Positions 1 through 64,000 of a stretch of DNA of 64,000 bases are shown in pieces; positions within the stretch are counted from its first letter, which is position 1; every line of letters begins with the position of its first letter. Made by a program: the position numbers and the translations under genes. Origin of the DNA: Gemmatimonadetes bacterium 2013_60CM_65_52. Lineage in GTDB: Bacteria; Gemmatimonadota; Gemmatimonadetes; Gemmatimonadales; Gemmatimonadaceae. The stretch is from positions 62,001 through 126,000 of the forward strand of contig NGFI01000014.1 in the NCBI GenBank assembly GCA_002215645.1, in the 5' to 3' direction. The notes beneath the pieces were generated by a model, which made no database searches, was not told where the DNA came from, and saw only the letters and a list, made by a program, of their open reading frames with translations.

Positions 1-325
1 CAAGAAGTCGGTGCACCGAGTACAATCGGGCGATTTCGATGGCATCGTGTGCGTTGACGCAGTCCGGTGCCGGCCCCTCATGCAACATCGCATATCCGAC
101 GGCCTCACCGTTCTGCTCTGCCACGAAAACGATGATGCGTGAGTCGGAAAGCTCCGCGCGCTGGATGTCCTCGCCGAATGCGCGCGCCGTGTACGACGCC
201 ATGTCCGCCGCGGTGTTGTCCGGGCCGAACGTATCGACAAACGTTTGACGCGCGAGCATGGCGAGCCGAGCGGCGTCGGTCATGTCGGCGCGGCGAATGG
301 ACACACCCATGAGTGCCATCGTCAT
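1..325 (-). CDS. GNAT-family N-acetyltransferase (3' end cut off by window edge)
   Basis: The visible 108 codons give an N-terminus with SIRRADMTDAARLAMLARQT, the usual first strand and helix of a GNAT fold, followed by VFVAEQNGEAVGYAML, the second and third strands. The acetyl-CoA loop lies beyond the left edge, so the acceptor cannot be judged. The start is one of three close ATGs at 325, 319 and 310, none with a strong Shine-Dalgarno. It lies 21 nt after the stop of the DUF2461 gene on the same strand, so the two are probably co-transcribed. Confidence 0.8.
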   Translation of the reverse strand, partial: MTMALMGVSIRRADMTDAARLAMLARQTFVDTFGPDNTAADMASYTARAFGEDIQRAELSDSRIIVFVAEQNGEAVGYAMLHEGPAPDCVNAHDAIEIARLYSVHRLL

Positions 326-346
326 GCGATCAACGTACGGCGGCCA

Positions 347-1072
347 TCACCGACGCGCGAGCGTCCGGAGTCCCAGCGCGCCGTTGATCCATCGTACCAA
401 CGGCAGCATGCGTGCATAATCGCGCGCGAGGAGATCGGGAAGGCGAGCGCTGAAGGCGTCGCGCTGCGTGATTTCGCGCCCGACCGTGAAGGATTGATGA
501 CGCAGCAACTGCGCGGCCGGGTGCTGGTCGGAGAAACCTCTCGGCATGCGCGACAGCATGTTCTCCTCCGCGAGTGTCCCGAAGCGGCGCTTCAGCGTGG
601 GATCCGCCAGCACTCGTGCCAGTGGCCGATGGTCTTCCGCAACGACGTCGCGGATGCGCTGCAAGGTGGGCCGCGGCGGCATCCAGATCCCGCCGCCAAT
701 GGATATGCGATCCGGCTCCATGTGAAAGTAGAAGCCGGCGCCCCCGTGCGGCGTGGTCGTGCCGACGCCGCGCCCCGCGTCGCCATGAAAGAACCAGCAC
801 GCTACGTGAGTCTTGTATGGCGACTTGTCCTTCGAGAAGCGCACGTCGCGATGAATGCGGAAGAGGGAGCGTCTCGGATCGCCCACGAGCTCCGGGGCCA
901 TCGTCGCAAGGCGTACGTCCACATCCTCCACCAACGCTGCCATTGGGGCGCGCAATTCGCCCTCGTACGTGCCGCGGTTGCGCTCGAACCACTCGCGTTC
1001 GTTGTTGCGGCGCAGGCGACGAAGGAACGTGAGTGCGGCGGGACGGAAGCCGGTGAATTCGGCTTCCGTCAC
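347..1072 (-). CDS. DUF2461 family protein
   Basis: This 241-residue protein matches the DUF2461 (TIGR02453) family over its full length. Family hallmarks are the N-terminal FRPAALTFLRRLRRNNEREWF segment (residues ~8-28), the central FRIHRDVRFSKDKSPYKTH segment, and the GAGFYFHMEPD stretch. The family is widespread and has no established biochemical role. The start codon overlaps the stop of the upstream TonB-domain gene by 4 nt (ATGA), implying translational coupling. No signal peptide or membrane segment is visible, so it is probably cytoplasmic. Confidence 0.9.
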   Translation of the reverse strand: MTEAEFTGFRPAALTFLRRLRRNNEREWFERNRGTYEGELRAPMAALVEDVDVRLATMAPELVGDPRRSLFRIHRDVRFSKDKSPYKTHVACWFFHGDAGRGVGTTTPHGGAGFYFHMEPDRISIGGGIWMPPRPTLQRIRDVVAEDHRPLARVLADPTLKRRFGTLAEENMLSRMPRGFSDQHPAAQLLRHQSFTVGREITQRDAFSARLPDLLARDYARMLPLVRWINGALGLRTLARR

Positions 1073-1776
1073 GGCGATGCGATGGCGCGCGTGTGTTCGG
1101 CCGGCGCCGGCTGCACCATCCGGAAATGGAAGGTCTGCTCCACCGTCTGCCGCACTCGCTTGCGGCCGATCATGGCCGGCGTGAAGCGCATGACGGGGAT
1201 CGCGGTGCTGACGGCGTCGAGAAACTTCGCGTTGGTCGCGCGCAGCACTTCCACGCTGGACGAGTCGGCTCGCCCCAACGTGTCCACGACGAATCGGACG
1301 GACACTGCGCCTTCGACGCCTTTCTTCATGAGATCGGGAGGGTATGCGGGCGCCGCGCTGTCTTCCTTTCGCGCGGCACTCTCTTCGACTTCGAGGACAG
1401 AATACACGGAATCCGGCGACGGTTCGGCGACCGAGGGCTGCTGGGCTCGCGGGTCGTGGCCCGCATCGCCGCCGGTCTGAGGGGCATCGGCCGGAGCGCC
1501 CCGCGGTTGAGGCTCGCCGATGCCAACCGCGACCGGACTGCCCGAGCCGATGTCCACGAACCGCAGGTGTTCGACGTACGCCTCTCTACTTCCCCTTCTG
1601 TCCGGCGGCGGAAGATAGTGGATGCTCTGCGTGATGGCGGCGGCCAGCTCGGGTGTGTGCACGGCCGTGCCCTGCACCGCGGCGCCGATCAACACAGCGT
1701 GCGTCACTATGCTGATCGTCGCGCTGGTCCCCATCGCCGGCGCCTTCACCACCGACTGCAGCCAGATGCGCAGCAT
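1069..1776 (-). CDS. TonB C-terminal-domain energy-transducer-like protein
   Basis: An N-terminal hydrophobic segment (ISIVTHAVLIGAA) probably anchors the protein in the inner membrane. A Pro/Ala/Ser-rich linker then leads to a C-terminal TonB domain (PPDLMKKGVEGAVSVRFVVD and on to RFTPAMIGRKRVRQ). That is the layout of TonB-type proteins that couple the proton-motive force to outer-membrane receptors. No ExbB/ExbD is adjacent, so the partner is unknown. A GTG at 1785 and ATGs at 1782 and 1776 compete as starts; I prefer 1776 because GAGGTGAT lies at the right distance upstream of it. Confidence 0.85.
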   Translation of the reverse strand: MLRIWLQSVVKAPAMGTSATISIVTHAVLIGAAVQGTAVHTPELAAAITQSIHYLPPPDRRGSREAYVEHLRFVDIGSGSPVAVGIGEPQPRGAPADAPQTGGDAGHDPRAQQPSVAEPSPDSVYSVLEVEESAARKEDSAAPAYPPDLMKKGVEGAVSVRFVVDTLGRADSSSVEVLRATNAKFLDAVSTAIPVMRFTPAMIGRKRVRQTVEQTFHFRMVQPAPAEHTRAIASP

Positions 1777-1835
1777 GCCCATCACCTCGTCGGCACCACC
1801 TGAGTATCAACGGACCTTCCGGCGGCGGCAACCCG

Positions 1836-2375
1836 TCACTGATTGTTCGCTTCGCCCGCAGCGAGCGTCGCCAGCGCGCCGTCCGTGACGCGATAGGTCG
1901 TCCAGTCGATCATCGCCACCGCGCCGAGCGACTGGTAGAAGCGGATCGCGTCCTCGTTCCAGTCCAGCACCGCCCACTCGAGCCTTCCGTACCCGCGTTC
2001 CACTGCCGTCTGTGCCAGCCTCCGCAGGAGCGAGCGGCCGAGTCCCAGGCTGCGGTACTCGGGAAACACGAAGAGGTCCTCCAGATAGATGCCCGGACGC
2101 GCCAGAAAGGTTGAATAGCTGCGAAACCACAGGGCGAATCCGGCAGGCTGGTCTCCGGCGAACGCCAGCACGACTTCCGCCGCTGGGTCGGCGCCAAACA
2201 GGCTCTGCCGTAGGAGGTCCTCCGTGGCCACGCAGTCGTGTGGCAGGCGTTCGTAGTCGGCCAGGCCCCGGATGCACCGGAGGATGACGGGAACGTCCTC
2301 CACCGTGGCCAACCGAAACGCAAATTCCACTGTCAAATTCACTTCTGGCATCGGTGGCGAAGGGCCCCCCAGCAT
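1836..2375 (-). CDS. GNAT acetyltransferase, SSAT/diamine-acetyltransferase-like
   Basis: Residues FAFRLATVEDVPVILRCIRG open a GNAT domain. It continues with LEDLFVFPEYRSLGLGRSLL, the acetyl-CoA pyrophosphate loop (R/Q-x-x-G-x-G/A form), and WNEDAIRFYQSLGA, typical of spermidine/diamine N-acetyltransferase relatives. The substrate is not proven; small amines or thialysine are plausible by family. ATG 2375 is used here; a TTG at 2381 and an internal ATG at 2351 are alternatives. It is divergent from the kinase gene starting at 2388, so both promoters must share or overlap a very short region. Confidence 0.87.
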   Translation of the reverse strand: MLGGPSPPMPEVNLTVEFAFRLATVEDVPVILRCIRGLADYERLPHDCVATEDLLRQSLFGADPAAEVVLAFAGDQPAGFALWFRSYSTFLARPGIYLEDLFVFPEYRSLGLGRSLLRRLAQTAVERGYGRLEWAVLDWNEDAIRFYQSLGAVAMIDWTTYRVTDGALATLAAGEANNQ

Positions 2376-2387
2376 CGTCAATATAGG

Positions 2388-5300
2388 ATGAGATCGACCG
2401 GATCCGGTGTCGAATCCAGTCCGGACTCGACTAGTCTAGCCCCACCCGCGCACCATCGGACAGCCTTGCTCGAGATTCCCCAGCACCTGCACGAGACTCT
2501 CGCGGGCAAGTACGTCCTCAAGCGAGAGATCGGTCGCGGCGGCGCCGCCACCGTGTATCTCGCGCACGACGCGAGACACGAACGGCTCGTCGCAGTGAAG
2601 CTGCTGCATCCGGAGCTGTCCACCGCGCTCGGTGCACAGCGGTTCCTGCGCGAGATCAGGCTGACGGCCGGGCTCCAGCATCCGCACATCCTCTCGATCC
2701 ACGATTCGGGCGAGGTGAACGGGCAGCTCTTCTACGTGATGCCGTTCGTGGAGGGCGACTCGCTGCGCCAGCGGCTCTCGGCGGACAATCGCTTGTCCAT
2801 CGAGGAGGCGGTGCGCATCGGTCGCGAGGTAGCGGGCGCACTCGCGTATGCGCACGAGCACGGCATCGTGCACCGCGACATCAAGCCCGAGAACATCCTG
2901 TTCTCCGGCGGGCATGCGGTGCTGGCGGACTTCGGCATCGCGCGCGCGATCAACCGCGCGCACGAGACCATCACGCAGCAGGGCACGATCACGGGCACGC
3001 CGGCGTACATGAGTCCGGAGCAGGCACGTGATCGCGCGTTCGACGGACGAAGCGACGTATACTCGCTCGCGTGCGTGCTGTACGAGGCCATGGCGGGTGT
3101 GCCGCCCTTCCTCGGGGACACGCCGCAGATCCTGCTCTCCCAGCGCGTGACGAAGACCGCGCCGAAGCTTCGCGAGTATCGGCACGACGTGCCGGCTCCG
3201 ATCGAAGCCGTGATCGCGAAGGCGCTGGCCATGTCGCCCGACGACCGATTCGACGATGCGCGCGCGTTCAGCGCTGCGTTGTCGACCGCGGTGGGAAATT
3301 CCGGCGAGCTGCGCACGGGACAGGAGCAGCGCAGGCCGCTGTCGCAGAATCCCTGGATGTGGGCGGCGGCCGTCGCAGTCGTCACGACTGTTACGGCAGT
3401 CGCGACGCCGGGCGGCCGGGACAAGCTCGATCTCATCACCGGGCGCATCGACACCGCGCAGTATGCCGTGGTGCCGTTCCAGTACGTGAACGCGAAAACC
3501 CCGCCGGGCGACGAGGAGCCTGTGGCACAGGGGCTCTACGCGGCCATGCGCGAGTGGAATGGGCTGCACCTCGCGACGGATCTCAGCGTGAGCGATGCGA
3601 TCCGGTCGTTCGGCGACAGCTCGTTGCAGGATTCGCGATCGGCCGCGCGGCGTGTGCGGGCGGGCAAGCTGGTGTGGGGGCGGGTGTTCGTGACGAAGGA
3701 CTCGTTGCGGATTCGCGCGGGCGTGTACGACGCCATCGACGGGACATCGCTCAAGGAGCAGGAGCTGGTTGGGCCGCGCACCCTCCTGTCGTCGCAACCC
3801 GGCGCCATTCGTGCGCTCGCGGCGGATCTCCTGCGCCTGCCGAATACTCCCGCTGACGCCCGCAGCGGCGACGTCGGGACGCGGAGTCTCGAGGCATGGC
3901 ATGCCTATCAGGAGGGTCAGCGGGAGCTGGCCGCTTGGCGTTTGGAAGGCGCGATGGCGGCCTTCGAGCGCGCGACGATGGCCGACGCAGACTACGCCTA
4001 TCCACGGGTATGGCTCTCGCAGTTACAAGTATGGCGTAGAGAGCCGGTCACACGATGGGCGCCTCACCTGAGCGTAGCCCTCCGGAACCGTGCGTCTTTG
4101 GGAGTGCGGGAGGCGAGCCTCACCGATGCTCTACAGCAGATTCAGGCGAATCACTTCGACAACGCATGCAGGGCGTACGACGCGCTGCGAATGCGGGACT
4201 CGCTCGACGCCGTGGCCTGGATAGGCCTGACATACTGTAGAGCGTTTGACCGCATCGTCGTTCGCAACGTACACAGCAGATCCGGCTGGACATTTCGCGG
4301 AAGCATGGCCGGTGCGCAGCGGGCGTATACGCAAGCGCTGCGTATTGCACCAGGCGCGTTCGCCACGCTTCCGTTCAGTTCACTGGAGTGGCTCTTTACG
4401 CTCGAGACGAACCGGCTGCGGAACGGCGTGGGAGCGGACAGCGCGGCATATCGTGGCTACCCAGACCTCGTTGAGGATACGATCGCGTACGCCGCGTTTC
4501 CCGGCGCCACGATCCTCGCCGGTGCGCCAAGTAGCGTCGTGTCCCCGTTTCTTGATCGTGCGATCCGCAGGAATCGCGACGTTTTTCTTGCGACACTGGT
4601 GGCGCTCACACAACGGCTTCCCGAAAACGCCGAGGTGTTCGAGAGCCTCGCGCGCGTGCTGGAGGCCCGCGACGAAATCACGGGCACGCCCAATGGCGGC
4701 TATTCCGCGCTGAGCGCGCTCGAGCGTGCCATCGTCCTCTCGAAGGATTCCACGCAGCGCGCGCGACTTGGCGCCAGCGATGTTCGACTCCATCTCAAGC
4801 TCGGCGATTTCGCGCGGAGCTTTGCCCTCGGTGATTCGATCCTCAACATCGGGGGACAACCGACGGGCCAGATCGCGCTCAGTCGTGCTGGCATCGCCGC
4901 CCTTCTTGGCCGCGAACATCTCGCCGTCCGCAGCTTGCGGGCGAGCGGTATGACCGTGAGCCTGACCGGTGCACCGACGATGCCCCTGCTCGACGACGTG
5001 TCCGCGGCCCTCTTTGTGCGCGCGTCACTTGGCGTCTGCGACGATTCGCTCCGCGCGCTTCGCGCCCGCGTGGACGTGTTGCTCGACAGTTACGTGAATC
5101 CTGCGCAGCGCGCCAAAGCGAGCGAGAGCATTCTCGCGAGGCCGCTTTCGCTGGGCGTCCAGTGTTTCGGCCCCCCGGCGACCCTCGCCCTCCATGATTT
5201 CGCCGCTCCGCTCGGCCCCGTTCTTCAATGGCTGGGTCGGGGCGACACCGCTCGCGCCCGCGTACAGCTCGATTCTAACCAAACTGCCCGGGCTCTTTAC

Positions 5301-5624
5301 CGGCCAGGCGAGATTTCGTTGGACTTGACGGTGACGGAGGCGTGGGTTCGGGCGGCGCTCCACGACACCACGGCGGCCATGCACCAACTCGATCTGACGT
5401 TGACAGCGCTGCCGACGCTTTCATCGTTCGTGGTTTACGAGCCTGGCATGGCTGCGGCGGTCGGGCGTGCGATGGTCTTGCGCGCGGAGCTTGCCTCGCG
5501 GCGGGGCGACGCGGCCACTGCCGCGCTGTGGGCGGGCCGCGTGCTAACGCTGTGGGCAAAGAGCGACCCCTCGCTTGCGCCAACGCTTGCCCGCATGCGG
5601 AGGCTTGCCACACGCCCGTCGTAA
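2388..5624 (+). CDS. Membrane Ser/Thr protein kinase with C-terminal TPR-like region
   Basis: The N-terminal Hanks-type kinase domain (residues ~42-300) has all key motifs: glycine loop GRGGAATV, ATP-binding Lys71 in VAVKLL, catalytic loop HRDIKPEN (~163-169), DFG (181-183) and SPE (209-211). A single transmembrane helix follows at about 322-340. Beyond it lies a TolB/FlgO-like stretch starting QYAVVPFQYV and then ~550 residues of alpha-helical repeat-like sequence without a clear enzyme motif, presumably outside the cytoplasm. At 1078 residues this is the kinase-TM-TPR layout common in Acidobacteria and Gemmatimonadota. The ATG at 2388 is chosen because longer starts run into the divergent GNAT gene. 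Its substrate and ligand are unknown. Confidence 0.92.
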   Translation: MRSTGSGVESSPDSTSLAPPAHHRTALLEIPQHLHETLAGKYVLKREIGRGGAATVYLAHDARHERLVAVKLLHPELSTALGAQRFLREIRLTAGLQHPHILSIHDSGEVNGQLFYVMPFVEGDSLRQRLSADNRLSIEEAVRIGREVAGALAYAHEHGIVHRDIKPENILFSGGHAVLADFGIARAINRAHETITQQGTITGTPAYMSPEQARDRAFDGRSDVYSLACVLYEAMAGVPPFLGDTPQILLSQRVTKTAPKLREYRHDVPAPIEAVIAKALAMSPDDRFDDARAFSAALSTAVGNSGELRTGQEQRRPLSQNPWMWAAAVAVVTTVTAVATPGGRDKLDLITGRIDTAQYAVVPFQYVNAKTPPGDEEPVAQGLYAAMREWNGLHLATDLSVSDAIRSFGDSSLQDSRSAARRVRAGKLVWGRVFVTKDSLRIRAGVYDAIDGTSLKEQELVGPRTLLSSQPGAIRALAADLLRLPNTPADARSGDVGTRSLEAWHAYQEGQRELAAWRLEGAMAAFERATMADADYAYPRVWLSQLQVWRREPVTRWAPHLSVALRNRASLGVREASLTDALQQIQANHFDNACRAYDALRMRDSLDAVAWIGLTYCRAFDRIVVRNVHSRSGWTFRGSMAGAQRAYTQALRIAPGAFATLPFSSLEWLFTLETNRLRNGVGADSAAYRGYPDLVEDTIAYAAFPGATILAGAPSSVVSPFLDRAIRRNRDVFLATLVALTQRLPENAEVFESLARVLEARDEITGTPNGGYSALSALERAIVLSKDSTQRARLGASDVRLHLKLGDFARSFALGDSILNIGGQPTGQIALSRAGIAALLGREHLAVRSLRASGMTVSLTGAPTMPLLDDVSAALFVRASLGVCDDSLRALRARVDVLLDSYVNPAQRAKASESILARPLSLGVQCFGPPATLALHDFAAPLGPVLQWLGRGDTARARVQLDSNQTARALYRPGEISLDLTVTEAWVRAALHDTTAAMHQLDLTLTALPTLSSFVVYEPGMAAAVGRAMVLRAELASRRGDAATAALWAGRVLTLWAKSDPSLAPTLARMRRLATRPS

Positions 5625-5688
5625 CGGCAGACTAGTGCCACCCGCAGTACCAACGGCGCTGACGCCGCCCTGCATAGGAGGCACGAAC

Positions 5689-6354
5689 GTGAACCGGATC
5701 CATCGAGTCGGCACGGTGCTGATCGCGCTGGCAGCGATCTTCGCCGCATGCACGCGGAGCGAGCGGCCACCCGCTCGGGCGCTGCCAGGGGCGCTCACAA
5801 AGTCCATCGATAGTTACACCGGCGACGAGTTTTACGATTTCGTCCAGAAGCTGACCTACGTCGGGGGCCACGAACGCGACCGTGACTGCAAGGGCGACTC
5901 TGCCTGCGACTCAGGGACGAAGAAGATCAAGGTGATGATCGAAGCCGTCGCCACCCAGGATTCGCTGTCTCCAGGCACCGTACCGCAATACGGCGTCATC
6001 TATGGCCGGGCGATCAACAAAGGAGACGCCGAGGAAGCGCGGTATCACATGAAGCCCGGTTCGCACCTCGAGTTTTACGTGCTCATCACGGGGGATTCAG
6101 CCGCAGGCATGCGGTGGCACCTCGAGCAGCTGGATAAGACGCAGGGGCAACGTTCGCACACGCAGATCGCCGCTGGCAAGTTCATTGGGTGCGGTCATCC
6201 ATGGACGCCGGGCGCTCGCGCGGACTTCAAGACCTGCGCCGAGACCGCCACTCGGCGAGACTCCCTCGTGAAGCTTGGACTGCTGCTGCAAGGAGGCGGT
6301 TCGCCCCTCTGGTACTCATGCTTGTCGGGATGCTGCATCGACGGAGGAACCTGA
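5689..6354 (+). CDS. Secreted lipoprotein of unknown function
   Basis: A perfect AGGAGG at 5676-5681 sits 7 nt before GTG 5689, which fixes this start. The product (221 aa) begins with a lipoprotein signal peptide ending in the lipobox IFAAC, so Cys should be lipidated and the protein anchored in the envelope. The mature part has several Cys residues (DCKGDSACDSG, FIGCGHPW, FKTCAET, YSCLSGCC) suggestive of disulfides or metal binding. I do not recognise a family. It follows the kinase by 64 nt and may be in its transcript. Confidence 0.8.
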   Translation: MNRIHRVGTVLIALAAIFAACTRSERPPARALPGALTKSIDSYTGDEFYDFVQKLTYVGGHERDRDCKGDSACDSGTKKIKVMIEAVATQDSLSPGTVPQYGVIYGRAINKGDAEEARYHMKPGSHLEFYVLITGDSAAGMRWHLEQLDKTQGQRSHTQIAAGKFIGCGHPWTPGARADFKTCAETATRRDSLVKLGLLLQGGGSPLWYSCLSGCCIDGGT

Positions 6355-6363
6355 ACGATACGA

Positions 6364-6406
6364 CTGACCGCTGACGGGACGCTCGAGCGTCCCGTCGGAC
6401 GGTCAG
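6364..6406. terminator. Long stem-loop between convergent genes
   Basis: Bases 6373-6396 form a perfect 24-bp palindrome centred on GCTCGAGC. Flanking CTGACC (6364-6369) and GGTCAG (6401-6406) extend the stem. It lies exactly between the convergent lipoprotein and DinB genes and slightly overlaps the DinB stop codon. There is no T-run on either side, so termination is inferred from position and stem strength only. Confidence 0.55.
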
Positions 6407-6936
6407 GCTGTCGTCACGTCGTATCGCTCGCGCAGCACACGTAAATGGTGCGCGGTGTGACCTGCCGTGATGTAGGCCAGCGCGCGCACCGACACGCTGC
6501 CGTTGTTTACCGTGCCACTGCGCGTCCATGCCGCGTCGGGAAGTGTCTCGAACAACAGCACGCTGCTCGCGCGGACGGCGGAGAATTCGCGCACCAGATC
6601 GGCCATGGTGCGACTATCGGACTCCGCCGACGCCGCGAAGGACTTCTCGTCGAAGCCTGGTAGCGGAGTGGTATCGCCACGCGCGAGGCGGAGCGCCCGA
6701 TACGTGAAGACACGCTCGGTGTCGATGAGATGGCCCAGCATGGTGCGGATCGACCACTTTCCTTCGGCATAGCGATAGCCGCCGCGCTCTTCCGTAATGC
6801 GCGACAGCGCGTCCGTCACTTGCTGCCCGGTGCTTCTCAGCAGCTCCACGACGTCGTCGTCCGGCACGGATGCGATGTAGCCGGCAAAGAACGCGGGATA
6901 CTCCGCGGCATCGGGGCGCGTACGAGGCGTCGTCAT
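6403..6936 (-). CDS. DinB/YfiT-like metalloenzyme-fold protein
   Basis: This 177-residue four-helix protein has the DinB-like layout: KWSIRTMLGHLIDTERVFTYRA near residues 60-80, and a C-terminal AGHTAHHLRVLRERY that supplies the usual His residues of the metal site. Bacterial members include thiol transferases and many of unknown substrate. ATG 6936 is preceded by GGAG at a good distance. It lies 10 nt downstream of the lgt-like gene on the same strand, so it is probably the last gene of that transcript. Confidence 0.88.
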   Translation of the reverse strand: MTTPRTRPDAAEYPAFFAGYIASVPDDDVVELLRSTGQQVTDALSRITEERGGYRYAEGKWSIRTMLGHLIDTERVFTYRALRLARGDTTPLPGFDEKSFAASAESDSRTMADLVREFSAVRASSVLLFETLPDAAWTRSGTVNNGSVSVRALAYITAGHTAHHLRVLRERYDVTTA

Positions 6937-6946
6937 ATCACTCCGT

Positions 6947-7801
6947 TCAGGTGGCGGTGGCGAGTTCGGGCCGCGGCTCGCGACGCGAAGTGAGAAGCAC
7001 CGCACCCACCGCGGCGACGCCGAGCGCCACGAGCTGTGCAGAGGTGACCGGACCGATCATGTCGCTCTTTGCCCGGAAGAACTCGATGACGAAACGTTCG
7101 ACTCCCGCCAGCAGGCAGTACATGCCGAACAGCCAGCCCGCCGCGTGACGGTTGAAGCGCAGGCGCCAGAGAATGCCGAACATCACGAGGCCGAGCGCGA
7201 CCTCGAAGAGCTGCGTCGGATAGACGCTGATCACCGTCTCCGGTGCGATCGTTGGCGGAAGATTCGCGTGAAACTGCGAGTTCATCACGCCGGCGAGCGT
7301 GCGCGGCAGCCCTTCCGGAAACGCGACCGCCAGCGGGCCGTTGTACACTCGGCCGTAGTCGTCGCCCACGGCCCAGCATCCGGTCCGTCCGATGGCGTAG
7401 CCTGCTGCAATGCCGGGCGCCACGCCGTCAGCGATGCGCAGGAACGAGCGCTTACGCCAGCGAATGACGGCGGCGCACAGCGCTACCGACCCAATGAAAC
7501 CGCCCCAGAAGACGAAGCCCGCGCGTCCCCACAGAGCGCTGATGCTGCCCTGCAAGATCGCGTAATACACCTTCGCGCCGACGATCGTGCCGACCAGCGC
7601 GGCGAAGGTGACGTCGTTCATGATCTCCGGATCATCGCCTCGCTGCTGGAGGACGTTCTGCGCCACCCAGTGCGCCGTGGCGAAGGCCGCCATCATCGCG
7701 ATGCCGAAGCCGGTGATCTGAATCGGTCCGATGGTGAGCGAACCGAGAGACCAGGTGCCGAGCGAGATGACGAACGGGTGGTGGATGATCGGATGCGGCA
7801 T
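6947..7801 (-). CDS. lgt: Prolipoprotein diacylglyceryl transferase, divergent form
   Basis: A 284-residue polytopic membrane protein (about seven helices) with the Lgt fold. The family signature is present as GRTGCWAVGDDYGR, keeping the essential Gly-Arg pair, and the C-terminal VERFVIEFFRAK helix is typical. Lgt transfers diacylglycerol from phosphatidylglycerol to the lipobox Cys of prelipoproteins. Two positions are unusual: the HGG motif that carries the catalytic His of E. coli Lgt reads WGG here, and the Asn-Phe of the signature is Cys-Trp. Its ATG overlaps the stop of the plug-domain gene by one base. It may be a lineage-specific Lgt or a paralogue with another role. Confidence 0.85.
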   Translation of the reverse strand: MPHPIIHHPFVISLGTWSLGSLTIGPIQITGFGIAMMAAFATAHWVAQNVLQQRGDDPEIMNDVTFAALVGTIVGAKVYYAILQGSISALWGRAGFVFWGGFIGSVALCAAVIRWRKRSFLRIADGVAPGIAAGYAIGRTGCWAVGDDYGRVYNGPLAVAFPEGLPRTLAGVMNSQFHANLPPTIAPETVISVYPTQLFEVALGLVMFGILWRLRFNRHAAGWLFGMYCLLAGVERFVIEFFRAKSDMIGPVTSAQLVALGVAAVGAVLLTSRREPRPELATAT

Positions 7802-9300
7802 CAACGGCTCCGGGTCTGGACACGGGTCTTGGTCCACACCACGACGGACGCGCAGCTCTGGCCGGGCGTGGTGAACTGCGGCGGAACCGACGTGCCGTTG
7901 TACACCTCGATGGCCGCGACCTCGTTGGGGCGCACGAACGAATCCAGATCGCCCGGCTCGAGCGAGCTCCACGGCGCGCCGTCCACGTAGATGGTGACGC
8001 AGCCGTCCTGCGACGCCGTTCGCGTGGAGTAGACCTGCGCCTGACCGTTCGTTGAGGAGACGCGAATGCCCGGGATGGTGCGCAGAAGGTCCGTGAGAAG
8101 CTGTGCATGCCGCTTCTCGATTGTCTCCGGATCCACGAAGTGGCCGCCCGCCGACATGCGCTTGCGATCGAGGAATCCGACGCGCTGCAACCCTTCGTCG
8201 CGGCGCGACACGACCTCCACCGGCGTGAGCTCCGGCACGAACACGCCGAGCTTCACCGTGAGGCGAGCGGGCGTTCGCGCCGTGAGCTCCACCGTCTGCT
8301 CGATGGGCTTGAAGCCTAGCTGTCGGACGACAACGGCTTGCGTACCCGAGGGCAGGGAATCCAGCACGAAGCTGCCGTCAGCTCGGGTACGCGTGGCGGC
8401 GCTGGTGCCCTGTAGCTCGACACGGGCGCCGACCACCGGCGCACCGGTAGCGCTCAAGACCCGCCCGAGGACGCGCGCGACGCGCGGAGGTTTCTGTTGC
8501 GGTTGCGCACTGTCAGCGCCGGCAACGCGTGGAAGCGCTGCGACACTCATGCTCCGCAGCGCCAGTGTTCCCTCGGTGAGCTGCACGGGGACTTCGGCGG
8601 TTGCGCCGCCATCGCGCCGCTGTGCCTGGAGCTTACCGTCGAACGTGGCGGGAAGACCGCAGAGACGATATGTGCCATCGGCCCCAACGGTCGTTTCGCG
8701 GAGCTTCGCCTGCTTCTTCACCTTGAACTGCGCGGGTAGCCCCGGCGGATCGGGATCGTAGTATACGAACGAGACGCGAGCGCCCACGGCCGGCTCGTCC
8801 GTGTCCGGCTCACGTACACGCCCGACGAGCGCGCCCGGACCAAGCAGGCGACGGGCCGCCGGACAGAAGAGGCCCGTCAAACGCTCGGCGTCTGGCACGG
8901 CGAGCACCGAGTGCGTGATCTCGTTGACGACGAAGGTCATCGGCGCCGTAACCAGGGCAATTCCGAGCGTGTCGAGCAGCGGGTGATCGACGATGACGCG
9001 ATACGAGCCTGGCGGGATGCTGTCCACGAGAAAGCGTCCCAGCGAATCACTCGCCCCCAGCCGGCCGGCGTTCTCCACCTGAATCAGTGCACCGACCAGC
9101 GGGTCGCCGTGAATGCTGTCGAACACGACGCCCTGGAGGTACGCGAACTTTGGCACCTCCGGCGCCGGGACAGGTTTGGCGGGGGCTTCCTTTGGCGCCG
9201 CCGTTTTCGGCGGCTGCCTGACGGGTGCCTTCTGGGCCGCGAGAGGTAGGGCGACGAAGAGCCCGCTGACGAGCGGTAGAATCGGGCGAAGCAGACGCAT
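7801..9300 (-). CDS. Secreted protein with carboxypeptidase-regulatory repeats and TonB plug domain
   Basis: The 499-residue product starts with a signal peptide (MRLLRPILPLVSGLFVALPL, then AAQ). It contains at least two or three transthyretin-like carboxypeptidase-regulatory domains (LQGVVFDSIHGDPLVGALIQ near residue 55; VLGRVLSATGAPVVGARVEL near 290). It ends in a TonB-receptor plug-like domain (LLTDLLRTIPGIRV, VTIYVDGAPW, EVAAIEVYNG) without any beta-barrel. Such barrel-less plug proteins probably act in the periplasm or at the outer membrane, possibly as binding modules. Longer in-frame starts exist, but only ATG 9300 places the signal peptide at the N-terminus. Confidence 0.82.
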   Translation of the reverse strand: MRLLRPILPLVSGLFVALPLAAQKAPVRQPPKTAAPKEAPAKPVPAPEVPKFAYLQGVVFDSIHGDPLVGALIQVENAGRLGASDSLGRFLVDSIPPGSYRVIVDHPLLDTLGIALVTAPMTFVVNEITHSVLAVPDAERLTGLFCPAARRLLGPGALVGRVREPDTDEPAVGARVSFVYYDPDPPGLPAQFKVKKQAKLRETTVGADGTYRLCGLPATFDGKLQAQRRDGGATAEVPVQLTEGTLALRSMSVAALPRVAGADSAQPQQKPPRVARVLGRVLSATGAPVVGARVELQGTSAATRTRADGSFVLDSLPSGTQAVVVRQLGFKPIEQTVELTARTPARLTVKLGVFVPELTPVEVVSRRDEGLQRVGFLDRKRMSAGGHFVDPETIEKRHAQLLTDLLRTIPGIRVSSTNGQAQVYSTRTASQDGCVTIYVDGAPWSSLEPGDLDSFVRPNEVAAIEVYNGTSVPPQFTTPGQSCASVVVWTKTRVQTRSR

Positions 9301-9422
9301 GGATTGAATATACGGCCGGGAGAGCGTGCCTCTACCCACGAGGGCTGCGGTAGGTCCGAGAGCCGTCACGACGGCGTGCTTCATGCCCCTTTCGACCGGC
9401 GCCATCCAAAGGAGCTTTCAGT

Positions 9423-9626
9423 ATGGGGAGCAAGCCGAGCAACAACTTCCAGAGCGACCGGCCGGAATCTGGCGGGGCCGATCACGACATGGCGCGCGAG
9501 AAATCGGGACTCCTTGCCCATGAGAAGGAGGAGTACGCGCAGGAGGAGGCGGAGAAGCGGGCCGCGAAGCCGGGTGCGAAGGATCAAGGCTTCTCGGTAG
9601 GAAAGCCGCGTAATCCTGCCAAATAG
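9423..9626 (+). CDS. Small charged hypothetical protein
   Basis: A 67-residue hydrophilic protein rich in Glu, Lys and Ala (EKEEYAQEEAEKRAAK), probably helical in the middle and disordered at the ends. AAGGAG about 9 nt upstream of the ATG supports real translation. It stands alone on the plus strand between two minus-strand genes and ends 6 nt before the KirBac stop. I recognise no family; the composition resembles small stress-related or nucleoid-binding proteins, which is only a guess. Confidence 0.6.
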   Translation: MGSKPSNNFQSDRPESGGADHDMAREKSGLLAHEKEEYAQEEAEKRAAKPGAKDQGFSVGKPRNPAK

Positions 9627-9632
9627 CCGGCA

Positions 9633-10706
9633 CTACGGCTTCTTCGAATCCGTGGTGCGAGGCGCCGCAAACCCGGTGAAATGACCGGTATGCCGGAAGG
9701 TCTGTGTGTGACGGAAGGCTTCGTCGTCCGCGGCATCCTCCACGTCGCTCAGCTTCGAGACGTCGATGCTGATGGTGCCGTCGCGGTCCACCGGATTGTA
9801 GATGTTCGAGAACTTCTTTCCGACCAGGATCTCCTCGGCCTTGTAGCTCGACCGCGCGTGTACGGTCTGCGCGAACGTCTCGTCGATGCCGCTGATGAGG
9901 ATGAGAAATTCGGCATCGCTTCGCATCAAGTCCTCGTGCGTCCAGCCCCAGAGCGGGCTCGTCTCGTCGATGGGATGCACGACGGTCCAGCTCAGAGGAA
10001 AGAAGACGACCTTCGTGCGCTCGAGCTTGAGCTGGGTGTAGCGCCGCCCGCTGCCGTCGAGTCGCGTGAACTGCACCTTGGCCTCGAGCTCCATCAACTG
10101 GTTGCTCCGCGCGTTGGTGATGCGGAACATGAACCCGGTCTTCCCCTGATACGGCGCGATGACGGCGACGTCGCTGAACATGAGCGCCGCGACAGGACGC
10201 GCGAACCGCGCGAAGACGATACCGGTCAGCAGCGCGATGAAGAGGATCGCGATCAGTGACTCGATGGTCACGATGAGATTCGCGGGCGCGCCAACCGCGT
10301 AGACGTTCCCGTAACCGATCGTCGCGAACGTATCGACGCTGAAGAAGAACGCCCTGAGAAACGTGCCGCCCATGCTCGGACTGGTCATCCCGGCCAGGGC
10401 GCCCGGCCCGCAGAGCAGAAACAGCCCGCCGAACAGCGCGTTCAGGGTCAGATACGACACGGTGACCACGCCGAGAAAGCGCGGCCACGTCATCGTGAGC
10501 AGGGCGTGATAGCCGTTGAGATACGTGAGCGGCGAGAAGCCCTCGCGGCGCGCCGTGAACCGGCCGTCGCGCTCGATGAGCCGGCGCTCGTTGGCGCCGC
10601 CGACCATGGAGCCGAAACCGAGGTCCTTCGGCTCCTCGCCCGCCGGCTGCGAGGGCTCCGAGTCGATCAACTCGCCCTCTTTCAGGACCGCGTCCGTGTC
10701 GCTCAC
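9633..10706 (-). CDS. Inward-rectifier potassium channel, KirBac type
   Basis: A 357-residue protein with two transmembrane helices flanking a pore loop with the K+ selectivity filter TIGYG (around residue 129). A C-terminal cytoplasmic Ig-like domain follows (TNARSNQLMELEAKVQF, FPLSWTVVHPIDETSPLWGW), as in KirBac channels. Tetramers conduct K+ across the inner membrane and the cytoplasmic domain gates the pore. The C-terminal tail is extended and Thr/His-rich. The APC permease gene lies 98 nt upstream on the same strand. A single-protein K+ leak is the expected physiological role. Confidence 0.93.
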   Translation of the reverse strand: MSDTDAVLKEGELIDSEPSQPAGEEPKDLGFGSMVGGANERRLIERDGRFTARREGFSPLTYLNGYHALLTMTWPRFLGVVTVSYLTLNALFGGLFLLCGPGALAGMTSPSMGGTFLRAFFFSVDTFATIGYGNVYAVGAPANLIVTIESLIAILFIALLTGIVFARFARPVAALMFSDVAVIAPYQGKTGFMFRITNARSNQLMELEAKVQFTRLDGSGRRYTQLKLERTKVVFFPLSWTVVHPIDETSPLWGWTHEDLMRSDAEFLILISGIDETFAQTVHARSSYKAEEILVGKKFSNIYNPVDRDGTISIDVSKLSDVEDAADDEAFRHTQTFRHTGHFTGFAAPRTTDSKKP

Positions 10707-10804
10707 CTCTCGAAGCTAGCAGGCGCCCTCTGCGCGTCAAAACGGCCGCTCGTCGAATCGGCCGCCGAGGAAGCCACGCGCACCATCGTGTTCTTCAACA
10801 ACTG

Positions 10805-12277
10805 TTACGGCAACTGCGGCGCGACGAAGGCTCGGGAGCTCGTGGCGCGACTGGCACGCCAGTAGACGAGACCGCCGAGCGCAATGAAGCCGAGCGCGCC
10901 GCCGACCACCTTGATCTCGAAGAGCATCGGGTGCGCGTCGTCCGACGGCGGCACCATTGCCACGCCCATCGCGAGCAGCGTCACGATCAATCCACTGACG
11001 CCGACCAACGCCGCCGTAATCGGGCCGCCCGGCACGCGCAAAGTCCCCACATCCACTGCGCCGCGACGGAGCAACAGGAACGAGATGAAGAGATAGACAT
11101 ACGGAACGAAGTAAACGAGGAGCATCGTATCCAGAAGAATCAGATATGCCTTCTCGACGGTGGTGCCGCGCCCGATAAGGCTCACGAGGAGAAACACGGT
11201 GGCCAGTGACGCCTGCACCAGAATCGCGACGTATGGCGTCTTCCACCGGGGATGCACGCGCCCGAACGTCGGCGGAAAGTATCGATCGAGTCCGATGGCG
11301 AACGCCACGCGCGCCGGACCGGTGAGCCAGGCGCCCACTCCGCCCACGTTTCCAATGGTGTAGGCGGCGGCACTGAACGCGGGCAGCCACCAGAGCGCCG
11401 GGCTGATCAGACGTGCACCGACTGCCGTCGCCTGCGCAAAGCCGGAGACGATGTTCACGTCCTTGATCGGGACGAGACGCAGCAGCGCTCCCGTGCCGAG
11501 CACGTACACGACGGCAATGAGCGGCGCGGAGATCAGGATGGCTCGTGGCAACGTACGACGCGGGTTGCGCACCTCGCCGGCGAGTGAGCTCGAGAGCTCG
11601 AGACCGGCAAACGCGAAGGCGATTGACGCCCACAGATTCAGCCCCGACAGATGCCGCAGATCGGGAACCACGTTGGCCGGCGTCACCGTGTTCGCCGCGG
11701 GGTGTCCCATCGCCATCGTGACGCCGCCGAGGATGATGAGTATGAGGCCGGGGATGAACGTGCCCACGCCTCCCGCGTTCTGAAGCCACTTGCCGGTGCC
11801 CACGCCGAGAATGTTCAGGAGCACCGCAAGCCACAAACACACGAGCGTCGCAGTCAACACGTACGTCCAGTTGCTCGAGAGGCTCGTGTCGCCGAGCCCG
11901 ACGGCGTACGTCGCAATCACCGCGGAGGAGATCAGGAGATTGGGATAGTACAGGACGTTGTTGATCCAGTAGCACCAGCCGCACACGTAGCCGTGCTTCT
12001 CGCCGAGCGCGCGCTTGGTCCACTGATAAATCCCTCCCTCCTCGGGAAAGCGCGAGGAGAGCTCGATGACCACGAGTCCCTGCGGCACGAAGAAGAAGAG
12101 ACCAGCGAGCACCCAGAGCGCGAGAGAGGCGGGACCGGCCTTCGCGGCGGTGGCGAGCCACCGCAGACCCACGACTGCGACCAGGTTGAACAGGACCAGA
12201 TCGCGCAGCCCGAGTGCGCGCTTCAGCTCATGGGCATCGCCGCGCGCGGGCTCTCCATCGTTCACGGCCGGCACCAT
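10805..12277 (-). CDS. APC-superfamily amino acid permease
   Basis: At 490 residues with about 12-13 hydrophobic helices it matches amino acid-polyamine-organocation transporters. Helix 1 carries the unwound-region motif LVAVVGLRW, and PEEGGIYQWTKRALGE in the loop after helix 2 is a hallmark of this group. Relatives include GABA/glutamate antiporters, but the substrate cannot be set from sequence. It starts 5 nt after the stop of the DUF5916 gene, so the two share a transcript; the outer-membrane and inner-membrane proteins may serve related uptake. Confidence 0.88.
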   Translation of the reverse strand: MVPAVNDGEPARGDAHELKRALGLRDLVLFNLVAVVGLRWLATAAKAGPASLALWVLAGLFFFVPQGLVVIELSSRFPEEGGIYQWTKRALGEKHGYVCGWCYWINNVLYYPNLLISSAVIATYAVGLGDTSLSSNWTYVLTATLVCLWLAVLLNILGVGTGKWLQNAGGVGTFIPGLILIILGGVTMAMGHPAANTVTPANVVPDLRHLSGLNLWASIAFAFAGLELSSSLAGEVRNPRRTLPRAILISAPLIAVVYVLGTGALLRLVPIKDVNIVSGFAQATAVGARLISPALWWLPAFSAAAYTIGNVGGVGAWLTGPARVAFAIGLDRYFPPTFGRVHPRWKTPYVAILVQASLATVFLLVSLIGRGTTVEKAYLILLDTMLLVYFVPYVYLFISFLLLRRGAVDVGTLRVPGGPITAALVGVSGLIVTLLAMGVAMVPPSDDAHPMLFEIKVVGGALGFIALGGLVYWRASRATSSRAFVAPQLP

Positions 12278-12282
12278 GGCAC

Positions 12283-14676
12283 TCAGAGCCGGAACAGGTA
12301 GGAGGCCTTCATGAAGAAGGAATCATCGGTGCGGTTGTAGCCGCGGAAGCCGAGGCTCGAAGGAAACTCGAAAGGCTGCGCGGCGGTCCTGGTGTCGAGG
12401 TAGCCAGCGCCGTATCCGAGAAAGACGACGGTGCCAGGGTTGGGCCGATAGCTGAGCAAAAAGTCACCGCGAAAGCTGGTGGACATCGATCTCGACGTGG
12501 CACGGCCATTCACGAGAAGGGGACGTCCGGTGCGTCCCTCATCGCGCAATGCGTCGCGAAAGAAGGAATCGTACTCGCCGACGAACCGCACGAACAGCGG
12601 CCGGGCAAGCTGGTATTCCACCTTCAGCCGCGGAATACGATTGTTGCCGACGCTGCTGCCGTCCGACCGCCGCGCGAAGCTCTGCATGTTGTACGTCGCC
12701 TCCATGCGGAGCTTGTCGGTGGGCCGATAGTTCAGTCCGTACGTCGCGACGATCAGGTTCGTCGACGCCCACTCGAAGAAATCCTCATCGTGTCCCCAGA
12801 GATAGAAAGCGTTGGCGGATAGTCTGGCGCCAACCGGAGAGCTGAACGACACGAGCGCTTCACTGTTGGGAATTCGTGGCGTGCCGGTGAAGGGCAACGT
12901 GTCGCCCTGCGGGCCGAGCACGCGATAGTTCCCATAGAAACCTGGGTCGAAACCGAATGTCTCCACGAAGTAGCCGACGGCCGCATTCCACCCGCCGCGC
13001 ATGGTGGCATTCACGACGAAGTGCAGCTTCTTCTCGATGGCCTCATCCTGATGCACGAAGCTCTGATACCGCCACGTGCTGAAATATCCGGGATTGATGG
13101 TCACCACCTCGAACAGGCCGCCGGCCGCACCGAACACGTTGTAGCGGTTATCGAAGGTCGCCATCACGACGCCCGGCCGATTGATGAAACCGCTCTGGGC
13201 GATGAAATCCTCATGCACGGCGTCGATGGAGTACGTCCCCGACCACTGCTTGCCGTTTCGGTTCAGCCCCAGATGCCACAGCGGCGCGTTTCGTACGGCC
13301 GCGCCCTGCTTGGTATAGCTGTTCGCGTATTGCGCCTGGAGACTGTAAATCCCGCCGAACAGGTAGCTCCCGTCGACGTCGGCGACGCGGTTGTATCCGC
13401 CGGCTTCCACGCGATCGGTGTAGGTGATGCCGATCTTCGAGGACGGGCCAACGTCACGCTGCACGCGGAGGAGATTGAAGATCGGATGTTCGACGCGCGT
13501 CGCCGATGACGCGGTGCCATCCACGGCGCTCAACAGCGCGATGTTGGTGCCGGACACCTTTCCACTCAGCTTCGCGGCGCCCACCGGCTGTACGATGTGC
13601 CGTGTGTAGATCAGCGAGTGGGGCGTGGAAAACTGCTCGATCCCCTCGAGAAAGAACGGGCGCTTCTCGGCGAAGAAGAGCGCCGACCGCGGATCGAACG
13701 TGAACTGGCCTGCGTCGGATTCGATCTGCGAGAAGTCGGGATTGATGGTGCCGTTCAGCGTGAGGTTGCTGCTGATGCCCCAGCGCGCATTGCCACCCAG
13801 TTCGGGCCGCTGACGGTCGTACTGCCACGCGCCGATGCCGCCTGGTGGTGCAGCGCCCGGCGTCCGCTCTGTCAGCTCGGGATTCACATCCAGCACGATC
13901 CCTCGGCGCAGATCCGTGAGCCCCTCGAGCACGCCGGATTGCGCGAGAAAGGAGAGCCCGGAGCGTCGCGCCGGCGCCCAACTATCCTCGTGTCCCGAGT
14001 GCTGCACCTGACGCACGACGTTGAGTCCCCATGATTGGACATCCGCATCCTGATAGCGGAGGCTCTTGAAGGGAATCCGCACCTCGACGACGTAGCCTTC
14101 GGGGGTGACGCGTCCCTTCGACTGGAACACGTAATCCGGATTGAGATCCGCAGGATCTCTCGCGAGCGTGCTGCCGGCGAATCCACTCTTGAGCGTCTGA
14201 TTGGATTCGAGGATGGTGCCATCGGCCTGGACGCCAAGCGGGTTGACGGCAAAGACGGTGGCCTGCCGCCCGTCGTTGAACGTGCCGAGGAGGATCTGGA
14301 CGTTGTCGTCGCTGCCGATGCGGTCGCGATCGGCGAGCGTCGCGCGCGCCGCTCCGTGCGGCTCGAACGCGCGGATGCCGAAATGAATGGCCGTGGCCGA
14401 GTACCACACGTAGACCTCGGTGGAATCCTCGGCGGGCACCCCGTCCTGTGGCGAGAACTGGCTGAAACCGGTGAGGAGGGCCGCCTGCGCCCATTGGGGC
14501 TCATCGAGGGCGCCGTCCACGCTGCCCGTTTCTTCGAGCCGCGGCGGCCGGACACGGAGCTGGTTGCTGCGTCCGTGATAGACGGATTGGGTGGCGGGCC
14601 GTTGTCGGGCGCGCGGTCTGGCAGGCGTCGCGGTAAGTGCGAGCGCGGTGAGGAGAGCGACGGTGGGTGCGATCAT
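12283..14676 (-). CDS. DUF5916 outer-membrane protein with CBM9-like N-terminal domain
   Basis: The 797-residue product has a signal peptide. An N-terminal CBM9-like beta-sandwich (VDGALDEPQWAQAALL, VEVRIPFKSLRYQ; roughly residues 45-240) precedes a long DUF5916 region recognised by INPDFSQIESDAGQFTFD and FFAEKRPFFLEGIEQF. The C-terminus is beta-rich with alternating aromatic residues and ends YLFRL, typical of an outer-membrane barrel. The family is often co-located with transporters or peptidases; its biochemical role is unknown. It heads an operon with the APC permease. A short palindrome and a TATACAAT-like box lie just upstream. Confidence 0.88.
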   Translation of the reverse strand: MIAPTVALLTALALTATPARPRARQRPATQSVYHGRSNQLRVRPPRLEETGSVDGALDEPQWAQAALLTGFSQFSPQDGVPAEDSTEVYVWYSATAIHFGIRAFEPHGAARATLADRDRIGSDDNVQILLGTFNDGRQATVFAVNPLGVQADGTILESNQTLKSGFAGSTLARDPADLNPDYVFQSKGRVTPEGYVVEVRIPFKSLRYQDADVQSWGLNVVRQVQHSGHEDSWAPARRSGLSFLAQSGVLEGLTDLRRGIVLDVNPELTERTPGAAPPGGIGAWQYDRQRPELGGNARWGISSNLTLNGTINPDFSQIESDAGQFTFDPRSALFFAEKRPFFLEGIEQFSTPHSLIYTRHIVQPVGAAKLSGKVSGTNIALLSAVDGTASSATRVEHPIFNLLRVQRDVGPSSKIGITYTDRVEAGGYNRVADVDGSYLFGGIYSLQAQYANSYTKQGAAVRNAPLWHLGLNRNGKQWSGTYSIDAVHEDFIAQSGFINRPGVVMATFDNRYNVFGAAGGLFEVVTINPGYFSTWRYQSFVHQDEAIEKKLHFVVNATMRGGWNAAVGYFVETFGFDPGFYGNYRVLGPQGDTLPFTGTPRIPNSEALVSFSSPVGARLSANAFYLWGHDEDFFEWASTNLIVATYGLNYRPTDKLRMEATYNMQSFARRSDGSSVGNNRIPRLKVEYQLARPLFVRFVGEYDSFFRDALRDEGRTGRPLLVNGRATSRSMSTSFRGDFLLSYRPNPGTVVFLGYGAGYLDTRTAAQPFEFPSSLGFRGYNRTDDSFFMKASYLFRL

Positions 14677-14698
14677 GGTGGGAGGCGGTCAGCCAGCG

Positions 14699-14710
14699 TA
14701 CAATATTGTA
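14699..14710. promoter_or_regulatory. Palindrome TACAATATTGTA upstream of the DUF5916 gene
   Basis: A perfect 12-bp AT-only-core palindrome in otherwise GC-rich DNA, 23 nt before the ATG of the DUF5916 gene. On the minus strand it overlaps a TATACAAT box that could serve as a -10 element. The combination would fit an operator overlying a promoter, but no regulator is adjacent. Confidence 0.4.
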
Positions 14711-14769
14711 TACAGTGCCGCTGGTCCGCCAGCCCCGCGCTCGACGTTCTCATGTCGGACTGAAGCCGA

Positions 14770-14800
14770 GCCGGACGGATGGATGAGTCACCCGTCCGGC
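14770..14800 (-). terminator. Hairpin after the secreted lectin-like gene
   Basis: Arms GCCGGACGG (14770-14778) and CCGTCCGGC (14792-14800) form a 9-bp perfect stem just past the stop codon at 14811. Only a weak T-rich tract follows, so it is a probable rather than certain terminator. Confidence 0.45.
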
Positions 14801-14810
14801 GCCGGCCGGT

Positions 14811-15473
14811 TTACTTCGCCGGCGTGATGACGAAGTCGCTGATGTGCACGTCGAGGTTGTGATTGACACGGAGGCCCACGATGCCATCGGTGCTGCCGAG
14901 GTGCGCGCCCGGAACTGCCGCCACCTGCGTGCCGTTGATCAGGAAGCGGACGGAATCCGCTTTCGTCGCGTCCACGGTGACGGTATTGGTCGCCACGCCG
15001 TTCGCGTCCGCCTTGTGCACGGCGGCGTTGTCGGTCCACGGGATGATCTTGTGGACGTCGGCGCCGGCACGGTGGTTGAGCAGGAACTTCCCATCGCCGC
15101 GCACGAGGAGATACGCGTAGTTCTGATCGGGCTTGTCGAGGTTGCGGCCCTGGAAGAAGATGCCGTACGCCTCGGGATGCGCGGGATTCTTCGTCTGGCG
15201 AATCGTGACGCTCGCCGTGAACGGCGCCTTGGTGGCGCTCTTGTCGTTCCAGTAGATGGCGGCGGGCCCGGAGGTCACGTGGAATCCGCTCCCCATGGCG
15301 ACGAACTTCGCGTCCTCGATCTTGGCCGTGGCGTTGTCGGTGCGGCCCATCCAGCCTTTGGGCAGCGCCCCGGCGCCCTCGACTTTCACGTCGTGATCGT
15401 GGGTCATCTGTGCGGTCAACGGTGCGGCGACGGCGAACGCGAGCGACGCCGTGATTACGGTGCGACGAATCAT
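14811..15473 (-). CDS. Secreted lectin-like protein, DUF1080/LamG-type beta-sandwich
   Basis: A 220-residue protein with a signal peptide ending LTAQ. The rest looks like a concanavalin-type sandwich: KGWMGRTDNATAKIEDAKF opens it, then AYGIFFQGRNLD, YAYLLVRGDGKFLL, VRFLINGTQVAAV and a final HLGSTDGIVGLRVNH. This pattern resembles DUF1080 and related glycoside-hydrolase-16-like folds. No catalytic acid pair is obvious, so binding rather than hydrolysis may be its job. AGGAGC lies 9 nt before ATG 15473. The DinB gene upstream ends 43 nt away. Confidence 0.75.
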   Translation of the reverse strand: MIRRTVITASLAFAVAAPLTAQMTHDHDVKVEGAGALPKGWMGRTDNATAKIEDAKFVAMGSGFHVTSGPAAIYWNDKSATKAPFTASVTIRQTKNPAHPEAYGIFFQGRNLDKPDQNYAYLLVRGDGKFLLNHRAGADVHKIIPWTDNAAVHKADANGVATNTVTVDATKADSVRFLINGTQVAAVPGAHLGSTDGIVGLRVNHNLDVHISDFVITPAK

Positions 15474-15516
15474 GATGAAGTGCTCCTGCCGAACGGGCTG
15501 AGTGTGGTGATGCCGG

Positions 15517-16086
15517 TCAGTGGGCGGCGACCGCGGCCTGCGCGGCTTCCGCAATCTGTCCGGCATGGCGGGCTTCGTGCTGGCCGACGAAGAGAATCCA
15601 TTGATACAGATTGATCTCGCCCAGCATGGGATGCGGATGCGTGATGCTGCCAAGGGCCAGGCCGTCCGCGTCGGCGATGGCGGCGCGCAGCAACGCGCGC
15701 GACTGCTCGAGCTGCACTTCCACGTCCGCCGGATCGACAGACTCCGGCGGCGAGACGCGGGGCGGAGCGACGATCGGCACGGTACGATCGGCCACATGCC
15801 GGCCATCGAGCGCGTGCATCATGGAGGCCGTGTCGCTCTCCGTCGGATGTCCGCTCGCGCGGGCCTCACCCACGCGCTGGGCAATCACTTTCGCAATGCC
15901 GCGCTCGACGCGCTGCAGATGCCAGACGACCTCCGCCACGGACCAGCGGTCGGGCTCAGGCCGAATGCCCCAGCGATCTCGCGGCAGTCGCGCCGCCTCT
16001 CCAAGCACGCGCGCGCGCGCAGCGTCCAGATAGTCGAGGAGTTCGGCGAGGCGAGGATGCATTCGCGGCAGGCGAGAAGTGATCAT
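15517..16086 (-). CDS. DinB superfamily protein
   Basis: The 189-residue protein has the DinB_2 layout: RWSVAEVVWHLQRVERGIAK near residue 47 supplies one His, and FVGQHEARHAGQIAEA near the C-terminus supplies the others of a presumed three-His metal site. It is a second, unrelated-in-context DinB protein in this window. The reaction is unknown. It sits between the lectin-like gene and the MobA-like gene, all on the minus strand. Confidence 0.85.
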   Translation of the reverse strand: MITSRLPRMHPRLAELLDYLDAARARVLGEAARLPRDRWGIRPEPDRWSVAEVVWHLQRVERGIAKVIAQRVGEARASGHPTESDTASMMHALDGRHVADRTVPIVAPPRVSPPESVDPADVEVQLEQSRALLRAAIADADGLALGSITHPHPMLGEINLYQWILFVGQHEARHAGQIAEAAQAAVAAH

Positions 16087-16128
16087 CGAAGCATCATCAG
16101 GCGGGCCCGCTGCCGCAAGCGGGGCCCG

Positions 16129-16710
16129 TCAGTCGTGCGTGTGCTCGCGCAGCGCGTCCAGTGTCTCCACGGTGTCCACGTCGACCGGCATGTGCTGGCC
16201 CGTGTGTACATGCTCCACCGTGAATTGTCCGGATTCGAGGACGCCGCGTGCGCCGACGTCGCCGCGAAGCGCGCTCAACGCCGAAAAACATGTGCGTCCG
16301 AACAACACAGGCGTTCCCTGCCCCTCCAAATAGAGCGGCACGACCGCGTCGCACTCGCCGGCGCGCCACCGCTCACAGAGCGCGCGCGTCACCGCAGCAT
16401 CCGCGCGCGGCTGATCACCAAGGGCGATGACGACTGCCTCGACGTCCTCGGCCAGTGCCGCGATTCCTGCGCGGATGGAGCTCGCCATGCCTTCACCTCG
16501 CGCGAGATTCACCACGAAGGTCGCGTCGAGCCGTGCGAGCGCCTGTGTCAGTTGATCCGCTGCGGGAGGTACCACGACATAGAGCGCATCCGTCGGCGCC
16601 AGGACGTCTGCGCTCGATCGCACGATCGCCTTTCCATTCAATTTTGCACACAGCTTGTTCCCGCCGAATCGACGGCCGTATCCCGCCGCCAACAGGAGAC
16701 CGGCGATCAT
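16129..16710 (-). CDS. MobA/MocA-like nucleotidyltransferase
   Basis: The 193-residue product starts with the classical signature LLLAAGYGRRFGGNKL, in which the glycine-rich loop binds the nucleotide and Lys contacts the phosphates. ALGDQPRAD carries the metal-binding Asp. The length and GDQP motif fit the MocA/CoxC-like branch that transfers CMP or GMP onto molybdopterin, but no molybdoenzyme gene is nearby. ATG 16710 overlaps the SGNH hydrolase stop by 4 nt, so the two are coupled. Confidence 0.85.
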   Translation of the reverse strand: MIAGLLLAAGYGRRFGGNKLCAKLNGKAIVRSSADVLAPTDALYVVVPPAADQLTQALARLDATFVVNLARGEGMASSIRAGIAALAEDVEAVVIALGDQPRADAAVTRALCERWRAGECDAVVPLYLEGQGTPVLFGRTCFSALSALRGDVGARGVLESGQFTVEHVHTGQHMPVDVDTVETLDALREHTHD

Positions 16711-17477
16711 GGCGCGGAATCGGCGGCATCGAGCACGGACAACCAGAGGCGGCGCAACCCGTCCGCACCCGCTGCACTCGGCTCCACGAGCGAGCGTCGC
16801 CAGTACCATCGCTCGGCCTCGGGCGCAGAGACGCCGTGTCCGAGGAACCAGGCGTGTGCGTCGGCAAAGAGAACGACGTCGTCGTCGGCCAGTGACCTGA
16901 TGTGCGCGTTCATTGCATCGAGAACGTGGAGCGGCAACACACCCACGCCCTCGAGAACGCCGGGGATGCGCCCCGTTCCGTCCGACGGATCGTAGATCGA
17001 CGTGAGCACGATGACGGAGTCGGGAACATCGCGCCTGATGGATGCGACGAGAAAATCGTACGCAGCCATGACCTCCTGCCCGATCGACTCGAGCAGTGAA
17101 GCGCGCGGACGATTCGCCATGGCGCTCAGCAAGTCGTTGCCGCCGGCGGTGAGCGTCACGAGCGTCGGGCCGCTGTCGTCCTCGAGCGCGAGCAGCTGCT
17201 CACCGAACACGTCGCCGATGGTCGCGCCGTCCAGTGCGAGGTTCTGAAAGCGGATGCCCGGATAGCGCGCATTGAGCTCTTCGCCTTGCGACTCGGGATG
17301 TCGCGCGTCGTCGTTCTGGTAGAGGAGGGACGCCGCGCCCAACGGAGCAACGCGACCCGCGTGGGTGTCGCGCTCCAATGCCACCGCCACGTCGATCTCG
17401 CCAGCGTCGAGCGCCGGATAGAGATCGATGGACATGGAATCGCCGAGGGCGACGTACCGTGTGAAGAACGGCAGCAC
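16707..17477 (-). CDS. SGNH/GDSL-family hydrolase
   Basis: Block I is YVALGDSMS near residue 8 with the nucleophilic Ser, block II Gly is in NLALDGATIGDV, and block III is TAGGNDLL with the oxyanion Asn. The expected block V His is not obvious: the C-terminus reads PSAAGADGLRRLW. Families with this ending exist, so it may still be an esterase using another base. No signal peptide, so probably cytoplasmic. It overlaps the MobA-like gene and follows ispH by 10 nt. Confidence 0.82.
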   Translation of the reverse strand: MLPFFTRYVALGDSMSIDLYPALDAGEIDVAVALERDTHAGRVAPLGAASLLYQNDDARHPESQGEELNARYPGIRFQNLALDGATIGDVFGEQLLALEDDSGPTLVTLTAGGNDLLSAMANRPRASLLESIGQEVMAAYDFLVASIRRDVPDSVIVLTSIYDPSDGTGRIPGVLEGVGVLPLHVLDAMNAHIRSLADDDVVLFADAHAWFLGHGVSAPEAERWYWRRSLVEPSAAGADGLRRLWLSVLDAADSAP

Positions 17478-17487
17478 CGGTTGGCCG

Positions 17488-18711
17488 CTATGCCGGTTGC
17501 AACGCCAGCCCGCGCGTCGCGAGGATGCGCGCGACCGCCTCGCCGATCTTGTTGTTCGGCGTGCTCGCTCCCGCGGTGAGCCCGATGCGCACCGGTCCCT
17601 CCGCGGGCAGCCAGTCCGCCTTCGTCTCCTCGACGTGCTGTACGCCGGCGACTCGGAAATGCACGGTGCGCGCCTCCGGATCGATGCCGCTTGCGTCCTC
17701 GATGTGATACGTCGGCACGCGCTCGGCGCAAAGCGCAGCGAGCGAGATGGTGTTGCTCGAGTTGAAGCCGCCGATCACGACCATCGCGTCGAGCGGCTCC
17801 TCGAGCAGCGCGAGCACGGCGTCCTGCCGCTCCTGGGTCGCGCTGCAGATGGTGTCGAATGTGCGGAAGTCAGCTCGGGCGGCGACACCTCGCGCGCGCT
17901 CGATCGATGCGCCAACTGCTTCCGCAATAGCCAGGGATTCGCGCGCCAGCATCGTCGTCTGATTCGCAACGCCGACGCGTTGGAGATGGACGTCCGGGTC
18001 GAAGCCAGGCGAGACGGCATTGGCGAAGTGCGCAAGGAACTCGTCGCGCGAGCCACGGCCTTCGATGTACTCGCACACCATGCGCGCCTCGTCCATGTGG
18101 CGCACGACGATGTAGTGGCCACCCGGGAACCGCAGCATCTGCGACGCGGTCGCGCGGGTTTCCTCGTGATGGTACTTCCCGTGAATGAGCGCGGTGAAGC
18201 CGTCGCGGCCATACGCTTCGACGCGCTTCCAGACGTTGAGCACCGACCCACAGGTGGTGTCGACCAGAACGCAGCCGATGTCCCGGAGTGCCTCGAAGGC
18301 CGCGATCGTCACGCCGAAGGCGGGGAGGATGACGACGTCTTCAGCGCGAATTCCACTGAAGTCGAATTCTCCTGCCTCGGTCCGCTCGAGGATCTCGATG
18401 CCCATCCCGCGCAGCTTCGCGTTCACGTGCGGGTTGTGGATGATCTCACCGACGAGCAGCAGGCGCCGGTCGGGGAACTTCTTACGGGTCTGATATGCGT
18501 ACTCGACCGCGCGCTCGACGCCGTAGCAGAAGCCGAATTCCTGCGCCAACCGGATGGTGACGTCCTCGACCGTGAGGGTGTGGTCCTGCTCGCGCAGGAC
18601 GTCCACAATGTGGCCGTTGTAATCCGACGTCAGCTCGTCCTGGACATCAGCTTTCAGGCCGAAACCCTTTCGGAAATACGTCGGCTGGGGGTCGGCTGGG
18701 GGCGGCGCCAT
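17488..18711 (-). CDS. ispH: 4-hydroxy-3-methylbut-2-enyl diphosphate reductase
   Basis: Last step of the MEP isoprenoid pathway, giving IPP and DMAPP through a [4Fe-4S] cluster. The three cluster Cys are at 62 (FGFCYGVERAV), 154 (DTTCGSV) and 289 (TICSATQERQ), and HGKYHHEET supplies the active-site His/Glu residues. At 407 residues it is the longer type with an extra N-terminal segment, as in cyanobacteria and plastids, rather than the ~310-residue E. coli type. ATG 18711 is 46 nt from the divergent kinase ATG at 18758. Confidence 0.95.
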   Translation of the reverse strand: MAPPPADPQPTYFRKGFGLKADVQDELTSDYNGHIVDVLREQDHTLTVEDVTIRLAQEFGFCYGVERAVEYAYQTRKKFPDRRLLLVGEIIHNPHVNAKLRGMGIEILERTEAGEFDFSGIRAEDVVILPAFGVTIAAFEALRDIGCVLVDTTCGSVLNVWKRVEAYGRDGFTALIHGKYHHEETRATASQMLRFPGGHYIVVRHMDEARMVCEYIEGRGSRDEFLAHFANAVSPGFDPDVHLQRVGVANQTTMLARESLAIAEAVGASIERARGVAARADFRTFDTICSATQERQDAVLALLEEPLDAMVVIGGFNSSNTISLAALCAERVPTYHIEDASGIDPEARTVHFRVAGVQHVEETKADWLPAEGPVRIGLTAGASTPNNKIGEAVARILATRGLALQPA

Positions 18712-18757
18712 ACTACGAAATCTAGCGTAGGGCGAGCCCGCCGCCCTAGCTTGACCT

Positions 18758-20797
18758 ATGGCCGCGGCCCCCGACTCGGACTTCATCGCGCTCCAGGAGG
18801 CGCTGGCCGGCGAGTACTCGCTGGACCGCGAGCTCGGCCGCGGCGGTATGGGCATCGTGTACCTCGCGCGCGACGTGCGGCTCGCCCGTCCGGTCGCCAT
18901 CAAGGTGCTGCCACCCGAAGTCGCGTCGAATGCCACGTGGCGCACGGCATTCCTGAATGAATCGCAGACGGTTGCACGGCTTAGCCACCCCAACATCGTG
19001 CCGGTGTACCTGGCGGGCGAGCGGGGTGGATTCACCTATCTCGTGATGGCGTTCGTGGATGGCGTGACGCTCGGCGAGCGTATCCGCACGCGCGGTCCGC
19101 TGCTGCCGGGTCAGGCCGCACGTGTGCTCCGCGAGGTGGCGTGGGCGCTGGCGTACGCGCACACCGCCGGCATCGTGCACCGGGACGTCTCGGCCGAGAA
19201 CATCATGCTGGAGCGGGGGACCGAGCGGGCCATCGTGATGGACTTCGGCATCGCGAGCGCGATGCGGACCGCCGCCGTGCATGACGACGGCCGCGTGATG
19301 GGCAACGCGCATTATCTCAGTCCGGAGCAGGCCGCTGGCGAGCCGCTCGACGCGCGCAGCGATCTCTATTCGTTGGGGATCGCGGGCTTCTATGCACTCA
19401 CTGGACGACTTCCGTTCGATGGTGAGACGGCGGCGGACGTCGTGCGACAGCAGCTCACGGCGACTGCACCCTCGATTGCGAGTGTGACGCCGTCGGTTCC
19501 CCCGCGCCTTGCGGCCGCGGTGGAGCGATGCCTCCATAAGGAGCCGATTCGCCGTTATCGGAGCGCCGAGAGTTTCGCGGAGGCCATTGACCTGGCGTTC
19601 GAGCATGCGAAGGAGATTCCGGCGCCTCTCCGCTCGTGGATCGCGCAGAATGAGCGAGAGTTGCCGGCGGCGTTCGCGATGCTCGGCATGGGGGCGACGG
19701 CGGGCATCACCCTCGTTGCGGTTACAAACCTGACGTGGCCGTTTTTCGTGCCATTCACGGTGATGCCGATCATCAGCGCCATTCCGTGGACGACGCGACT
19801 TCGCCGCATAATCGGCGAGGGCTACACACCTGACGATCTGCATGCGGCGTTACGCGAGCATCAGCTCGTGCGTGCGGAGGAGCTCGAGTACGAGCGGAGA
19901 CAAACGTCGCCGCGATCGCGCACCGTGTTTCGAACGCTGCTCGGGGCAAGCATTGGTGGCACGGCGATGGGTGGCTGGATGTACTACCAGGCGAGCGTCT
20001 TCGCGAACCGGCTCTTACCCTCGCAATCCGGCAATGGGATTTGGGATACTGCCACTGCCGTGGCGTTGGGACGCCCCCAAAGCCTGCTGGTGCTCTTTCC
20101 TTCGCTCGTGTTGCTCACGATCTCGGGAGTGCCCCTGGCCGGTGAGTTCATCCGCTTTCGACTTGCCAGCCGCATCGCCAACGCGAGCATCTCGTTCTGG
20201 AAGGGTCGCTGGGGACGCCGCATCGCAAAGCTCGCCTCCCTCGGCGAGACTCCTGCAACGCGCCCCGCGCTCGGCATGCCCGTACTCACCGAAGTCGCAC
20301 TCGGCCGTGCAACCGATCACCTCTTCGAGGCACTCCCGCGCGACACTCGCCGCGAATTGTCAGCCCTTCCCGAGGCCGTACGGCAGCTCTCCGAAGACGC
20401 AACCCGCATTCGCGAGTCCATCGACGCCATCGACGATCAACTCGCCGGATTCGAGCGCGGCGGAGAATCGCTCAAAGACGCTCGGCGTGATGCGATTGCG
20501 GCCGAGTTGAGAGAATCCCGCTCGCAATCCGCGCTTCGCCTCGCGCAGACCGTCGGCGCCATCGAGAACATCCGGCTGGATCTGCTCCGCTTGCACATGG
20601 GGAGCGCCGGCATCGAATCCGTCACCGCGTCTCTCGAGGCCGCGCTCGACGTCGCACGGCAGATCGATGGAATGATCGACGCCACTACAACGATTGATTC
20701 GCTGATCGCAGAAACAGCCGATCCTCCGTCGAACGAAGTCTTCGAGGACGACGACAGCGACACACCCGTTGACGGCGTGCCCGCGGCGCGTGCCTGA
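18758..20797 (+). CDS. Multi-pass membrane Ser/Thr kinase with altered catalytic loop
   Basis: A 679-residue protein with an N-terminal Hanks kinase domain (GRGGMGIVY, Lys49 in VAIKV, MDFG at ~161-164, SPEQ). The catalytic loop reads HRDVSAEN: the usual Lys two residues after Asp143 is Ser145. The second half has several hydrophobic segments (around residues 305-345, 395-415 and 445-465) and ends in a helical coiled-coil region containing IENIRLDLLRL. The N-terminal half also carries all other catalytic residues, so activity may persist at reduced level. The S66 peptidase gene overlaps its 3' end by 8 nt or more. Confidence 0.9.
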   Translation: MAAAPDSDFIALQEALAGEYSLDRELGRGGMGIVYLARDVRLARPVAIKVLPPEVASNATWRTAFLNESQTVARLSHPNIVPVYLAGERGGFTYLVMAFVDGVTLGERIRTRGPLLPGQAARVLREVAWALAYAHTAGIVHRDVSAENIMLERGTERAIVMDFGIASAMRTAAVHDDGRVMGNAHYLSPEQAAGEPLDARSDLYSLGIAGFYALTGRLPFDGETAADVVRQQLTATAPSIASVTPSVPPRLAAAVERCLHKEPIRRYRSAESFAEAIDLAFEHAKEIPAPLRSWIAQNERELPAAFAMLGMGATAGITLVAVTNLTWPFFVPFTVMPIISAIPWTTRLRRIIGEGYTPDDLHAALREHQLVRAEELEYERRQTSPRSRTVFRTLLGASIGGTAMGGWMYYQASVFANRLLPSQSGNGIWDTATAVALGRPQSLLVLFPSLVLLTISGVPLAGEFIRFRLASRIANASISFWKGRWGRRIAKLASLGETPATRPALGMPVLTEVALGRATDHLFEALPRDTRRELSALPEAVRQLSEDATRIRESIDAIDDQLAGFERGGESLKDARRDAIAAELRESRSQSALRLAQTVGAIENIRLDLLRLHMGSAGIESVTASLEAALDVARQIDGMIDATTTIDSLIAETADPPSNEVFEDDDSDTPVDGVPAARA

Positions 20798-21743
20798 CGC
20801 GTCCGCGCTGCTCTGCCCGCCGCCACTTCAGAAGGGCGACACCATCGGCGTCGTGGCGTCGTCCTATTCGCCGCGGCCAAAATGGCTCGCGCGCGGCGTA
20901 CGCGCACTCGAGCGCGCCGGCTACGACGTGTTGCTCGATCCCGAGCTCAACGTGTCGCGCCGCTATCTGCGCGCGGAAGACGAGCGCCGCGCCGACAACT
21001 TCACCGCCATGTGGATCGACCCACGCGTGAAGGCCCTCATCGGCGGGACGGGTGGATACGGCGCCGTGCGCATGCTCCCACACCTCGACCCCACGATCTT
21101 CCGCGCCAATCCGAAGGCATTCGTGGGCTACTCGGACATCACCGTGCTGCATCTCTGGCTCATGCGTCTCGCCGGATTGCGCGCGTTTCACGGGCCCACC
21201 GTGGACGATCTGATTCCGAGCGCGCGCGACGTCACGACGGCGTCGCTGCTCACCGCACTGACCACACCGCATCCGACGACGCGAATCGGCAAGGACGCGT
21301 CGCGCACCGTGCGGCCTGGCCGTGCCGTCGGTCGATTGGTGGGCGGCAACCTGGCGCTCGTGCAGCAGACCATCGGAACGCCCTATGAGATCGACACGGC
21401 AGATGCGATTCTCTTTCTCGAGGAGGTGCGCGATCCCATGTCGTTCGTCGACGAGCGCCTCGTGCAGCTTCGCGCCACGGGACTCCTCGGCAAGGTGCGC
21501 GGCATCGTGTTCGGCCACCTGTCGCTCGATCGCAGCGAAGAGGACGACTTCGAGGATTTCGTCCTCGATCTGGTCTCCGATCTCGGCGTTCCCGTCCTCA
21601 TGGACTTTCCCGCCGGCCACGAGAATCCTAACTTGACTTTGCCTCTTGGTACGGAGGTCGAGCTGGTCGCCGAGGACGAGACCGGCTGGATCGTCTACCA
21701 CGAAGACGCCCTGCTCTCGCCTCCCTCGCCACTCCACGCGTAG
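20790..21743 (+). CDS. LD-carboxypeptidase, peptidase family S66 (MccF/LdcA-like)
   Basis: The product matches S66 peptidases: GDTIGVVASSY opening, the nucleophilic Ser in VGYSDITVLH, a Glu in FLEEVRDP and the His in GHENPN near the C-terminus, giving the Ser-Glu-His triad. These enzymes cut the L,D bond of murein tetrapeptides during cell-wall recycling, or cleave peptidyl-nucleotide toxins. GTG 20790 is preferred, overlapping the kinase stop by 8 nt; a TTG at 20769 would give a 29-nt overlap. The tight coupling to a kinase and then to sthA suggests one transcript. Confidence 0.9.
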   Translation: MPDASALLCPPPLQKGDTIGVVASSYSPRPKWLARGVRALERAGYDVLLDPELNVSRRYLRAEDERRADNFTAMWIDPRVKALIGGTGGYGAVRMLPHLDPTIFRANPKAFVGYSDITVLHLWLMRLAGLRAFHGPTVDDLIPSARDVTTASLLTALTTPHPTTRIGKDASRTVRPGRAVGRLVGGNLALVQQTIGTPYEIDTADAILFLEEVRDPMSFVDERLVQLRATGLLGKVRGIVFGHLSLDRSEEDDFEDFVLDLVSDLGVPVLMDFPAGHENPNLTLPLGTEVELVAEDETGWIVYHEDALLSPPSPLHA

Positions 21744-23197
21744 TGACGCCTCCCGAGCACTTCGACCTCGTCGTCATCGGCTCAGGCCCCGCGGGCGAAA
21801 AGGGAGCCGCGCAGGCGGCGTATTTCGGCAAGCGCGTCTGCCTCATCGAGAAGGCGCCCAAGCCCGGTGGTGCCGCCGTCAACACGGGCACGATTCCCAG
21901 CAAGACGCTGCGCGAAACCGCGCTCTATTTCTCCGGCCTGCGCCAGCGCGGGCTCTATGGTGTGGACGTCAGCGTCAAACAGGACATCACCATCGGCGAC
22001 TTCATGCACCGCGAGCGCGCGGTCATCGAATCCGAATGGAAGCTCATCGCCGAGAACATCGAGAAGCATGGAATCGTCACCGTGCAAGGTTCGGCACGCT
22101 TCCACGACGAGCATTCCATCGAGGTCTCGCGCTTCGGACTCGACACTCGGCTCATTCAGGGCGATGTGATTCTCGTCGCCACAGGGTCTTCGCCGATGGC
22201 GCCCGTGGGCTACGAGCTGGACAACGAGGTGATCGTGGACAGCGATTCCCTGCTGACGTTGCAGCGGATTCCCTCCTCCATGATCGTGGTCGGCGGCGGC
22301 GTCATCGGCTGCGAATACGCGTGCATTTTCGCGGCACTCGGCGTCCGCGTTACGCTGATCAATTCGCGACACAGGCTCCTCGCGCACCTCGACAAGGACG
22401 TCAGCGACGCGCTGCGCCAGTCCATGACCTCGCGCCTTGGCATCACCGTACATGGCGACGCCGAGGTGAAAGAAGTGACGGTGGATAACGGGCGCGCGCA
22501 TGTGGTGTTGACCGACGACACCGAGCTCGACACGGACTGCGTGCTCGTGAGCACGGGCCGCATCGGCAATTCCGCCGCGATCGACTGCAAGCGGATCGGC
22601 GTGAAGGTGAACGACCGCGGTTACATCATCGTGGATCGCCAGTACCGCACGGCCGTTCCGCACATCTACGCCGCCGGCGACGTCATCGGATTCCCCGCGC
22701 TCGCTTCGGCATCCATGGAGCAGGCGCGCGTCGCCATCTGCAACGCCTTCGAGCTCAAGTACAAGCGCGCCGTCTCGGATGTGCTTCCGTACGGCGTGTG
22801 GACCATCCCCGAGATCGCGACGGTGGGCGAGAGCGAGGACGTACTGCGCGCGCGCGAGGTGCCGTACGAGGTCGGGCGCTCGAGCTACCGTATCAATCCA
22901 CGCGCCCAGATCCTCGGGGACACGGACGGCTTCATCAAGCTCCTCTTTCATCCGGAAGATCAGCGCATCCTCGGCGTCACCATCGTCGGGGAGAGTGCGT
23001 GCGAGCTGATTCATGTCGGTATGACCGTCATGGCGTTCGGCGGCTCGCTCGATTATTTCATCCAGGCCGCTTTCAACTTTCCGTCGCTCGCCGACGCGTA
23101 CAAGTACGCCGCCTACGACGGGCTCCAGCGCCTGCAACGCCGCCATGCGCGTGCTCCGGGGCTGCCGTCCATCGCGAGGGAAGTCGTTACGGATTGA
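21743..23197 (+). CDS. sthA: Soluble pyridine nucleotide transhydrogenase
   Basis: A 484-residue FAD flavoprotein of the disulfide reductase fold. It has FAD motif VIGSGPAGEKGA at the N-terminus, NAD motif VVGGGVIGCEYA near residue 178 and IYAAGDVIG near 309. The redox-active CxxxxC is replaced by NTGTIPSKTLRE, which marks SthA rather than lipoamide dehydrogenase. It interconverts NADPH and NADH in the cytoplasm. GTG 21743 shares its G with the TAG stop of the S66 gene. The last 11 nt overlap the convergent NTPase gene. Confidence 0.94.
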   Translation: MTPPEHFDLVVIGSGPAGEKGAAQAAYFGKRVCLIEKAPKPGGAAVNTGTIPSKTLRETALYFSGLRQRGLYGVDVSVKQDITIGDFMHRERAVIESEWKLIAENIEKHGIVTVQGSARFHDEHSIEVSRFGLDTRLIQGDVILVATGSSPMAPVGYELDNEVIVDSDSLLTLQRIPSSMIVVGGGVIGCEYACIFAALGVRVTLINSRHRLLAHLDKDVSDALRQSMTSRLGITVHGDAEVKEVTVDNGRAHVVLTDDTELDTDCVLVSTGRIGNSAAIDCKRIGVKVNDRGYIIVDRQYRTAVPHIYAAGDVIGFPALASASMEQARVAICNAFELKYKRAVSDVLPYGVWTIPEIATVGESEDVLRAREVPYEVGRSSYRINPRAQILGDTDGFIKLLFHPEDQRILGVTIVGESACELIHVGMTVMAFGGSLDYFIQAAFNFPSLADAYKYAAYDGLQRLQRRHARAPGLPSIAREVVTD

Positions 23198-23723
23198 TGT
23201 GCGCGGCCAACGCGTAGGCCACGAGCACCTCGTAGGCCTGCTGTCGGGTGACGAGTCCTCTGGTGAGGATTCCCACGGCGCCGACGCCCTGTTTCACGTT
23301 CTGTTCTCCCGTCACGGTATCCATCGCGTGACCGAGTTCCATGCCGTCGCGCACGAGCCGTGCGACCTGGGGAGGCAGCTCGAGCGAGAGCGATCCGCCC
23401 ACGCCTTCGCGTCCGTCGCGCGAGACGACCGCGGCCCACGCGCACGTACGCACCCTGCCCTCCGCGGCATCCACGACGCCTCCTTCGATACCGACGCCGA
23501 AATCCGCGTCGAGCGCAACGCGGGCGGCGCGAGCGCGCGCCACCGCGCCACGAATCGTCTCGTCGTCTCCCCAGGGTTGATCGGGCACGCCACTGGCCGC
23601 CGCCACGCCGTCAACGCGTGCATGGGGCATGAGGCGCATGAGTGCATCGCGCGTCGCCGCGATCTTCACCGGGTTCGTGGATCCGACCGCGATGGACCGG
23701 ACCGCTGAGAGGTCTGTCGTCAT
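23187..23723 (-). CDS. Inosine/xanthosine triphosphatase, YjjX type
   Basis: The 178-residue protein has the family signature VGSTNPVKIAATRDAL at the N-terminus and FGVGIEGGV in the middle, matching the NTPase_I-T family. It hydrolyses ITP and XTP, keeping deaminated purines out of DNA and RNA. The C-terminal half contains the conserved GVGAVGILTRG. An in-frame start at 23759 exists but would add an unconserved stretch. It converges on sthA with an 11-nt overlap. Confidence 0.9.
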   Translation of the reverse strand: MTTDLSAVRSIAVGSTNPVKIAATRDALMRLMPHARVDGVAAASGVPDQPWGDDETIRGAVARARAARVALDADFGVGIEGGVVDAAEGRVRTCAWAAVVSRDGREGVGGSLSLELPPQVARLVRDGMELGHAMDTVTGEQNVKQGVGAVGILTRGLVTRQQAYEVLVAYALAAHINP

Positions 23724-23834
23724 ATCGAGTGAAGATGCCTCGGGAAACGGCGTCTGCACAGCCAGCGAATCTCCGCGTGCCCATCTCGCGGCGGCAGGTT
23801 GCCGCCCTCCGCCACGGGGGATATGCTAGGGCCG

Positions 23835-24482
23835 ATGTCGCAACCTCTGGAGCTCACCAGATCGGCGTCGGCGACGGAGCCGCGTGAACGACACGCTTTT
23901 GCGTTCGTCGCGGAACGCCTGTGGCTGGACTTCGTGAATTCCGACCGCGTCGCGCGAGGCGACGATGCGCTCAGCGACTTCGACCGCTTCGTGCGTTGGC
24001 TCGAGGCCGCGCACCTCCTCGACGAAGAGCGCGCCGCCTCCATGTTGCGCCGCTCCCAACAACAGCCCGCCGGCGCCCTGGCCGTGCTCGGAGACGCCCG
24101 CCGCGTGCGGAACGTGCTTCGTGCACTGGCCGAGCGCGGAGCGTCGTCGTCGACCATCCGCAGTGACGCGCTCGCCGAGCTGAATCGTGTACTCGGGCGC
24201 AGTGCGGGAACGCGCCGCGTCGAGCTGCAGGCCGACGGAGGCTTCGTCCGCACCTTCGTGCCCGTCGGCGATGCGTTCGCCGGCATTCTGATCTCCGTGG
24301 TCGAGAGCGCGGCCGATGCGCTCATCCTCGGCGAGCTGGTGCGCGTGCGCCGGTGTGCCGATCCGCGATGCGGGCGGGTGTTTCAGGACGAGACGAAGAA
24401 TGGCCGCCGCCGCTGGTGCGACATGGCAACCTGCGGCAACAGGGCGAAGGCCGCGCGTCACAGGATGAAGCTGCATCGCTGA
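23835..24482 (+). CDS. CGNR zinc-finger / ABATE-domain protein
   Basis: The N-terminal domain (LWLDFVNSDRV and on) is the ABATE stress-response fold. The C-terminus has the CGNR finger: RCADPRCGRVF, then WCDMATCGNRAKAARHR, giving four zinc-binding Cys and the diagnostic CGNR. Members are thought to bind DNA as regulators, often in stress settings. ATG 23823 is an equally possible start. The GNAT gene begins 30 nt downstream on the same strand. Confidence 0.9.
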   Translation: MSQPLELTRSASATEPRERHAFAFVAERLWLDFVNSDRVARGDDALSDFDRFVRWLEAAHLLDEERAASMLRRSQQQPAGALAVLGDARRVRNVLRALAERGASSSTIRSDALAELNRVLGRSAGTRRVELQADGGFVRTFVPVGDAFAGILISVVESAADALILGELVRVRRCADPRCGRVFQDETKNGRRRWCDMATCGNRAKAARHRMKLHR

Positions 24483-24512
24483 GCCGGTGCAGCATCGCGG
24501 AGTGCCAGGCAA

Positions 24513-25091
24513 ATGGTAGCTCACCGGCAGACCGTCGAGGCGGTTCGCACGTACCTCGAGCTTCCCTCGCGCACCGCGCTGCGGCCGTCTCGTGCAACAC
24601 CGGCTGGCGCCGTCATCGCCGCGCTCGAGCCGCGCACCGCGGCGGAGTATCTCGCGGCGTACGTAAGAGTCGGAGGACCATGGGGCTGGCGCGATCGTCT
24701 CGCGTGGACCACCCAGGAGCTCGATCGATATCTGTCGTCGAAGGACGTCCGCGTGTTTGCCCTTCGCGTCGACGGCCAGTTCGCCGGATTCTTCGAGCTC
24801 AAGCGGCTCGATGCGGCGCGCGTCGAGGTCATGTATTTCGGACTGGACCGGTCGTTCATCGGCCGCGGACTCGGCGGATTCATGCTCACGCGCGCCGTCA
24901 AGGAGGCGTTCGCCCTCGGCGCAGAGCGCGTCATTCTGAACACCTGCACGCTCGACGCGCCGCAGGCGCTGCCCAACTATCTCGCGCGCGGTTTCGTCAT
25001 CGTGCGTGAGGAGCGGTACACCACGATCCTTGCCTCAGCGGAATCGTCCGCCTCCGGGTCGCCGCCCGCGGCCCCCACGCCGGCCGCCTGA
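24513..25091 (+). CDS. GNAT-family N-acetyltransferase
   Basis: A 192-residue protein with a GNAT core in its middle and C-terminal parts: VFALRVDGQFAGFFEL (strands 2-3), VMYFGLDRSFIGRGLGGFML (acetyl-CoA loop as R-G-L-G-G), then ALPNYLARGFVIVREE, typical of the family. The first 40 residues are an unusual extension. The last 57 nt overlap the 3' end of the convergent DEAH helicase gene, an overlap in the Ala/Pro-rich tails of both proteins. The substrate is unknown. Confidence 0.87.
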   Translation: MVAHRQTVEAVRTYLELPSRTALRPSRATPAGAVIAALEPRTAAEYLAAYVRVGGPWGWRDRLAWTTQELDRYLSSKDVRVFALRVDGQFAGFFELKRLDAARVEVMYFGLDRSFIGRGLGGFMLTRAVKEAFALGAERVILNTCTLDAPQALPNYLARGFVIVREERYTTILASAESSASGSPPAAPTPAA

Positions 25092-27710
25092 GCCCTTCGG
25101 CTCGCGAAACCGCTCGCGCTTTCGATCCTTCGCGGTGGTGCGCTGCTCGTCGCGCTTCCGATTGAAGCGGGCGACCTCGTCGTCCGTCCAGGGAGCGTCG
25201 AGCTGGTGCTGTAGCTCCTCCAGCGTCCGCGCACGTGTCTGTCCGCGCTGGCCGCGCAGAACACTGAAGCGAAGGGGCCGGTCCAGCACGGGCAGCTCGG
25301 ACTCCGTGAGGTTGCGGGCGAGCTTTTCCGGAAGTCGGAGTCGCGCCACGGCGATCGGACGGTCGTCTTCCTCTTCGACGTCGTACGCGATCTCGACGTC
25401 GCGGTCACGAATCGTCACCTGGGTGGGCAGCGAATCGTATCGGGCGCGTTCCGCTCGCGGGCTGAGCGCCTCGATCGCGTCCGACAGATCGAGATCCGCC
25501 TGCTTGAACGCCGTCATCGACGCGACACCGGCGAGTCGCTCGGCATAGAGCGCCGCCAGCTCCTGTTGTGAGAGGCGCGGCAGAATTCCCCCCGAGCGAC
25601 GCCAGGCTTCGCGCACCGCCTCGACGAGCGCGGTATTGCGCGGAACCGAATGATGCCGAGCCTCTCCCCGCGCCAGTGCCTCGGCCAGCACGCGGCGCGC
25701 TTCCTCCTCGCGGCCCGCCGGGAAGACATCGACGACCTCCACTTCGCGCTCGAGCTCGAATCCGTGGTACTGGATTCGTCGCTCCAGAACGAGCGGCGCC
25801 TTTCGCCGCTCGGGATCGTACACGAAGCGCGATTCGCCGCCGGTGGCAAATCGTCGCACGAGATCCATTGGAAGCTGTGTGCCCTCGATCGCGGCACGAG
25901 GGCGGCCGAACTTGTCGGCGAAGTAGCGCAGTTCGCCGGCAATTGCTCCCCAACTTCCGCAGACGCTTGTCTTGCTGACGCGTGCCTCCTCACCCCACGC
26001 CGTTTCCTCGTCGATCACCAGATCGAACGGCATGTACTCCGCGAGCACCTCCGCAAACTTCCGGCGCGTGCCTTCGTGCGCGTGACGCATGTCGGCCGGC
26101 AGCCGCATGTTGAGGCCGCGATACACGCTCGCCATTCCCAGCGCCGCATCCTCGATGGACTTCACGAGCACACCGCGGTCCTCGGCCCACTCCGCAATCT
26201 CCTCCGCGTGGAAGAGGTGCCGCGCGAGACCGTAGACCTCACCGACGTAGCCCGCCACACGATAGGCCTCGGCATACACGTTGTACGCGGTGAGATGATC
26301 GCTTCCGGGGACGATGAGCCCCTCGAGGTTCCTCTCCTCGCGCGTCATGCGATGCAGCGACTCGATGCCGCTCATCACCGCGAGGTACGGCACCAGCTCA
26401 TCGTCCGCGTTGACGAGCAGCTCGGCCCATTCGCGCTCCACGGGCATCGCCTCCACCGCCCGCCCATATCGCGTGAGCCGCCCGTGCTCGATGATGCCTC
26501 TGCTCTCGAGAAACCGCACGGCACGCTGGTACGCGACCCGATCGAGCGGCACCGGCAGCTCGAGTGCATCGGCTGCAACGCCGAGTCCCGCGCAGGTGAT
26601 CGCCACGCGCTCCGAATCGCCGGCGAGCTGAAACTCCGGCGCCGTCGGCTTGAGCGACGCAAAATCGATGTCGCGGTCACTGAGAATGAACACGCGCCCG
26701 CCCGCCACGCGGCCGTGCACGCGTCCCGCCATCTGCAGAATCTCGTTTGCGCCGAGGTGCAGCCGGGTGAGGACGTTCTTCCCCTTCTCGACGATGGACG
26801 TAAAGCGCGTATCGTCGATGACGACGGTATCCAGGCCGTGTACGTTCAACGCGCTCTGGCCCGCCGCCGTCATCGCGAGAAAGAAGGGCTTTCGCTCCTC
26901 GCCGTCGAGAAACGGACGCAGAACCCTGATCGGCTCGCCGCCGTGATAGTGCGCCGTATTGATTCGCGGCGCGCGGATGCGAACGTCCTCCGCGGCCTGT
27001 TCGACGCCCTTGCGTGTGGGGACGAACAGCCCGACACCGCGCTTCTCACGGTAGACGCGCTGGAGAAATCTGTCGTCGAGAAACTCCGAGGGCTCCTTGT
27101 TGACGACCTCCACCTTCGCCGCCTTCTGCGGATCGAAGGCGTAGACCTCGAGCACATCGGCGCTGTCGAGGTAGTTGCGATAGAACGTCGGGTCTACGGT
27201 AGCCGAGAGCCAGATGAAGCGGCAGCCGACTCGCTTGCCGAGCGCGAGGCACAGCTCCAGCTCGGCCGACGTCTGGTGAATTTCGTCCACGATGAGCGTG
27301 TCGGCAGGCAGGATGTCACCGTCCTGGAACCATCGCCGCGCAATGCCGGTGGTGACGATGATGACATTCCATTCCGGCGTATCGGGTGTGGCTTCGCGCT
27401 CGCGGTTGATCACGCCGACGCGCAGATCCGTCGTGCCGAGCAGCTCTTCCGCCATCGGACGGATGGCGAGCGTCTTTCCCGATCCGGTGCCCGCGACGAT
27501 GCCGAAGCCCCGGTGCGCGCGCGCCAGCTCGCGCACGCGGCCCCCGAAGTGCTTCTCCAGATACGTCTCGATGTGCAGGCCGACCGCGATCTCGATCGTC
27601 TCGCAGGCCGCGCGCGTGGGCGCGATGACGATCACGCGGCCCGTGACCGGCTCGGACCGGACGAAGGCGTCGTGATCGAGCGGAAGGTATTGGTCTCTTA
27701 CGCCGCGCAT
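25035..27710 (-). CDS. DEAH-box RNA helicase-like ATPase, HrpA-related
   Basis: The 891-residue protein has superfamily-2 motifs: Walker A GTGSGKT (~residue 74), DEIH as motif II (~143), SAT as motif III (~170) and QMAGRVHGR as motif VI (~325). A winged-helix/ratchet-like region follows, then a C-terminal tail of Arg/Gly repeats (GGRRGGRGRRPGGG) typical of RNA-binding proteins. DEAH proteins of the HrpA/DHX family unwind RNA with NTP. It is shorter than E. coli HrpA (~1300 aa). The N-terminal 60 residues are unfamiliar. It converges on the GNAT gene with a 57-nt overlap. Confidence 0.87.
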   Translation of the reverse strand: MRGVRDQYLPLDHDAFVRSEPVTGRVIVIAPTRAACETIEIAVGLHIETYLEKHFGGRVRELARAHRGFGIVAGTGSGKTLAIRPMAEELLGTTDLRVGVINREREATPDTPEWNVIIVTTGIARRWFQDGDILPADTLIVDEIHQTSAELELCLALGKRVGCRFIWLSATVDPTFYRNYLDSADVLEVYAFDPQKAAKVEVVNKEPSEFLDDRFLQRVYREKRGVGLFVPTRKGVEQAAEDVRIRAPRINTAHYHGGEPIRVLRPFLDGEERKPFFLAMTAAGQSALNVHGLDTVVIDDTRFTSIVEKGKNVLTRLHLGANEILQMAGRVHGRVAGGRVFILSDRDIDFASLKPTAPEFQLAGDSERVAITCAGLGVAADALELPVPLDRVAYQRAVRFLESRGIIEHGRLTRYGRAVEAMPVEREWAELLVNADDELVPYLAVMSGIESLHRMTREERNLEGLIVPGSDHLTAYNVYAEAYRVAGYVGEVYGLARHLFHAEEIAEWAEDRGVLVKSIEDAALGMASVYRGLNMRLPADMRHAHEGTRRKFAEVLAEYMPFDLVIDEETAWGEEARVSKTSVCGSWGAIAGELRYFADKFGRPRAAIEGTQLPMDLVRRFATGGESRFVYDPERRKAPLVLERRIQYHGFELEREVEVVDVFPAGREEEARRVLAEALARGEARHHSVPRNTALVEAVREAWRRSGGILPRLSQQELAALYAERLAGVASMTAFKQADLDLSDAIEALSPRAERARYDSLPTQVTIRDRDVEIAYDVEEEDDRPIAVARLRLPEKLARNLTESELPVLDRPLRFSVLRGQRGQTRARTLEELQHQLDAPWTDDEVARFNRKRDEQRTTAKDRKRERFREPKGSGGRRGGRGRRPGGGRFR

Positions 27711-27746
27711 GGGCTCGCGCGTGGCGAGTTTCGTGCGCGCGGCGTG

Positions 27747-28058
27747 TCAGTCCTGCGGCTTGCTGCGGTCCTCGCCGAACTTCTTGAGGAAGGGAAGCTC
27801 CTTGTCCTCGGGCTTCTTTCCCTTCTCCACGTAGTCGTCACCGAAGATCACCCTTCCGTTGGGCGGCTTGTTCTTGACCGCGGTGGGACAATCCGTGGGC
27901 GCGGGCTGCTGCTTGGGCGGCACCTTGTCGAGCCAGATGCGGCACATGCCTGGCGGCGGCCGATAGGACTTCGGAATGTCGTCGCCCTTCTGGGCGCGCG
28001 CGACGCCGGCGAGCCCCGCCGTGCATGCAATGGTCAGAAATACGGTACGCAGCATCAT
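27747..28058 (-). CDS. Small secreted protein with PPxGMCRxW motif
   Basis: A 103-residue protein with a signal peptide (ending ARAQ) and the motif PPPGMCRIWLDKVPPKQQ followed by PAPTDC. This Cys-containing, proline-rich motif occurs in many short secreted proteins of unknown function in several soil phyla. The C-terminus is charged (KKPEDKELPFLKKFGED). ATGs at 28058 and 28055 are adjacent. It lies 36 nt upstream of the helicase start on the same strand. Confidence 0.75.
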   Translation of the reverse strand: MMLRTVFLTIACTAGLAGVARAQKGDDIPKSYRPPPGMCRIWLDKVPPKQQPAPTDCPTAVKNKPPNGRVIFGDDYVEKGKKPEDKELPFLKKFGEDRSKPQD

Positions 28059-28253
28059 TCTCGCGTGTCTCCGGTGGCGGGCGCACTTCCCCCGTCGCCG
28101 TCCATCAGGGGAGCGCAGGCGTGTAGCCGCCTGCTCACCGTCCTTGTACCCATCGGCCAAGTATAGTTCCGCCACGCGGGACGTACGTCAGGCTGCGTCC
28201 GCTGCGATTGTATCCAAATTCACTCGTTGTTAGCACGTCCAACACCAGCGGAA

Positions 28254-29333
28254 CTAATCGCCGAAGGAGATCCCGATTTCTCGTGCCGTCTGCACGAGAT
28301 CGTGGGCGACGTCCACGCGCTTCTTCTCTTTCAGCACGTCATCGATGGGAACCGTGACGATGTGCGGCGTCTGGAGGGCAACCATATGGCCCCACTTCTC
28401 ATCCGCCACCGCGCGAACCGCGGCGCCGCCGAAGCGCGTGGCCAGCAACCGGTCGTAGCCGGTTGGCATTCCACCGCGCTGAAGATGCCCGAGCACGAGT
28501 GAGCGCGTCTCTTTGCCGGTGACTGCCTGGATCTCCCGCGCAATCAGTTCGGCTACGCCGCCGACCCGCTTCGCCTGCCCGGGAAGCGATTCGCCAATGA
28601 GGTGTACTTCCCCGCCCTTGGGATATGCCCCCTCCGCGACGACGACGATGGAGAAATGCCGCCCCGCCGCGTCGCGAGCCAGGATCTTCTCGCACACTTT
28701 CCCGATGTCATAGGGAATCTCGGGAAGGAGAATCACGTCCGCGGTACCCGCGACACCCGAGTGCAGCGCGATGAATCCCGCATCGCGCCCCATCACCTCC
28801 ATCACGATCACGCGATCGTGACTCTCGGCGGTGGTGTGCAGCTTGTCGATTGCCTCGATGGCGGTGTTCACCGCCGTGTCGAAGCCGAACGTGGTCACCG
28901 TGCCGCTCACGTCGTTGTCGATCGTCTTGGGAACGCCGATGACGCGCATGCCTTTGTGGCAGAGCTGGCGGGCGATCTCCAGCGAGCCGTCGCCGCCGAT
29001 GGTGATGACCGCCTCGATGCCGAGCCGCTGGGCGTTCTCCATCAGCTCGTCCGACCGGTCCACCGCCACGTACGAGCCGTCGGGCTGCTTGCGCGGATAG
29101 CAGAACGGATTCCCACGATTGGACGCCCGGAGGATGGTTCCGCCAAGGTGTCCGATGCCGCGCACCGATTCTCTCGTGAGCGGAATGACTTCGTCTTCTC
29201 CGAGCAGTCCGGCGAAGCCGCGCTTGACGCCGATGACTTCCCATCCGCGATTGACAGCGGTGAGCACGGCCGCGCGGATGACGGCGTTGAGGCCGGGGGC
29301 GTCTCCGCCGCCCGTCGAGATGGCGATACGCAT
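28254..29333 (-). CDS. pfkA: 6-phosphofructokinase
   Basis: A 359-residue PFK: STGGGDAPGLNAVIR at the start, IGGDGS (~residue 104) and VPKTIDND (~137), plus the substrate-binding MGRDAGFIA. It phosphorylates fructose-6-phosphate in glycolysis. The two positions used to predict the phosphate donor disagree: GGDG is the ATP-type Gly, while PKTIDND has the Lys found in pyrophosphate-dependent enzymes. The donor is therefore uncertain. ATG 29333 is used; TTG 29336 is unlikely. The SelW-like gene ends 17 nt upstream on the same strand. Confidence 0.93.
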   Translation of the reverse strand: MRIAISTGGGDAPGLNAVIRAAVLTAVNRGWEVIGVKRGFAGLLGEDEVIPLTRESVRGIGHLGGTILRASNRGNPFCYPRKQPDGSYVAVDRSDELMENAQRLGIEAVITIGGDGSLEIARQLCHKGMRVIGVPKTIDNDVSGTVTTFGFDTAVNTAIEAIDKLHTTAESHDRVIVMEVMGRDAGFIALHSGVAGTADVILLPEIPYDIGKVCEKILARDAAGRHFSIVVVAEGAYPKGGEVHLIGESLPGQAKRVGGVAELIAREIQAVTGKETRSLVLGHLQRGGMPTGYDRLLATRFGGAAVRAVADEKWGHMVALQTPHIVTVPIDDVLKEKKRVDVAHDLVQTAREIGISFGD

Positions 29334-29349
29334 CAAATCAGTGCGGTGC

Positions 29350-29573
29350 TCAGGATGCCTTCAGGTGCGAAACGATCTCTCCCGGCGCCGCGTGCCGTCC
29401 CGTCTTGGACTTCTCGTACACGGCACACCGTCTTTGAGAACCTCGAAACGCCCCCCCGAGCTCGGAACCAGCGTCACCTCGGCTCCGGGGAAATGTTCGT
29501 TGAGCTCGGCCACCAGCCTGGCGGCCCTCGGTTCGTAGTTTCAAAGCGTGCAATACTCGATCGAGATCTTCAT
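29350..29573 (-). CDS. SelW/Rdx-family selenoprotein gene, in-frame TGA, one frameshift
   Basis: Read from ATG 29573, the frame gives MKISIEYCTL, then TGA at 29543-29541, then NYEPRAARLVAELNEHF and PGAEVTLVPSSGGRFEVLK. This is the thioredoxin-like Rdx fold of SelW/SelT/SelH with the redox motif as C-x-x-U. A hairpin 22 nt after the TGA fits a bacterial SECIS. The family ending VYEKSKTGRHAAPGEIV lies in the next frame, joined at CCG/GTG around 29421 where one base is missing. So the gene needs both UGA recoding and either a corrected base or a frameshift. Its role would be thiol redox. No selA, selB, selC or selD lies in the window. It sits between pfkA and a small lipoprotein gene. Confidence 0.8.
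29508..29526 (-). promoter_or_regulatory. Candidate bacterial SECIS hairpin
   Basis: On the minus strand the 8-bp stem GGCCGCCA / TGGTGGCC (one G-U pair) closes a GGC tri-loop. The loop starts 22 nt after the UGA, within the 16-37 nt window known for bacterial SECIS elements, and has G in its first two positions, which SelB recognises. The hairpin lies within the coding frame, as is normal in bacteria. Confidence 0.7.
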
Positions 29574-29610
29574 GCCCTGAATATATCAGCGGTCGTGCGC
29601 GCATGAAGAC

Positions 29611-29856
29611 TCAAGGCGCCACTCGCACGCCGGCCATCCCCGCAAGCTGCCGAAGCAGCGTATCCTGCCGGGCCACGACGGTGCGGAGGGAGTCCACCTG
29701 CTGATGCGCCTGTGCAGCATCCTGCCGCAGCCCATTGAGCTCGTCGCCGAGCTGACGCATCTGCTCCACCATCTGCGCATCCGCCATTGGGCTGCGACAC
29801 CCCGCCAGGGAGATCGCGCACGCAAGCACTGCACATTGACGGACCGTCGGTTTCAT
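29611..29856 (-). CDS. Small coiled-coil lipoprotein
   Basis: An 81-residue protein with a lipoprotein signal peptide (lipobox SLAGC) and then an amphipathic helix rich in Gln, Leu and Asp (MVEQMRQLGDELNGLRQDAA through QQVDSLRTVVARQDTLLRQL), a likely trimeric or dimeric coiled coil. It resembles small Lpp-like or YbgF-helix proteins in shape but not clearly in sequence. GGAG precedes ATG 29856. It is divergent from the pseudopilin gene. Confidence 0.75.
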   Translation of the reverse strand: MKPTVRQCAVLACAISLAGCRSPMADAQMVEQMRQLGDELNGLRQDAAQAHQQVDSLRTVVARQDTLLRQLAGMAGVRVAP

Positions 29857-29967
29857 GTTCGGGACTCCGTTCTGACGGCGGTGTGACTCGGTGACGATGC
29901 ACTCCTGCGGCACACCGTGCAATGGAACGACCACGCACGCCCGGCGCGCGACGGAAAGACTCCATGC

Positions 29968-30399
29968 ATGGTGTCCCGTCCGCGATCCGCGCACACGCTC
30001 ATCGAGCTCGTTCTCGTCCTCGTCATCATCGGTCTCACGACGCTGGTGATGCTGCGGCAAGTGCAGCTCGTGCTCGATCGCGTCGCCACGCGCAGCGCCG
30101 CGAGAGCCGCCGGTGAATTGATCGCACGGGCACGGGACGAATCCATATCACAGCAGACCATGGTGGCCCTCCGCATCGACACCAGCGCGGCCGTGCTCGA
30201 CCTCCGCACGCGCACGGGATCGCTCGCACGCGCTCCATTGGGGACCACCTATGGCGTGTCGCTCTCGGCCACGCGCGACTCCATCGCCTTCGACGTCCGC
30301 GGGCTCGGCTATGGAGCGGCCAACGTTGCGCTCATCGCCAGGCGAGGCGTTGCAGCCAACACGGTGTTCGTGTCGCGACTTGGACGCGTGCGTTACTAG
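29968..30399 (+). CDS. GspH/FimT-type pseudopilin
   Basis: A 143-residue protein with a type IV prepilin N-terminus: positively charged leader, then HTLIELVLVLVIIGL, a long hydrophobic helix with Glu at +5. The peptidase site has Ala rather than Gly at -1 (SA/HTLIEL), a variant. The remaining ~100 residues form the globular beta domain of minor pseudopilins (GTTYGVSLSATRDSIAFDVRG). Such proteins form the tip of type IV pili or type II secretion pseudopili. No other pilus gene is adjacent. GGAAAG precedes ATG 29968. Its stop overlaps that of the convergent hydrolase. Confidence 0.83.
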   Translation: MVSRPRSAHTLIELVLVLVIIGLTTLVMLRQVQLVLDRVATRSAARAAGELIARARDESISQQTMVALRIDTSAAVLDLRTRTGSLARAPLGTTYGVSLSATRDSIAFDVRGLGYGAANVALIARRGVAANTVFVSRLGRVRY

Positions 30400-31265
30400 G
30401 ACAGCACCTCGAAGAACGACAGCACGAGCGGAACCACGTCCTCGGGACGCTCCTCGTTCACCGCATGGCCGCCGCCCTCGATCTCGTACAGCCGCATGGC
30501 CGGCAAACGTTCTCTCAGGGCCCTCGCATACGGCAGCGAATCGAGCACCAGCCGGTCGCGCGTCCCCAGTATGACGAGGAGACGCGAAGCCAGCGCGCGC
30601 AGGTTCGCGGCCATCGCGTCCGGATTGGCGCGTCGCCAGTCGAAGGCATTCAATAGTCGTCGCATCGCGCGCGCATAGGCCGGAAACTGCGACGGAGCCC
30701 AATATTCGTCGTCGTCGCGCGCGGTGAGGCGCGACGCGTCGCCGTACACGAGACGATGCGCTCTCGCGACGATCCATCGCGCGACAAGACGCGGCAGCAC
30801 ACGATCCAGCAGTGGCGGCCGCGCCAGCCGGAAAAACGGCTGAAATCGGATGCGGCCGAAGCAGGCGGGATTCACGAGCGCCATGCGGCCCAGCCGCGCG
30901 TCCGACTGCGCCAACGACAACACGATCGTGCCGGCCATCGACTGCGCTACCACGTCGGCGTGCACGATTTCATCCACGTCCAGGAACTGGCGCACCGCGC
31001 CAACCATCCCCGACAATGTGTACCACTCCACGCCGTCGGGCTTCTCCGACAGCCCGTGACCCGGCAGGTCGATTGCAATGGCCCGATAACCCGCCGCGGC
31101 CAGCGGCGCGAACCAGTCCCGCCACATGTAGATCGACGCACCCCATCCGTGGAGAAGCAGGATGACGGGACTGTCACGGTTGCCGGATTCGGCCACACGG
31201 AGCGTGATGCCACCGGCAAGGTCAACGGCGCGCGTCGCCACATCGGACCGCCCCGCGGGAAACAT
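30396..31265 (-). CDS. Alpha/beta-hydrolase
   Basis: The protein shows the fold: ILLLHGWGASIYMWRDWF (oxyanion loop), AIDLPGHGLSEKPDG, nucleophile elbow VAQSMAGT with Ser, VILGTRDRLV for the acid and GGGHAVNEERPEDV with the His. The Gln before Ser replaces the usual His. ATG 31265 gives 289 residues; longer starts overlap the upstream gene. Esterase or C-C hydrolase activity is plausible, substrate unknown. It is preceded on the same strand by the 31319-32479 gene. Confidence 0.85.
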   Translation of the reverse strand: MFPAGRSDVATRAVDLAGGITLRVAESGNRDSPVILLLHGWGASIYMWRDWFAPLAAAGYRAIAIDLPGHGLSEKPDGVEWYTLSGMVGAVRQFLDVDEIVHADVVAQSMAGTIVLSLAQSDARLGRMALVNPACFGRIRFQPFFRLARPPLLDRVLPRLVARWIVARAHRLVYGDASRLTARDDDEYWAPSQFPAYARAMRRLLNAFDWRRANPDAMAANLRALASRLLVILGTRDRLVLDSLPYARALRERLPAMRLYEIEGGGHAVNEERPEDVVPLVLSFFEVLS

Positions 31266-31318
31266 CTCCGCGGGCGCGATCCGTCCGCGAAGGCGTGCTT
31301 CGCGGCCGCGTGTCGCGG

Positions 31319-32479
31319 TCAGACGATCTCGATCGTGCGACCCGACAGCCGCGCGATCAGACCGAGACGGAAGGTCACGTCCGTCCACCGCTCCTCACCG
31401 GCAAGCTGTGCCTCGAGCGGATAGGATGGCCACGCGTACGGGCTCGACCCGCGCACCATGGCCATGCCCTTGTGCGGGTGCCACACCCCGTCGCGATCGC
31501 GATCCTCGAGAAAACGCTCGAACAGCCGCGACCAGTTGTCGTTCCTCCGGAGATATCCGAGACGCGCCATCAGCTCGATCCAATGCAGCGCGAACGGCAC
31601 GTCGTTGTCCACCGCGTTGCGATGTGGCAGCGGGTCGCCGAGGACGAGATGCGGAACGGGAATGGCGTGCTTGCCGCAGAGCTGCACGGCTTCCTGCCGC
31701 GGCTGCGGCTGCGTGACGTGCGTATACAGCGCATCCATCACGCGATGATGCTCGGCGCGAAAGAGCGGCATGTGCGCCAGCATCTCGATGGCGAAGATCG
31801 ACGGCGGGCACGCCTCGGCCGCCAGCATGTGCTGGTTGCCCTGGCGGATCCACGGCTTCTGCGCCAGCGGCGAGCGCAGGTAGTCGCCCATGCGAAGTAC
31901 GATGCGCCGTGCCGCGCCGCGCAGGCGTGGATCGCCCTCATAGCCCGCCTGCGCCAGCGTCGCCGCGGCCGCCTCGCGCAGCAGCATGCGCCCGCGCTTC
32001 AACGTCTCTTCGTCCGGCACGTGCTTTCCGCCGAGCTCGAATAGAAAGGATGGATCATCGTCCTCGGCGAGCAGTCGGAACAGAATGCGACGTGCATGCA
32101 GCAGCGGCGGTGTGTCCTTGTCCCAGCCGTATTCGAGCAGCCGCCGGACGGCCGGAACGGTGCCCACTCCCTCGAAGTGCTCGGCGCGCGATGACGGCAG
32201 CGTGAGAATGCTCCGATTCCACATGCCATCCCCCGACTGGAGCACGGCCAACAGCAACGCGGGTGGATATGTAAATGGAAGTGACGCAATCTTTGCGGCA
32301 TCCGTAGCGCCGACCCGGGCCACGTCGATCATGGACCGGTAGCGTATCGGTGCCGCCGCATGCTCCAGAAGCCAGTCCAGCGGAAAACGCACTGGAGATG
32401 GGGGCGGAGCGACCGGTGGCGGGACGGTGGGAGCGGGAACGGCGGTGGTGGTACTGCTCGATGGCGACGGCAGAGTCAC
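31319..32479 (-). CDS. Hypothetical protein, possible alpha-toroid fold
   Basis: A 386-residue protein starting with a Ser/Thr/Pro-rich segment (first 30 residues), then a largely helical body without signal peptide. Phrases such as SGDGMWNRSILTLPSS, RAVVRRLLEYGWDKDT-like (VRRLLEYGWDKDTPPLL) and DGVWHPHKG resemble the repeats of prenyltransferase/squalene-cyclase alpha-alpha toroids, but the catalytic residues of those enzymes are not seen. I do not assign a reaction. It is upstream of the alpha/beta-hydrolase gene with a 53-nt gap. Confidence 0.65.
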   Translation of the reverse strand: MTLPSPSSSTTTAVPAPTVPPPVAPPPSPVRFPLDWLLEHAAAPIRYRSMIDVARVGATDAAKIASLPFTYPPALLLAVLQSGDGMWNRSILTLPSSRAEHFEGVGTVPAVRRLLEYGWDKDTPPLLHARRILFRLLAEDDDPSFLFELGGKHVPDEETLKRGRMLLREAAAATLAQAGYEGDPRLRGAARRIVLRMGDYLRSPLAQKPWIRQGNQHMLAAEACPPSIFAIEMLAHMPLFRAEHHRVMDALYTHVTQPQPRQEAVQLCGKHAIPVPHLVLGDPLPHRNAVDNDVPFALHWIELMARLGYLRRNDNWSRLFERFLEDRDRDGVWHPHKGMAMVRGSSPYAWPSYPLEAQLAGEERWTDVTFRLGLIARLSGRTIEIV

Positions 32480-32661
32480 GTTCGGATCGCGGGCTTGCGG
32501 TCAGGCCAGAGTCGAATGGCGGCGCTGGGCAAGACGCCCCGCGCGGAAGGCGGGTAAGCTTAGCGAAATACCGGGCCGACGCTAGAGGGTATTATCTAAG
32601 TTGTTACAGGACAACGAGTTATCAAAATGGTACTTTCATCATTCTCCATGAGGCCGGTAAC
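32480..32661. promoter_or_regulatory. Intergenic region with inverted repeat before the Spy-like gene
   Basis: The stretch from ~32583 to 32645 is clearly AT-richer than its surroundings. It contains TATTAT at 32590-32595, a possible -10 box, and the inverted repeat GTTGT-N6-ACAAC at 32600-32615. These could form the promoter/operator for the Spy-like gene. No good -35 is visible, and no regulator is adjacent. Confidence 0.35.
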
Positions 32662-33042
32662 ATGAAGGGAATTCGCATTGCGACGCTCGGCGTCGCACTC
32701 CTCGTCGGAAGCACCACCGTCGCCCACGCCCAGCAACAGCAGGGCGGGCCCGGCGGCCGTCGCGGCAACATGATGTTGATGGGAATCGACAGCACGCTGA
32801 GTGCTGAACAGAAGACGAAGATCGAGGACATCACGAAGAAGTACGCGCCCGAGCAACAGGCGGTGCGCGAGCTCATGCAGTCCGACCGCGAGGGCGCCAT
32901 GAAGAAGATGGGCGAGCTCCGCGCGAAGATGCAGCCGGAGATCCGCGCCGTCCTGACGCCGGATCAGCAGGCGGTCTTCGACAAGAACCTCGAGGAAATG
33001 GCAAAGCGCATGACGCGACAGGCTCCGCCGCCGGCAATCTGA
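32662..33042 (+). CDS. Spy/CpxP-like periplasmic protein with LTxxQ motifs
   Basis: A 126-residue protein with a signal peptide cleaved after AHAQ and a Gln/Gly-rich linker. The helical body carries LSAEQKTKIEDI (~residue 47) and LTPDQQAVFDKN (~98), the two LTxxQ-type motifs of the Spy/CpxP family. These are small periplasmic chaperones or stress sensors. GAGG sits 9 nt before ATG 32662. It stands in front of an alpha/beta-hydrolase gene. Confidence 0.85.
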   Translation: MKGIRIATLGVALLVGSTTVAHAQQQQGGPGGRRGNMMLMGIDSTLSAEQKTKIEDITKKYAPEQQAVRELMQSDREGAMKKMGELRAKMQPEIRAVLTPDQQAVFDKNLEEMAKRMTRQAPPPAI

Positions 33043-33097
33043 CGTCCTGCCGTCGCGGCAATGGGGTGGCGGTGCATTGCACCGGCACCCCATTTTC

Positions 33098-33961
33098 GTG
33101 CGCGCATGCACGCCCAGAGTCCTTCCTTCCGCCCCTGCGCGCGTGCGCGGTGAGTTCATCGACGTCGGCGGCGCGCGGTTGTACTACTACGCCGCCGGCA
33201 CGCGTGGAGCCGGCGAGCCCGTCGTCTTCCTGCATGGTTTCCTGACGTCGGGACATCTGTGGGGCGACGTGGTCGCGCAGATGGCGCCCGGCCATCGCCT
33301 GGTCGTCACGGACCTGCTCGGCTACGGACGAAGCGATCCACCGGGCACGCGTTCTCTTTCATTGCGTGCGCACGCGGAACGCGTCGTCGGGCTCCTCGAT
33401 GCGCTGGGCATCGACGTCGCCTGCATCGTGGGCCACGGACTTGGTGGCGGCGTGGCGCAGTCATTGGCGCTCGACTGGCCTTCACGTGTCTCGCGCCTGG
33501 CGCTCGTGAACAGCGTCGCGTTCTCCGGGTGGCGGCCGCGTGACGTGCGCCTCGCGCAGCGGCTGCTGCCTCTCGTGCGACAGATTCCGACACATTGGCT
33601 GCTGCCCATCGTTCGCGCGGAGCTGGAGCGCGGCTACTACGAGCCGGCGCGCGCGACGCATTCCATCAGCCGGTATCAGCGGCCGTTCGTGAGCGACGAG
33701 GGGCGGAACACTCTCCTTCGTCATCTCGCGGCGCTCGACGAGCGCGAGACTGCGGCACTGGGCTCACGACTCGCCGGAATTCAGGTGCCGACGTCGGTCA
33801 TCTGGGGCGAGCATGACGGGTTTCTGGGTCTATCGCTCGGCGCGCGGCTCGCGGCAACGATCGGTGCGACGTTCGACATTGCGCCCGACTCGCGTCATTT
33901 CACGCCAGAGGACGCGCCTCGCGTCATCGCCGACGTGCTCGACGCGCTGCTCAAGCGTTAG
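33098..33961 (+). CDS. Alpha/beta-hydrolase fold protein lacking the nucleophile Ser
   Basis: The fold is clear: VVFLHGFLTSGHLW, VVTDLLGYGRSDPPG, then VGHGLGGGVAQSLALD at the nucleophile elbow, where Gly takes the place of Ser. The acid (VIWGEHDGF) and His (DSRHFTPEDAP) positions are present. It may be inactive as an esterase, or use another chemistry. The start is uncertain: TTG 33077, GTG 33098 and GTG 33143 are in frame. It begins about 55 nt after the Spy-like gene and ends 7 nt before the convergent glycosidase stop. Confidence 0.78.
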   Translation: MRACTPRVLPSAPARVRGEFIDVGGARLYYYAAGTRGAGEPVVFLHGFLTSGHLWGDVVAQMAPGHRLVVTDLLGYGRSDPPGTRSLSLRAHAERVVGLLDALGIDVACIVGHGLGGGVAQSLALDWPSRVSRLALVNSVAFSGWRPRDVRLAQRLLPLVRQIPTHWLLPIVRAELERGYYEPARATHSISRYQRPFVSDEGRNTLLRHLAALDERETAALGSRLAGIQVPTSVIWGEHDGFLGLSLGARLAATIGATFDIAPDSRHFTPEDAPRVIADVLDALLKR

Positions 33962-33968
33962 CGCGCCG

Positions 33969-35063
33969 CTACGGCTTCGACTTCGGCAGCAGGGCTTCGA
34001 TCGTATACGAGCTGCCCGGATTCCAGAGCAGCCAACTTGCCACGCCGTTGTCGTATCCGGCCTGTATCTGCGCACGAACCTGCTCGGGTCCGTACCTCGG
34101 CGTGCCAAGTGTAAAGTCCTGATACCAGGGGACGATGAGCGGCGGGTGCGCCAGTTTCGCGTTGCGCGCGAGCGCATCCTTCAGCGCGTGATCGATGACA
34201 CCGTTAGGCTCCGCATTGGGATTCGGAAATCCGTACATGCCCGTTGAATAGTGCGACGGATACGTCATGGGCTGCACGATGTCCGCCTGCGGCGCGAACT
34301 GTTCCCACGACTGGCCGATGCCCATGTCCGTCGTGTCCGACGTCGTGAGCCCGAAGACGTCGATGGCCATGGGTACCTGCATCGCCGACGTGCGTTTCTT
34401 GAGATATGCGAGCTGATCGCGGATGACGCGCGCTCGAGCGCGCCGCTTGGCAAGCGGAAAGGTCGCTTCACGGGCGAGCCGAGGGTCGTCGGGGAAGCGC
34501 ACGTAGTCGTATTGGACTTCACTGAATCCCATCGCCACTGCTTCGGCGGCGAGGTCCGCGGCGTACGTCCACACCTCGCGGTGTGTCGGATCGAGCCACG
34601 GCTGCTGATTGGCATCGAGCCACAGTTTGCCATCGGCCTTCCGCTTCACGGCCCATGAGTCACGCGCCCGCGCGAGAAGCGGGTCTTTCGCCACCACGAT
34701 GCGCGCGACGGCGTGAATGCCGTTGGCACGCATTGTGTCGAGCACCGCGCGGATGCGGGAAGCCGGCACCGGATTTGTCGTGTCCGCGCCGATGTCGCGA
34801 GCCAGAGGCACCTTGGAGCGATACAACACGTAACCGCGATCGTCCTTGACGTCGATGACGAGTGTGTTGACTTCCGTTGTCTCCGCCACCTGCACGAGAC
34901 GCCAGACGCGTTGATCGAGCACCGCCCAGCGATTCACGTAGAGACCGCGCACGGTGTCCGGACGCGGCAGGGGCGCATAGGTGCGTGCAGCGGGTTGTGC
35001 GTGTCCTGCCAACGACGCGAGCGCGATCAGCGTCGTGCACGAGAAGACTTGGAGGTGTTTCAC
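33969..35063 (-). CDS. Putative glycoside hydrolase, DUF4015 family
   Basis: A 364-residue protein with a signal peptide (VKHLQVFSCTTLIALASL, then AGHAQ). It continues with RGLYVNRWAVLDQRVW, LVIDVKDDRGYVLYRSKV, EAVAMGFSEVQYDYVRFPDD and VQPMTYPSHY, the signature set of DUF4015, a TIM-barrel family related to glycoside hydrolases. EVQYDYVRFP holds the likely catalytic carboxylate region. The GTG start at 35063 has AGGGA upstream. Probably acts on polysaccharide in the periplasm or outside. Confidence 0.85.
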   Translation of the reverse strand: MKHLQVFSCTTLIALASLAGHAQPAARTYAPLPRPDTVRGLYVNRWAVLDQRVWRLVQVAETTEVNTLVIDVKDDRGYVLYRSKVPLARDIGADTTNPVPASRIRAVLDTMRANGIHAVARIVVAKDPLLARARDSWAVKRKADGKLWLDANQQPWLDPTHREVWTYAADLAAEAVAMGFSEVQYDYVRFPDDPRLAREATFPLAKRRARARVIRDQLAYLKKRTSAMQVPMAIDVFGLTTSDTTDMGIGQSWEQFAPQADIVQPMTYPSHYSTGMYGFPNPNAEPNGVIDHALKDALARNAKLAHPPLIVPWYQDFTLGTPRYGPEQVRAQIQAGYDNGVASWLLWNPGSSYTIEALLPKSKP

Positions 35064-35111
35064 TCGTGATCCCTGCTGTATTCGCGGTTTCTGGAGTTCA
35101 CTGCTCCTTAC

Positions 35112-35183
35112 CACAGAGGTCACAGAGCTCACAGAGACGCACAACAACGGTCTTTGCCTTTCTCTGTGTCTCGCGTCCTCTGT
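35112..35183. repeat. Tandem CACAGAG nonamers with inverted counterpart
   Basis: Three copies in exact 9-nt register: CACAGAGGT, CACAGAGCT, CACAGAGAC (35112-35138). About 25 nt later come inverted forms TCTCTGTG (35161-35168) and CCTCTGT (35177-35183). The whole could fold into an imperfect stem of ~20 nt. It lies in the 250-bp gap between the glycosidase and kinase genes. This motif type recurs in intergenic DNA of Acidobacteria and Gemmatimonadota from my recollection; I could not check copy number here. Confidence 0.7.
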
Positions 35184-35271
35184 CTCAATTTCGCTGTTGT
35201 ACTGATTTAATGCGGTGTGGTTTCTGACTCCCCAGCCGCCTCGATGGGTCCATACCGGATACGCTCGTTTA

Positions 35272-35296
35272 CCGAGTGCCGAGTACCGGGTACTGG
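35272..35296. repeat. Tandem CCGAGTR heptamers
   Basis: The stretch CCGAGTG, CCGAGTA, CCGGGTA, followed by CTGG, forms three 7-nt units. It is in the same 250-bp gap, about 90 nt from the CACAGAG element and 17 nt from the kinase stop. Similar AGTGCCGAGT strings are common intergenic repeats in soil-bacterial genomes, so this is probably another mobile-like short repeat. Confidence 0.55.
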
Positions 35297-35313
35297 CCTT
35301 CACTACTGCCTTT

Positions 35314-37242
35314 TTAGAGCCGGCGTACCTCTCGCAGTGCATCGATCGCGTTGCCGATCTCGCGCGATACTGCTCGCGCCTCCTGCGTCGCGCTCGCCAC
35401 GTCGCCCATCGCGCTCTCGAGCCCGCTCGAGCGCAGCTTGAGCAGGTCAAGGCGCAGGTTCTGCAGCGCGAGGCCGGCGCTCTCGAGCTGCGACACGAGC
35501 GCGGCGCGCCGGCCGGACAACTCCGCGATGGACGTGCGCTGCCGCTCGAGCAGCGCGATCCGGCGCTCCTGTTCCGCGGACGGTGATCCTTTCGCTTCGA
35601 CACGAAGCGCCGCGATACGCGCCTCGAGCAGCTTGAGCGAAGAACCGCCCACGTCTGCATCGAGCCGGTGCAGCGTCGTCGCAAGCGCGCCCACGCGCTC
35701 CGCGAGGGCATCCACGGTCGGCGCGACGTCCGGAATCAGCGCACGCTCCGTTTCGGGCAGTCGTTCCAGCGTCTCCTTCACCGCGGTCAGATCGTTCGCC
35801 GCGCGACGCACGTGCTCGCCGTACTGGCCGTCGAGCACATCCTGTCCGGCCAGGCGATGCACCACCGCAGAAATGGACTGCCACGACGCCGCCGCGGGTA
35901 GCGCGCGCTCGCGTGGCGGAATCCGGATTCTGCTGAAGACCCTGGTGAGTGGCACGCCGTCGGCCCAGAGTCGCCCCACGCGACTCAGCACGCCGACGGT
36001 CATGAAGAAGGCGGGAAAGAGGAACCAGAAGAAGTGCGGCGACGTCGTCAGATTGATCGTTGCCAACGTGCCGATGGTGAGCACGCTGCCCACCGCGTTG
36101 CGGCGAAAGCGCACGATCCGCTCATCGGCCGACAGCGTTTCGTCATCGTGGTCGGCTCCGCGGCGCTGCGCGCGCTGCCACTCCTTTCGATCGCGCTTCC
36201 ACTGCCGCCACTCCGACTTGCTCCCCCATACCGGCGCGGGCGGCCAAACGGCCGCGGGGGGAGCCTGGAGCTGCCACGAGACCTGCGACGTGATGTGGTC
36301 CCGGAGTTGATCCGCATACGCGCTCAGCGGCGGCGCAATCGGCATTGGCGGCTGCTGTGGGAACGTCTGCGATCGCGGCAGCGGTGGCGGTGGTGACACG
36401 GGACCGGTCGCCAGCAGCGCCAGGCGAAACGCCGTGGCGTCCGTCCACCGCTCTTCGGGCTTTTTTGCGAGGGCGCGCGCGATCGCGTACGCCAGCGGCG
36501 GTGGTGTGTCCGGACGCAGCGTCGAGAGCGGCCGCGGCGTCTCCGAGACATGCTTCACGAGCATTGCGGGCGTATTCGACGCCTTGAACGGCGTCTCCCC
36601 CGCCAGCAATTGATATCCGATGACGCCGAGCGAATAGATGTCGCTCCGGCCGTCCACGTCGCGCTCGCCGAGGGCCTGCTCCGGTGACATGTACGCCGGC
36701 GTCCCGATGGCCACACCCGTGACGGTGAGCCGCGTGTCCCCCTGCGCGGCGCGTGCGATGCCGAAGTCCGTCACGAGCGGCCGGCCGCTCGTTCTGTCGA
36801 GCATGATGTTGTCCGGCTTCACGTCGCGATGCACGACGCCGTTCGAGTGCGCGTAGGCCAGCGCGTCGGCCACACCAGCGAGAATTGCCCGTGCATCCTC
36901 CACCGGGAGTCGCGGCTCGCGTGCGAGGCGTTGCGCGAGGCTCTCCCCGTCCACGTAGGCCATGACGAAGTACACGATGCCTTCGCGCTCGTCCACGGTG
37001 TAGATGGGGACGATGCTCGGATGCGCGAGCTGCGCGGCGGTCGACGCTTCGCGCAGGAACCGCTCGCGCACGTCGCCGTTGAAGGCGAGCTCCGGCGGCA
37101 GCACCTTGATGGCGACGCGCCGGTGCAGGCGCAGGTCAGTCGCGCGGTAAACGACGGCCATCCCGCCGCGGCCAATCTCGGTATCCACGAGATACTGCAG
37201 GCCGACCGCGCTGACGAGGCGGTCGAGCAGGTGATCCGTCAC
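35314..37242 (-). CDS. Membrane Ser/Thr protein kinase with coiled-coil tail
   Basis: A 642-residue protein. The kinase domain (residues ~17-275) has GRGGMAVVY, Lys46 in VAIKVLPP, HRDVKPDN, TDFGIAR and SPEQ, all intact. A Pro-rich linker (residues ~285-320) leads to two transmembrane helices near 395-430 and then a long helical region with ERRIALLERQRTSIAEL and ALQNLRLDLLKLRSSG near the end. The coiled coil probably mediates dimerisation. ATG 37242 overlaps the stop of the next kinase by 4 nt, so the two kinases are translated together and may phosphorylate each other. Confidence 0.93.
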   Translation of the reverse strand: MTDHLLDRLVSAVGLQYLVDTEIGRGGMAVVYRATDLRLHRRVAIKVLPPELAFNGDVRERFLREASTAAQLAHPSIVPIYTVDEREGIVYFVMAYVDGESLAQRLAREPRLPVEDARAILAGVADALAYAHSNGVVHRDVKPDNIMLDRTSGRPLVTDFGIARAAQGDTRLTVTGVAIGTPAYMSPEQALGERDVDGRSDIYSLGVIGYQLLAGETPFKASNTPAMLVKHVSETPRPLSTLRPDTPPPLAYAIARALAKKPEERWTDATAFRLALLATGPVSPPPPLPRSQTFPQQPPMPIAPPLSAYADQLRDHITSQVSWQLQAPPAAVWPPAPVWGSKSEWRQWKRDRKEWQRAQRRGADHDDETLSADERIVRFRRNAVGSVLTIGTLATINLTTSPHFFWFLFPAFFMTVGVLSRVGRLWADGVPLTRVFSRIRIPPRERALPAAASWQSISAVVHRLAGQDVLDGQYGEHVRRAANDLTAVKETLERLPETERALIPDVAPTVDALAERVGALATTLHRLDADVGGSSLKLLEARIAALRVEAKGSPSAEQERRIALLERQRTSIAELSGRRAALVSQLESAGLALQNLRLDLLKLRSSGLESAMGDVASATQEARAVSREIGNAIDALREVRRL

Positions 37243-39290
37243 CCTCGCTCCTGAGGGCGGCGCGCGCCTGACGAGCGGCCGCCCAGGCGGCCCATCTCAT
37301 CCGCGACGAAAAGCGCTTCGTCCACGTTGTCGGCGATGCTCATGGCCTGATTGGCGAGCCCCGTGATGTGCTGGTGCATCTGCGGGCTCGCGCCGAGGCG
37401 CATGAGATCGAAGCGCATGTTCTGGAGGGCGAGCGCGCACGTCTCGAGCTTGGACGACACGCTCTGCCGGCGCTGGTCCGTCTCGACGAGTGCACGGCGC
37501 TGGCGCTTGAGGTACGCGAGGCGGCGCACACGATCCTCGCTCTCCCGCTCCAGCGGATTCGCGGCATTCTCCAGCGTGAGAATCTCGCCTTCGAGATGCT
37601 CCCGCGCGCCGGTGACGTCCATCCTCGCCGTCTCATCGGCGGCGACCGCCAGCGATTGGACCTTGTCGGCCAGGGCCATGGCGGATCGAGAAATCTCGTC
37701 GCGCTGCGCCGCGGGCAGGGCGCCGCTCAACGACTCGAGTCGGCGAAATATCTCATCCCGGTCGGCGAACGCCTGACGGACGCGATCGGCCAGCGGGCCC
37801 TCGAGCATTGCGGCGGCGTAGGAGCCTCCGCCGACGGGCACGGGCGACGCCATGGGCGACGCGAGTCTCCGCTGCGCGCGCTCCGCGCGCAGCCGCGCGC
37901 GAGTACCACGGTCGAACAATGCCTTGACCTGCTCGCCGCCCGCTTCGATGACCTCCATCAACTCGCGATGACGCGGCTGTCTGAACACGTCGCGCCAATC
38001 ATACCCCTCGCTCCAGAGCTTCGCGTACTTGAACGCGATGAAAATGCTCCACAGCACGGTAAATGTCAGCAGATCCTTGCCGCCAAATACCGCGAACAGC
38101 ACGATGACGCCGTTGACGAAAAGATAGGGCGCCAGCTTGCGTCGGAACGCAACCACCGGCGGCGCATCCCAGCGCCGCACTTCGTCGTATGTGGCCTGAT
38201 GGGCCGACATGAGCGACGGCCGATCGACGTTTCCGTACGGGGCGGGCGCATACGACCGGTCCGGCATGCTCCCGTACTGACGGTCGGTCATGCCGGAATA
38301 CCGCTCGGATGGCGGATTGTAGCCAGGCGGAACGGTACCGAGTGCCGGTGCGGGCGGCGATTCGGTGCGCGACGGAGGCGCCTCGCGCGCATCCAGCGCG
38401 GCGACCAGCGCCGCCGCGTTCGGAAACCGATTCACCGGGTCCTTTTCCAGCATCATCATCACCGAGCGCGCGAGATCCACCGGCACGTCGGCGCGGCGCT
38501 GCTGCACGGGGATGGGACGCTCGGAGATGTGCTTCACCAGCATCGCCGGCGTGCTGCCCGCCGCGAACGGCGGCTCGCCCACGAGCATCTGGTAGCCGAG
38601 GATGCCGAGCGAATAGATGTCGCTTCGGCCGTCGATTTCCCGCTCGCCCGCCGCCTGTTCCGGCGACATGTACGCCGGCGTCCCGATGGCCATCCCCGTG
38701 GCCGTGAGGCGGCTGTCGCCTGTGGAGTCCATCGCGCGCGCAATGCCGAAGTCCGTGACCATCGGGCGGCCCGTTACGGCGTCGAGCAGAATGTTGTCCG
38801 GCTTGATGTCGCGATGCACCACGCCGCGGTCGTGCGCGTAGGACAGGGCGTCAGCCACCTCGCGAAGCACGCGTCGCGTCTCGTCGGTCGTGAGCACGCC
38901 CCGCTCGTGCAGCCGCTTGGCGAGGTTGTCGCCGCTGATGTACGCCATCACGAAGAAGACGAGTTGTTCCTGTTCGTCGACCGTATAGATGGGGACGATG
39001 TTCGGATGCGAGAGCTGCGCGGCCGTCTCGGCTTCACGGAGAAAGCGCGACTTGATCTCGCTGCGGAAGGCCAGCTCGGGCGGCAGCAGCTTGATGGCCA
39101 CCTGCCGCTTCAAGCGTTTGTCGCGCGCGCGGTACACGATGCCCATACCGCCTCGTCCGATCTCGCAGTCGAGCTCGTAATGAGCGGTGAGGGCACGCTC
39201 GACGTGAGCGCGCAGCTCGTCGTCCGCAGATGTGGCGAGCGGGTCGGGCAAGCGACGGCGGGTAGGCAGGAGGAGTCCGAGAGACGTCAT
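37239..39290 (-). CDS. Membrane Ser/Thr protein kinase with coiled-coil tail
   Basis: A 683-residue kinase: GRGGMGIVY, Lys67 in VAIKLLPP, HRDIKPDN, TDFGIAR, SPEQ. A Pro/Tyr-rich linker (ERYSGMTDRQYGSMPDR) follows, then two hydrophobic helices near 435-475 (LFVNGVIVLFAVF, FTVLWSIFIAF). The C-terminal coiled coil includes LAYLKRQRRALVE and ALQNMRFDLMRLG. Same design as the downstream kinase, so they are recent or domain-shuffled paralogues. ATG 39290 begins the first family-like stretch; longer reading enters unrelated sequence. It is divergent from lon. Confidence 0.93.
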   Translation of the reverse strand: MTSLGLLLPTRRRLPDPLATSADDELRAHVERALTAHYELDCEIGRGGMGIVYRARDKRLKRQVAIKLLPPELAFRSEIKSRFLREAETAAQLSHPNIVPIYTVDEQEQLVFFVMAYISGDNLAKRLHERGVLTTDETRRVLREVADALSYAHDRGVVHRDIKPDNILLDAVTGRPMVTDFGIARAMDSTGDSRLTATGMAIGTPAYMSPEQAAGEREIDGRSDIYSLGILGYQMLVGEPPFAAGSTPAMLVKHISERPIPVQQRRADVPVDLARSVMMMLEKDPVNRFPNAAALVAALDAREAPPSRTESPPAPALGTVPPGYNPPSERYSGMTDRQYGSMPDRSYAPAPYGNVDRPSLMSAHQATYDEVRRWDAPPVVAFRRKLAPYLFVNGVIVLFAVFGGKDLLTFTVLWSIFIAFKYAKLWSEGYDWRDVFRQPRHRELMEVIEAGGEQVKALFDRGTRARLRAERAQRRLASPMASPVPVGGGSYAAAMLEGPLADRVRQAFADRDEIFRRLESLSGALPAAQRDEISRSAMALADKVQSLAVAADETARMDVTGAREHLEGEILTLENAANPLERESEDRVRRLAYLKRQRRALVETDQRRQSVSSKLETCALALQNMRFDLMRLGASPQMHQHITGLANQAMSIADNVDEALFVADEMGRLGGRSSGARRPQERG

Positions 39291-39490
39291 TTTAGCACAG
39301 CGGCGCCGCATGGGAAAGGACAACCGCCATGGCGGCAGGGACACTACGTCACGATGACCGTGATTAGTGTCAGACGCTGCCGCCATGTCGCATCGACCAT
39401 GGAATGGACTGTGCGCTTTCCATCCGCCTTGGCCTCGGCGTCTGCGGCTGGTCCGAGTCGTCCGGAGCCACTCTTCCACGAGGAACCAAC

Positions 39491-42076
39491 ATGGCTCAGC
39501 GTCAAACGCTTCCCGTCCTCCCACTTCGGGGGACGGTGATCTTTCCAGGCCTCACGGCGCCCATCGCCGCGGGCCGGCCCGGCACCCTGCGCGCCATCGA
39601 AGCGGCCCTCAAGGGCGATCGTCTCGTTTTTGCCGTGGCGCAGCGCGACAACACCGACGAGCCCTCGCCGGAGATCCTGTACTCGATGGGCGTCATCGCC
39701 CGCATCGGCCAGGTCCAGCGCGGGCTCGGCGGCGTCCAACTGCTCCTTCAGGGCGAGCAGCGCGCGACCGCCCTCCAGTACGTCACGAATCCCGCGGACA
39801 ACTACCTCAGCGCCATCGTCTCCTCGGTCGAGGAGATGAAGCCGCTCGACGAAAAGGATCCCGCCTTCGTCGCGCTCTACAAGGAGATTCGCGAGCGCGC
39901 GGCGGAGCTGGGTGAGCGCCGCGGCCTGCCCGAGGAAGTCGTCCACCAGGTGCTCGACGCCGTCACCGACGCGGGACGCTTCGCCGATCTCGTGGCGGGC
40001 TACATCGAGCTGCCCGTCGCCGAACGCCAGGGGTTGCTGGAGAACCTCTCCGTGGAGGACCGCCTGCGGCGCGTTCTCGTGCACGTCCAGCGTCAGATCG
40101 GCATGATCGAAATGCAGGAGGAGATCAAGTCGCAGGTCCAGGAGGAGCTGGGCGAGCGGCAGCGCGAGATGTACCTGCGCGAGCAGATGAAGGCCATCCA
40201 GAAGGAGCTCGGCGACGACGATCAGAGCAAGGAGATCAGCGAGCTGCGCCAGAAGCTCGAGAAGCTCGAGCTGCCGCCGACGGCGAAGACCGAAGTCGAG
40301 CGCGAGCTCGGACGTCTGGAGCGCGCCGGCCGCGAGTCCATGGAGGCACAGGTCATCCGCACGTATCTCGAGTGGATCGCCGAGCTGCCGTGGAACACCC
40401 GGAGTGACGACAACCTCGACCTCTCGCGCGCGCAGCAGGTGCTCGACGAAGATCACTACGGGCTCCCGGACGTGAAGGATCGCGTCCTCGAGTTCCTCGC
40501 GGTGCGTCAGCTCCGCGCGCTCGAGCTGGCGCAGGAAGTGGAGCAGGCGGGCGAGATTCCCGTGGCGGCGTTCAACATCGATCGCGGCGACGCAACGCCG
40601 AGCCTCATGGTCACGGACGAGCACCGCGCCGTGACGGACAAGAAGGAGGCGAAGGCCCGCGCCATGGCGAAGGGCCCGATTCTGCTGTTCTCCGGCCCGC
40701 CGGGCGTGGGCAAGACGTCCATCGCGAAATCCATCGCGCGGTCGCTCGGACGCGAGTATGTCCGCGTGGCACTCGGCGGCATCCGCGACGAGGCGGACAT
40801 TCGCGGCCATCGGCGCACGTATGTGGGCGCCATGCCTGGCCGCATCATCCAGGGCCTCAAGCAGGCGAAGACGCGCAACCCGGTCTTCCTCCTGGACGAG
40901 GTGGACAAGCTCGGCGCGTCGTTCCAGGGCGACCCCGCCGCGGCCCTGCTCGAAGTCCTCGACCCCGCGCAGAACGACACGTTCACCGACCACTACCTCG
41001 GCGTACCATTCGACCTCAGCGAGGTGCTTTTCATCGCTACGGCGAATTTTGCGCAGAACATTCCGGGGCCGCTGTTCGACCGCATGGAAGCGGTGGAATT
41101 CGCGGGTTATACGGAGCGCGAAAAGGCGGAGATCGCGAAGAAGTATCTCATTCCCCGTCAGCTCGAGGACTCGGGGCTCAAGAGCAAGAACGTCGTGTTC
41201 ACGGATGAGGCGGTCATGAAGATCGTCTCCAACTACACTCGTGAAAGTGGCGTGCGTCAGCTCGAGCGTCAGGTGGGTGCGGTCGCGCGGAAGGTTGCGC
41301 GCAAGCTGGCCGCCGGTGAAGCGGCCGACCTGACGATCACGCCGGACGACGTGCGTGAGTTGCTCGGCAGGCCGCGTGTACATCCGGAACGTGCCAACGA
41401 GCAGAACGAGATCGGCGTCGCTGCCGGCATGTACTACACGCCGATGGGTGGCGACATCATGTTCGTCGAGGCCGCCATCCGGCGGCTGCACGGCGCGCAG
41501 CGTTCGTCCGACGTCGACGATCAGAAGATCCAGGTGAGCGGCTGGGGCAACGTGTCCCTCATTCTCACCGGACAGCTCGGCGACGTGATGAAGGAAAGTG
41601 CTCGCGCCGCGCTCACCTACGCTGCGACGCATGCGTCGAACCTCCGGATTCCCGAGGACCGTCTCGGATCCATCGAGGTGCATGTGCACGTGCCGGCCGG
41701 CGCCATTCCCAAGGACGGACCGAGCGCGGGCGTTGCCATCTCGGTGGCACTCGTGAGCGCGATGTCGGGACGTCCCGTTCGTCGCGACGTGGCCATGACG
41801 GGCGAGGCGACGCTTCGCGGACGCGTGCTCCCGATCGGTGGGCTCAAGGAAAAGGTCCTGGGCGCGCATCGCGCGGGTATCACGGACATCATCCTGCCCA
41901 AGGACAACGAGGCCGACATCGAGGACATTCCCGAGGAGGTGCGCGAGCAACTGCACTTCCACCCCGTCAGCACGCTCGACGAGGCGTTCGCCATCGCGCT
42001 GCTTCCCGAGGGGTCGAATGGGTCGGGTCCGGCGGCTCGGCCGCAGATTCTGGAGGTGCAGGAAGCGGGCGTTTAG
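39491..42076 (+). CDS. lon: ATP-dependent Lon protease
   Basis: An 861-residue LonA. The N-terminal substrate-binding domain starts PVLPLRGTVIFPGL; the AAA+ domain has GPPGVGKTS (~residue 402) and VFLLDEVDKLG; the protease domain has Ser ~744 in PKDGPSAG and Lys ~786 in GGLKEKVLGA, the Ser-Lys dyad. It degrades misfolded and regulatory proteins. An insertion of about 50 residues lies between FLAVRQL and KGPILLF just ahead of Walker A, not present in E. coli Lon. GAGGA precedes ATG 39491. Followed by a terminator hairpin. Confidence 0.97.
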   Translation: MAQRQTLPVLPLRGTVIFPGLTAPIAAGRPGTLRAIEAALKGDRLVFAVAQRDNTDEPSPEILYSMGVIARIGQVQRGLGGVQLLLQGEQRATALQYVTNPADNYLSAIVSSVEEMKPLDEKDPAFVALYKEIRERAAELGERRGLPEEVVHQVLDAVTDAGRFADLVAGYIELPVAERQGLLENLSVEDRLRRVLVHVQRQIGMIEMQEEIKSQVQEELGERQREMYLREQMKAIQKELGDDDQSKEISELRQKLEKLELPPTAKTEVERELGRLERAGRESMEAQVIRTYLEWIAELPWNTRSDDNLDLSRAQQVLDEDHYGLPDVKDRVLEFLAVRQLRALELAQEVEQAGEIPVAAFNIDRGDATPSLMVTDEHRAVTDKKEAKARAMAKGPILLFSGPPGVGKTSIAKSIARSLGREYVRVALGGIRDEADIRGHRRTYVGAMPGRIIQGLKQAKTRNPVFLLDEVDKLGASFQGDPAAALLEVLDPAQNDTFTDHYLGVPFDLSEVLFIATANFAQNIPGPLFDRMEAVEFAGYTEREKAEIAKKYLIPRQLEDSGLKSKNVVFTDEAVMKIVSNYTRESGVRQLERQVGAVARKVARKLAAGEAADLTITPDDVRELLGRPRVHPERANEQNEIGVAAGMYYTPMGGDIMFVEAAIRRLHGAQRSSDVDDQKIQVSGWGNVSLILTGQLGDVMKESARAALTYAATHASNLRIPEDRLGSIEVHVHVPAGAIPKDGPSAGVAISVALVSAMSGRPVRRDVAMTGEATLRGRVLPIGGLKEKVLGAHRAGITDIILPKDNEADIEDIPEEVREQLHFHPVSTLDEAFAIALLPEGSNGSGPAARPQILEVQEAGV

Positions 42077-42162
42077 AACTCCGTGTTGCCATTGCGTCCC
42101 TGGAGCGCTACTATTCCTCAGCGACGCAACCCCACGTAGTTGTGGGACCGAGTTCCAGAATC

Positions 42163-42191
42163 AGGGACCTGCACATCGCGGGTCCCTTTTT
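42163..42191 (+). terminator. Rho-independent terminator after lon
   Basis: AGGGACC (42163-42169) pairs with GGTCCCT (42181-42187), followed by a T-run to 42191. A second hairpin, CCCAC/GTGGG at ~42131-42146, precedes it. This ends the lon transcript and separates it from the cold-shock gene. Confidence 0.8.
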
Positions 42192-42342
42192 CGTTTCGCT
42201 CAGCGTCGCGGCTCGATCGGCACAGTGTCGCGCGAGCATGAGCGAGCCCCCGCGTGAGGGCGTCATTCACGTTCAACATGTAGTCGGTACGTACGGTAGC
42301 TCAGTACTCCCGACCACAATCATTCTTTGAGGAGTTTCTGCT

Positions 42343-42555
42343 ATGCGTACGACCGGCACCGTGAAGTGGTTCAATGACACGAAGGGCTTCGGCTTCATCA
42401 CGCCCGCGAACGGGGACAAGGATTGCTTTGTCCATCACTCCGCCATCCAGGGCCACGGCTTCAAGTCCCTCGCCGAAGGCGAGAAGGTGGAGTTCGACGT
42501 GGTTCAGGGCGCGAAGGGCCCGGCCGCTGAGAACGTCGTCAAGCTCGGCCGCTAA
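42343..42555 (+). CDS. Cold-shock protein, CspA family
   Basis: A 70-residue single-domain protein. RNP1 is KGFGFITP and RNP2 is CFVHHSAI, the nucleic-acid-binding faces of the OB fold; [15 protein letters not shown] is the universal start. It acts as an RNA chaperone, melting mRNA structure at low temperature or in rapid growth. GAGGAG lies ~10 nt before the ATG. A leader of roughly 150 nt follows the lon terminator, as is usual for thermoregulated csp mRNA. Strong terminator downstream. Confidence 0.96.
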
Positions 42556-42572
42556 CACGGTAACGAACGGAA

Positions 42573-42608
42573 ACAGCGCCCCGCCTCACGGCGGGGCGCT
42601 GTTTTTTT
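42573..42608 (+). terminator. Strong Rho-independent terminator after the cold-shock gene
   Basis: A perfect 13-bp stem, ACAGCGCCCCGCC with GGCGGGGCGCTGT around a TCAC loop, followed by seven Ts. It ends the csp transcript just before the convergent PBP gene. Confidence 0.95.
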
Positions 42609-42621
42609 GTCCGCGGCGTGA

Positions 42622-44640
42622 CTACCAGGAAATCAGGGTGCCGAATACTCCAGCCTTCCAGGGAATGCTCCGCAGTGGCTCGGGCTCCGTCCCCGGAATG
42701 AAGTACTCGGTGTAGCGCTGCTCGGATGGTGTGGTGTCATCTGCGAGCTGTCCTGTGCGTCGATCGAGCTCCGCGGTGACGAGACCCGGTGGTGGTGTCC
42801 ATGGCGCTGGAGCAGCGCGTCCTGCGTAGTAGCGCGCCATCATCGCTCCCCAGATTGGCGCCGCCAGCGTTCCGCCGGCCGCGCCGGGCGTGATCGTCTG
42901 CGGTCTGTCGAAGCCGAGCCAGACGCCCGCGACGAGATCGGGCGTCATGCCCATGAACCAGACGTCCACGTTGTCGTTGGTGGTGCCCGTCTTTCCGGCG
43001 ACGGCTATCTCCGGAGGGACGGTCTTTCGGGCGGCGGTGCCCGTCCCCCGCTCCGCTGCGTCGCGCATCATGTCGCGCACGATGAACGCAATCCGTGCGT
43101 CCATCACCTGCTGCGGTACGCTCGGAGGACGCTGATACACGACGCGCCCGGTCGCGTCCTCGATGCGCGTGACGATACGCGGCTCCACCGTGCCCCCGGA
43201 ATTCGCCCACAGGGCGTACGCCGCCACGTAGTCCAACGGCCGAACGACCGACGCGCCCAGTGCGCTCGCGGGCACGGCCGCAACCGGTGTGGGAATGCCA
43301 GCGCGGTGCGCCATCGCCACCATGGAATCCAGGCCGACGCGTAGCGCGAGCTGCACGGCGACTGGATTTCGCGAGTGTGTCAACGCCTCGCGCAAAGTGA
43401 TGGGGCCGAGGAACTTGTTGTCCGAGTTCTCGGGGCTGTAGACGTCGCCGTTGACGAGCGGAATCGCGAGCGCCGTGTCGGGCACGATGGTGGCCGCCGT
43501 GAGGCTGTCCTCGAGCGCCTTCGCGTAGACGAAGGGCTTGAACGAGCTGCCCGGTTGGCGCATTGCGCGCGTCGCGCGGTTGAACGGCGCCATCGCCCAG
43601 CTCCGTCCGCCGACGAGCGCGCGGACGTCGCCCGTAGACGGCTCGATCGCCACGACGGCGCCCTCGAGAAGAGGGCCGGCCCCCTTGGCGGAGGCCCATG
43701 TGCGATGACGAAAGTCCGGTCGCCGCTCGACGGCGAGTGTGGCTTCCGTGAGCGACTGCACCGCTGCACGCTCGAGCGCGGGGTCTTCAGTGGTGTAGAT
43801 GCGATATCCGCCGCCGGCCACGTTCACGCCCGCGCGTTCGGCGAACTGTCGGGCCGCATCAACGAAGTATTCCGATGGCGCGGCCGCACCGGAATTTGGC
43901 GCGGTGGTGACCGGCTCCGTGCGCGCGCGACCGGCAGCCGTTGCCGACACGAAGCCCTGCGCGGCCATCAAGCCGAGAATGAGATCACGTCGCGTCCTGG
44001 CGCGGTCGGGAAAGCGCGCGGGATCATACGCTACCGGGGACTTCGGAAGCGCCGCGAGCGTGGCCGCCTCCGCGAGCGTGAGCGTCGACGCGCTTTTCGC
44101 GAAGTAGTGCCGCGACGCCGATTCGACGCCGTACCAGCCGTGGCCGAAGTTGATCTGGTTGATGTACGCCTCGAGGATCTGCTCCTTCGAGTAGTGCCGC
44201 TCCATCTCTCGCGCGGCCTGCTGCTCGCGCAGCTTGCGCGCGAGGCTCATGTCGCGGCGGTCGATCTGGTCCGGATGCATGTTGCCGACGAGCTGCTGGG
44301 TGATGGTGCTCGCCCCGCCGCGCTTCTCACCGGTGATGGAGCCCAGGATGCGCCCCTTGATGGCGCCGGCGACGCCGATGAGGTCCACGCCGTCGTGCTG
44401 ATAGAAGCGCTGATCTTCGACCGCCACGAACGCTTGCCCCACGTACCTGGGCAGGCTCCGGATAGGAACAGTCGTGCGGGACTCCGTCCCGATCTCGCCA
44501 ATGAAGGCGCCGTCGCGGGCGAACACGAGCGACGACTGGCGCTGCGGCACGATCTGCCAGGGCTCGCCCGTTGTAATGCCCGTTTGCGCGTGCAGTGGAG
44601 CAAGCGCAAGAACCGCCGTCAGCAGCACTGGGAGGCGCAT
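42622..44640 (-). CDS. Class A penicillin-binding protein (PBP1A-like)
   Basis: A 672-residue peptidoglycan synthase. The GT51 transglycosylase has VEDQRFYQHDGVDLIG with the catalytic Glu and GGASTITQQL. The transpeptidase has SSFK (Ser nucleophile, in QPGSSFKPF), SRN and KTGTTND. Together they polymerise and cross-link murein. Unusually, the N-terminus, MRLPVLLTAVLALAPLHAQ, looks like a cleavable signal peptide rather than the cytoplasmic tail and anchor of typical PBP1A. A TTG at 44655 is an alternative start. It is divergent from nadE. Confidence 0.93.
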   Translation of the reverse strand: MRLPVLLTAVLALAPLHAQTGITTGEPWQIVPQRQSSLVFARDGAFIGEIGTESRTTVPIRSLPRYVGQAFVAVEDQRFYQHDGVDLIGVAGAIKGRILGSITGEKRGGASTITQQLVGNMHPDQIDRRDMSLARKLREQQAAREMERHYSKEQILEAYINQINFGHGWYGVESASRHYFAKSASTLTLAEAATLAALPKSPVAYDPARFPDRARTRRDLILGLMAAQGFVSATAAGRARTEPVTTAPNSGAAAPSEYFVDAARQFAERAGVNVAGGGYRIYTTEDPALERAAVQSLTEATLAVERRPDFRHRTWASAKGAGPLLEGAVVAIEPSTGDVRALVGGRSWAMAPFNRATRAMRQPGSSFKPFVYAKALEDSLTAATIVPDTALAIPLVNGDVYSPENSDNKFLGPITLREALTHSRNPVAVQLALRVGLDSMVAMAHRAGIPTPVAAVPASALGASVVRPLDYVAAYALWANSGGTVEPRIVTRIEDATGRVVYQRPPSVPQQVMDARIAFIVRDMMRDAAERGTGTAARKTVPPEIAVAGKTGTTNDNVDVWFMGMTPDLVAGVWLGFDRPQTITPGAAGGTLAAPIWGAMMARYYAGRAAPAPWTPPPGLVTAELDRRTGQLADDTTPSEQRYTEYFIPGTEPEPLRSIPWKAGVFGTLISW

Positions 44641-44725
44641 GCGGGAACAGTACACGCGACGTTCGGAAAAGTGGCCGGCTGGCCCACTGGTTTCGCGCTC
44701 GACCGCGGATGATCTTCAAAGTCCG

Positions 44726-46558
44726 ATGAGCCACTTCGTCACGCTCGCACTGGCGCAATTTCAGCCCCGCAAGGGCGACTATGCGGGCAACCTCGCACGC
44801 ATCGGCGAGTTTCTGGCGCGCGCCGCGGCGCTCGACCCGCGTCCGCGTCTGGTCTGCTTTCCCGAGACGGCGCTCACGGGCTACTTCCTCGAGGGCGGCG
44901 TGCGCGAGCATGCCGTCACGGCAGGCCGGCTCGCCGCTGACCTGCACGGTGCGTACGGCACAAACGTTCCGATCGACGTGAGCGTCGGCTTCTACGAGGT
45001 CTGGCGCAACAAGCTCTACAACAGCGTGATGTACGTTTCGCTCGGCGAGGCCTTGCCACTCGTACGTCACGTCCATCGCAAGGTGTTTCTGCCCACGTAC
45101 GGCTTGTTCGACGAGGAGCGCTTCGTCGAACGGGGCCGCGAGATCCGCGCGTTCGACACCACGTGGGGCCGCGTCGCGATGCTCGTGTGCGAGGATGTGT
45201 GGCATTCGCTGAGCGGCACCATCGCGGCGCTCGACGGCGCGCAGCTCATCATCTGTCCTACCGCCCCGCCGGCGCGGGGCGCGTGGCCGCGGAGTGACGA
45301 CGTCCCCGGACCGGCGAGTGCGGCACGATGGGAGCGGTTGGCGCGCGACATGGCGGACGAACACGGGCTCTATGTCGCGCTCGCGCATCTCGTGGGCAGC
45401 GAGGGCGGCAAGCAGTTTCCGGGCGCGTCCATGCTGGCGAGCCCAAAGGGTGACGTCCTCGCCCGCGGTCCACTGTGGGAAGAAGCCCTGGTAGTCGCGA
45501 CCATCGATCTGGATGACGTCACGCGTGCTCGCGCCGACATGCCGCTCATCGCCGATCTGGAGACGATGCTGCCGCACCTCCAGGACGCGATGCGCAAGGT
45601 AGACACCGGTGCACCGCACATTCTCTCCTTCGACGGCATGGAGCTCGTGTCGTCCACCGAGCCGATCGAGGAGCCGAAGGTCAAGCGCGCCCAAAAGCCA
45701 AAGGGACCGCAGATCAAGGTCGTGACGGAATCGCTCGGCGGCAGGCCTCCCTCGCTGCAACTCGATTGCGCGCTCGTGGAAGAGTGGCTGGTGCGATTCC
45801 TCCGCGACGAGATGTCGCGGCGGCAATTCGAGTGCGCGGTCGTGGGCATCTCGGGGGGCGTCGACTCCGCCGTCACCGCGAGCCTCGCGGTCAGAGCGCT
45901 CGGCGCGAAGAATGTCATCGGCCTGTGCATGCCCTACCGCACGTCGAGCAAGGAAAGCCGCGAGCACGGCGAGCTCGTCATCAAGTCGCTCGGCATCGAA
46001 GGCCGCACCATCGACATCAGTGATGCGGTGGACGGATATCTGGGCCATGAGCCGGACGCCGATGCCTCGCGCCGCGGCAACGTCATGGCCCGCATGCGCA
46101 TGATCACGCTGTTCGATCTGTCTGCCAAGCACCGCGCCATTCCGCTTGGCACCGGCAACAAGACGGAGCGCCTGTTCGGCTATTTCACGTGGCATGCGGA
46201 CGATTCGCCGCCCATCAATCCGCTTGGCGATCTGTTCAAGACGCAGGTCTGGGCTCTCGCCAAGCATCTCGGCGTCCCCAACGAGGTCGTTGGAAAACCG
46301 CCGACGGCGGATCTCGTGGTCGGACAGACCGACGAAGAAGACCTCGGCATCAGTTATCAGAAGGCCGACGAGCTGCTCAACTGGATGCTCAACGGCTACA
46401 GCGAGGCCGATCTCGTCGCGCGCGGCTTCGACGAGAAGGACGTCGCGCTCGTGATGAAGCGACTCGCATCGACGCATTGGAAGCGGCGGATGCCCACGGT
46501 GGCCATGCTCAGCTCGTCCACCATCGGCGAGAGCTATCTCCGCCCGGTCGATTACTGA
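44726..46558 (+). CDS. nadE: Glutamine-dependent NAD+ synthetase
   Basis: A 610-residue fusion of glutaminase and synthetase. The N-terminal nitrilase domain has Glu in CFPETALTGY, Lys in HRKVFLPT and Cys in LVCEDVWH. The C-terminal ATP-pyrophosphatase domain carries SGGVDS (~residue 376) and GTGNKTE. It converts nicotinic acid adenine dinucleotide to NAD+ with glutamine as amide source. The length and domain order fit the bacterial long-form NadE. It is divergent from the PBP gene with 85 nt between the ATGs. Confidence 0.96.
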   Translation: MSHFVTLALAQFQPRKGDYAGNLARIGEFLARAAALDPRPRLVCFPETALTGYFLEGGVREHAVTAGRLAADLHGAYGTNVPIDVSVGFYEVWRNKLYNSVMYVSLGEALPLVRHVHRKVFLPTYGLFDEERFVERGREIRAFDTTWGRVAMLVCEDVWHSLSGTIAALDGAQLIICPTAPPARGAWPRSDDVPGPASAARWERLARDMADEHGLYVALAHLVGSEGGKQFPGASMLASPKGDVLARGPLWEEALVVATIDLDDVTRARADMPLIADLETMLPHLQDAMRKVDTGAPHILSFDGMELVSSTEPIEEPKVKRAQKPKGPQIKVVTESLGGRPPSLQLDCALVEEWLVRFLRDEMSRRQFECAVVGISGGVDSAVTASLAVRALGAKNVIGLCMPYRTSSKESREHGELVIKSLGIEGRTIDISDAVDGYLGHEPDADASRRGNVMARMRMITLFDLSAKHRAIPLGTGNKTERLFGYFTWHADDSPPINPLGDLFKTQVWALAKHLGVPNEVVGKPPTADLVVGQTDEEDLGISYQKADELLNWMLNGYSEADLVARGFDEKDVALVMKRLASTHWKRRMPTVAMLSSSTIGESYLRPVDY

Positions 46559-46601
46559 GCTGCGATGAGCGAGGGCACGCTCCTCGCTACGTCGGCGTCA
46601 T

Positions 46602-47291
46602 ATGGCAACGAAGCGAGCGACGCGTAAGCGTGTGACAACGCCGAAGTCCGCGAAGCGGCCCAGCGCCCGCAAGGCGGCCACGGCGACGAAGAATGGCGCA
46701 CTTGGTGAATACAACCGAAAACGCGATTTCACGCTCACGCGTGAGCCTGCGGGGCGCGTGCCGGCAACACGCACGAAAGCGCTGCGCTTCGTCATACAGA
46801 AACATGCGGCAAGTCACCTCCACTACGACGTCCGTCTCGAGCTCGATGGCGTGATGAAGTCGTGGGCCGTTCCCAAGGGGCCGTCGCTCGATCCGTCCAT
46901 GCGCCGACTCGCGATGGAGGTGGAGGATCACCCGATTGCGTACAACACATTCGAGGGAACCATTCCCGCGGGTGAGTACGGCGGTGGCACCGTCATGTTG
47001 TGGGATCGTGGGACATACGAGGCCGAGGACGGCGGTGGCGTCACCTCGCTCCGGGAGGGCTACCGCCGTGGCGACGTCAAGTTCATCCTCCACGGCAAGC
47101 GCCTGCATGGGTCGTGGGTACTCGTGCGCATGAAACGGCCGGGCAGACCCCAGTGGCTCCTCATCAAGCATCGCGACGAGTATGCGGACTCCAAGCGCGA
47201 CGTCACGGAAGACATCCGAACTTCCGTCGCGACCAAGCGGACCATGGAGGAGATTGCCGCGGGACGGCGGGTGTGGCGCTCCAACCGCTGA
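46602..47291 (+). CDS. Stand-alone LigD-type 3'-phosphoesterase domain protein
   Basis: A 229-residue protein with a basic N-terminal tail (residues 1-35, Lys/Arg/Ala-rich, likely DNA-binding), then the PE domain: FVIQKHAASHLHYDVRLEL with the metal-binding His/Asp residues, and EDHPIAYNTFEGTIPAGEYG. In LigD this domain cleans 3'-ends during non-homologous end joining. No ligase or polymerase domain, and no Ku gene, is adjacent. The following lipoprotein is 40 nt away. Confidence 0.92.
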   Translation: MATKRATRKRVTTPKSAKRPSARKAATATKNGALGEYNRKRDFTLTREPAGRVPATRTKALRFVIQKHAASHLHYDVRLELDGVMKSWAVPKGPSLDPSMRRLAMEVEDHPIAYNTFEGTIPAGEYGGGTVMLWDRGTYEAEDGGGVTSLREGYRRGDVKFILHGKRLHGSWVLVRMKRPGRPQWLLIKHRDEYADSKRDVTEDIRTSVATKRTMEEIAAGRRVWRSNR

Positions 47292-47307
47292 TCTTGCAGA
47301 TCATTTT
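47289..47307 (+). terminator. Weak hairpin at the end of the phosphoesterase gene
   Basis: TGATCT, TGC, AGATCA, then TTTT, starting at the stop codon itself. The stem is short and AT-rich, so termination would be inefficient. Confidence 0.4.
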
Positions 47308-47331
47308 CGCGGAACCGGTGTAATACTCGGC

Positions 47332-47820
47332 ATGCGACACACCCTTCGACTTTCAGCCAGTACGGTTCTGCTCGCCATTGCCGCGGGGTGCTCACGCTCC
47401 GCGGAACAACCTCAGCTCAGCGACGATCTGAAGCGCGATCTCGCGCGCGTGGGCGGCGGAGACGTTCAGCTCGCTGGATCGAGCGCGAATCGCGTGGACG
47501 TCGTCTCCGCGAGCGAGCGCACGCCGAGTCCGACGCCGTCGCCGAAGGCGCCCGCTGTCTCGCGCGCCCCATCAGTGCGGCACGGCAGTCAGGGCATCGC
47601 CCCGTCCGTGCGTCATCAGTCGCCGGCTCCCGCTCAGCCGACCGAACGAGCCGCCGATGTCGCTCCAGCGGAGGTGCCGAGCGTGGATCGTGCGCCGGAG
47701 GCGGTGCCTGCGCAGGGCAGGCCTCGCGCTCCGATGCCGTCCACGCAGCGTGAGCCGCCGGGCGGTTGGAGAACGCCGGGTCAGGTCATTCGAAATGCGC
47801 CGTTCCCGATCAACCCCTAG
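47332..47820 (+). CDS. Hypothetical Pro/Ala-rich lipoprotein
   Basis: A 162-residue protein with a lipoprotein signal (lipobox IAAGC) and a low-complexity Pro/Ser/Ala-rich mature part ([18 protein letters not shown]), probably disordered. The C-terminus ends [19 protein letters not shown]. No family is recognised. It converges on the RidA gene with a 4-nt overlap. Confidence 0.65.
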
Positions 47821-48209
47821 TAGGACAGTTCTATGATCGCCTCTGCTTCGATCTCCACGAGCATGTTGGGATCGATGAGATTCCGGACTTCGAGCATCGA
47901 CGTAGCGGGTCGAATTGCGCCGAAGAACTCGCCGTGCACGCGTCCGATGGCTTCCCACCGCGTGATGTCCGTGACGTAGATCCGCGTGCGGACGACGTCC
48001 TCCAGGCGGGCGCCCGCGCGCTCGAGCGCGCGGCGGATGTTCTCGATGGTCTGCCGCGTCTGAGCGGCGGCGTCGCCGACGCCGACGAGCTTGCCCGCGG
48101 CATCGGTGGAGGTCGTCCCCGACACTTGCACGACCTGGCCCACGCGCACGGCGCGCGAGTAGCCGACAATGGGTTCCCAGGTCGTGCCAGAAGAAATGTT
48201 CTGTCGCAT
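47817..48209 (-). CDS. RidA/YjgF-family protein
   Basis: A 130-residue protein of the RidA fold: [20 protein letters not shown] at the start, [20 protein letters not shown], and the C-terminal [10 protein letters not shown]. Members hydrolyse reactive enamines/imines; the Arg of the active site in canonical RidA (position ~105) aligns near [12 protein letters not shown], so activity is not certain. It follows the HNH gene by 5 nt on the same strand. Confidence 0.87.
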
Positions 48210-48214
48210 TTGAG

Positions 48215-48625
48215 TCAGGCGGCCGCGCGTACTCCCGCGAAGGCGAGGCTCACGGCGCGGCGAGCCTGCCGCTTGAGCGCGCGGTGCACGGCACGGGCGT
48301 GGTGGATGAAGTTGCTGCCCGCCCAGGGATAGCGCATGAAGAACTCCGAGGGAAGCATGTCCGCCTTCAGGCGGTTGCAGGAGGGGCAGGCCGCTACGAC
48401 GTTGCCGGGCGCGTGGGCGCCCCCTTTCGCCAGCGGATAGACGTGGTCGAGGGTCGCCCGGGCGAAGTCGAGCGATGCCGCGCAGTAGACGCAGCGACGA
48501 CCACAGTCGCGCATGGCCGCGAGCTTGAACGCCCGCTTCTGCTGCGCCGGGAGAAGTCGCCGGACGCGCCGGACGACGCGCGGCGAACGTGGGAGGGAAA
48601 CGCGGTGACCGTGTCGAGCGGGCAT
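48215..48625 (-). CDS. HNH-endonuclease family protein
   Basis: A 136-residue protein with a His-Asn-His finger: [20 protein letters not shown], then [18 protein letters not shown]. The two CxxC pairs bind zinc and DH is the catalytic motif. Often found in restriction or repair contexts. GAGG precedes ATG 48625. It is upstream of RidA and downstream of a strong hairpin. Confidence 0.85.
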
Positions 48626-48638
48626 TGCACCTCGCTAG

Positions 48639-48685
48639 AAAAGACGACACCCCGCGCAGGACGAGGTTCCTGTCGCGGGGTGTCG
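48639..48685 (-). terminator. Strong hairpin with T-tract (minus strand) after the HIT gene
   Basis: Arms CGACACCCCGCG (48645-48656) plus CAGGA, and TCCTG plus CGCGGGGTGTCG (48668-48685), pair with one bulged base. On the minus strand TCTTTTC follows. It is a probable terminator for the HIT transcript, just ahead of the HNH start. Confidence 0.75.
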
Positions 48686-48868
48686 CACATCGTGGTCGGC
48701 GTTGCGCCGGCTGCCCGGATCACGCGCCGCGCAAGGCGCAGTCGCGTGTGGTGTTCTGAAATCCGATGTCGAGCTGCTGTGCTCAATCGGGCTCCGGGAG
48801 CGCTGGGGTCTTCGGCAGCATTATTGTGATGACGCGGCGAACGCGCAAGAGTCTGTTTGCGGATATGC

Positions 48869-49384
48869 CTACATTTGTTTCTCATCCGTGACCCGCCGGT
48901 CCGTCGACCCCGACCGGCGCTCGGACCGCACCCGCACGTTCACGGGGTCGCGAAAGGCCGCGATGATCCGCGCCGCGTTCATGTCGAGCACCGTGCGGTC
49001 CGGCATCTCCGAGCCCCCGAACGGCAGCGGGATGTCGAAGCCGTCTTCCGCGCGCCGCGGAATGACGTGCACGTGATAGTGAAAGATGTCCTGCCCCGCC
49101 GCAGCACCGCTGTTGACCACCACGTTCAACCCCCCGGCGCCGGCCACCTGCTTCACAACGGGCGCGAGCTCCATCGCGACGTCGAAGAGATGCATCGCGA
49201 GCACATAGGGAATGTCCTCCAGCGACTCGAAGTGCTCGCGCGGCACGACCAGGACGTGCCCGGGATTCACCGGCTGCACGTCCAGGAAGGCGACCACCTC
49301 GGTGTCCTCGTAGCACATGGAGACCTCGCCCGCGCCACGAATGATGTCGCAGAACGTACAGGCGAGATGGGAGGCGTTGGGCAT
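48869..49384 (-). CDS. HIT-family protein
   Basis: A 171-residue histidine-triad protein: [13 protein letters not shown] with CxxC at the N-terminus, and HYHVHVIPR as the triad near residue 101, the nucleotide phosphoramidase/hydrolase site. C-terminal 40 residues are an extra tail. It probably cleaves purine nucleotide conjugates. It is divergent from the E1 gene. The 183-nt region between its stop and the hairpin at 48639-48685 holds nothing I can identify. Confidence 0.9.
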
Positions 49385-49540
49385 GGATCCTCGAGCGTGA
49401 GTGCGGCGCTCCGTCGTGCACAGGAGATGCCAGTCGAAGACACCACGCGCAACGGTGCGGCGGATGCGGGTGACCCACCAATGCCGCCCCGTTATCTTTC
49501 ATTGCTGCCGCACACCACGCGCACCCGAGACCGTTCCCGC

Positions 49541-51652
49541 ATGGCCACACAGACCCGCGCCGACCGAAAAAGCGCCGACACCCTGTCGCGCGAACAGTTG
49601 GTCGCGGCATACCGCACCATGCTCCTGTCGCGCCGGCTGGACGACAAGGAGATCCAGCTCAAGCGCCAAAACAAGATCTTCTTCCAGATCTCTGGCGCCG
49701 GCCATGAAGCCATCCTCACCGCCGCGGGCCTGGTGCTGAAGTCGGCGTACGACTGGTTCTTCCTTTACTACCGCGACCGCGCCCTTTGCCTACAGCTCGG
49801 CGTGACGCCCAATGAAATGCTGTACGAGGCTGTGGGCGCCGCACTGGATCCAAGCTCCGGCGGACGCCAGATGCCCAGCCACTGGGGACACAAGGCCTAC
49901 AACATCGTCTCCACGTCGTCGCCCACCGGCACGCAGTTTCTCCAGGCGGTCGGCAGCGCCGAGGCGTCCGTTCGCGCACGGCTGCTGGACATCACGGAAG
50001 GATTCCAGGGTGACGAAGTGGTGCTCGTCACGACTGGCGACGGCACCACCAGCGAAGGCGAGTTCTTCGAGTCGCTCAACTCGGCGTGCAATCTCAAGCT
50101 TCCGGTCGTGTACCTCGTTGAAGACAACGGATACGCCATTTCCGTCCCGGTCGAGGTCAACACCGCGGGCGGATCGATCTCGAAGCTCGTCGCGTCATTC
50201 CCCGGCCTGTTCATTCAGGAAGTGGACGGCTGCGACCTGGTCGCCAGCCATGCAGCGATGCGGAAGGCCGTGGACTACGCGCGGCAGCGGAAGGGACCGG
50301 CGCTGGTGCACGCGAAGGTCATTCGCCCGTACTCGCATTCCCTCTCGGACGACGAAGTGATGTATCGCCCAGCGACGGAGCGCGAAGCGGACGCGGCGCG
50401 CGATCCCGTAACGCAGTTTCCTCGCTGGCTCGTGAGCCAGGGACATGCGACCGAGGCGGACATCGCGGCGATCAGGGAGGAAGTGGACGCGGTCGTGCTC
50501 GCGGCAACGGATGACGCGTTGGCACAGCCACAGCCGGCTGCCGATACGGTGATGCAGTACGTCTACTCGCCCGACGTGAATCCGGCGAGCGAGCAGTTCG
50601 ACACCGAGGACGATCCTCAGTTCTCGGGGAACGAGACGACGATGGTGGATCTGCTGAACGCCTGCATGAAGGACGAGATGCGCCGCGATCATCGCATCGT
50701 GGTGTTCGGCGAGGACGTCGCGGACGTGTCGCGCGAGGAGTACCTCGGCAAGGTCAAGGGCAAGGGCGGCGTCTTCAAGGTCACGTGGGGTCTCCAGAAG
50801 GAATTCGGCGGCACGCGGGTCTACAACACGCCGCTCGCCGAGGCCACCATCGTGGGGCGCGCCATCGGCCTCGCGCTGCGCGGCTTCAAGCCCGTCGTGG
50901 AGATTCAATTCTTCGATTACATCTGGCCGGCGTACATGCAGTTGCGCGACGAGCTCGCGACGATGCGCTGGCGCTCGAACAACACGTTTGCCGCGCCAGT
51001 GGTGGTGCGCGTCACGTATGGCGGATACATCCGCGGCGCCATCTACCACTCGCAGACCGGCGCGTCATTGTTCACGCATTGCCCCGGGCTGCGGGTGATC
51101 TGCCCGTCCAACGCGCTCGACGCCAATGGGCTCCTGCGCACGGCCATCCGCTGCGAGGATCCGGTGATCTTCCTCGAGCACAAGCATCTTTACCGCCAGA
51201 CGTACAACAAGGCGCCGTATCCCGGACCGAACTTCATGATTCCGTTCGGCAAGGCGCGCACGGTGCGCGAGGGCACGGACGTCACCATCGTCACATATGG
51301 CGCCACGGTGCAGCGCGCCTTCGCCGCGGCGAATCAGATGCAGGACGAGCGGGGCATCAGCGCCGAGGTGATCGACCTTCGGTCCCTCTCGCCGTGGGAT
51401 CAGGACGCGGTGTACGCGAGCGTGAAGAAGACCAATCGCGTGATCGTGGCGTACGAGGACTCCATCTCCTGGGGCTACGGCGCCGAGATCGCGGCGCGCA
51501 TCGCGGATGACTGCTTCGCGTGGCTCGACGCGCCCGTGAAGCGCGTGGCGAGCACGGACACCTTCGTCGGCTATGCTCCGCAGCTCGAGGACGCCACGCT
51601 GCCGCAGGTGGAGACGTTCAAACGCGCCATCGAGGACATCGCGGGTTTTTAG
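49541..51652 (+). CDS. Fused alpha/beta 2-oxoacid dehydrogenase E1 (branched-chain type)
   Basis: A 703-residue thiamine-diphosphate enzyme: the alpha half has [19 protein letters not shown], the TPP/Mg2+ motif, and HGAE-like [13 protein letters not shown]; the beta half begins ~residue 365 with [20 protein letters not shown] and has [18 protein letters not shown]. Fusion of both E1 subunits is typical of Gemmatimonadota and Bacteroidota. It decarboxylates 2-oxoisovalerate-type acids; E2 and E3 genes are not adjacent. ATG 49541 is used; ATG 49427 and 49484 in frame are possible. Confidence 0.92.
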
Positions 51653-51658
51653 AGGCGG

Positions 51659-52114
51659 TCACGGCGACGCGCCCGTCGCCTGCGACTTGCAGCTTCCGCC
51701 GTCGAGTCCCACGGCCGGCGGCATTCTGAACTCGCACGTGCCAGCCATGTTCGACGCCTGGTTGAACTTCGTCTCTGCCGCCTTGAGCGCGTCGAGCTTC
51801 CTGAACAGGGCGACGCTGTCCGTCGTGGCCGCGCAATAGGCGAGATAGGTGCGCGGACCGCCGCACGGCCGGTTACCGACCGGCGCAGTTCTGCACTGGT
51901 TCGCGGCCGAACATCCATCCGCGCGCGCGAGCGCGCGTGCGTCGGCCTCGAGCTGCACGACTGCCTTGCGCAACGAAGCCGTGTCCTCCGCCGCGCCGGC
52001 AGAAGGTGAACCAACCGCCGAGCAGGACGCTGCGGTCAGCGCGATGACGCCTGACAGGATGACTCCCGCAGCAAGAGCGGTCGATGCGCCTCGCGAAATC
52101 CGGACTGCGCTCAC
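51659..52114 (-). CDS. Hypothetical lipoprotein
   Basis: A 151-residue protein with a lipoprotein signal (lipobox TAASC) and six further Cys in the mature part (GCSAANQC, RPCGGP, YCAATT, TCEF, SCKS), suggesting disulfides. The middle is a helical segment, AEDTASLRKAVVQLEADARA. No family recognised. Its GTG at 52114 overlaps the amidohydrolase stop by 4 nt, so it is coupled to that gene. Confidence 0.72.
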   Translation of the reverse strand: MSAVRISRGASTALAAGVILSGVIALTAASCSAVGSPSAGAAEDTASLRKAVVQLEADARALARADGCSAANQCRTAPVGNRPCGGPRTYLAYCAATTDSVALFRKLDALKAAETKFNQASNMAGTCEFRMPPAVGLDGGSCKSQATGASP

Positions 52115-53811
52115 TGGATTGCGTCCTTCGCCTGATACACGACGCGGCCGCCAACCATTGTCAGCACGACGTGCGCCTCGCGGATGGTTTCTGGCGGAAT
52201 GCGTGTGATGTCGCGGTCGATCATGACAAGGTCGGCGAGTTGGCCAGCCTTGAGCTCGCCAAGATCGCGGTCCTGAAATCCCGCGCGCGCACCTCCCCTT
52301 GTGTAAGCACGCAACGCCTCCTCGACGCTGATCTTCTGCTCCGGTACCCAACCGCCCGGATGCTTGTCGTCGAGCGTGCGGCGAGTGGTCGCAGCGTAGA
52401 TCCCTTCAAGCGGTGTGGGTGGCGCCACGAACCAGTCACTGCCGAACGCGAGCGTAGCGCCGTGGTCGAGCAGCGAGCGGAACGCGTAGGTGCCCTTTGC
52501 GCGCTCGGGACCGATGACCTTGTCCGCCCAGCGCCCGTCGTCGATGGCGTGGTACGGCTGCATGCTGGCGATGACACCCAGCTTCCCGAATCGGGGAATG
52601 TCCGGAGGAGCGATGTGCTGCGCGTGCTCGATCCTGAAGCGGCGGTCGCGCGCTCCGTTCTCCTTTTCCACGCGCTCGTAGATGTCGAGCTGCGTTCGGA
52701 TGGCGCGATCGCCAATGGCGTGCACCATCACCTGGAGATGCGCGTCGTCAGCGCCTTTCGTCCATGCGTAGAGATTTTCCGGCGTATTGACGAAGAGGCC
52801 GCGGTCGTTGGGCGCGTCACTGAACGGCTCGAGCATGGCGGCTGTATGCGAGCCCAGTGATCCGTCCACGAATCCCTTGAGCCCGCCGATGTGCAGCCAT
52901 GCGTCGCCACGGCCGCGCGCGGCGACGGTGTCGCGCAAACGCTCCCAGGTTCGCAACGGCACCGCGGCGGAGATTCGCGTGCGCAGCGCGCCATCCCGAT
53001 GGGCGCGCTCGAAGACGGCGAGATCGGCCCACGTGCCCATGTGGTGCACGCTGGTGACACCCCGTTCGGCGACGTAGGTCATCGCGGTATCGAGCGCTCG
53101 AAGGTTCATCGCGATGTCCGGTTCCGGAACAACGCGTCCCACGAGAGACATCGCGTTGTCCTTGAAGATGCCGGTGGGCTCGCCATTCGCCTCGCGGACG
53201 ATGGTGCCGCCCGCGACGTCCTTCGTGTCGCGCGTGATCCCCGCCGCCTTCAACGCGAGCGCGTTGGCGAGCTGCATGTGTCCGTCGAGCCGGTTGATCC
53301 ACACGGGGTTGTCGGGCGTGACGGAGTCGATCCAGCTTCGCTGCGGCAGCTCGCCGCCCCAGTTCGTGTGGTCCCAGTCGCCGTTGAAGATCCAGGTCCC
53401 CTTCGGCACGGTGGCGGCAAACGCCTTGATGCGGCGGATGAACTCCGCCTTGGTGGTGGCATCCCGGAGCTTCACGGACGACAGCGCAAACCCACCGTCG
53501 AGAAAATGGACGTGCGCGTCGATGAAGCCTGGTGTGACCATGCGGCCCTTCGCGTCGATGACGCGAGCGCCCGCCGCACGCTTGCGGATCTCGGCGGATG
53601 AGCCAACGGCTTCGATCCGATCGCCTTTCACCAGCACCGCGTCCACCCAGGGGCGCGACACGTCACCTGTCCAGACCCGCGCGTTGACGATGGCGAGGTC
53701 GCCGGCCATCGGCGGCGCGGGCGCGATGGCTGCGCGTTGGGCGCTGACGGAGTCGGCGGTCACGAGTGCGGCGGAGAGCGTGGCGGCAAGCAGTCGGGCT
53801 GGAAGGCGCAT
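52111..53811 (-). CDS. Secreted amidohydrolase, YtcJ-like (Amidohydro_3)
   Basis: A 566-residue protein with a signal peptide (ending SVSAQ). The metal-dependent amidohydrolase fold has PGFIDAHVHFLD (residue ~93), GLKGFVDGSLGSH, VHAIGDRA, IEHAQHI and FGSDWFV, a full set of ligands. YtcJ-like enzymes act on amide or formyl groups; substrate unknown. It leads the two-gene unit with the Cys-rich lipoprotein, and is divergent from terC. Confidence 0.9.
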   Translation of the reverse strand: MRLPARLLAATLSAALVTADSVSAQRAAIAPAPPMAGDLAIVNARVWTGDVSRPWVDAVLVKGDRIEAVGSSAEIRKRAAGARVIDAKGRMVTPGFIDAHVHFLDGGFALSSVKLRDATTKAEFIRRIKAFAATVPKGTWIFNGDWDHTNWGGELPQRSWIDSVTPDNPVWINRLDGHMQLANALALKAAGITRDTKDVAGGTIVREANGEPTGIFKDNAMSLVGRVVPEPDIAMNLRALDTAMTYVAERGVTSVHHMGTWADLAVFERAHRDGALRTRISAAVPLRTWERLRDTVAARGRGDAWLHIGGLKGFVDGSLGSHTAAMLEPFSDAPNDRGLFVNTPENLYAWTKGADDAHLQVMVHAIGDRAIRTQLDIYERVEKENGARDRRFRIEHAQHIAPPDIPRFGKLGVIASMQPYHAIDDGRWADKVIGPERAKGTYAFRSLLDHGATLAFGSDWFVAPPTPLEGIYAATTRRTLDDKHPGGWVPEQKISVEEALRAYTRGGARAGFQDRDLGELKAGQLADLVMIDRDITRIPPETIREAHVVLTMVGGRVVYQAKDAIQ

Positions 53812-53888
53812 GCGGGGGATACTGCCACGGCCCTCGCGCGGGCGAAAGGGCGCTTGACGCTGCGGTGTTCCACTGACGAGCCTTCTGC

Positions 53889-54845
53889 ATGTTGGCGACC
53901 AACATCTGGTTCTGGGTCGGCTTCATCGCGTTCGTGCTCGCGATGCTGGCCATCGACCTCGGCGTGTTCAACCGCAGGCCGCACGTGGTCGGCGCGCGCG
54001 AGGCGCTCACGTGGACGACGGTGTGGGTCGTCCTGGCGCTCCTCTTCGCGGCCGGACTCGCGGCGCTCTTCGATCGCGCGTCGGCGCTCACGTTCCTCAC
54101 CGGCTACGTCATCGAGGAGTCGTTGAGCGTCGACAACATCTTCATCATCGTTCTCATCTTCCAGTATTTCGCAGTGCCTGCGCAGTACCAGCATCGCGTG
54201 CTGTTCTGGGGCATTCTCGGCGCGCTGGTGATGCGCGGCCTGTTCGTCGGGCTGGGCGCAGCGTTGCTCGCCCGCTTCGAGTGGGTCATCTACATCTTCG
54301 GCGCCCTGTTGTTGATCACGGGTGCGCGCATGATGTTCGGCGACGACGAGAAGTTCAGCGGCGACGACAACGGTGTGGTGCGCCTGATTCGCCGTTACCT
54401 GCCCGTCACGGATGGATATCGCGGCAAGCACTTTCTGGTATTCGAGGAGGGCCGCCGGTTCGCGACGCCGCTGTTGCTCGTGCTGCTCCTCGTGGAGGTC
54501 ACGGACCTCATCTTCGCGATCGATTCGATCCCGGCGATTTTCGGAATCACGCGCGATCCGTTTCTGGTGTTCACGTCGAACATCTTCGCCGTGCTCGGAC
54601 TTCGGTCGCTCTTCTTCCTGCTCGCCAACGTCGTGACGAAGTTCCACCTGCTCAAGTACGGCCTGGCAATCATCCTGTCGTTCGTCGGCGCGAAGATGCT
54701 CGCCGAGAACTGGATTCACGTGCCCATTACGGTGTCGTTGGGTGTCGTGCTCGCAGTGCTGGCGCTGTCCATCATCGCGTCGCTGCTCGTGCCGGAGCGG
54801 GCGCCAGCGACCGAAACGACCGGCTCCGGCCCAAATGATCGCTAG
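53889..54845 (+). CDS. TerC-family integral membrane protein
   Basis: A 318-residue protein with about eight transmembrane helices. Conserved acidic clusters lie in IDLGVFNRR, EESLSVDNIF and VEVTDLIFAIDSIPAIFG, as in TerC/Alx proteins that export Mn2+ or support metallation of secreted enzymes. No yybP-ykoY-type leader is visible in the short upstream gap. It ends with a 4-nt overlap against the convergent 54842-55159 gene. Confidence 0.94.
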   Translation: MLATNIWFWVGFIAFVLAMLAIDLGVFNRRPHVVGAREALTWTTVWVVLALLFAAGLAALFDRASALTFLTGYVIEESLSVDNIFIIVLIFQYFAVPAQYQHRVLFWGILGALVMRGLFVGLGAALLARFEWVIYIFGALLLITGARMMFGDDEKFSGDDNGVVRLIRRYLPVTDGYRGKHFLVFEEGRRFATPLLLVLLLVEVTDLIFAIDSIPAIFGITRDPFLVFTSNIFAVLGLRSLFFLLANVVTKFHLLKYGLAIILSFVGAKMLAENWIHVPITVSLGVVLAVLALSIIASLLVPERAPATETTGSGPNDR

Positions 54846-55159
54846 CGGCGCTCGACGGCGTCCCGAACGTCGAGGAGGATCTCGAAGTAGAGTTGCTCGC
54901 GCCGATAGGCGAAGTCGAGCGAGGCCATCTGGGTGTCGTCTCCCGACGTCTTCGCGCGCTCGAAGGCTTCGCGATACATGTCATCGAGATTGGCGAGAAT
55001 GCGCTCACGGGAGCGGGACATGCGGACCTTTTGAATGGCTTGGGATGTAAGGCGCGGCGGTTCGCCGGCGACCCGCTCGAGCTGTTCTTCACCCGGCTCG
55101 AGCAGGTAGCGCTGCGCGGCCTCGAAAAGATTGCGTCTGGACGGGAGGCGATTGTTCAT
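54842..55159 (-). CDS. Hypothetical helical protein
   Basis: A 105-residue, highly charged and probably all-helical protein (ERILANLDDMYREAFERAKT). No signal peptide and no recognised family. Its ATG (55159-55157) shares its first base with the TTG start of the divergent HNH gene, leaving no intergenic space. Its stop overlaps terC by 4 nt. Confidence 0.6.
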   Translation of the reverse strand: MNNRLPSRRNLFEAAQRYLLEPGEEQLERVAGEPPRLTSQAIQKVRMSRSRERILANLDDMYREAFERAKTSGDDTQMASLDFAYRREQLYFEILLDVRDAVERR

Positions 55160-55455
55160 TGCGACGGGAGCGGATCTTCGCGCGGGACGACTTTCGGTGC
55201 GTGTACTGCGGTGCGCAATTCGAGGCGGGCGCGCTCACCGTGGATCACGTGCAGCCCCGAATGCGCGGCGGTGACCGCTCCGGTGGCAACTTAGTGACGG
55301 CGTGTGAGGCGTGCAACGCTCGCAAGGCCGGACTTCGCCTCGCCGACTTTCTCCGCGCCGACGCCGAGGCACGTCGCAATTTCTTCCTGTTCGCGGCGCC
55401 GCACGTGTGGCCGCGCACGCTTCGGGCGCTGGCCGAGGAGCTCGCGCGACGCTAG
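55159..55455 (+). CDS. HNH-endonuclease family protein
   Basis: A 98-residue protein: CVYCGAQFEAGALTVDHVQP, then TACEACNARKAGLRLADF, giving two CxxC pairs and the DH catalytic motif. Shorter than the HNH protein at 48215-48625. The TTG at 55159 is the only in-frame start before the domain, and is weak. A head-to-head overlap with the minus-strand gene at 54842-55159 and a 4-nt tail overlap with 55452-55724 make the cluster very tight. Confidence 0.78.
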   Translation: MRRERIFARDDFRCVYCGAQFEAGALTVDHVQPRMRGGDRSGGNLVTACEACNARKAGLRLADFLRADAEARRNFFLFAAPHVWPRTLRALAEELARR

Positions 55456-55724
55456 CGCAGCCCCTTCTGGTACATGAGTCCCGCAACGACGCGATCGTCG
55501 CGCGCTGATGGCTCGAGGGCCGCCAGGACGTCGGACTCGGAGGGGCCTTCCACCAGCATGAGGGGCGGCGGAAATCCGCCGTCGAATTCGCGCGGCGTCC
55601 CCGCGCGGCGGTCCACCTCGAGCACAGCCGTCACGGGCAGCGCGCCCTTTTCGCTGGTTCGGCGGATGCGCACCGCGGGCCCGTGCGGCAGCAGTCGCGA
55701 ATAAAGAATCGAGTCGTCCGGCAC
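55452..55724 (-). CDS. Hypothetical protein
   Basis: A 90-residue protein with mixed charge (SILYSRLLPHGPAVRIRRTS, PVTAVLEVDRRAG). It has no recognised domain and no signal peptide. It overlaps the 3' end of the convergent HNH gene by 4 nt. It lies 43 nt past the ferredoxin stop on the same strand, so the two may be co-transcribed. Confidence 0.55.
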   Translation of the reverse strand: MPDDSILYSRLLPHGPAVRIRRTSEKGALPVTAVLEVDRRAGTPREFDGGFPPPLMLVEGPSESDVLAALEPSARDDRVVAGLMYQKGLR

Positions 55725-55767
55725 GAGCGGATTCTGCTGGCAGCGCGGAGCAGCCGCAAGTCGCGCG

Positions 55768-56088
55768 CTAGTCGGCGTCCTTTCTCAGGCGGTGAAACAC
55801 CGCGTCCTCCACCACGCGGCCGTCACGGAGGTGCTCCACCACGATGCGCTCCAGCAGCGCGGGCGTCACGCCCGAATACCAGATGCCTTCGGGATACACG
55901 ACCACGATCGGGCCGCCGATGCACACACCAAGGCACGGTGTCTCACCCCGCTTCACGCGCCGAGGTCCGAAGAGCAGCCCTTCGCGCTGGAGGAGACGCG
56001 CGAGCTCCGCGTACAACATGCGTCCTTCACGATTCGGCGAACAGAAGCCACCGACGCACACCAGGACGTGGTGCGCGTAGGGATCCAT
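55768..56088 (-). CDS. (2Fe-2S) ferredoxin domain protein, thioredoxin-like
   Basis: The 106-residue product from ATG 56088 has two Cys pairs, CVGGFCSPNREG and TPCLGVCIGGP, spaced as in thioredoxin-like [2Fe-2S] ferredoxins. It probably carries electrons in cytoplasmic reductases. Starts at 56121 and 56145 give longer N-termini not typical of the family. It is divergent from the hydrolase at 56229. Confidence 0.85.
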   Translation of the reverse strand: MDPYAHHVLVCVGGFCSPNREGRMLYAELARLLQREGLLFGPRRVKRGETPCLGVCIGGPIVVVYPEGIWYSGVTPALLERIVVEHLRDGRVVEDAVFHRLRKDAD

Positions 56089-56228
56089 CAGGGCTGACAG
56101 CCGCGGTGAAACAATGCGCATGTGAACGAAACACGAGGTGGTCATGGAGTGTAATCGCGGCGCGGCCGCACGCGGGACTCACTCAGCCATTGCTCCGTGA
56201 CCCGCCACCACCGATAGTACGGCCTTCA

Positions 56229-57125
56229 ATGCAGACGCAATTCGCGGATGGTCTCTTTGTGGACACCGTGCTCCCGGAGGACGTCAGCGGAGCGCCGGTC
56301 CTCTGCCTGCACGGCCTCTTCGCGGGCAGCTGGGTATTCGAGCAGCTTCTGCCGTTGATCGCCGCGCGCGGACATCCCGCGCACGCGCTTGCATTTCGAG
56401 GTCATCCACCCGGGCCGCCGATTCCCGACATTGGGCGACAGTCGGTTACCGACTACGCCCTCGATGCTACGGCCGCGGCCCGTGCGCTCGACCGGCCAAT
56501 CATCATCGGACATTCGCTCGGCGGCCTCGTCGCGCTCATTCTGGCCGGCCGCAACCTCGCGCGGGCGGTGGTGCTGATCTCGCCAGCGCCATCGCGCGGC
56601 ATCAGCGTCTTCACTCCGCAATTGCTCCTGCGAACGATGCGGTACGTTCCCTCCATGCTCTTCTCGCGTGCGTTTCTTCCGGCTGCGGGCGACATCGACG
56701 CGCTGGTGTTGAACGCCGTTCCGCCGGACGAGCGCGCGCCGATTCGCGAGCGGCTCGTTGCTGACAGCGGGCGCGCAGCGCGGGAAGCCGCAGTCGGTGT
56801 GTTCAAGGTTCCGCCGCGCGCGGTGCGCACACCGATGTTCGTGGTCGGCTGCGAGCACGATCGATTCATTCCTTCCCGCGTGGCCGAAAAGGTGGCGCGG
56901 AAGTACGACGCGCCGCTGCACATCGCGAAGAATCACGGCCACTTTCTCCTGGCGGAGCCGGGGTGGCAGCAGGAGGCCGGCGTCATTCTCGACTGGATCG
57001 AGGCACTGCCGCGGGTGCTTCGCGCGGCCGAAGGCAGCCGCCCATCCCTCGGGACCGAGAACTCGCCGCCCGCTACGGGGATTGATTCCGTGCCGACTCA
57101 CCATCCAACTCGCCGTCCATCATGA
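56229..57125 (+). CDS. Alpha/beta-hydrolase
   Basis: A 298-residue protein: [18 protein letters not shown] oxyanion loop, Ser in [14 protein letters not shown], acid in [10 protein letters not shown], His in [12 protein letters not shown] complete triad and no signal peptide, so a cytoplasmic esterase or lipase-like hydrolase. The last ~35 residues after [12 protein letters not shown] are a low-complexity tail. Its 3' end overlaps the rhodanese ATG by 4 nt, so it is coupled to the sulfur genes. Confidence 0.87.
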
Positions 57126-57988
57126 ACGAACAGGACATCGCCGCCAAGGGATACGCGCACGCCGGCGCCCTGGTGAGCACGCAATGGCTATCCGAGCATC
57201 TCGAGGACCCCGCGGTCCGTGTGCTGGAGAGCGACGAAGACGTTCTGCTCTACGACATGGGGCATATTCCCGGCTCGCTGAAGATCGATTGGCACCTCGA
57301 CCTCAACGACCCGGTGCAGCGGGACTACGTGTCGCGTGAGCAGTTCCAGGAGCTGCTCCGGTCATTGGGCATCTCGAAGACGACGACGGTCATCTTCTAT
57401 GGGGACAAGAACAATTGGTGGGCGACGTACGCACTCTGGGTGTTCAAGCTGTTCGGCTTTCCGGACGCACGGATCCTCGATGGCGGGCGCTCGAAGTGGG
57501 AAGCCGAAGAGCGCGACATGACGACCGACGTTCCGCGTGTAGCGCGCTCCACGTACGAAGCGCCAGAACGCCACGATGCGAAGATCCGCGCCTTCATGCG
57601 TGACGTGCGCGAGCACATGGACGCCGGCGGACGCTTGATCGACGTCCGCTCTCCCGACGAGTTTACAGGCAAGAAGCTGCACATGCCCGAGTATCCGCAG
57701 GAAGGCGCGCTTCGCGGCGGACACATTCCGGGCGCGAAGAGCGTCCCATGGGCCCGCGCCGCCAACCCTGACGGCACCTTCAAGCCGGCCGGCGAGCTGC
57801 GCGCGATCTACGAAGGTGAAGCGGGTCTCTCGAAGGGCGACGAGGTCGTGGCGTACTGCCGCATCGGAGAGCGCTCGTCACACACGTGGTTTGTCCTGAC
57901 GTACCTGCTGGGCTACGACAAGGTGCGCAATTACGACGGAAGCTGGACCGAGTGGGGGAACGCCGTGCGCGCTCCGATCGAGCGATGA
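57122..57988 (+). CDS. Sulfurtransferase with two rhodanese domains
   Basis: A 288-residue protein of the thiosulfate/3-mercaptopyruvate sulfurtransferase type. The N-terminal rhodanese domain is inactive ([10 protein letters not shown], no Cys). The C-terminal one has [15 protein letters not shown] with the catalytic Cys; the Arg-rich loop is typical of thiosulfate sulfurtransferases. It moves sulfane sulfur to cyanide or thiols. It overlaps both neighbours by 4 nt, in a unit with the hydrolase and OsmC. Confidence 0.92.
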
Positions 57989-58464
57989 CGCAGCCAGCCG
58001 CAGCTCCGATGCGAACGACAGCCATCGTCCGCGCCAGCTGGCGCGGGGACCGTCGCTATGAGACGGGAAAGCCGGATGGGCCGCAGGCGCTCATCGACGG
58101 CGACGGTGTGGCAGCGCAGTCACCACCGGAAGCGCTCCTCAGCGCGCTCGCGACCTGCTCGGCCGTAGACGTCGTGGACATCCTGGCCAAGCGAAAGACT
58201 CCGGTGACCGCGCTCGTCGTGGACGTGGCGGGCGAACGGCGCGCCGAGAATCCGCGGCGGTTCGAGCACGTCGTGCTGCACTTTCGGGTTGACGGAAAGG
58301 ACATCGAGCGCATTCACGCGGAGCGCGCGGTGCACCTCTCGCTCGAGCGCTACTGCACCGTGGCCGCGTCTCTGGCGCCCGACATCGTCGTCGAAACCGT
58401 CGTCGTGCTGAATGGGGAGGAGGGCGGCCGGATTCGGCAGCCGATCTTCACTCCGACGCGGTGA
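57985..58464 (+). CDS. OsmC-family protein
   Basis: A 159-residue protein: [18 protein letters not shown] and [12 protein letters not shown] hold the two Cys of the OsmC/Ohr peroxidase site. The central Arg/Glu network is partly present. It reduces organic hydroperoxides, in keeping with the rhodanese next to it and the sigma/anti-sigma pair beyond. ATG 57985 overlaps the rhodanese stop by 4 nt; its end overlaps the anti-sigma gene by 17 nt. Confidence 0.9.
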
Positions 58465-58771
58465 TCCCGCGGTTCTGCCGCGCGCGCTCCCAGCAGCCGC
58501 ATCCTTCGCGCTTCAACTTGGCCGCGAGCTTCTCCCGCAGGTCTGCGGGCGCATCGAAGTTGGCCTTGAGCCGCGCCACCGCCTCGAGAAAGCAGTGCTG
58601 GTAGCCCTCGTAGCCGCGACATTGCGGACACGTGGCGAGGTGCGCTGCAAGACGGTCGGCGCCCACCGGGGTGAGTTCCTCGTCGAGATAGTCCCAGAGA
58701 TGCCGCACGACTTCGATGCACGTGGGAGACAACCCGAGCTCCTCGAGCTTCGTGTGTGCTGGCGCGCTCAC
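58448..58771 (-). CDS. Anti-sigma factor, zinc-finger (ZAS/RsrA-like)
   Basis: A 107-residue protein with HLATCPQC (His-x3-Cys-x2-Cys), the zinc motif of ZAS anti-sigma factors, at ~residue 44. The second half is charged and helical (FDAPADLREKLAAKL). In the family, oxidation of the Cys releases zinc and frees the sigma factor. Overlaps the ECF sigma gene by 4 nt upstream and OsmC convergently. Confidence 0.9.
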   Translation of the reverse strand: MSAPAHTKLEELGLSPTCIEVVRHLWDYLDEELTPVGADRLAAHLATCPQCRGYEGYQHCFLEAVARLKANFDAPADLREKLAAKLKREGCGCWERARQNRGITASE

Positions 58772-59436
58772 GACTCCTGCTCCGCGCTTTGCGTGACGAA
58801 ACCCAGATCTTCCGCGACCGTGAGCAATTTTTCCTGGAGCAGCCGGCGCCCGCGGAACAGCCGCGACCGCACGGTCCCGATGGGCACACCCATGATCTGC
58901 GCCGCCGTCTCGTAGCTCATATCCTCCACGTCTACGAGAATCACGGCGGACCGAAACGGTTCCGCGAGCTCGTCGAGCGCGGTGCGAAGTGCCGGAGCCA
59001 GGTCGAGCCGGGCATACAGGTCATCATAGCCCCGCTCGCGCGCGGCGGCATAGACCGACCCCGCAGCCACCGCGTCCTGCTCGCCATCCTCGAGGTCCAC
59101 GGTCGGACGCTGACGCTCCCGCGAGCGAAGAAACACGTTGCGACAGATCGTGAAGAGCCAGCGTCGGCAATCGGTCCCCTGGATGAACGTGTGCCACGAG
59201 CGATACGCTCGCAGATACGTCTCCTGGACGACGTCGTCCGCATCGGCGTCATCACGCGTGAGGGAAAGCGCGAACCGATAGACGTCGTCGAGCCATGGAA
59301 GTGCATCACGCGCAAATTCCGCGTCGCGCTTCGGGTCACCGAGCAGCGCGGGCTCGTGAGGAATATCAAATGCCACGCCGTCGGCGCCGGATTCTTCTCC
59401 GGGCAACAGTGGCGTGGCGGTTGTAGCCGTAGTCAT
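58768..59436 (-). CDS. RNA polymerase ECF sigma factor
   Basis: A 222-residue sigma-70 factor: region 2 with FALSLTRDDADADDVVQETYLRAYR (~residues 54-78) and region 4 with MSYETAAQIMGVPIGTVRSRL near the C-terminus. An N-terminal extension of ~35 residues precedes region 2. With the ZAS anti-sigma it resembles SigR/RsrA-type oxidative-stress pairs. Transcription is from the 59437-59485 gap, which holds three AGTTGA-like half sites. Confidence 0.94.
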   Translation of the reverse strand: MTTATTATPLLPGEESGADGVAFDIPHEPALLGDPKRDAEFARDALPWLDDVYRFALSLTRDDADADDVVQETYLRAYRSWHTFIQGTDCRRWLFTICRNVFLRSRERQRPTVDLEDGEQDAVAAGSVYAAARERGYDDLYARLDLAPALRTALDELAEPFRSAVILVDVEDMSYETAAQIMGVPIGTVRSRLFRGRRLLQEKLLTVAEDLGFVTQSAEQES

Positions 59437-59449
59437 CGCAAGACTGATT

Positions 59450-59479
59450 AGTTGACGTGTTAACTATACATCAGTTGAA
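59450..59479. promoter_or_regulatory. AGTTGA half-sites between sigma and EamA genes
   Basis: AGTTGAC-GT-GTTAACT (59450-59465) is an imperfect 7-2-7 palindrome, and AGTTGAA recurs at 59473-59479. They sit in the only gap between the divergent sigma and exporter genes, so they could be operator sites or promoter elements for either. Confidence 0.4.
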
Positions 59480-59485
59480 CCGAAA

Positions 59486-60433
59486 ATGCAAGATCCTACC
59501 CCCAGCTATGTTGTCCCGATGCGAGCGCGACTACTGGCCGCTTTTGCCGCCGTTTACCTCGTCTGGGGATCGACGTACCTCGCCATTCGCTTCGCCGTGG
59601 AGACGCTGCCTCCACTGCTGATGGCCGGAGCGCGATTCACCACGGCCGGGCTCATTCTCCTGCTCTGGGCACGCGCGCGTGGACAGTCGCCCACGCGTGC
59701 AGACTGGCGCACCGGCTTCGTGAGCGGCGTCCTGCTGCTCGTGGGCGGAAATGGCGGTGTCGCATGGGCCGAACAGCGCGTTCCGTCGGGGATCACCGCG
59801 GTGCTCGTCGCGATCGTGCCGGTGCTGATGGTCCTGCTGGACTGGTTGCGTCCGGGAGGGCGCCGCCCGCACGCGCTCGTGGTGGTTGGTCTCGCGCTTG
59901 GCCTGGCTGGATTCGGTCTGCTGGTGGGTGAGGGCGGAGCGGGAAACAGCAGCGTGAATCTCACGGGAGCGCTGGTGCTGGCGTTCGCATCGCTCTCCTG
60001 GGCGGCGGGCTCGCTGTACACGAAGCATGCGCCGAGAGCGAGCAGTGGCCTCGGCGGCGCGGCGACGCAGATGATCTGTGGTGGGCTGTCTCTCGCCGTT
60101 GTCGGATCGCTCGCAGGAGAGATTGCGACGTTCGATCCAGCGCATGTCTCCACACGGTCGCTGCTGGGCATGCTGTATCTCATCACCTTCGGCTCGCTGG
60201 TGGGATTCACCGCGTACGTGTATCTGCTCAATCACACCACCGCGGCGAAGGCGTCCACGTATGCGTACGTCAACCCGGTCGTCGCCGTATTTCTGGGCTG
60301 GGTGATCGGCCACGAGTCCGTGACGCTGCGGACGCTCGCGGCCGCGGCCATCATCCTGTCCGGCGTGGCGATCATCACGATCGCGCGGGATCGGGACGTC
60401 TCCATCGAGAGCGAGGCGCGCGCCGCGGCGTAG
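59486..60433 (+). CDS. EamA/DMT-family exporter
   Basis: A 315-residue protein with ten predicted helices in two EamA repeats: VYLVWGSTYLAIRFAVETLP in the first and SLSWAAGSLYTKHAPRASSG at the start of the second. Drug/metabolite transporters of this type export amino acids, purines or toxic compounds. The in-frame ATG at 59519 (MRARLLAAF) is more like family starts. The cupin gene follows at 60437, 4 nt later, so it heads that operon. Confidence 0.9.
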   Translation: MQDPTPSYVVPMRARLLAAFAAVYLVWGSTYLAIRFAVETLPPLLMAGARFTTAGLILLLWARARGQSPTRADWRTGFVSGVLLLVGGNGGVAWAEQRVPSGITAVLVAIVPVLMVLLDWLRPGGRRPHALVVVGLALGLAGFGLLVGEGGAGNSSVNLTGALVLAFASLSWAAGSLYTKHAPRASSGLGGAATQMICGGLSLAVVGSLAGEIATFDPAHVSTRSLLGMLYLITFGSLVGFTAYVYLLNHTTAAKASTYAYVNPVVAVFLGWVIGHESVTLRTLAAAAIILSGVAIITIARDRDVSIESEARAAA

Positions 60434-60436
60434 ATC

Positions 60437-60838
60437 ATGGACCACGTCGAGCAGATCACCTCGAGCGGTCGTCCACTGGCGTACATCATTCGAGCCCCCT
60501 TCGCGCCCGCAGCCACCACCTTCGTCACGCCGAGCGAGCTCACGCAGCAGGTGGGCTTCGTTGTGTATCCCGCCGGCGGAGAGATCACGCGGCATGTGCA
60601 CTTGCCGCTCGAGCGCCACCTCGTGGGGACGTCGGAGGTGATTCTCGTTCGTCGTGGGCGGTGTGAGCTCGACGTCTACGACGACGCCCGGAACCTCGTG
60701 GCGACGCGCGAGCTCCGTGCGGGCGATCTCATGCTGATGGTGGGCGGAGGCCACGGGTTCCGCATGCTCGAGGATACGGTGCTGCTGGAGGTGAAGCAGG
60801 GACCGTACACGGGCCTAACCGAGAAGGCGCTGTTCTGA
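60437..60838 (+). CDS. Cupin-fold protein, sugar-nucleotide-associated
   Basis: A 133-residue single cupin: GEITRHVHLPLERHLVGTSE carries the metal-ligand His/Glu region, and GDLMLMVGGGHGFRML the second motif. It resembles the WxcM-like cupins next to aminotransferases in glycan clusters, some of which are dTDP-sugar 3,4-ketoisomerases. That role fits here by context. It overlaps the DegT gene by one base. Confidence 0.8.
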   Translation: MDHVEQITSSGRPLAYIIRAPFAPAATTFVTPSELTQQVGFVVYPAGGEITRHVHLPLERHLVGTSEVILVRRGRCELDVYDDARNLVATRELRAGDLMLMVGGGHGFRMLEDTVLLEVKQGPYTGLTEKALF

Positions 60839-61983
60839 TGCGCGATCTCGTGCACATCCCGGTGTCTGAGCCGCGCATCGGTGTGCCGGAGATGGAGGCG
60901 GTCATGGACGCGCTCCGTTCCGGCTGGATCTCGTCGGCGGGCACGTACCTCACGCGGTTCGAGCAGGCGTGGGCGTCATACTGCGATCGCGCGTACGGAG
61001 TAGCGGTGAGCAGCGGGACTGCCGCGTTGGAGTTGGCCATCGAGGCGCTGGCTCTCGAGCCCGGCGACGAAGTCATCATGCCGACGTTCACGATCATCTC
61101 CTGCGCGCTCGCCGTCGTCCGCGCTGGAGCGACGCCGGTGCTCGTGGACGCGGACCCGAGCTGTTGGTGCATGCGCGCGGACGACGTGCTCGCGCGCATC
61201 ACGCCACGGACGCGCGCAATCATGGCCGTGCACATCGACGGTCATCCCTGCGACATGGAGGCGATCGTCTCGGCTGCGGAGCAGCGTGGCCTCTCCATCG
61301 TGGAGGATGCTGCCGAAGCGCACGGAGCGGAGTGTCGCATGGGAGGGAGCGATGCGGCGAAGTGGCGGCGCTGCGGCTCGTTCGGCGCGATGAGCACGTT
61401 CAGCTTCTATGCGAACAAGCTCATTACGAGCGGCGAAGGAGGAATGGTCGTCACCGACGATTCCGTTGCCGCGGCCCGATTGCGCTCGCAGCGGAACCTC
61501 GCCTTTCGAGAGGACAGGCGATACCTCCACACCGAGTTGGGGCATCAGTTCCGGATGACGAGCCTTCAGGCGGCGCTCGCGCTGCCGCAAATCGACCGCA
61601 TCGGCGAGCTGCTCGAGCGTAAACGGTGGATCGGATCGGCGTATGCCGAGCGACTTGCAAGCGTATCGTGCCTGGAGCTTCCAGCGCCGCAGCCGTGGGC
61701 TCGGAGCTCGTGCTGGATGTACGGCGTGGTGCTGCGCGAGGATGCGCGCGTGGACGTGAAAGAGCTCGCCGCGCGGCTCGCCGTGCGTGGCGTGCAGACG
61801 CGGCCGCTCTTCGTGGGGATGCACGAGCAGCCGGCGCTGCTCGAGCGCGGATATTTTGCCGGCGAGCGCTATCCTGTTGCGGAGCGCCTCACGAGACGCG
61901 GCATCCATCTGCCGTCGGGAGCGGGACTCACCGAGATCCAGCTCACGCGTGTGTGCGACGTGCTGGAGGAGTGCCTGGCATGA
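60838..61983 (+). CDS. DegT/DnrJ/EryC1/StrS aminotransferase
   Basis: A 381-residue PLP enzyme: GVAVSSGTAALELAIEAL, IVEDAAEAHGA with the PLP-stacking His, and FSFYANKLITSGEGG with the PLP-binding Lys. It adds an amino group to a keto-sugar nucleotide. The C-terminus GIHLPSGAGLTEIQ is also typical. The neighbours (cupin before, methyltransferase after) suggest a dTDP-amino sugar is made. Overlaps the methyltransferase by 4 nt. Confidence 0.93.
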   Translation: MRDLVHIPVSEPRIGVPEMEAVMDALRSGWISSAGTYLTRFEQAWASYCDRAYGVAVSSGTAALELAIEALALEPGDEVIMPTFTIISCALAVVRAGATPVLVDADPSCWCMRADDVLARITPRTRAIMAVHIDGHPCDMEAIVSAAEQRGLSIVEDAAEAHGAECRMGGSDAAKWRRCGSFGAMSTFSFYANKLITSGEGGMVVTDDSVAAARLRSQRNLAFREDRRYLHTELGHQFRMTSLQAALALPQIDRIGELLERKRWIGSAYAERLASVSCLELPAPQPWARSSCWMYGVVLREDARVDVKELAARLAVRGVQTRPLFVGMHEQPALLERGYFAGERYPVAERLTRRGIHLPSGAGLTEIQLTRVCDVLEECLA

Positions 61984-62759
61984 GCGATGTGTTCGGGGCG
62001 GAGTACGCGCGGCAGTACGACCTGCTCTATCAGGACAAGGATTACGACGCAGAGGTCGCACTCCTGGAGCGAGTGTTCGAGCGGCATGCCCTACGCGGCA
62101 ACCGCGTGCTGGATTTCGGCTGCGGCACCGGACAGCACGCCATACGCCTCGCGCGCCGCGGATACGACGTGACCGGCGTCGACCGATCGCCCGAGATGCT
62201 CGCCATCGCGCGAGTAAAGGCCGAGCAGACGCTCGATGAGACCATCGCCCAGCCGGCATTCGTGGAGGGAGACGTCACAGGCATCCGGCTCGGCGGCGAG
62301 CCCTACGACGCGGCACTGATGATGTTCGCAGTGCTCGGGTATCAGGTCAGCAATGCGGCGGTGCGGGCCGCGCTCGCGACCGTTCGTGCGCATCTCCGCG
62401 AGGGCTCGCTGCTCGTGGCGGACGTGTGGTATGGTCCGGCCGTGCTGTCGGTGCGGCCGAGTGAGCGCACCAAGGTGGTGGACGCCCCTGGGGGACAGAT
62501 CATCCGCTCGGTGCGAACGTCGCTGGATACGCTCGCGCAGCGCGCCGACGTGCGCTATCGCGTGTGGCGCCTGCGAGACAAGCAGGTCGTGGCGGAGATG
62601 ACCGAGACGCACGCGATGCGATTCTTCTTTCCGCAGGAGCTGTCGCTCGTTTTCGAGGATGCGGGATTGGAGCTGCTCGAGCTGCGCGCGTTCGGCGAGG
62701 AGGATGCGCCGCCGGATGAGACGACGTGGAACGTGCTTGCGGTGGCGCGAGCGCGTTGA
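61980..62759 (+). CDS. Class I SAM methyltransferase, TylM1/DesVI-like
   Basis: A 259-residue protein: EYARQYDLLYQDKDYDAEVA at the N-terminus matches sugar-amine N-methyltransferases of the TylM1/DesVI kind, and VLDFGCGTGQHAIRL is the SAM-binding motif I, with GVDRSPEMLAIAR as motif post-I. It probably methylates the amino group placed by the DegT enzyme. It ends 3 nt before the convergent crotonase stop. Confidence 0.85.
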   Translation: MSDVFGAEYARQYDLLYQDKDYDAEVALLERVFERHALRGNRVLDFGCGTGQHAIRLARRGYDVTGVDRSPEMLAIARVKAEQTLDETIAQPAFVEGDVTGIRLGGEPYDAALMMFAVLGYQVSNAAVRAALATVRAHLREGSLLVADVWYGPAVLSVRPSERTKVVDAPGGQIIRSVRTSLDTLAQRADVRYRVWRLRDKQVVAEMTETHAMRFFFPQELSLVFEDAGLELLELRAFGEEDAPPDETTWNVLAVARAR

Positions 62760-62762
62760 GCG

Positions 62763-63554
62763 TCAGAGACCGCGAAACACCGGCGGCCGTTTCTCCCTGA
62801 ACGCCGTGATGGCCTCGGCCACGTCGCCAGTGGTGAAACACTGCTTGATGTACGTCAGCTCGTCTCGCAGCGCGGCGTCGAGCGGCTTGTCGAGCGATTC
62901 TGCCAGCAGGCGCTTCGTCAGCGCCTGGGCGACCGGTGCGCCTTGCGCCATTGTCGTTGCGTACGCGCGCACCGAATCGGCGAAGGCGTCGTCGGGGAAT
63001 ATCGCGGCGGCGAGACCAATCCTGAGCGCTTCGTCCGCATCCACGTCGCGGCCACTGAGCAGAATCTCCGATGCACGCGAGAGCCCCACCTGGCGTGGAA
63101 GCAGGTACGAGACGCCCGCGTCGGGACTGAGACCGCGGCGCACGTAGCCCGCGGTGAGCTTTGCCGACGCGGCGACGAACCTGATGTCGCACGCGAGCGC
63201 GAGGCCGAATCCCGCGCCGGCGGCCGGCCCGTTGACCGCGGCGATGACAGGCTTTTCGCATGCGAGGACACGGTGCACCCATGTGCCGACCCACGCGAAC
63301 GGATCGAGCCGTTCGGCGCGCGTGGCCGACGGGAGAACCGGTGGCTCCGAGAGGTCGAGTCCCGCGCAGAATCCGCGGCCGGCGCCTGTGATGACGACGA
63401 CGTGCGCAGCGTCATCGGTCGCCGCGTCGGAAAGGGCGTCGGCCAATGAAGCGGCAAGCGCGTCGTTGACGGCGTTGAGACGCTGGGGACGATCCAGCGT
63501 AATCGTGAGCACCGACGCCGAGAGGTCCTGGCGGATGTGCGGAAGGTCGCGCAT
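62763..63554 (-). CDS. Enoyl-CoA hydratase/isomerase (crotonase family)
   Basis: A 263-residue protein: ITLDRPQRLNAVNDALAASL, GRGFCAGLDLS and VNGPAAGAGFGLALACDI are crotonase oxyanion motifs, and GLSPDAGVSYLLPRQVG has Asp in place of a catalytic Glu, as in isomerases like PaaG. Acts on CoA thioesters, substrate unknown. Start 63584 is also in frame. It is divergent from the GntR gene. Confidence 0.9.
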   Translation of the reverse strand: MRDLPHIRQDLSASVLTITLDRPQRLNAVNDALAASLADALSDAATDDAAHVVVITGAGRGFCAGLDLSEPPVLPSATRAERLDPFAWVGTWVHRVLACEKPVIAAVNGPAAGAGFGLALACDIRFVAASAKLTAGYVRRGLSPDAGVSYLLPRQVGLSRASEILLSGRDVDADEALRIGLAAAIFPDDAFADSVRAYATTMAQGAPVAQALTKRLLAESLDKPLDAALRDELTYIKQCFTTGDVAEAITAFREKRPPVFRGL

Positions 63555-63676
63555 GTGCCAAGGATGCCGCGCGGGCGCCGGCATGTCGAGGCAGCTTTTG
63601 CGTCACGGGATGCATACAGGGGCGCATGCAGAGCGCGTCTCTCGTATATTGCTGGTGAACTCCATCCCACCGATCG

Positions 63677-64000
63677 ATGCCTGCTCGCCGCACGCCAGCT
63701 TCGCCGCGTTCCGTCGCGCCGCGCGCTCCTCGCGGCGCGCGTCAGGGCGATGGCGATGCGTCCGCGGCGCCGCATGGATCGCGGCCCGAGCAGGTCTATC
63801 AGCGGCTGCGGGAGCTGATCGTGCAGGGGCTTCTCGCTCCGGGCAGCCGCGTGGTGGAGACCGAAGTGGCGAGCAGGCTCGGTGTGAGCCGCACGCCTGT
63901 GCGCGAGGCGCTCCAGCGCTTGCAGCAAGAGGGTTTCGTCGTCGGTGCGCCGGGAGCGCAGCAGGCGCGTCTCACCGTCGCGCCGTTGACCAGGAAAGAC
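63677..64000 (+). CDS. GntR-family transcriptional regulator (cut by window end)
   Basis: The first 108 codons are visible. After a basic Pro/Ala/Arg-rich tail, [20 protein letters not shown] and [20 protein letters not shown] form the winged helix of GntR/FadR regulators, with [19 protein letters not shown] as recognition helix. The ligand-binding domain is beyond the right edge. It may regulate the divergent crotonase gene. Confidence 0.88.

Follow-up and report, generated by a model that had tools for sequence, protein, structure and literature searches.

The minus strand of the 64-kb window (the whole stretch of DNA that was analysed), from a Gemmatimonadota bacterium, almost certainly holds a selenoprotein gene of the SelW-like (Rdx) family, starting at position 29573. 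Directly downstream lies its conserved neighbour, a gene at 28254-29333 (minus strand; MRIAISTGGGDAPGLNAVIRA...), presumably phosphofructokinase-like (pfk) judging from its sequence motifs. From the ATG at 29573 (minus strand) the frame reads MKISIEYCTL-TGA-NYEPRAARLVAELNEHFPGAEVTLVPSSGGRFEVLK, letter for letter as an earlier sequence-only reading of this DNA had given it, and the in-frame TGA at 29543-29541 (minus strand; motif CTL-TGA) does sit at the Sec position of a C-x-x-U motif. This predicted selenocysteine codon 11 is TGA in relatives as well, and the Cys of the motif, Cys8 (TGC, 29550-29552, minus strand), is invariant in the alignment of relatives. The window's own genome (4.2 Mb in 14 contigs, 97% complete) gave a single match in a Pfam Rdx profile search, namely the SelW-like locus with one TGA inside; no second Rdx gene was found by this search.

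Everything outside the TGA had been claimed to match the Rdx family, which is true for codons 1-50 (29424-29573, minus strand; MKISIEYCTL-U-NYEPRAARLVAELNEHFPGAEVTLVPSSGGRFEVLKDGV), the part of the ATG frame matching the Rdx profile. After DGV(P), however, the ATG frame departs from the family, and it ends at an unrelated TGA at 29363-29361 (minus strand). Codons 1-50 reach 29424 and are followed by two bases (CC) and then by GTG TAC GAG AAG TCC... from 29421; since codon 51 has all its bases in the aligned relatives (e.g., CCC, CCA, CCG), one base is missing in the window copy (GTG-CC_-GTG-TAC, 29421-29424, minus strand). Because of this one-base loss, the true C-terminus VYEKSKTGRHAAPGEIVSHLKAS (29421-29353; with its stop 29350-29421, minus strand) lies in the frame that had been called a 'shadow', and this segment gave a second match in the own genome (E 4.6e-10) in the search across the nearest genomes. 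The annotatable ORF of 84 aa (29604-29350, minus strand) is off-frame in its 5' half, as had been proposed, but its 3' half is in the genuine frame. The span 29573-29350 is 224 nt, which is not a multiple of three, a point overlooked in the sequence-only reading. Conserved family sequence in the frames on both sides of the shift could suggest that a programmed ribosomal frameshift joins them in the window species, but all aligned relatives stay in one frame and there is no slippery heptamer at GGT GTG CCG TGT. With in-frame relatives and the lack of a slippery site, we rule out programmed frameshifting, whose probability is close to nil.

The shift also explains how the window copy scores against family models. 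Through the TGA, the copy matches PF10262 (Rdx) with 46.9 bits in the genome search and 54.5 bits, against a curated cut-off of 22.6 bits, and coverage stops after the first 50 of 74 positions due to the frameshift; an intact relative is matched over positions 1-73 of 74 with 71.2 bits. The relative's full protein also passes TIGR02174 ('CXXU_selWTH'; 56.1 vs a cut-off of 34.2). NF041051 (SelTWH_Campy, SelT/SelW/SelH family (seleno)protein) is the best NCBIfam match, which the intact relative passes with 93.3 (cut-off 88), whereas the window copy alone fails with 68.2, its reading frame holding only over the first part. Judged from its sequence, the window copy is a member of the Rdx family by descent and, as sequenced, a broken one.

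To place the TGA among relatives, we compared three sets of genomes. The TGA gene occurs in 28 of the 40 nearest genomes (own genome excluded), each with one TGA, at the identical codon in 28/28. A phylum-wide scan of 200 genomes gave 101 matches, nearly all with TGA. In the named genome collection, scanned with two search patterns of which one demanded a Cys codon at the Sec position, TGA stands at the Sec codon in 80/80 best loci, almost all of them titled Gemmatimonadota/Gemmatimonadetes MAGs. The frame downstream of the TGA is open and conserved in relatives, rather than relatives having Cys or a stop here with no conserved downstream frame, which had been named as a sign against a selenoprotein. 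A TGA and a frameshift in one short gene, seen alone, look like decay, as if the TGA had arisen by nonsense mutation in an Rdx gene of the Cys type or the frame were a chance one. This is extremely improbable, as roughly a hundred genomes or more have TGA at the identical codon and keep the frame open beyond it, the SECIS covaries and the Sec machinery is complete (see below); the conservation of the TGA across the phylum rules it out.

selA and the TGA gene tend to occur together. Within the first 41 genomes, 26 of the 29 carriers of the TGA gene but 5 of the 12 non-carriers had selA over the cut-off (Fisher p 0.003), and in a later set of 12 genomes selA was present in 6/6 TGA carriers and 0/2 of the Cys-form-only genomes. 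No selA over the cut-off was found in three TGA-gene genomes (G006, G011, and G026), two of which are 91-95% complete. The complete one-contig genome G150 has its orthologue beside the pfk gene (G150:C1:2897497-2897706) with Cys in place of Sec (CVGCNYQPRAA) and lacks selA, and is a natural Sec/Cys replacement; its SECIS hairpin is partly decayed. The genome G076 likewise has the Cys form without selA. Several variants of the family were also observed. In G164, a genome with selA, a second Rdx paralogue (G164:C55:638-862; MADKVRVLIEYUAEUEYQSHAARV...) has TGA in place of the Cys codon and again at the Sec position (U-x-x-U); its frame stays open up to a normal stop, and its contig is short (5.1 kb). 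The only other two-TGA match among the 200 genomes is in G130:C7. Distant Rdx paralogues with 30-37% identity and no in-frame TGA are present in G002:C342 and G004:C57.

A bacterial SECIS hairpin lies at 29508-29526 (minus strand), with the stem formed by 29526-29520 and 29514-29508 and the loop (AGGCU) at 29519-29515. The sequence-only reading had described an 8-bp hairpin with a G-first loop 22 nt downstream; this hairpin is present and can be drawn with 8 bp and the loop GGC, or else with 7 bp and the loop AGGCU, its stem beginning 14 nt and its loop 21-22 nt after the UGA. The bacterial SECIS model has an upper stem of 4-16 bp, a loop of 3-9 nt with a G at loop position 1 or 2, a distance of 16-37 nt from the UGA, and an MFE at or below -7.5 (PMC13188914). 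At 7 bp, a 5-nt loop, 21 nt, and -16.2 kcal/mol for a 54-nt stretch, the window hairpin is inside all these limits, including the G position, and nothing notable sets it apart from the model. The loop in the family is mostly GGUCU, AGUUU or AGUCU (80 best loci). The fold of the single window sequence is not significantly better than shuffles (z -1.22), and the hairpin is convincing because of the comparison across relatives. In an alignment of 29 sequences, gap-free after the TGA, stem columns 18-24 with 30-36 (29526-29520 with 29514-29508) form standard pairs in 96.1% of cells. The covariation score is 0.237 vs a shuffled mean of 0.099 (0/500 shuffles as high), and both-side changes occur in 12 stem cells, a number reached by 0/500 shuffles. 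In slid controls, where the stem partner was moved by 1-3 columns, such changes were at most 1 and the covariation signal collapsed. Both partners of the outermost pair are third codon positions, one in an Arg and the other in an Ala codon, and G-C, C-G, A-U and U-G are all seen there; these changes with pairing kept are not demanded by coding constraint. The possibility that the hairpin is a by-product of Ala-rich coding is ruled out by these compensatory third-position changes, and covariation together with the published constraints bears out its identification as a SECIS.

We then looked in the own genome for the Sec machinery, whose absence would have spoken against a selenoprotein, and found all of it: selA (C13:277482-278807, 542 bits), selB (C13:637884 onward, 617 aa, 324 bits), selD (C13:706819-707739, 367 bits), and tRNA-Sec (selC; anticodon tca (UCA), 69.6 bits). 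The tRNA-Sec gene is directly 3' of selD, in a block at G000:C13:706819-707924. There is an in-frame TGA within the RCAGUAAKLGPGDL stretch of selD, at the catalytic Cys/Sec position, and the selD product is itself a predicted selenoprotein. The machinery and the TGA-containing selD are indicative that this organism makes selenoproteins, as the sequence-only reading had anticipated, whatever the frameshift in the SelW-like gene means. A search for a formate dehydrogenase selenoprotein in the own genome gave nothing over the cut-off, the weaker matches being without TGA.

How the missing base arose bears on whether the window copy is functional. An uninterrupted downstream frame is absent in the window copy, whereas it is present in relatives. 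The 3' segment nevertheless keeps all invariant family residues (KSK..GRHA.PGE), and its dN is lower than dS, as it is by a wide margin on the upstream side of the shift; any loss of the gene is therefore recent. When the 64-kb window was scanned for coding frames, switches of frame turned up only near in-frame stops, with no other mid-gene switch lacking a nearby stop; the assembly is thus not obviously indel-rich, which weakens the case for an assembly error, but the scan has low sensitivity for short genes since it did not detect the SelW-like gene itself. We slightly favour an assembly error over a recent inactivating mutation. A substantial minority of the probability goes to a recent pseudogene, that is, a Sec gene real in relatives and lost in the window species by the one-base deletion at codon 51. 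The frameshift itself, the failure to find a second copy in the genome, and the result of the window scan are in its favour, and losses do occur in this gene, as in G031 (G031:C1:1104084-1104182), where an internal in-frame deletion has removed about one-third of the SelW-like protein while the TGA and SECIS are kept. However, the SECIS and TGA of the window copy are intact, the downstream invariant residues are all kept with dN < dS, and the loss of a single base is also what an assembly error typically looks like. As the copy is frameshifted and the Rdx search turned up no other such gene in the genome, it is uncertain whether the own organism makes a functional full-length SelW-like protein, and it may not.

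With the Sec codon, its SECIS, the machinery and their conservation established computationally, the incorporation of Sec and the redox reaction would be expected to proceed as in the family. During translation, the hairpin that closely follows the UGA would be bound by SelB with Sec-tRNA(UCA), and selenocysteine would be put in at position 11. The product would be an Rdx protein of the thioredoxin-like type whose C-T-L-U redox pair probably takes part in thiol redox chemistry by reversibly forming a selenenylsulfide; by the established chemistry of the family, the protein is expected to act as a CxxU thiol/selenol redox protein.

A pfk-like gene is within about 100 nt downstream of the SelW-like gene, or overlaps it, in 27/29 loci of the first set, and by a strict motif pfk is within 400 nt in 61 of the 80 best collection loci. 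The phosphofructokinase-like protein of the window (28254-29333, minus strand) has GGDGS together with PKTIDND, a mix which bears on ATP vs pyrophosphate use. The adjacency is observed directly, and the two genes may be coupled in an operon or through regulation. It is a speculative and rather improbable extension that Sec-SelW is coupled genetically, and perhaps translationally, to phosphofructokinase across Gemmatimonadota, linking selenium-dependent thiol redox to glycolytic flux. The conserved pfk neighbour is, all the same, a testable hint on the function of bacterial SelW-like proteins.

In essence, both Sec decoding and a Sec-SelW gene are widespread among Gemmatimonadota, the gene would be lost in ordinary annotation, and the phylum supplies a natural Sec/Cys replacement in a selA-less genome. 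A search of the open-access literature turned up no relevant paper, judged by title and abstract, on selenoproteins or selenocysteine in Gemmatimonadetes/Gemmatimonas. The phylum-wide spread, the pfk linkage and the Sec/Cys replacement are points of mild interest, and the gene described here is a further example of the long-described bacterial SelW-like selenoproteins. Geobacter sulfurreducens and Desulfotalea psychrophila are among the organisms listed with such proteins, which tend to keep Sec (PMC1794560). Solved Rdx structures (2fa8, 2obk, 2p0g, and 3dex) share the domain over nearly the full length (2fa8, E 2.6e-9 with the intact relative), but are more distant homologues. Like the known bacterial members (PF10262; TIGR02174), the gene has C-x-x-U in an Rdx domain, a small product of about 75 aa and a TGA with a downstream SECIS, and it shares with them that annotation sometimes misses the gene altogether, as happened to epsilonproteobacterial SelW (PMC4607533). 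It differs from them in its Gemmatimonadota lineage, its conserved place upstream of a phosphofructokinase gene, and the frameshift in the copy at hand.

Follow-up and report, generated by a model that had tools for sequence, protein, structure and literature searches.

Dispersed CACAGAG hairpin elements of bacteria and archaea and their probable partnership with GxxExxY, a gene of the PD-(D/E)XK nuclease superfamily

In the excerpts available, REPINs are described as extragenic, hairpin-forming inverted doublets with a variable spacer that occur in many copies, and RAYT genes as single and divergent within each genome, with the repeats in the gene flanks and an uneven distribution showing signs of lateral transfer (PMC3116915). 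REP sequences carry a GTAG or CGTC tag at one end, according to a second source seen in part (PMC3733652). The CACAGAG elements reported here resemble REPINs in being extragenic, multicopy, hairpin-forming inverted doublets with a variable spacer, and the GxxExxY genes that accompany them resemble RAYT genes in being divergent, single-copy, flanked by repeats, and unevenly distributed. The two systems differ in that RAYT is an HUH/Y1 transposase whereas GxxExxY is a member of the PD-(D/E)XK nuclease superfamily, in that the CACAGAG arms are tandem nonamers whose same 27-nt pattern recurs in many phyla and in archaea, and in that the source genome has no Y1 gene match and its element ends have no GTAG/CGTC tag. 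The partner gene is a full member of the GxxExxY family (TIGR04256, PF13366), which is named only as a member of a nuclease superfamily. The elements are also like MITEs in being short, gene-less, and dispersed with inverted ends, but their interiors are not conserved in the source genome; some Bacteroides loops are common to several sites. A small nuclease gene inside its presumed target sequence recalls the homing endonucleases, except that in the present case tens of target-repeat copies without a gene are themselves scattered. A literature search, with most subscription papers and all preprints outside its scope, returned no description of these repeats or of a link between them and GxxExxY. 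In the papers that the search covered, GxxExxY occurred as mentions of the gene with no link to repeats found, and exact arm strings occurred in animal-gene and fish papers and in PMC3090145.

The locus lies within a 64-kb stretch of DNA that was analysed as a whole and is referred to as the window (Table 1). The first-pass annotation had described three 9-nt copies of CACAGAG in register and an inverted copy 25 nt further on, within a 250-bp gap, and the coordinates confirm this: CACAGAG is found on the + strand at 35112-35118, 35121-35127, and 35130-35136, in exact 9-nt register, and the inverted CTCTGTG at 35162-35168, 25 nt beyond the last of these units. Two more inverted units follow in worn form (CTCGCGT, 35170-35176, and CTCTGTC, 35178-35184). 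There were 2 matches to CACAGAGNNCACAGAG in the window, and 100 shuffles with 2 mismatches allowed gave a mean of 0.47, with 11 of them reaching 2. The repeat search of the window had no inverted pair in 35040-35320 among the repeats listed, and the folding of the stretch had z values of -2.4 (+ strand) and -2.8 (- strand). From window statistics alone, the case for the element is modest; it is the whole-genome counts given below that settle the reality of the repeat. What the window holds is one of these dispersed hairpin elements, worn and without a gene. The same gap holds a second dispersed repeat at 35253-35311 (TACCGGATACGCTCG...CCGGGTACTGGCCTTCACTACTG), of which the genome has four further copies with 85-95% similarity. 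It has an inverted partner about 100 bp away at two of the fetched loci (L416 and L418) and therefore looks like another hairpin family; no CACAGAG unit was found in the four fetched stretches of this repeat.

Table 1. Coordinates of the window element and its surroundings (position 1 is the first letter of the window)
Feature	Position	Strand	Remarks
Left arm	35110..35136	+	ACCACAGAG GT CACAGAG CT CACAGAG; three nonamer units
Loop	35137..35161	+	25 nt
Right inverted arm	35162..35184	-	CTCTGTG intact, units 2 and 3 worn; hairpin folds
Intergenic gap with the element	35064..35313	.	250 bp, between two - strand genes
Gene on one side of the gap	33969-35063	-	presumed GTG start placed at 35063
Gene on the other side of the gap	35314-37242	-	putatively kinase-like, judged from an HRDVKPDN stretch

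The source genome (4.2 Mb in 14 contigs, 97% complete) contained 64 + 60 = 124 exact matches to CACAGAGNNCACAGAG and 78 + 67 matches with one mismatch, compared with 0 + 0 and 0 + 1 for the reversed control. Thirty elements from 28 fetched stretches were read individually among the matches listed, and 29 of the 30 were intergenic, against a called coding fraction of 0.82. The motif is therefore neither confined to one copy nor equally frequent within genes, and the first-pass proposal of a dispersed, REP-like repeat holds, the elements being hairpin-forming inverted doublets in many intergenic copies. Their general plan is (CACAGAGNN)2-4, a variable loop, and an inverted arm. The arm reads AATKAAC-CACAGAG-NN-CACAGAG-NN-CACAGAG, with 2-4 tandem nonamers as a rule, each consisting of the heptamer CACAGAG and two free bases, and it is followed by a loop of 4 to about 80 nt and then by the inverted arm. 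The heptamers are constant and the spacer dinucleotides variable, and the end consensus on both sides is AATKAAC-C, with neither a GTAG nor a CGTC tag. Among 27 elements with clean arms, the spacers mirrored each other between the arms in 13 of 45 cases (0.29) versus a permuted mean of 0.125, a value reached by 3 of 5000 permutations. The loops of 27 elements, from which the window copy was left out, were mostly unrelated, with few common 9-mers and the longest of these in neighbouring duplicates. In this genome, neither the 6 nt flanking the arms on the outside nor the loop ends were more symmetrical than permuted pairs.

The exact motif was present in 45 of 395 genomes of the source phylum, and seven genomes drawn from the genus had 124, 111, 37, 17, 0, 0, and 0 exact matches. 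A wider scan with the three-unit arm ACCACAGAGNNCACAGAGNNCACAGAG (23 fixed bases) returned at least 115 stretches, and 80 of these came from about 15 phyla by record title, archaea included, in agreement with the earlier remark on similar strings in several soil phyla. The titles named Deltaproteobacteria, Myxococcales, Chloroflexi, Bacteroidetes, Planctomycetes, Acidobacteria, Aminicenantes, Ignavibacteriae, Verrucomicrobia (Opitutaceae and Spartobacteria), Chlamydiae, Omnitrophota, Cloacimonadota, Cyanobacteria, Nitrospira, Lentisphaerae, the Alpha-, Beta-, Gamma-, and Zetaproteobacteria, and archaea (Methanosarcinales, Methanothrix, and ANME-2). Most of the 80 were metagenome bins, but named strains were also present (Bacteroides finegoldii DSM 17565, Labilibaculum euxinus A4, Cuspidothrix issatschenkoi CHARLIE-1, and Alcanivorax sp. 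S6407), as they were among the other 35 (Bacteroides fragilis Q1F2, Alcanivorax jadensis T9, Lacipirellula limnantheis I41, and Amphritea atlantica DSM 18887). The 80 loci hold 103 arms, 93 of them with room for a partner search. An inverted partner lay within 600 bp on the expected side in 44 of these 93, at a median distance of 60, whereas only 4 of 83 had one on the wrong side. The arm order was reversed, with the inverted arm first, at three Chlamydiae loci (L132, L147, and L156). Frames running through the arms at four loci (L129, L139, L140, and L186) read HREHRD or TENTEITE tripeptide repeats, since a nonamer equals three codons, and such tails of predicted proteins are probably not real.

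Within the source phylum, four genomes (G299, G266, G286, and G007) had many CACAGAG pairs with no preceding CC, so that the arm ends vary between genomes; in G007 the arms begin with TTTCTCACAGAG, as judged from one copy. The degenerate pattern CCRCRRAGNNCRCRRAG requires CC before the heptamer and so undercounts genomes with other arm ends, such as G299, which has 274 CACAGAG pairs versus 11 matches to the pattern.

At two of the loci from other phyla (L140 and L186), the open frame between the inverted arms encodes a GxxExxY protein (TIGR04256; PF13366). The source genome has a single PF13366 match, at C10:506734-507078, and this gene lies between two full elements (C10:506523-506595 and 507158-507228). 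The profile scores exceeded the curated cut-offs, with 137.7 bits for the source-genome gene against PF13366 (cut-off, 22) and 157.4 bits for the L140 protein against TIGR04256 (cut-off, 35). The protein is a PD-(D/E)XK nuclease superfamily member of about 125 aa (TIGR04256/PF13366 PDDEXK_3), and residues D69, E79, K81, Q93, and Y97 (L140 numbering) are invariant in a four-row alignment and the same in the source-genome protein. We take the D...ExK residues to be catalytic, as in the PD-(D/E)XK superfamily. An AlphaFold model built from four sequences was poor (pLDDT, 69), and a fold search with this model gave no match, PD-(D/E)XK nucleases being absent among the matches listed. A sequence search against solved structures gave four RelE chains at E values of 0.18 or worse, which were taken as chance; a weak resemblance to Cas4 in PADLOC (best E value of 1.5e-4) was set aside, and the Cas4 and Hjc Pfam profiles scored below their cut-offs. 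No relative was found in viral contigs with one protein and the four-row alignment as queries, nor in 50,697 phage records, which argues against viral spread of GxxExxY. Plasmid records with GxxExxY numbered 8 of 72,556, and 4 of the 8 were opened. It was also observed that the GxxExxY units of a Sphingomonas locus (L256) and a Bacteroides locus (L255) are situated inside operon-like gene pairs (fabD-fabG and radA-FAD protein, respectively), in the sense orientation and close after the stop codon.

The gene and the repeats tended to occur in the same genomes. PF13366 was found in 134 of the 395 phylum genomes overall, in 31 of the 32 that had three or more CACAGAG matches versus 103 of 363 others (p 5e-15), and in 39 of 45 with at least one match. 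With at least 15 matches to CCRCRRAGNNCRCRRAG, the figures were 28 of 31 versus 106 of 364 (p 1.5e-11). Kinship was controlled only by a test within one family (f2), where PF13366 occurred in 6 of 8 versus 9 of 73 genomes (p 3.5e-4), and by the protein tree described below. In other phyla, 11 of 12 motif-bearing genomes had PF13366, these 12 having been picked by hand and two of them because the gene had already been seen there; the exception was Alcanivorax sp. S6407 (G401). Element-bearing genomes of the source phylum without PF13366 were G390 (18 matches, 81% complete), five genomes with 1-2 matches, and three identified by the degenerate motif (G057, G242, and G318), and in Bacteroides elements were present and PF13366 absent in G432, G433, and G418.

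The surroundings of the genes were compared with shifted windows. The 81 loci with a GxxExxY match gave 67 genes once repeats and fragments were dropped, and the best inverted repeat between the 250-bp flanks exceeded the 99% null value for 31 of these 67 versus 3 of 368 shifted windows. Strict tandem CRCRRA[GT] arms were present on both sides at 33 of 66 loci (the 67 less one repeat) versus 2 of 365 shifted windows, and on at least one side at 51 of 66 versus 28 of 365; about ten of the 15 loci without strict arms had related arms by eye (CACCGAG, CGCCGAG, CACGGAA, CGCCAAG, and others). Since this first set consisted mostly of the best-scoring matches, the frequency of arms in it does not represent the GxxExxY family as a whole. 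A second set of 18 loci had strict arms on both sides at 1 and on at least one side at 5, and the inverted-repeat score exceeded the 95% null value for 4 of 5 members of clade I (HMM score of at least 115) and 4 of 13 members of clade II (below 115), so that clade I has arms as a rule and clade II often lacks or has lost them. A protein tree was made from 64 sequences after removal of 2 short ones, and the 16 rows whose arm class was unclear were left uncounted. On this tree, the class, CRCRRAG or CRCRRAT, required 3 changes; shuffling gave a mean of 10.2, and none of 500 shuffles was as low. Near relatives favour such clustering. Five of the six GxxExxY copies of one genome (G297) were read, and each stood between its own arm variant, the proteins being 41-66% identical. 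No near-identical gene copies within a genome were found among 19 loci of five genomes, where the proteins were 38-68% identical.

Movement of the units was observed among 41 Bacteroides genomes. Arms and GxxExxY follow radA in five of them (G400, G420, G425, G429, and G416) and are absent after radA in the six others that were read (G432, G412, G423, G433, G450, and G427), with the flanks of the empty site in G432 being 93 and 91% identical. The radA arms of G425 are of the CACGGATT kind even though its protein belongs to clade I; the frame in G429 is cut short. PF13366 is present in 16 of the 41 genomes. The five with the gene at radA have 10-19 query matches each, dispersed arms included, and of the other 36 only G432 (14) and G433 (6), both now without the gene, have more than 4. 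For six sites of G400 that carry no gene, relatives provided 38 comparisons, of which 37 could be read. The same nonamer family was found in 3 of the 37, all in G420, and the gap was 29 bp or less in five (site B in G441 and G446, sites D and E in G445, and site F in G447). Many of the 37 contained different sequence, which on inspection by eye was often a tandem-arm hairpin from another family, as if such intergenic sites were recurrent targets. Orthologous Bacteroides sites (L378-L415) were seen by eye to carry hairpins that are unrelated between species (AATGGATAATGG, CGGTGAACTGTAAGCGG, ATAGTTGATAGTTG, and CACAGATTA). Loops could be compared in three orthologous pairs (site B, site D, and p1 of G432/G420), and one of them, site D, showed an inversion: the loop of G420 matches that of G400 in reverse complement (90/103 versus 56/118), with the flanks conserved (50/60 and 57/60). 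In G432 and G420, members of one loop family lie at multiple sites whose flanks are unrelated. Target-site duplications were not observed, the Bacteroides flanks being about 74-95% identical and so too distant for exact junctions. These data show that arm-loop-arm units move and invert; the enzyme behind the movement is not among the things that they show.

The partnership between GxxExxY and the repeats is well supported by position, co-occurrence, and clade agreement. We consider it rather likely that these REPIN-like hairpins are spread by the PD-(D/E)XK nuclease GxxExxY and not by a tyrosine transposase, and we infer the action of the enzyme, namely, its binding and cutting of the arms, as well as the way in which copies are made. 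The nuclease would recognise the tandem arms that belong to it, either in duplex form or extruded as a hairpin, and would cut there, after which repair or recombination could copy or flip the arm-loop-arm unit. The gene itself would stay single and divergent while gene-less hairpins multiply, as with RAYTs and REPINs.

The alternative that survives best, though we regard it as unlikely, is that GxxExxY is a homing-type parasite of pre-existing hairpins, its protein cutting at the arms and its gene being copied into them, and that the hairpins arose and spread by other means, such as replication slippage with template switching. The gene does lie inside or between arms, the arm families differ between species at one orthologous site with the architecture kept, and the spacer mirroring fits template switching. 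By itself, however, this explanation accounts neither for the near-constant presence of the gene in repeat-rich genomes nor for the way in which arm class follows protein clade.

It is less probable still that the hairpins are host elements under selection, acting as bidirectional terminators or as stabilisers of mRNA ends, and that GxxExxY genes simply inserted near them. By a crude gene caller, the gaps that hold the 29 intergenic elements were convergent for 13, tandem for 15, and divergent for 1, which suits such a role (the caller missed the gene beside the window element and labelled that gap convergent, the true context being tandem), and some Bacteroides loops contain terminator-like hairpins, by eye. 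Against a host function stand the very uneven counts within the genus, the absence of any terminator-like site found in 35000-35330, and the Rfam searches, which gave no match up to an E value of 1 in the window gap and none at threshold in eight fetched stretches.

That the hairpins are ordinary REP/REPIN elements moved by a RAYT appears very improbable, even though they share with REPINs the form of extragenic, hairpin-forming inverted doublets (PMC3116915, in the part seen). Y1_Tnp was found in 106 of the 395 phylum genomes and leans to those rich in repeats, occurring in 13 of 32 with at least 3 matches versus 93 of 363 others (p 0.09), in 18 of 45 with at least one match (p 0.048), in 14 of 31 rich in the degenerate motif (p 0.02), and in 18 of 39 rich by either measure (p 0.007). 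The association is far weaker than that of PF13366, and 19 of the 32 genomes with at least 3 matches have no Y1_Tnp. The source genome, at 97% completeness, gave no Y1_Tnp (RAYT) match, the control being positive in 5 of 14 known genomes; a RAYT is thus contradicted there unless it lies in the missing 3%, and the AATKAAC-C arm ends lack the tag in their consensus. The first-pass annotation raised the possibility of a family without a transposase. This stands insofar as no RAYT match was found in the genome, but a GxxExxY/PDDEXK_3 nuclease gene is enclosed or flanked by the arms, and the first reading of the repeat as a whole is partly supported.

Similarly remote is the suggestion that these are MITEs or invertible segments of a conventional transposase or tyrosine recombinase, with inversion due to that enzyme or to homologous recombination between arms: the long inverted ends and the loop inversion would agree with it, as would an arm-like PCR primer at the B. 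fragilis large-capsule promoter, where the authors ascribe inversion to Tsr19 in the part of the paper seen (PMC3090145), but the loops are mostly unrelated among 27 copies, no end duplication was seen (between distant relatives), and the gene found between the arms is GxxExxY.

Beyond the proposed spread of CACAGAG hairpins by GxxExxY, a broader proposal seems to us evenly poised, namely, that there is a domain-spanning class of selfish DNA in which each GxxExxY nuclease reads its own tandem-arm code and drives gene-less hairpins through intergenic DNA. The differing hairpins at the same sites (CACAGAG, CACGGATT, CGCGAAG, and perhaps others) would then form one superfamily, with the arm sequence as a readout of nuclease specificity. 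If this is true, a widespread and unexplained fraction of the intergenic DNA in bacteria and archaea would gain an owner, an uncharacterised nuclease family would gain a function, and REPIN-like spread would have arisen with a second, unrelated enzyme fold. The tracking of protein clade by arm sequence would provide a ready data set on how a nuclease reads DNA.
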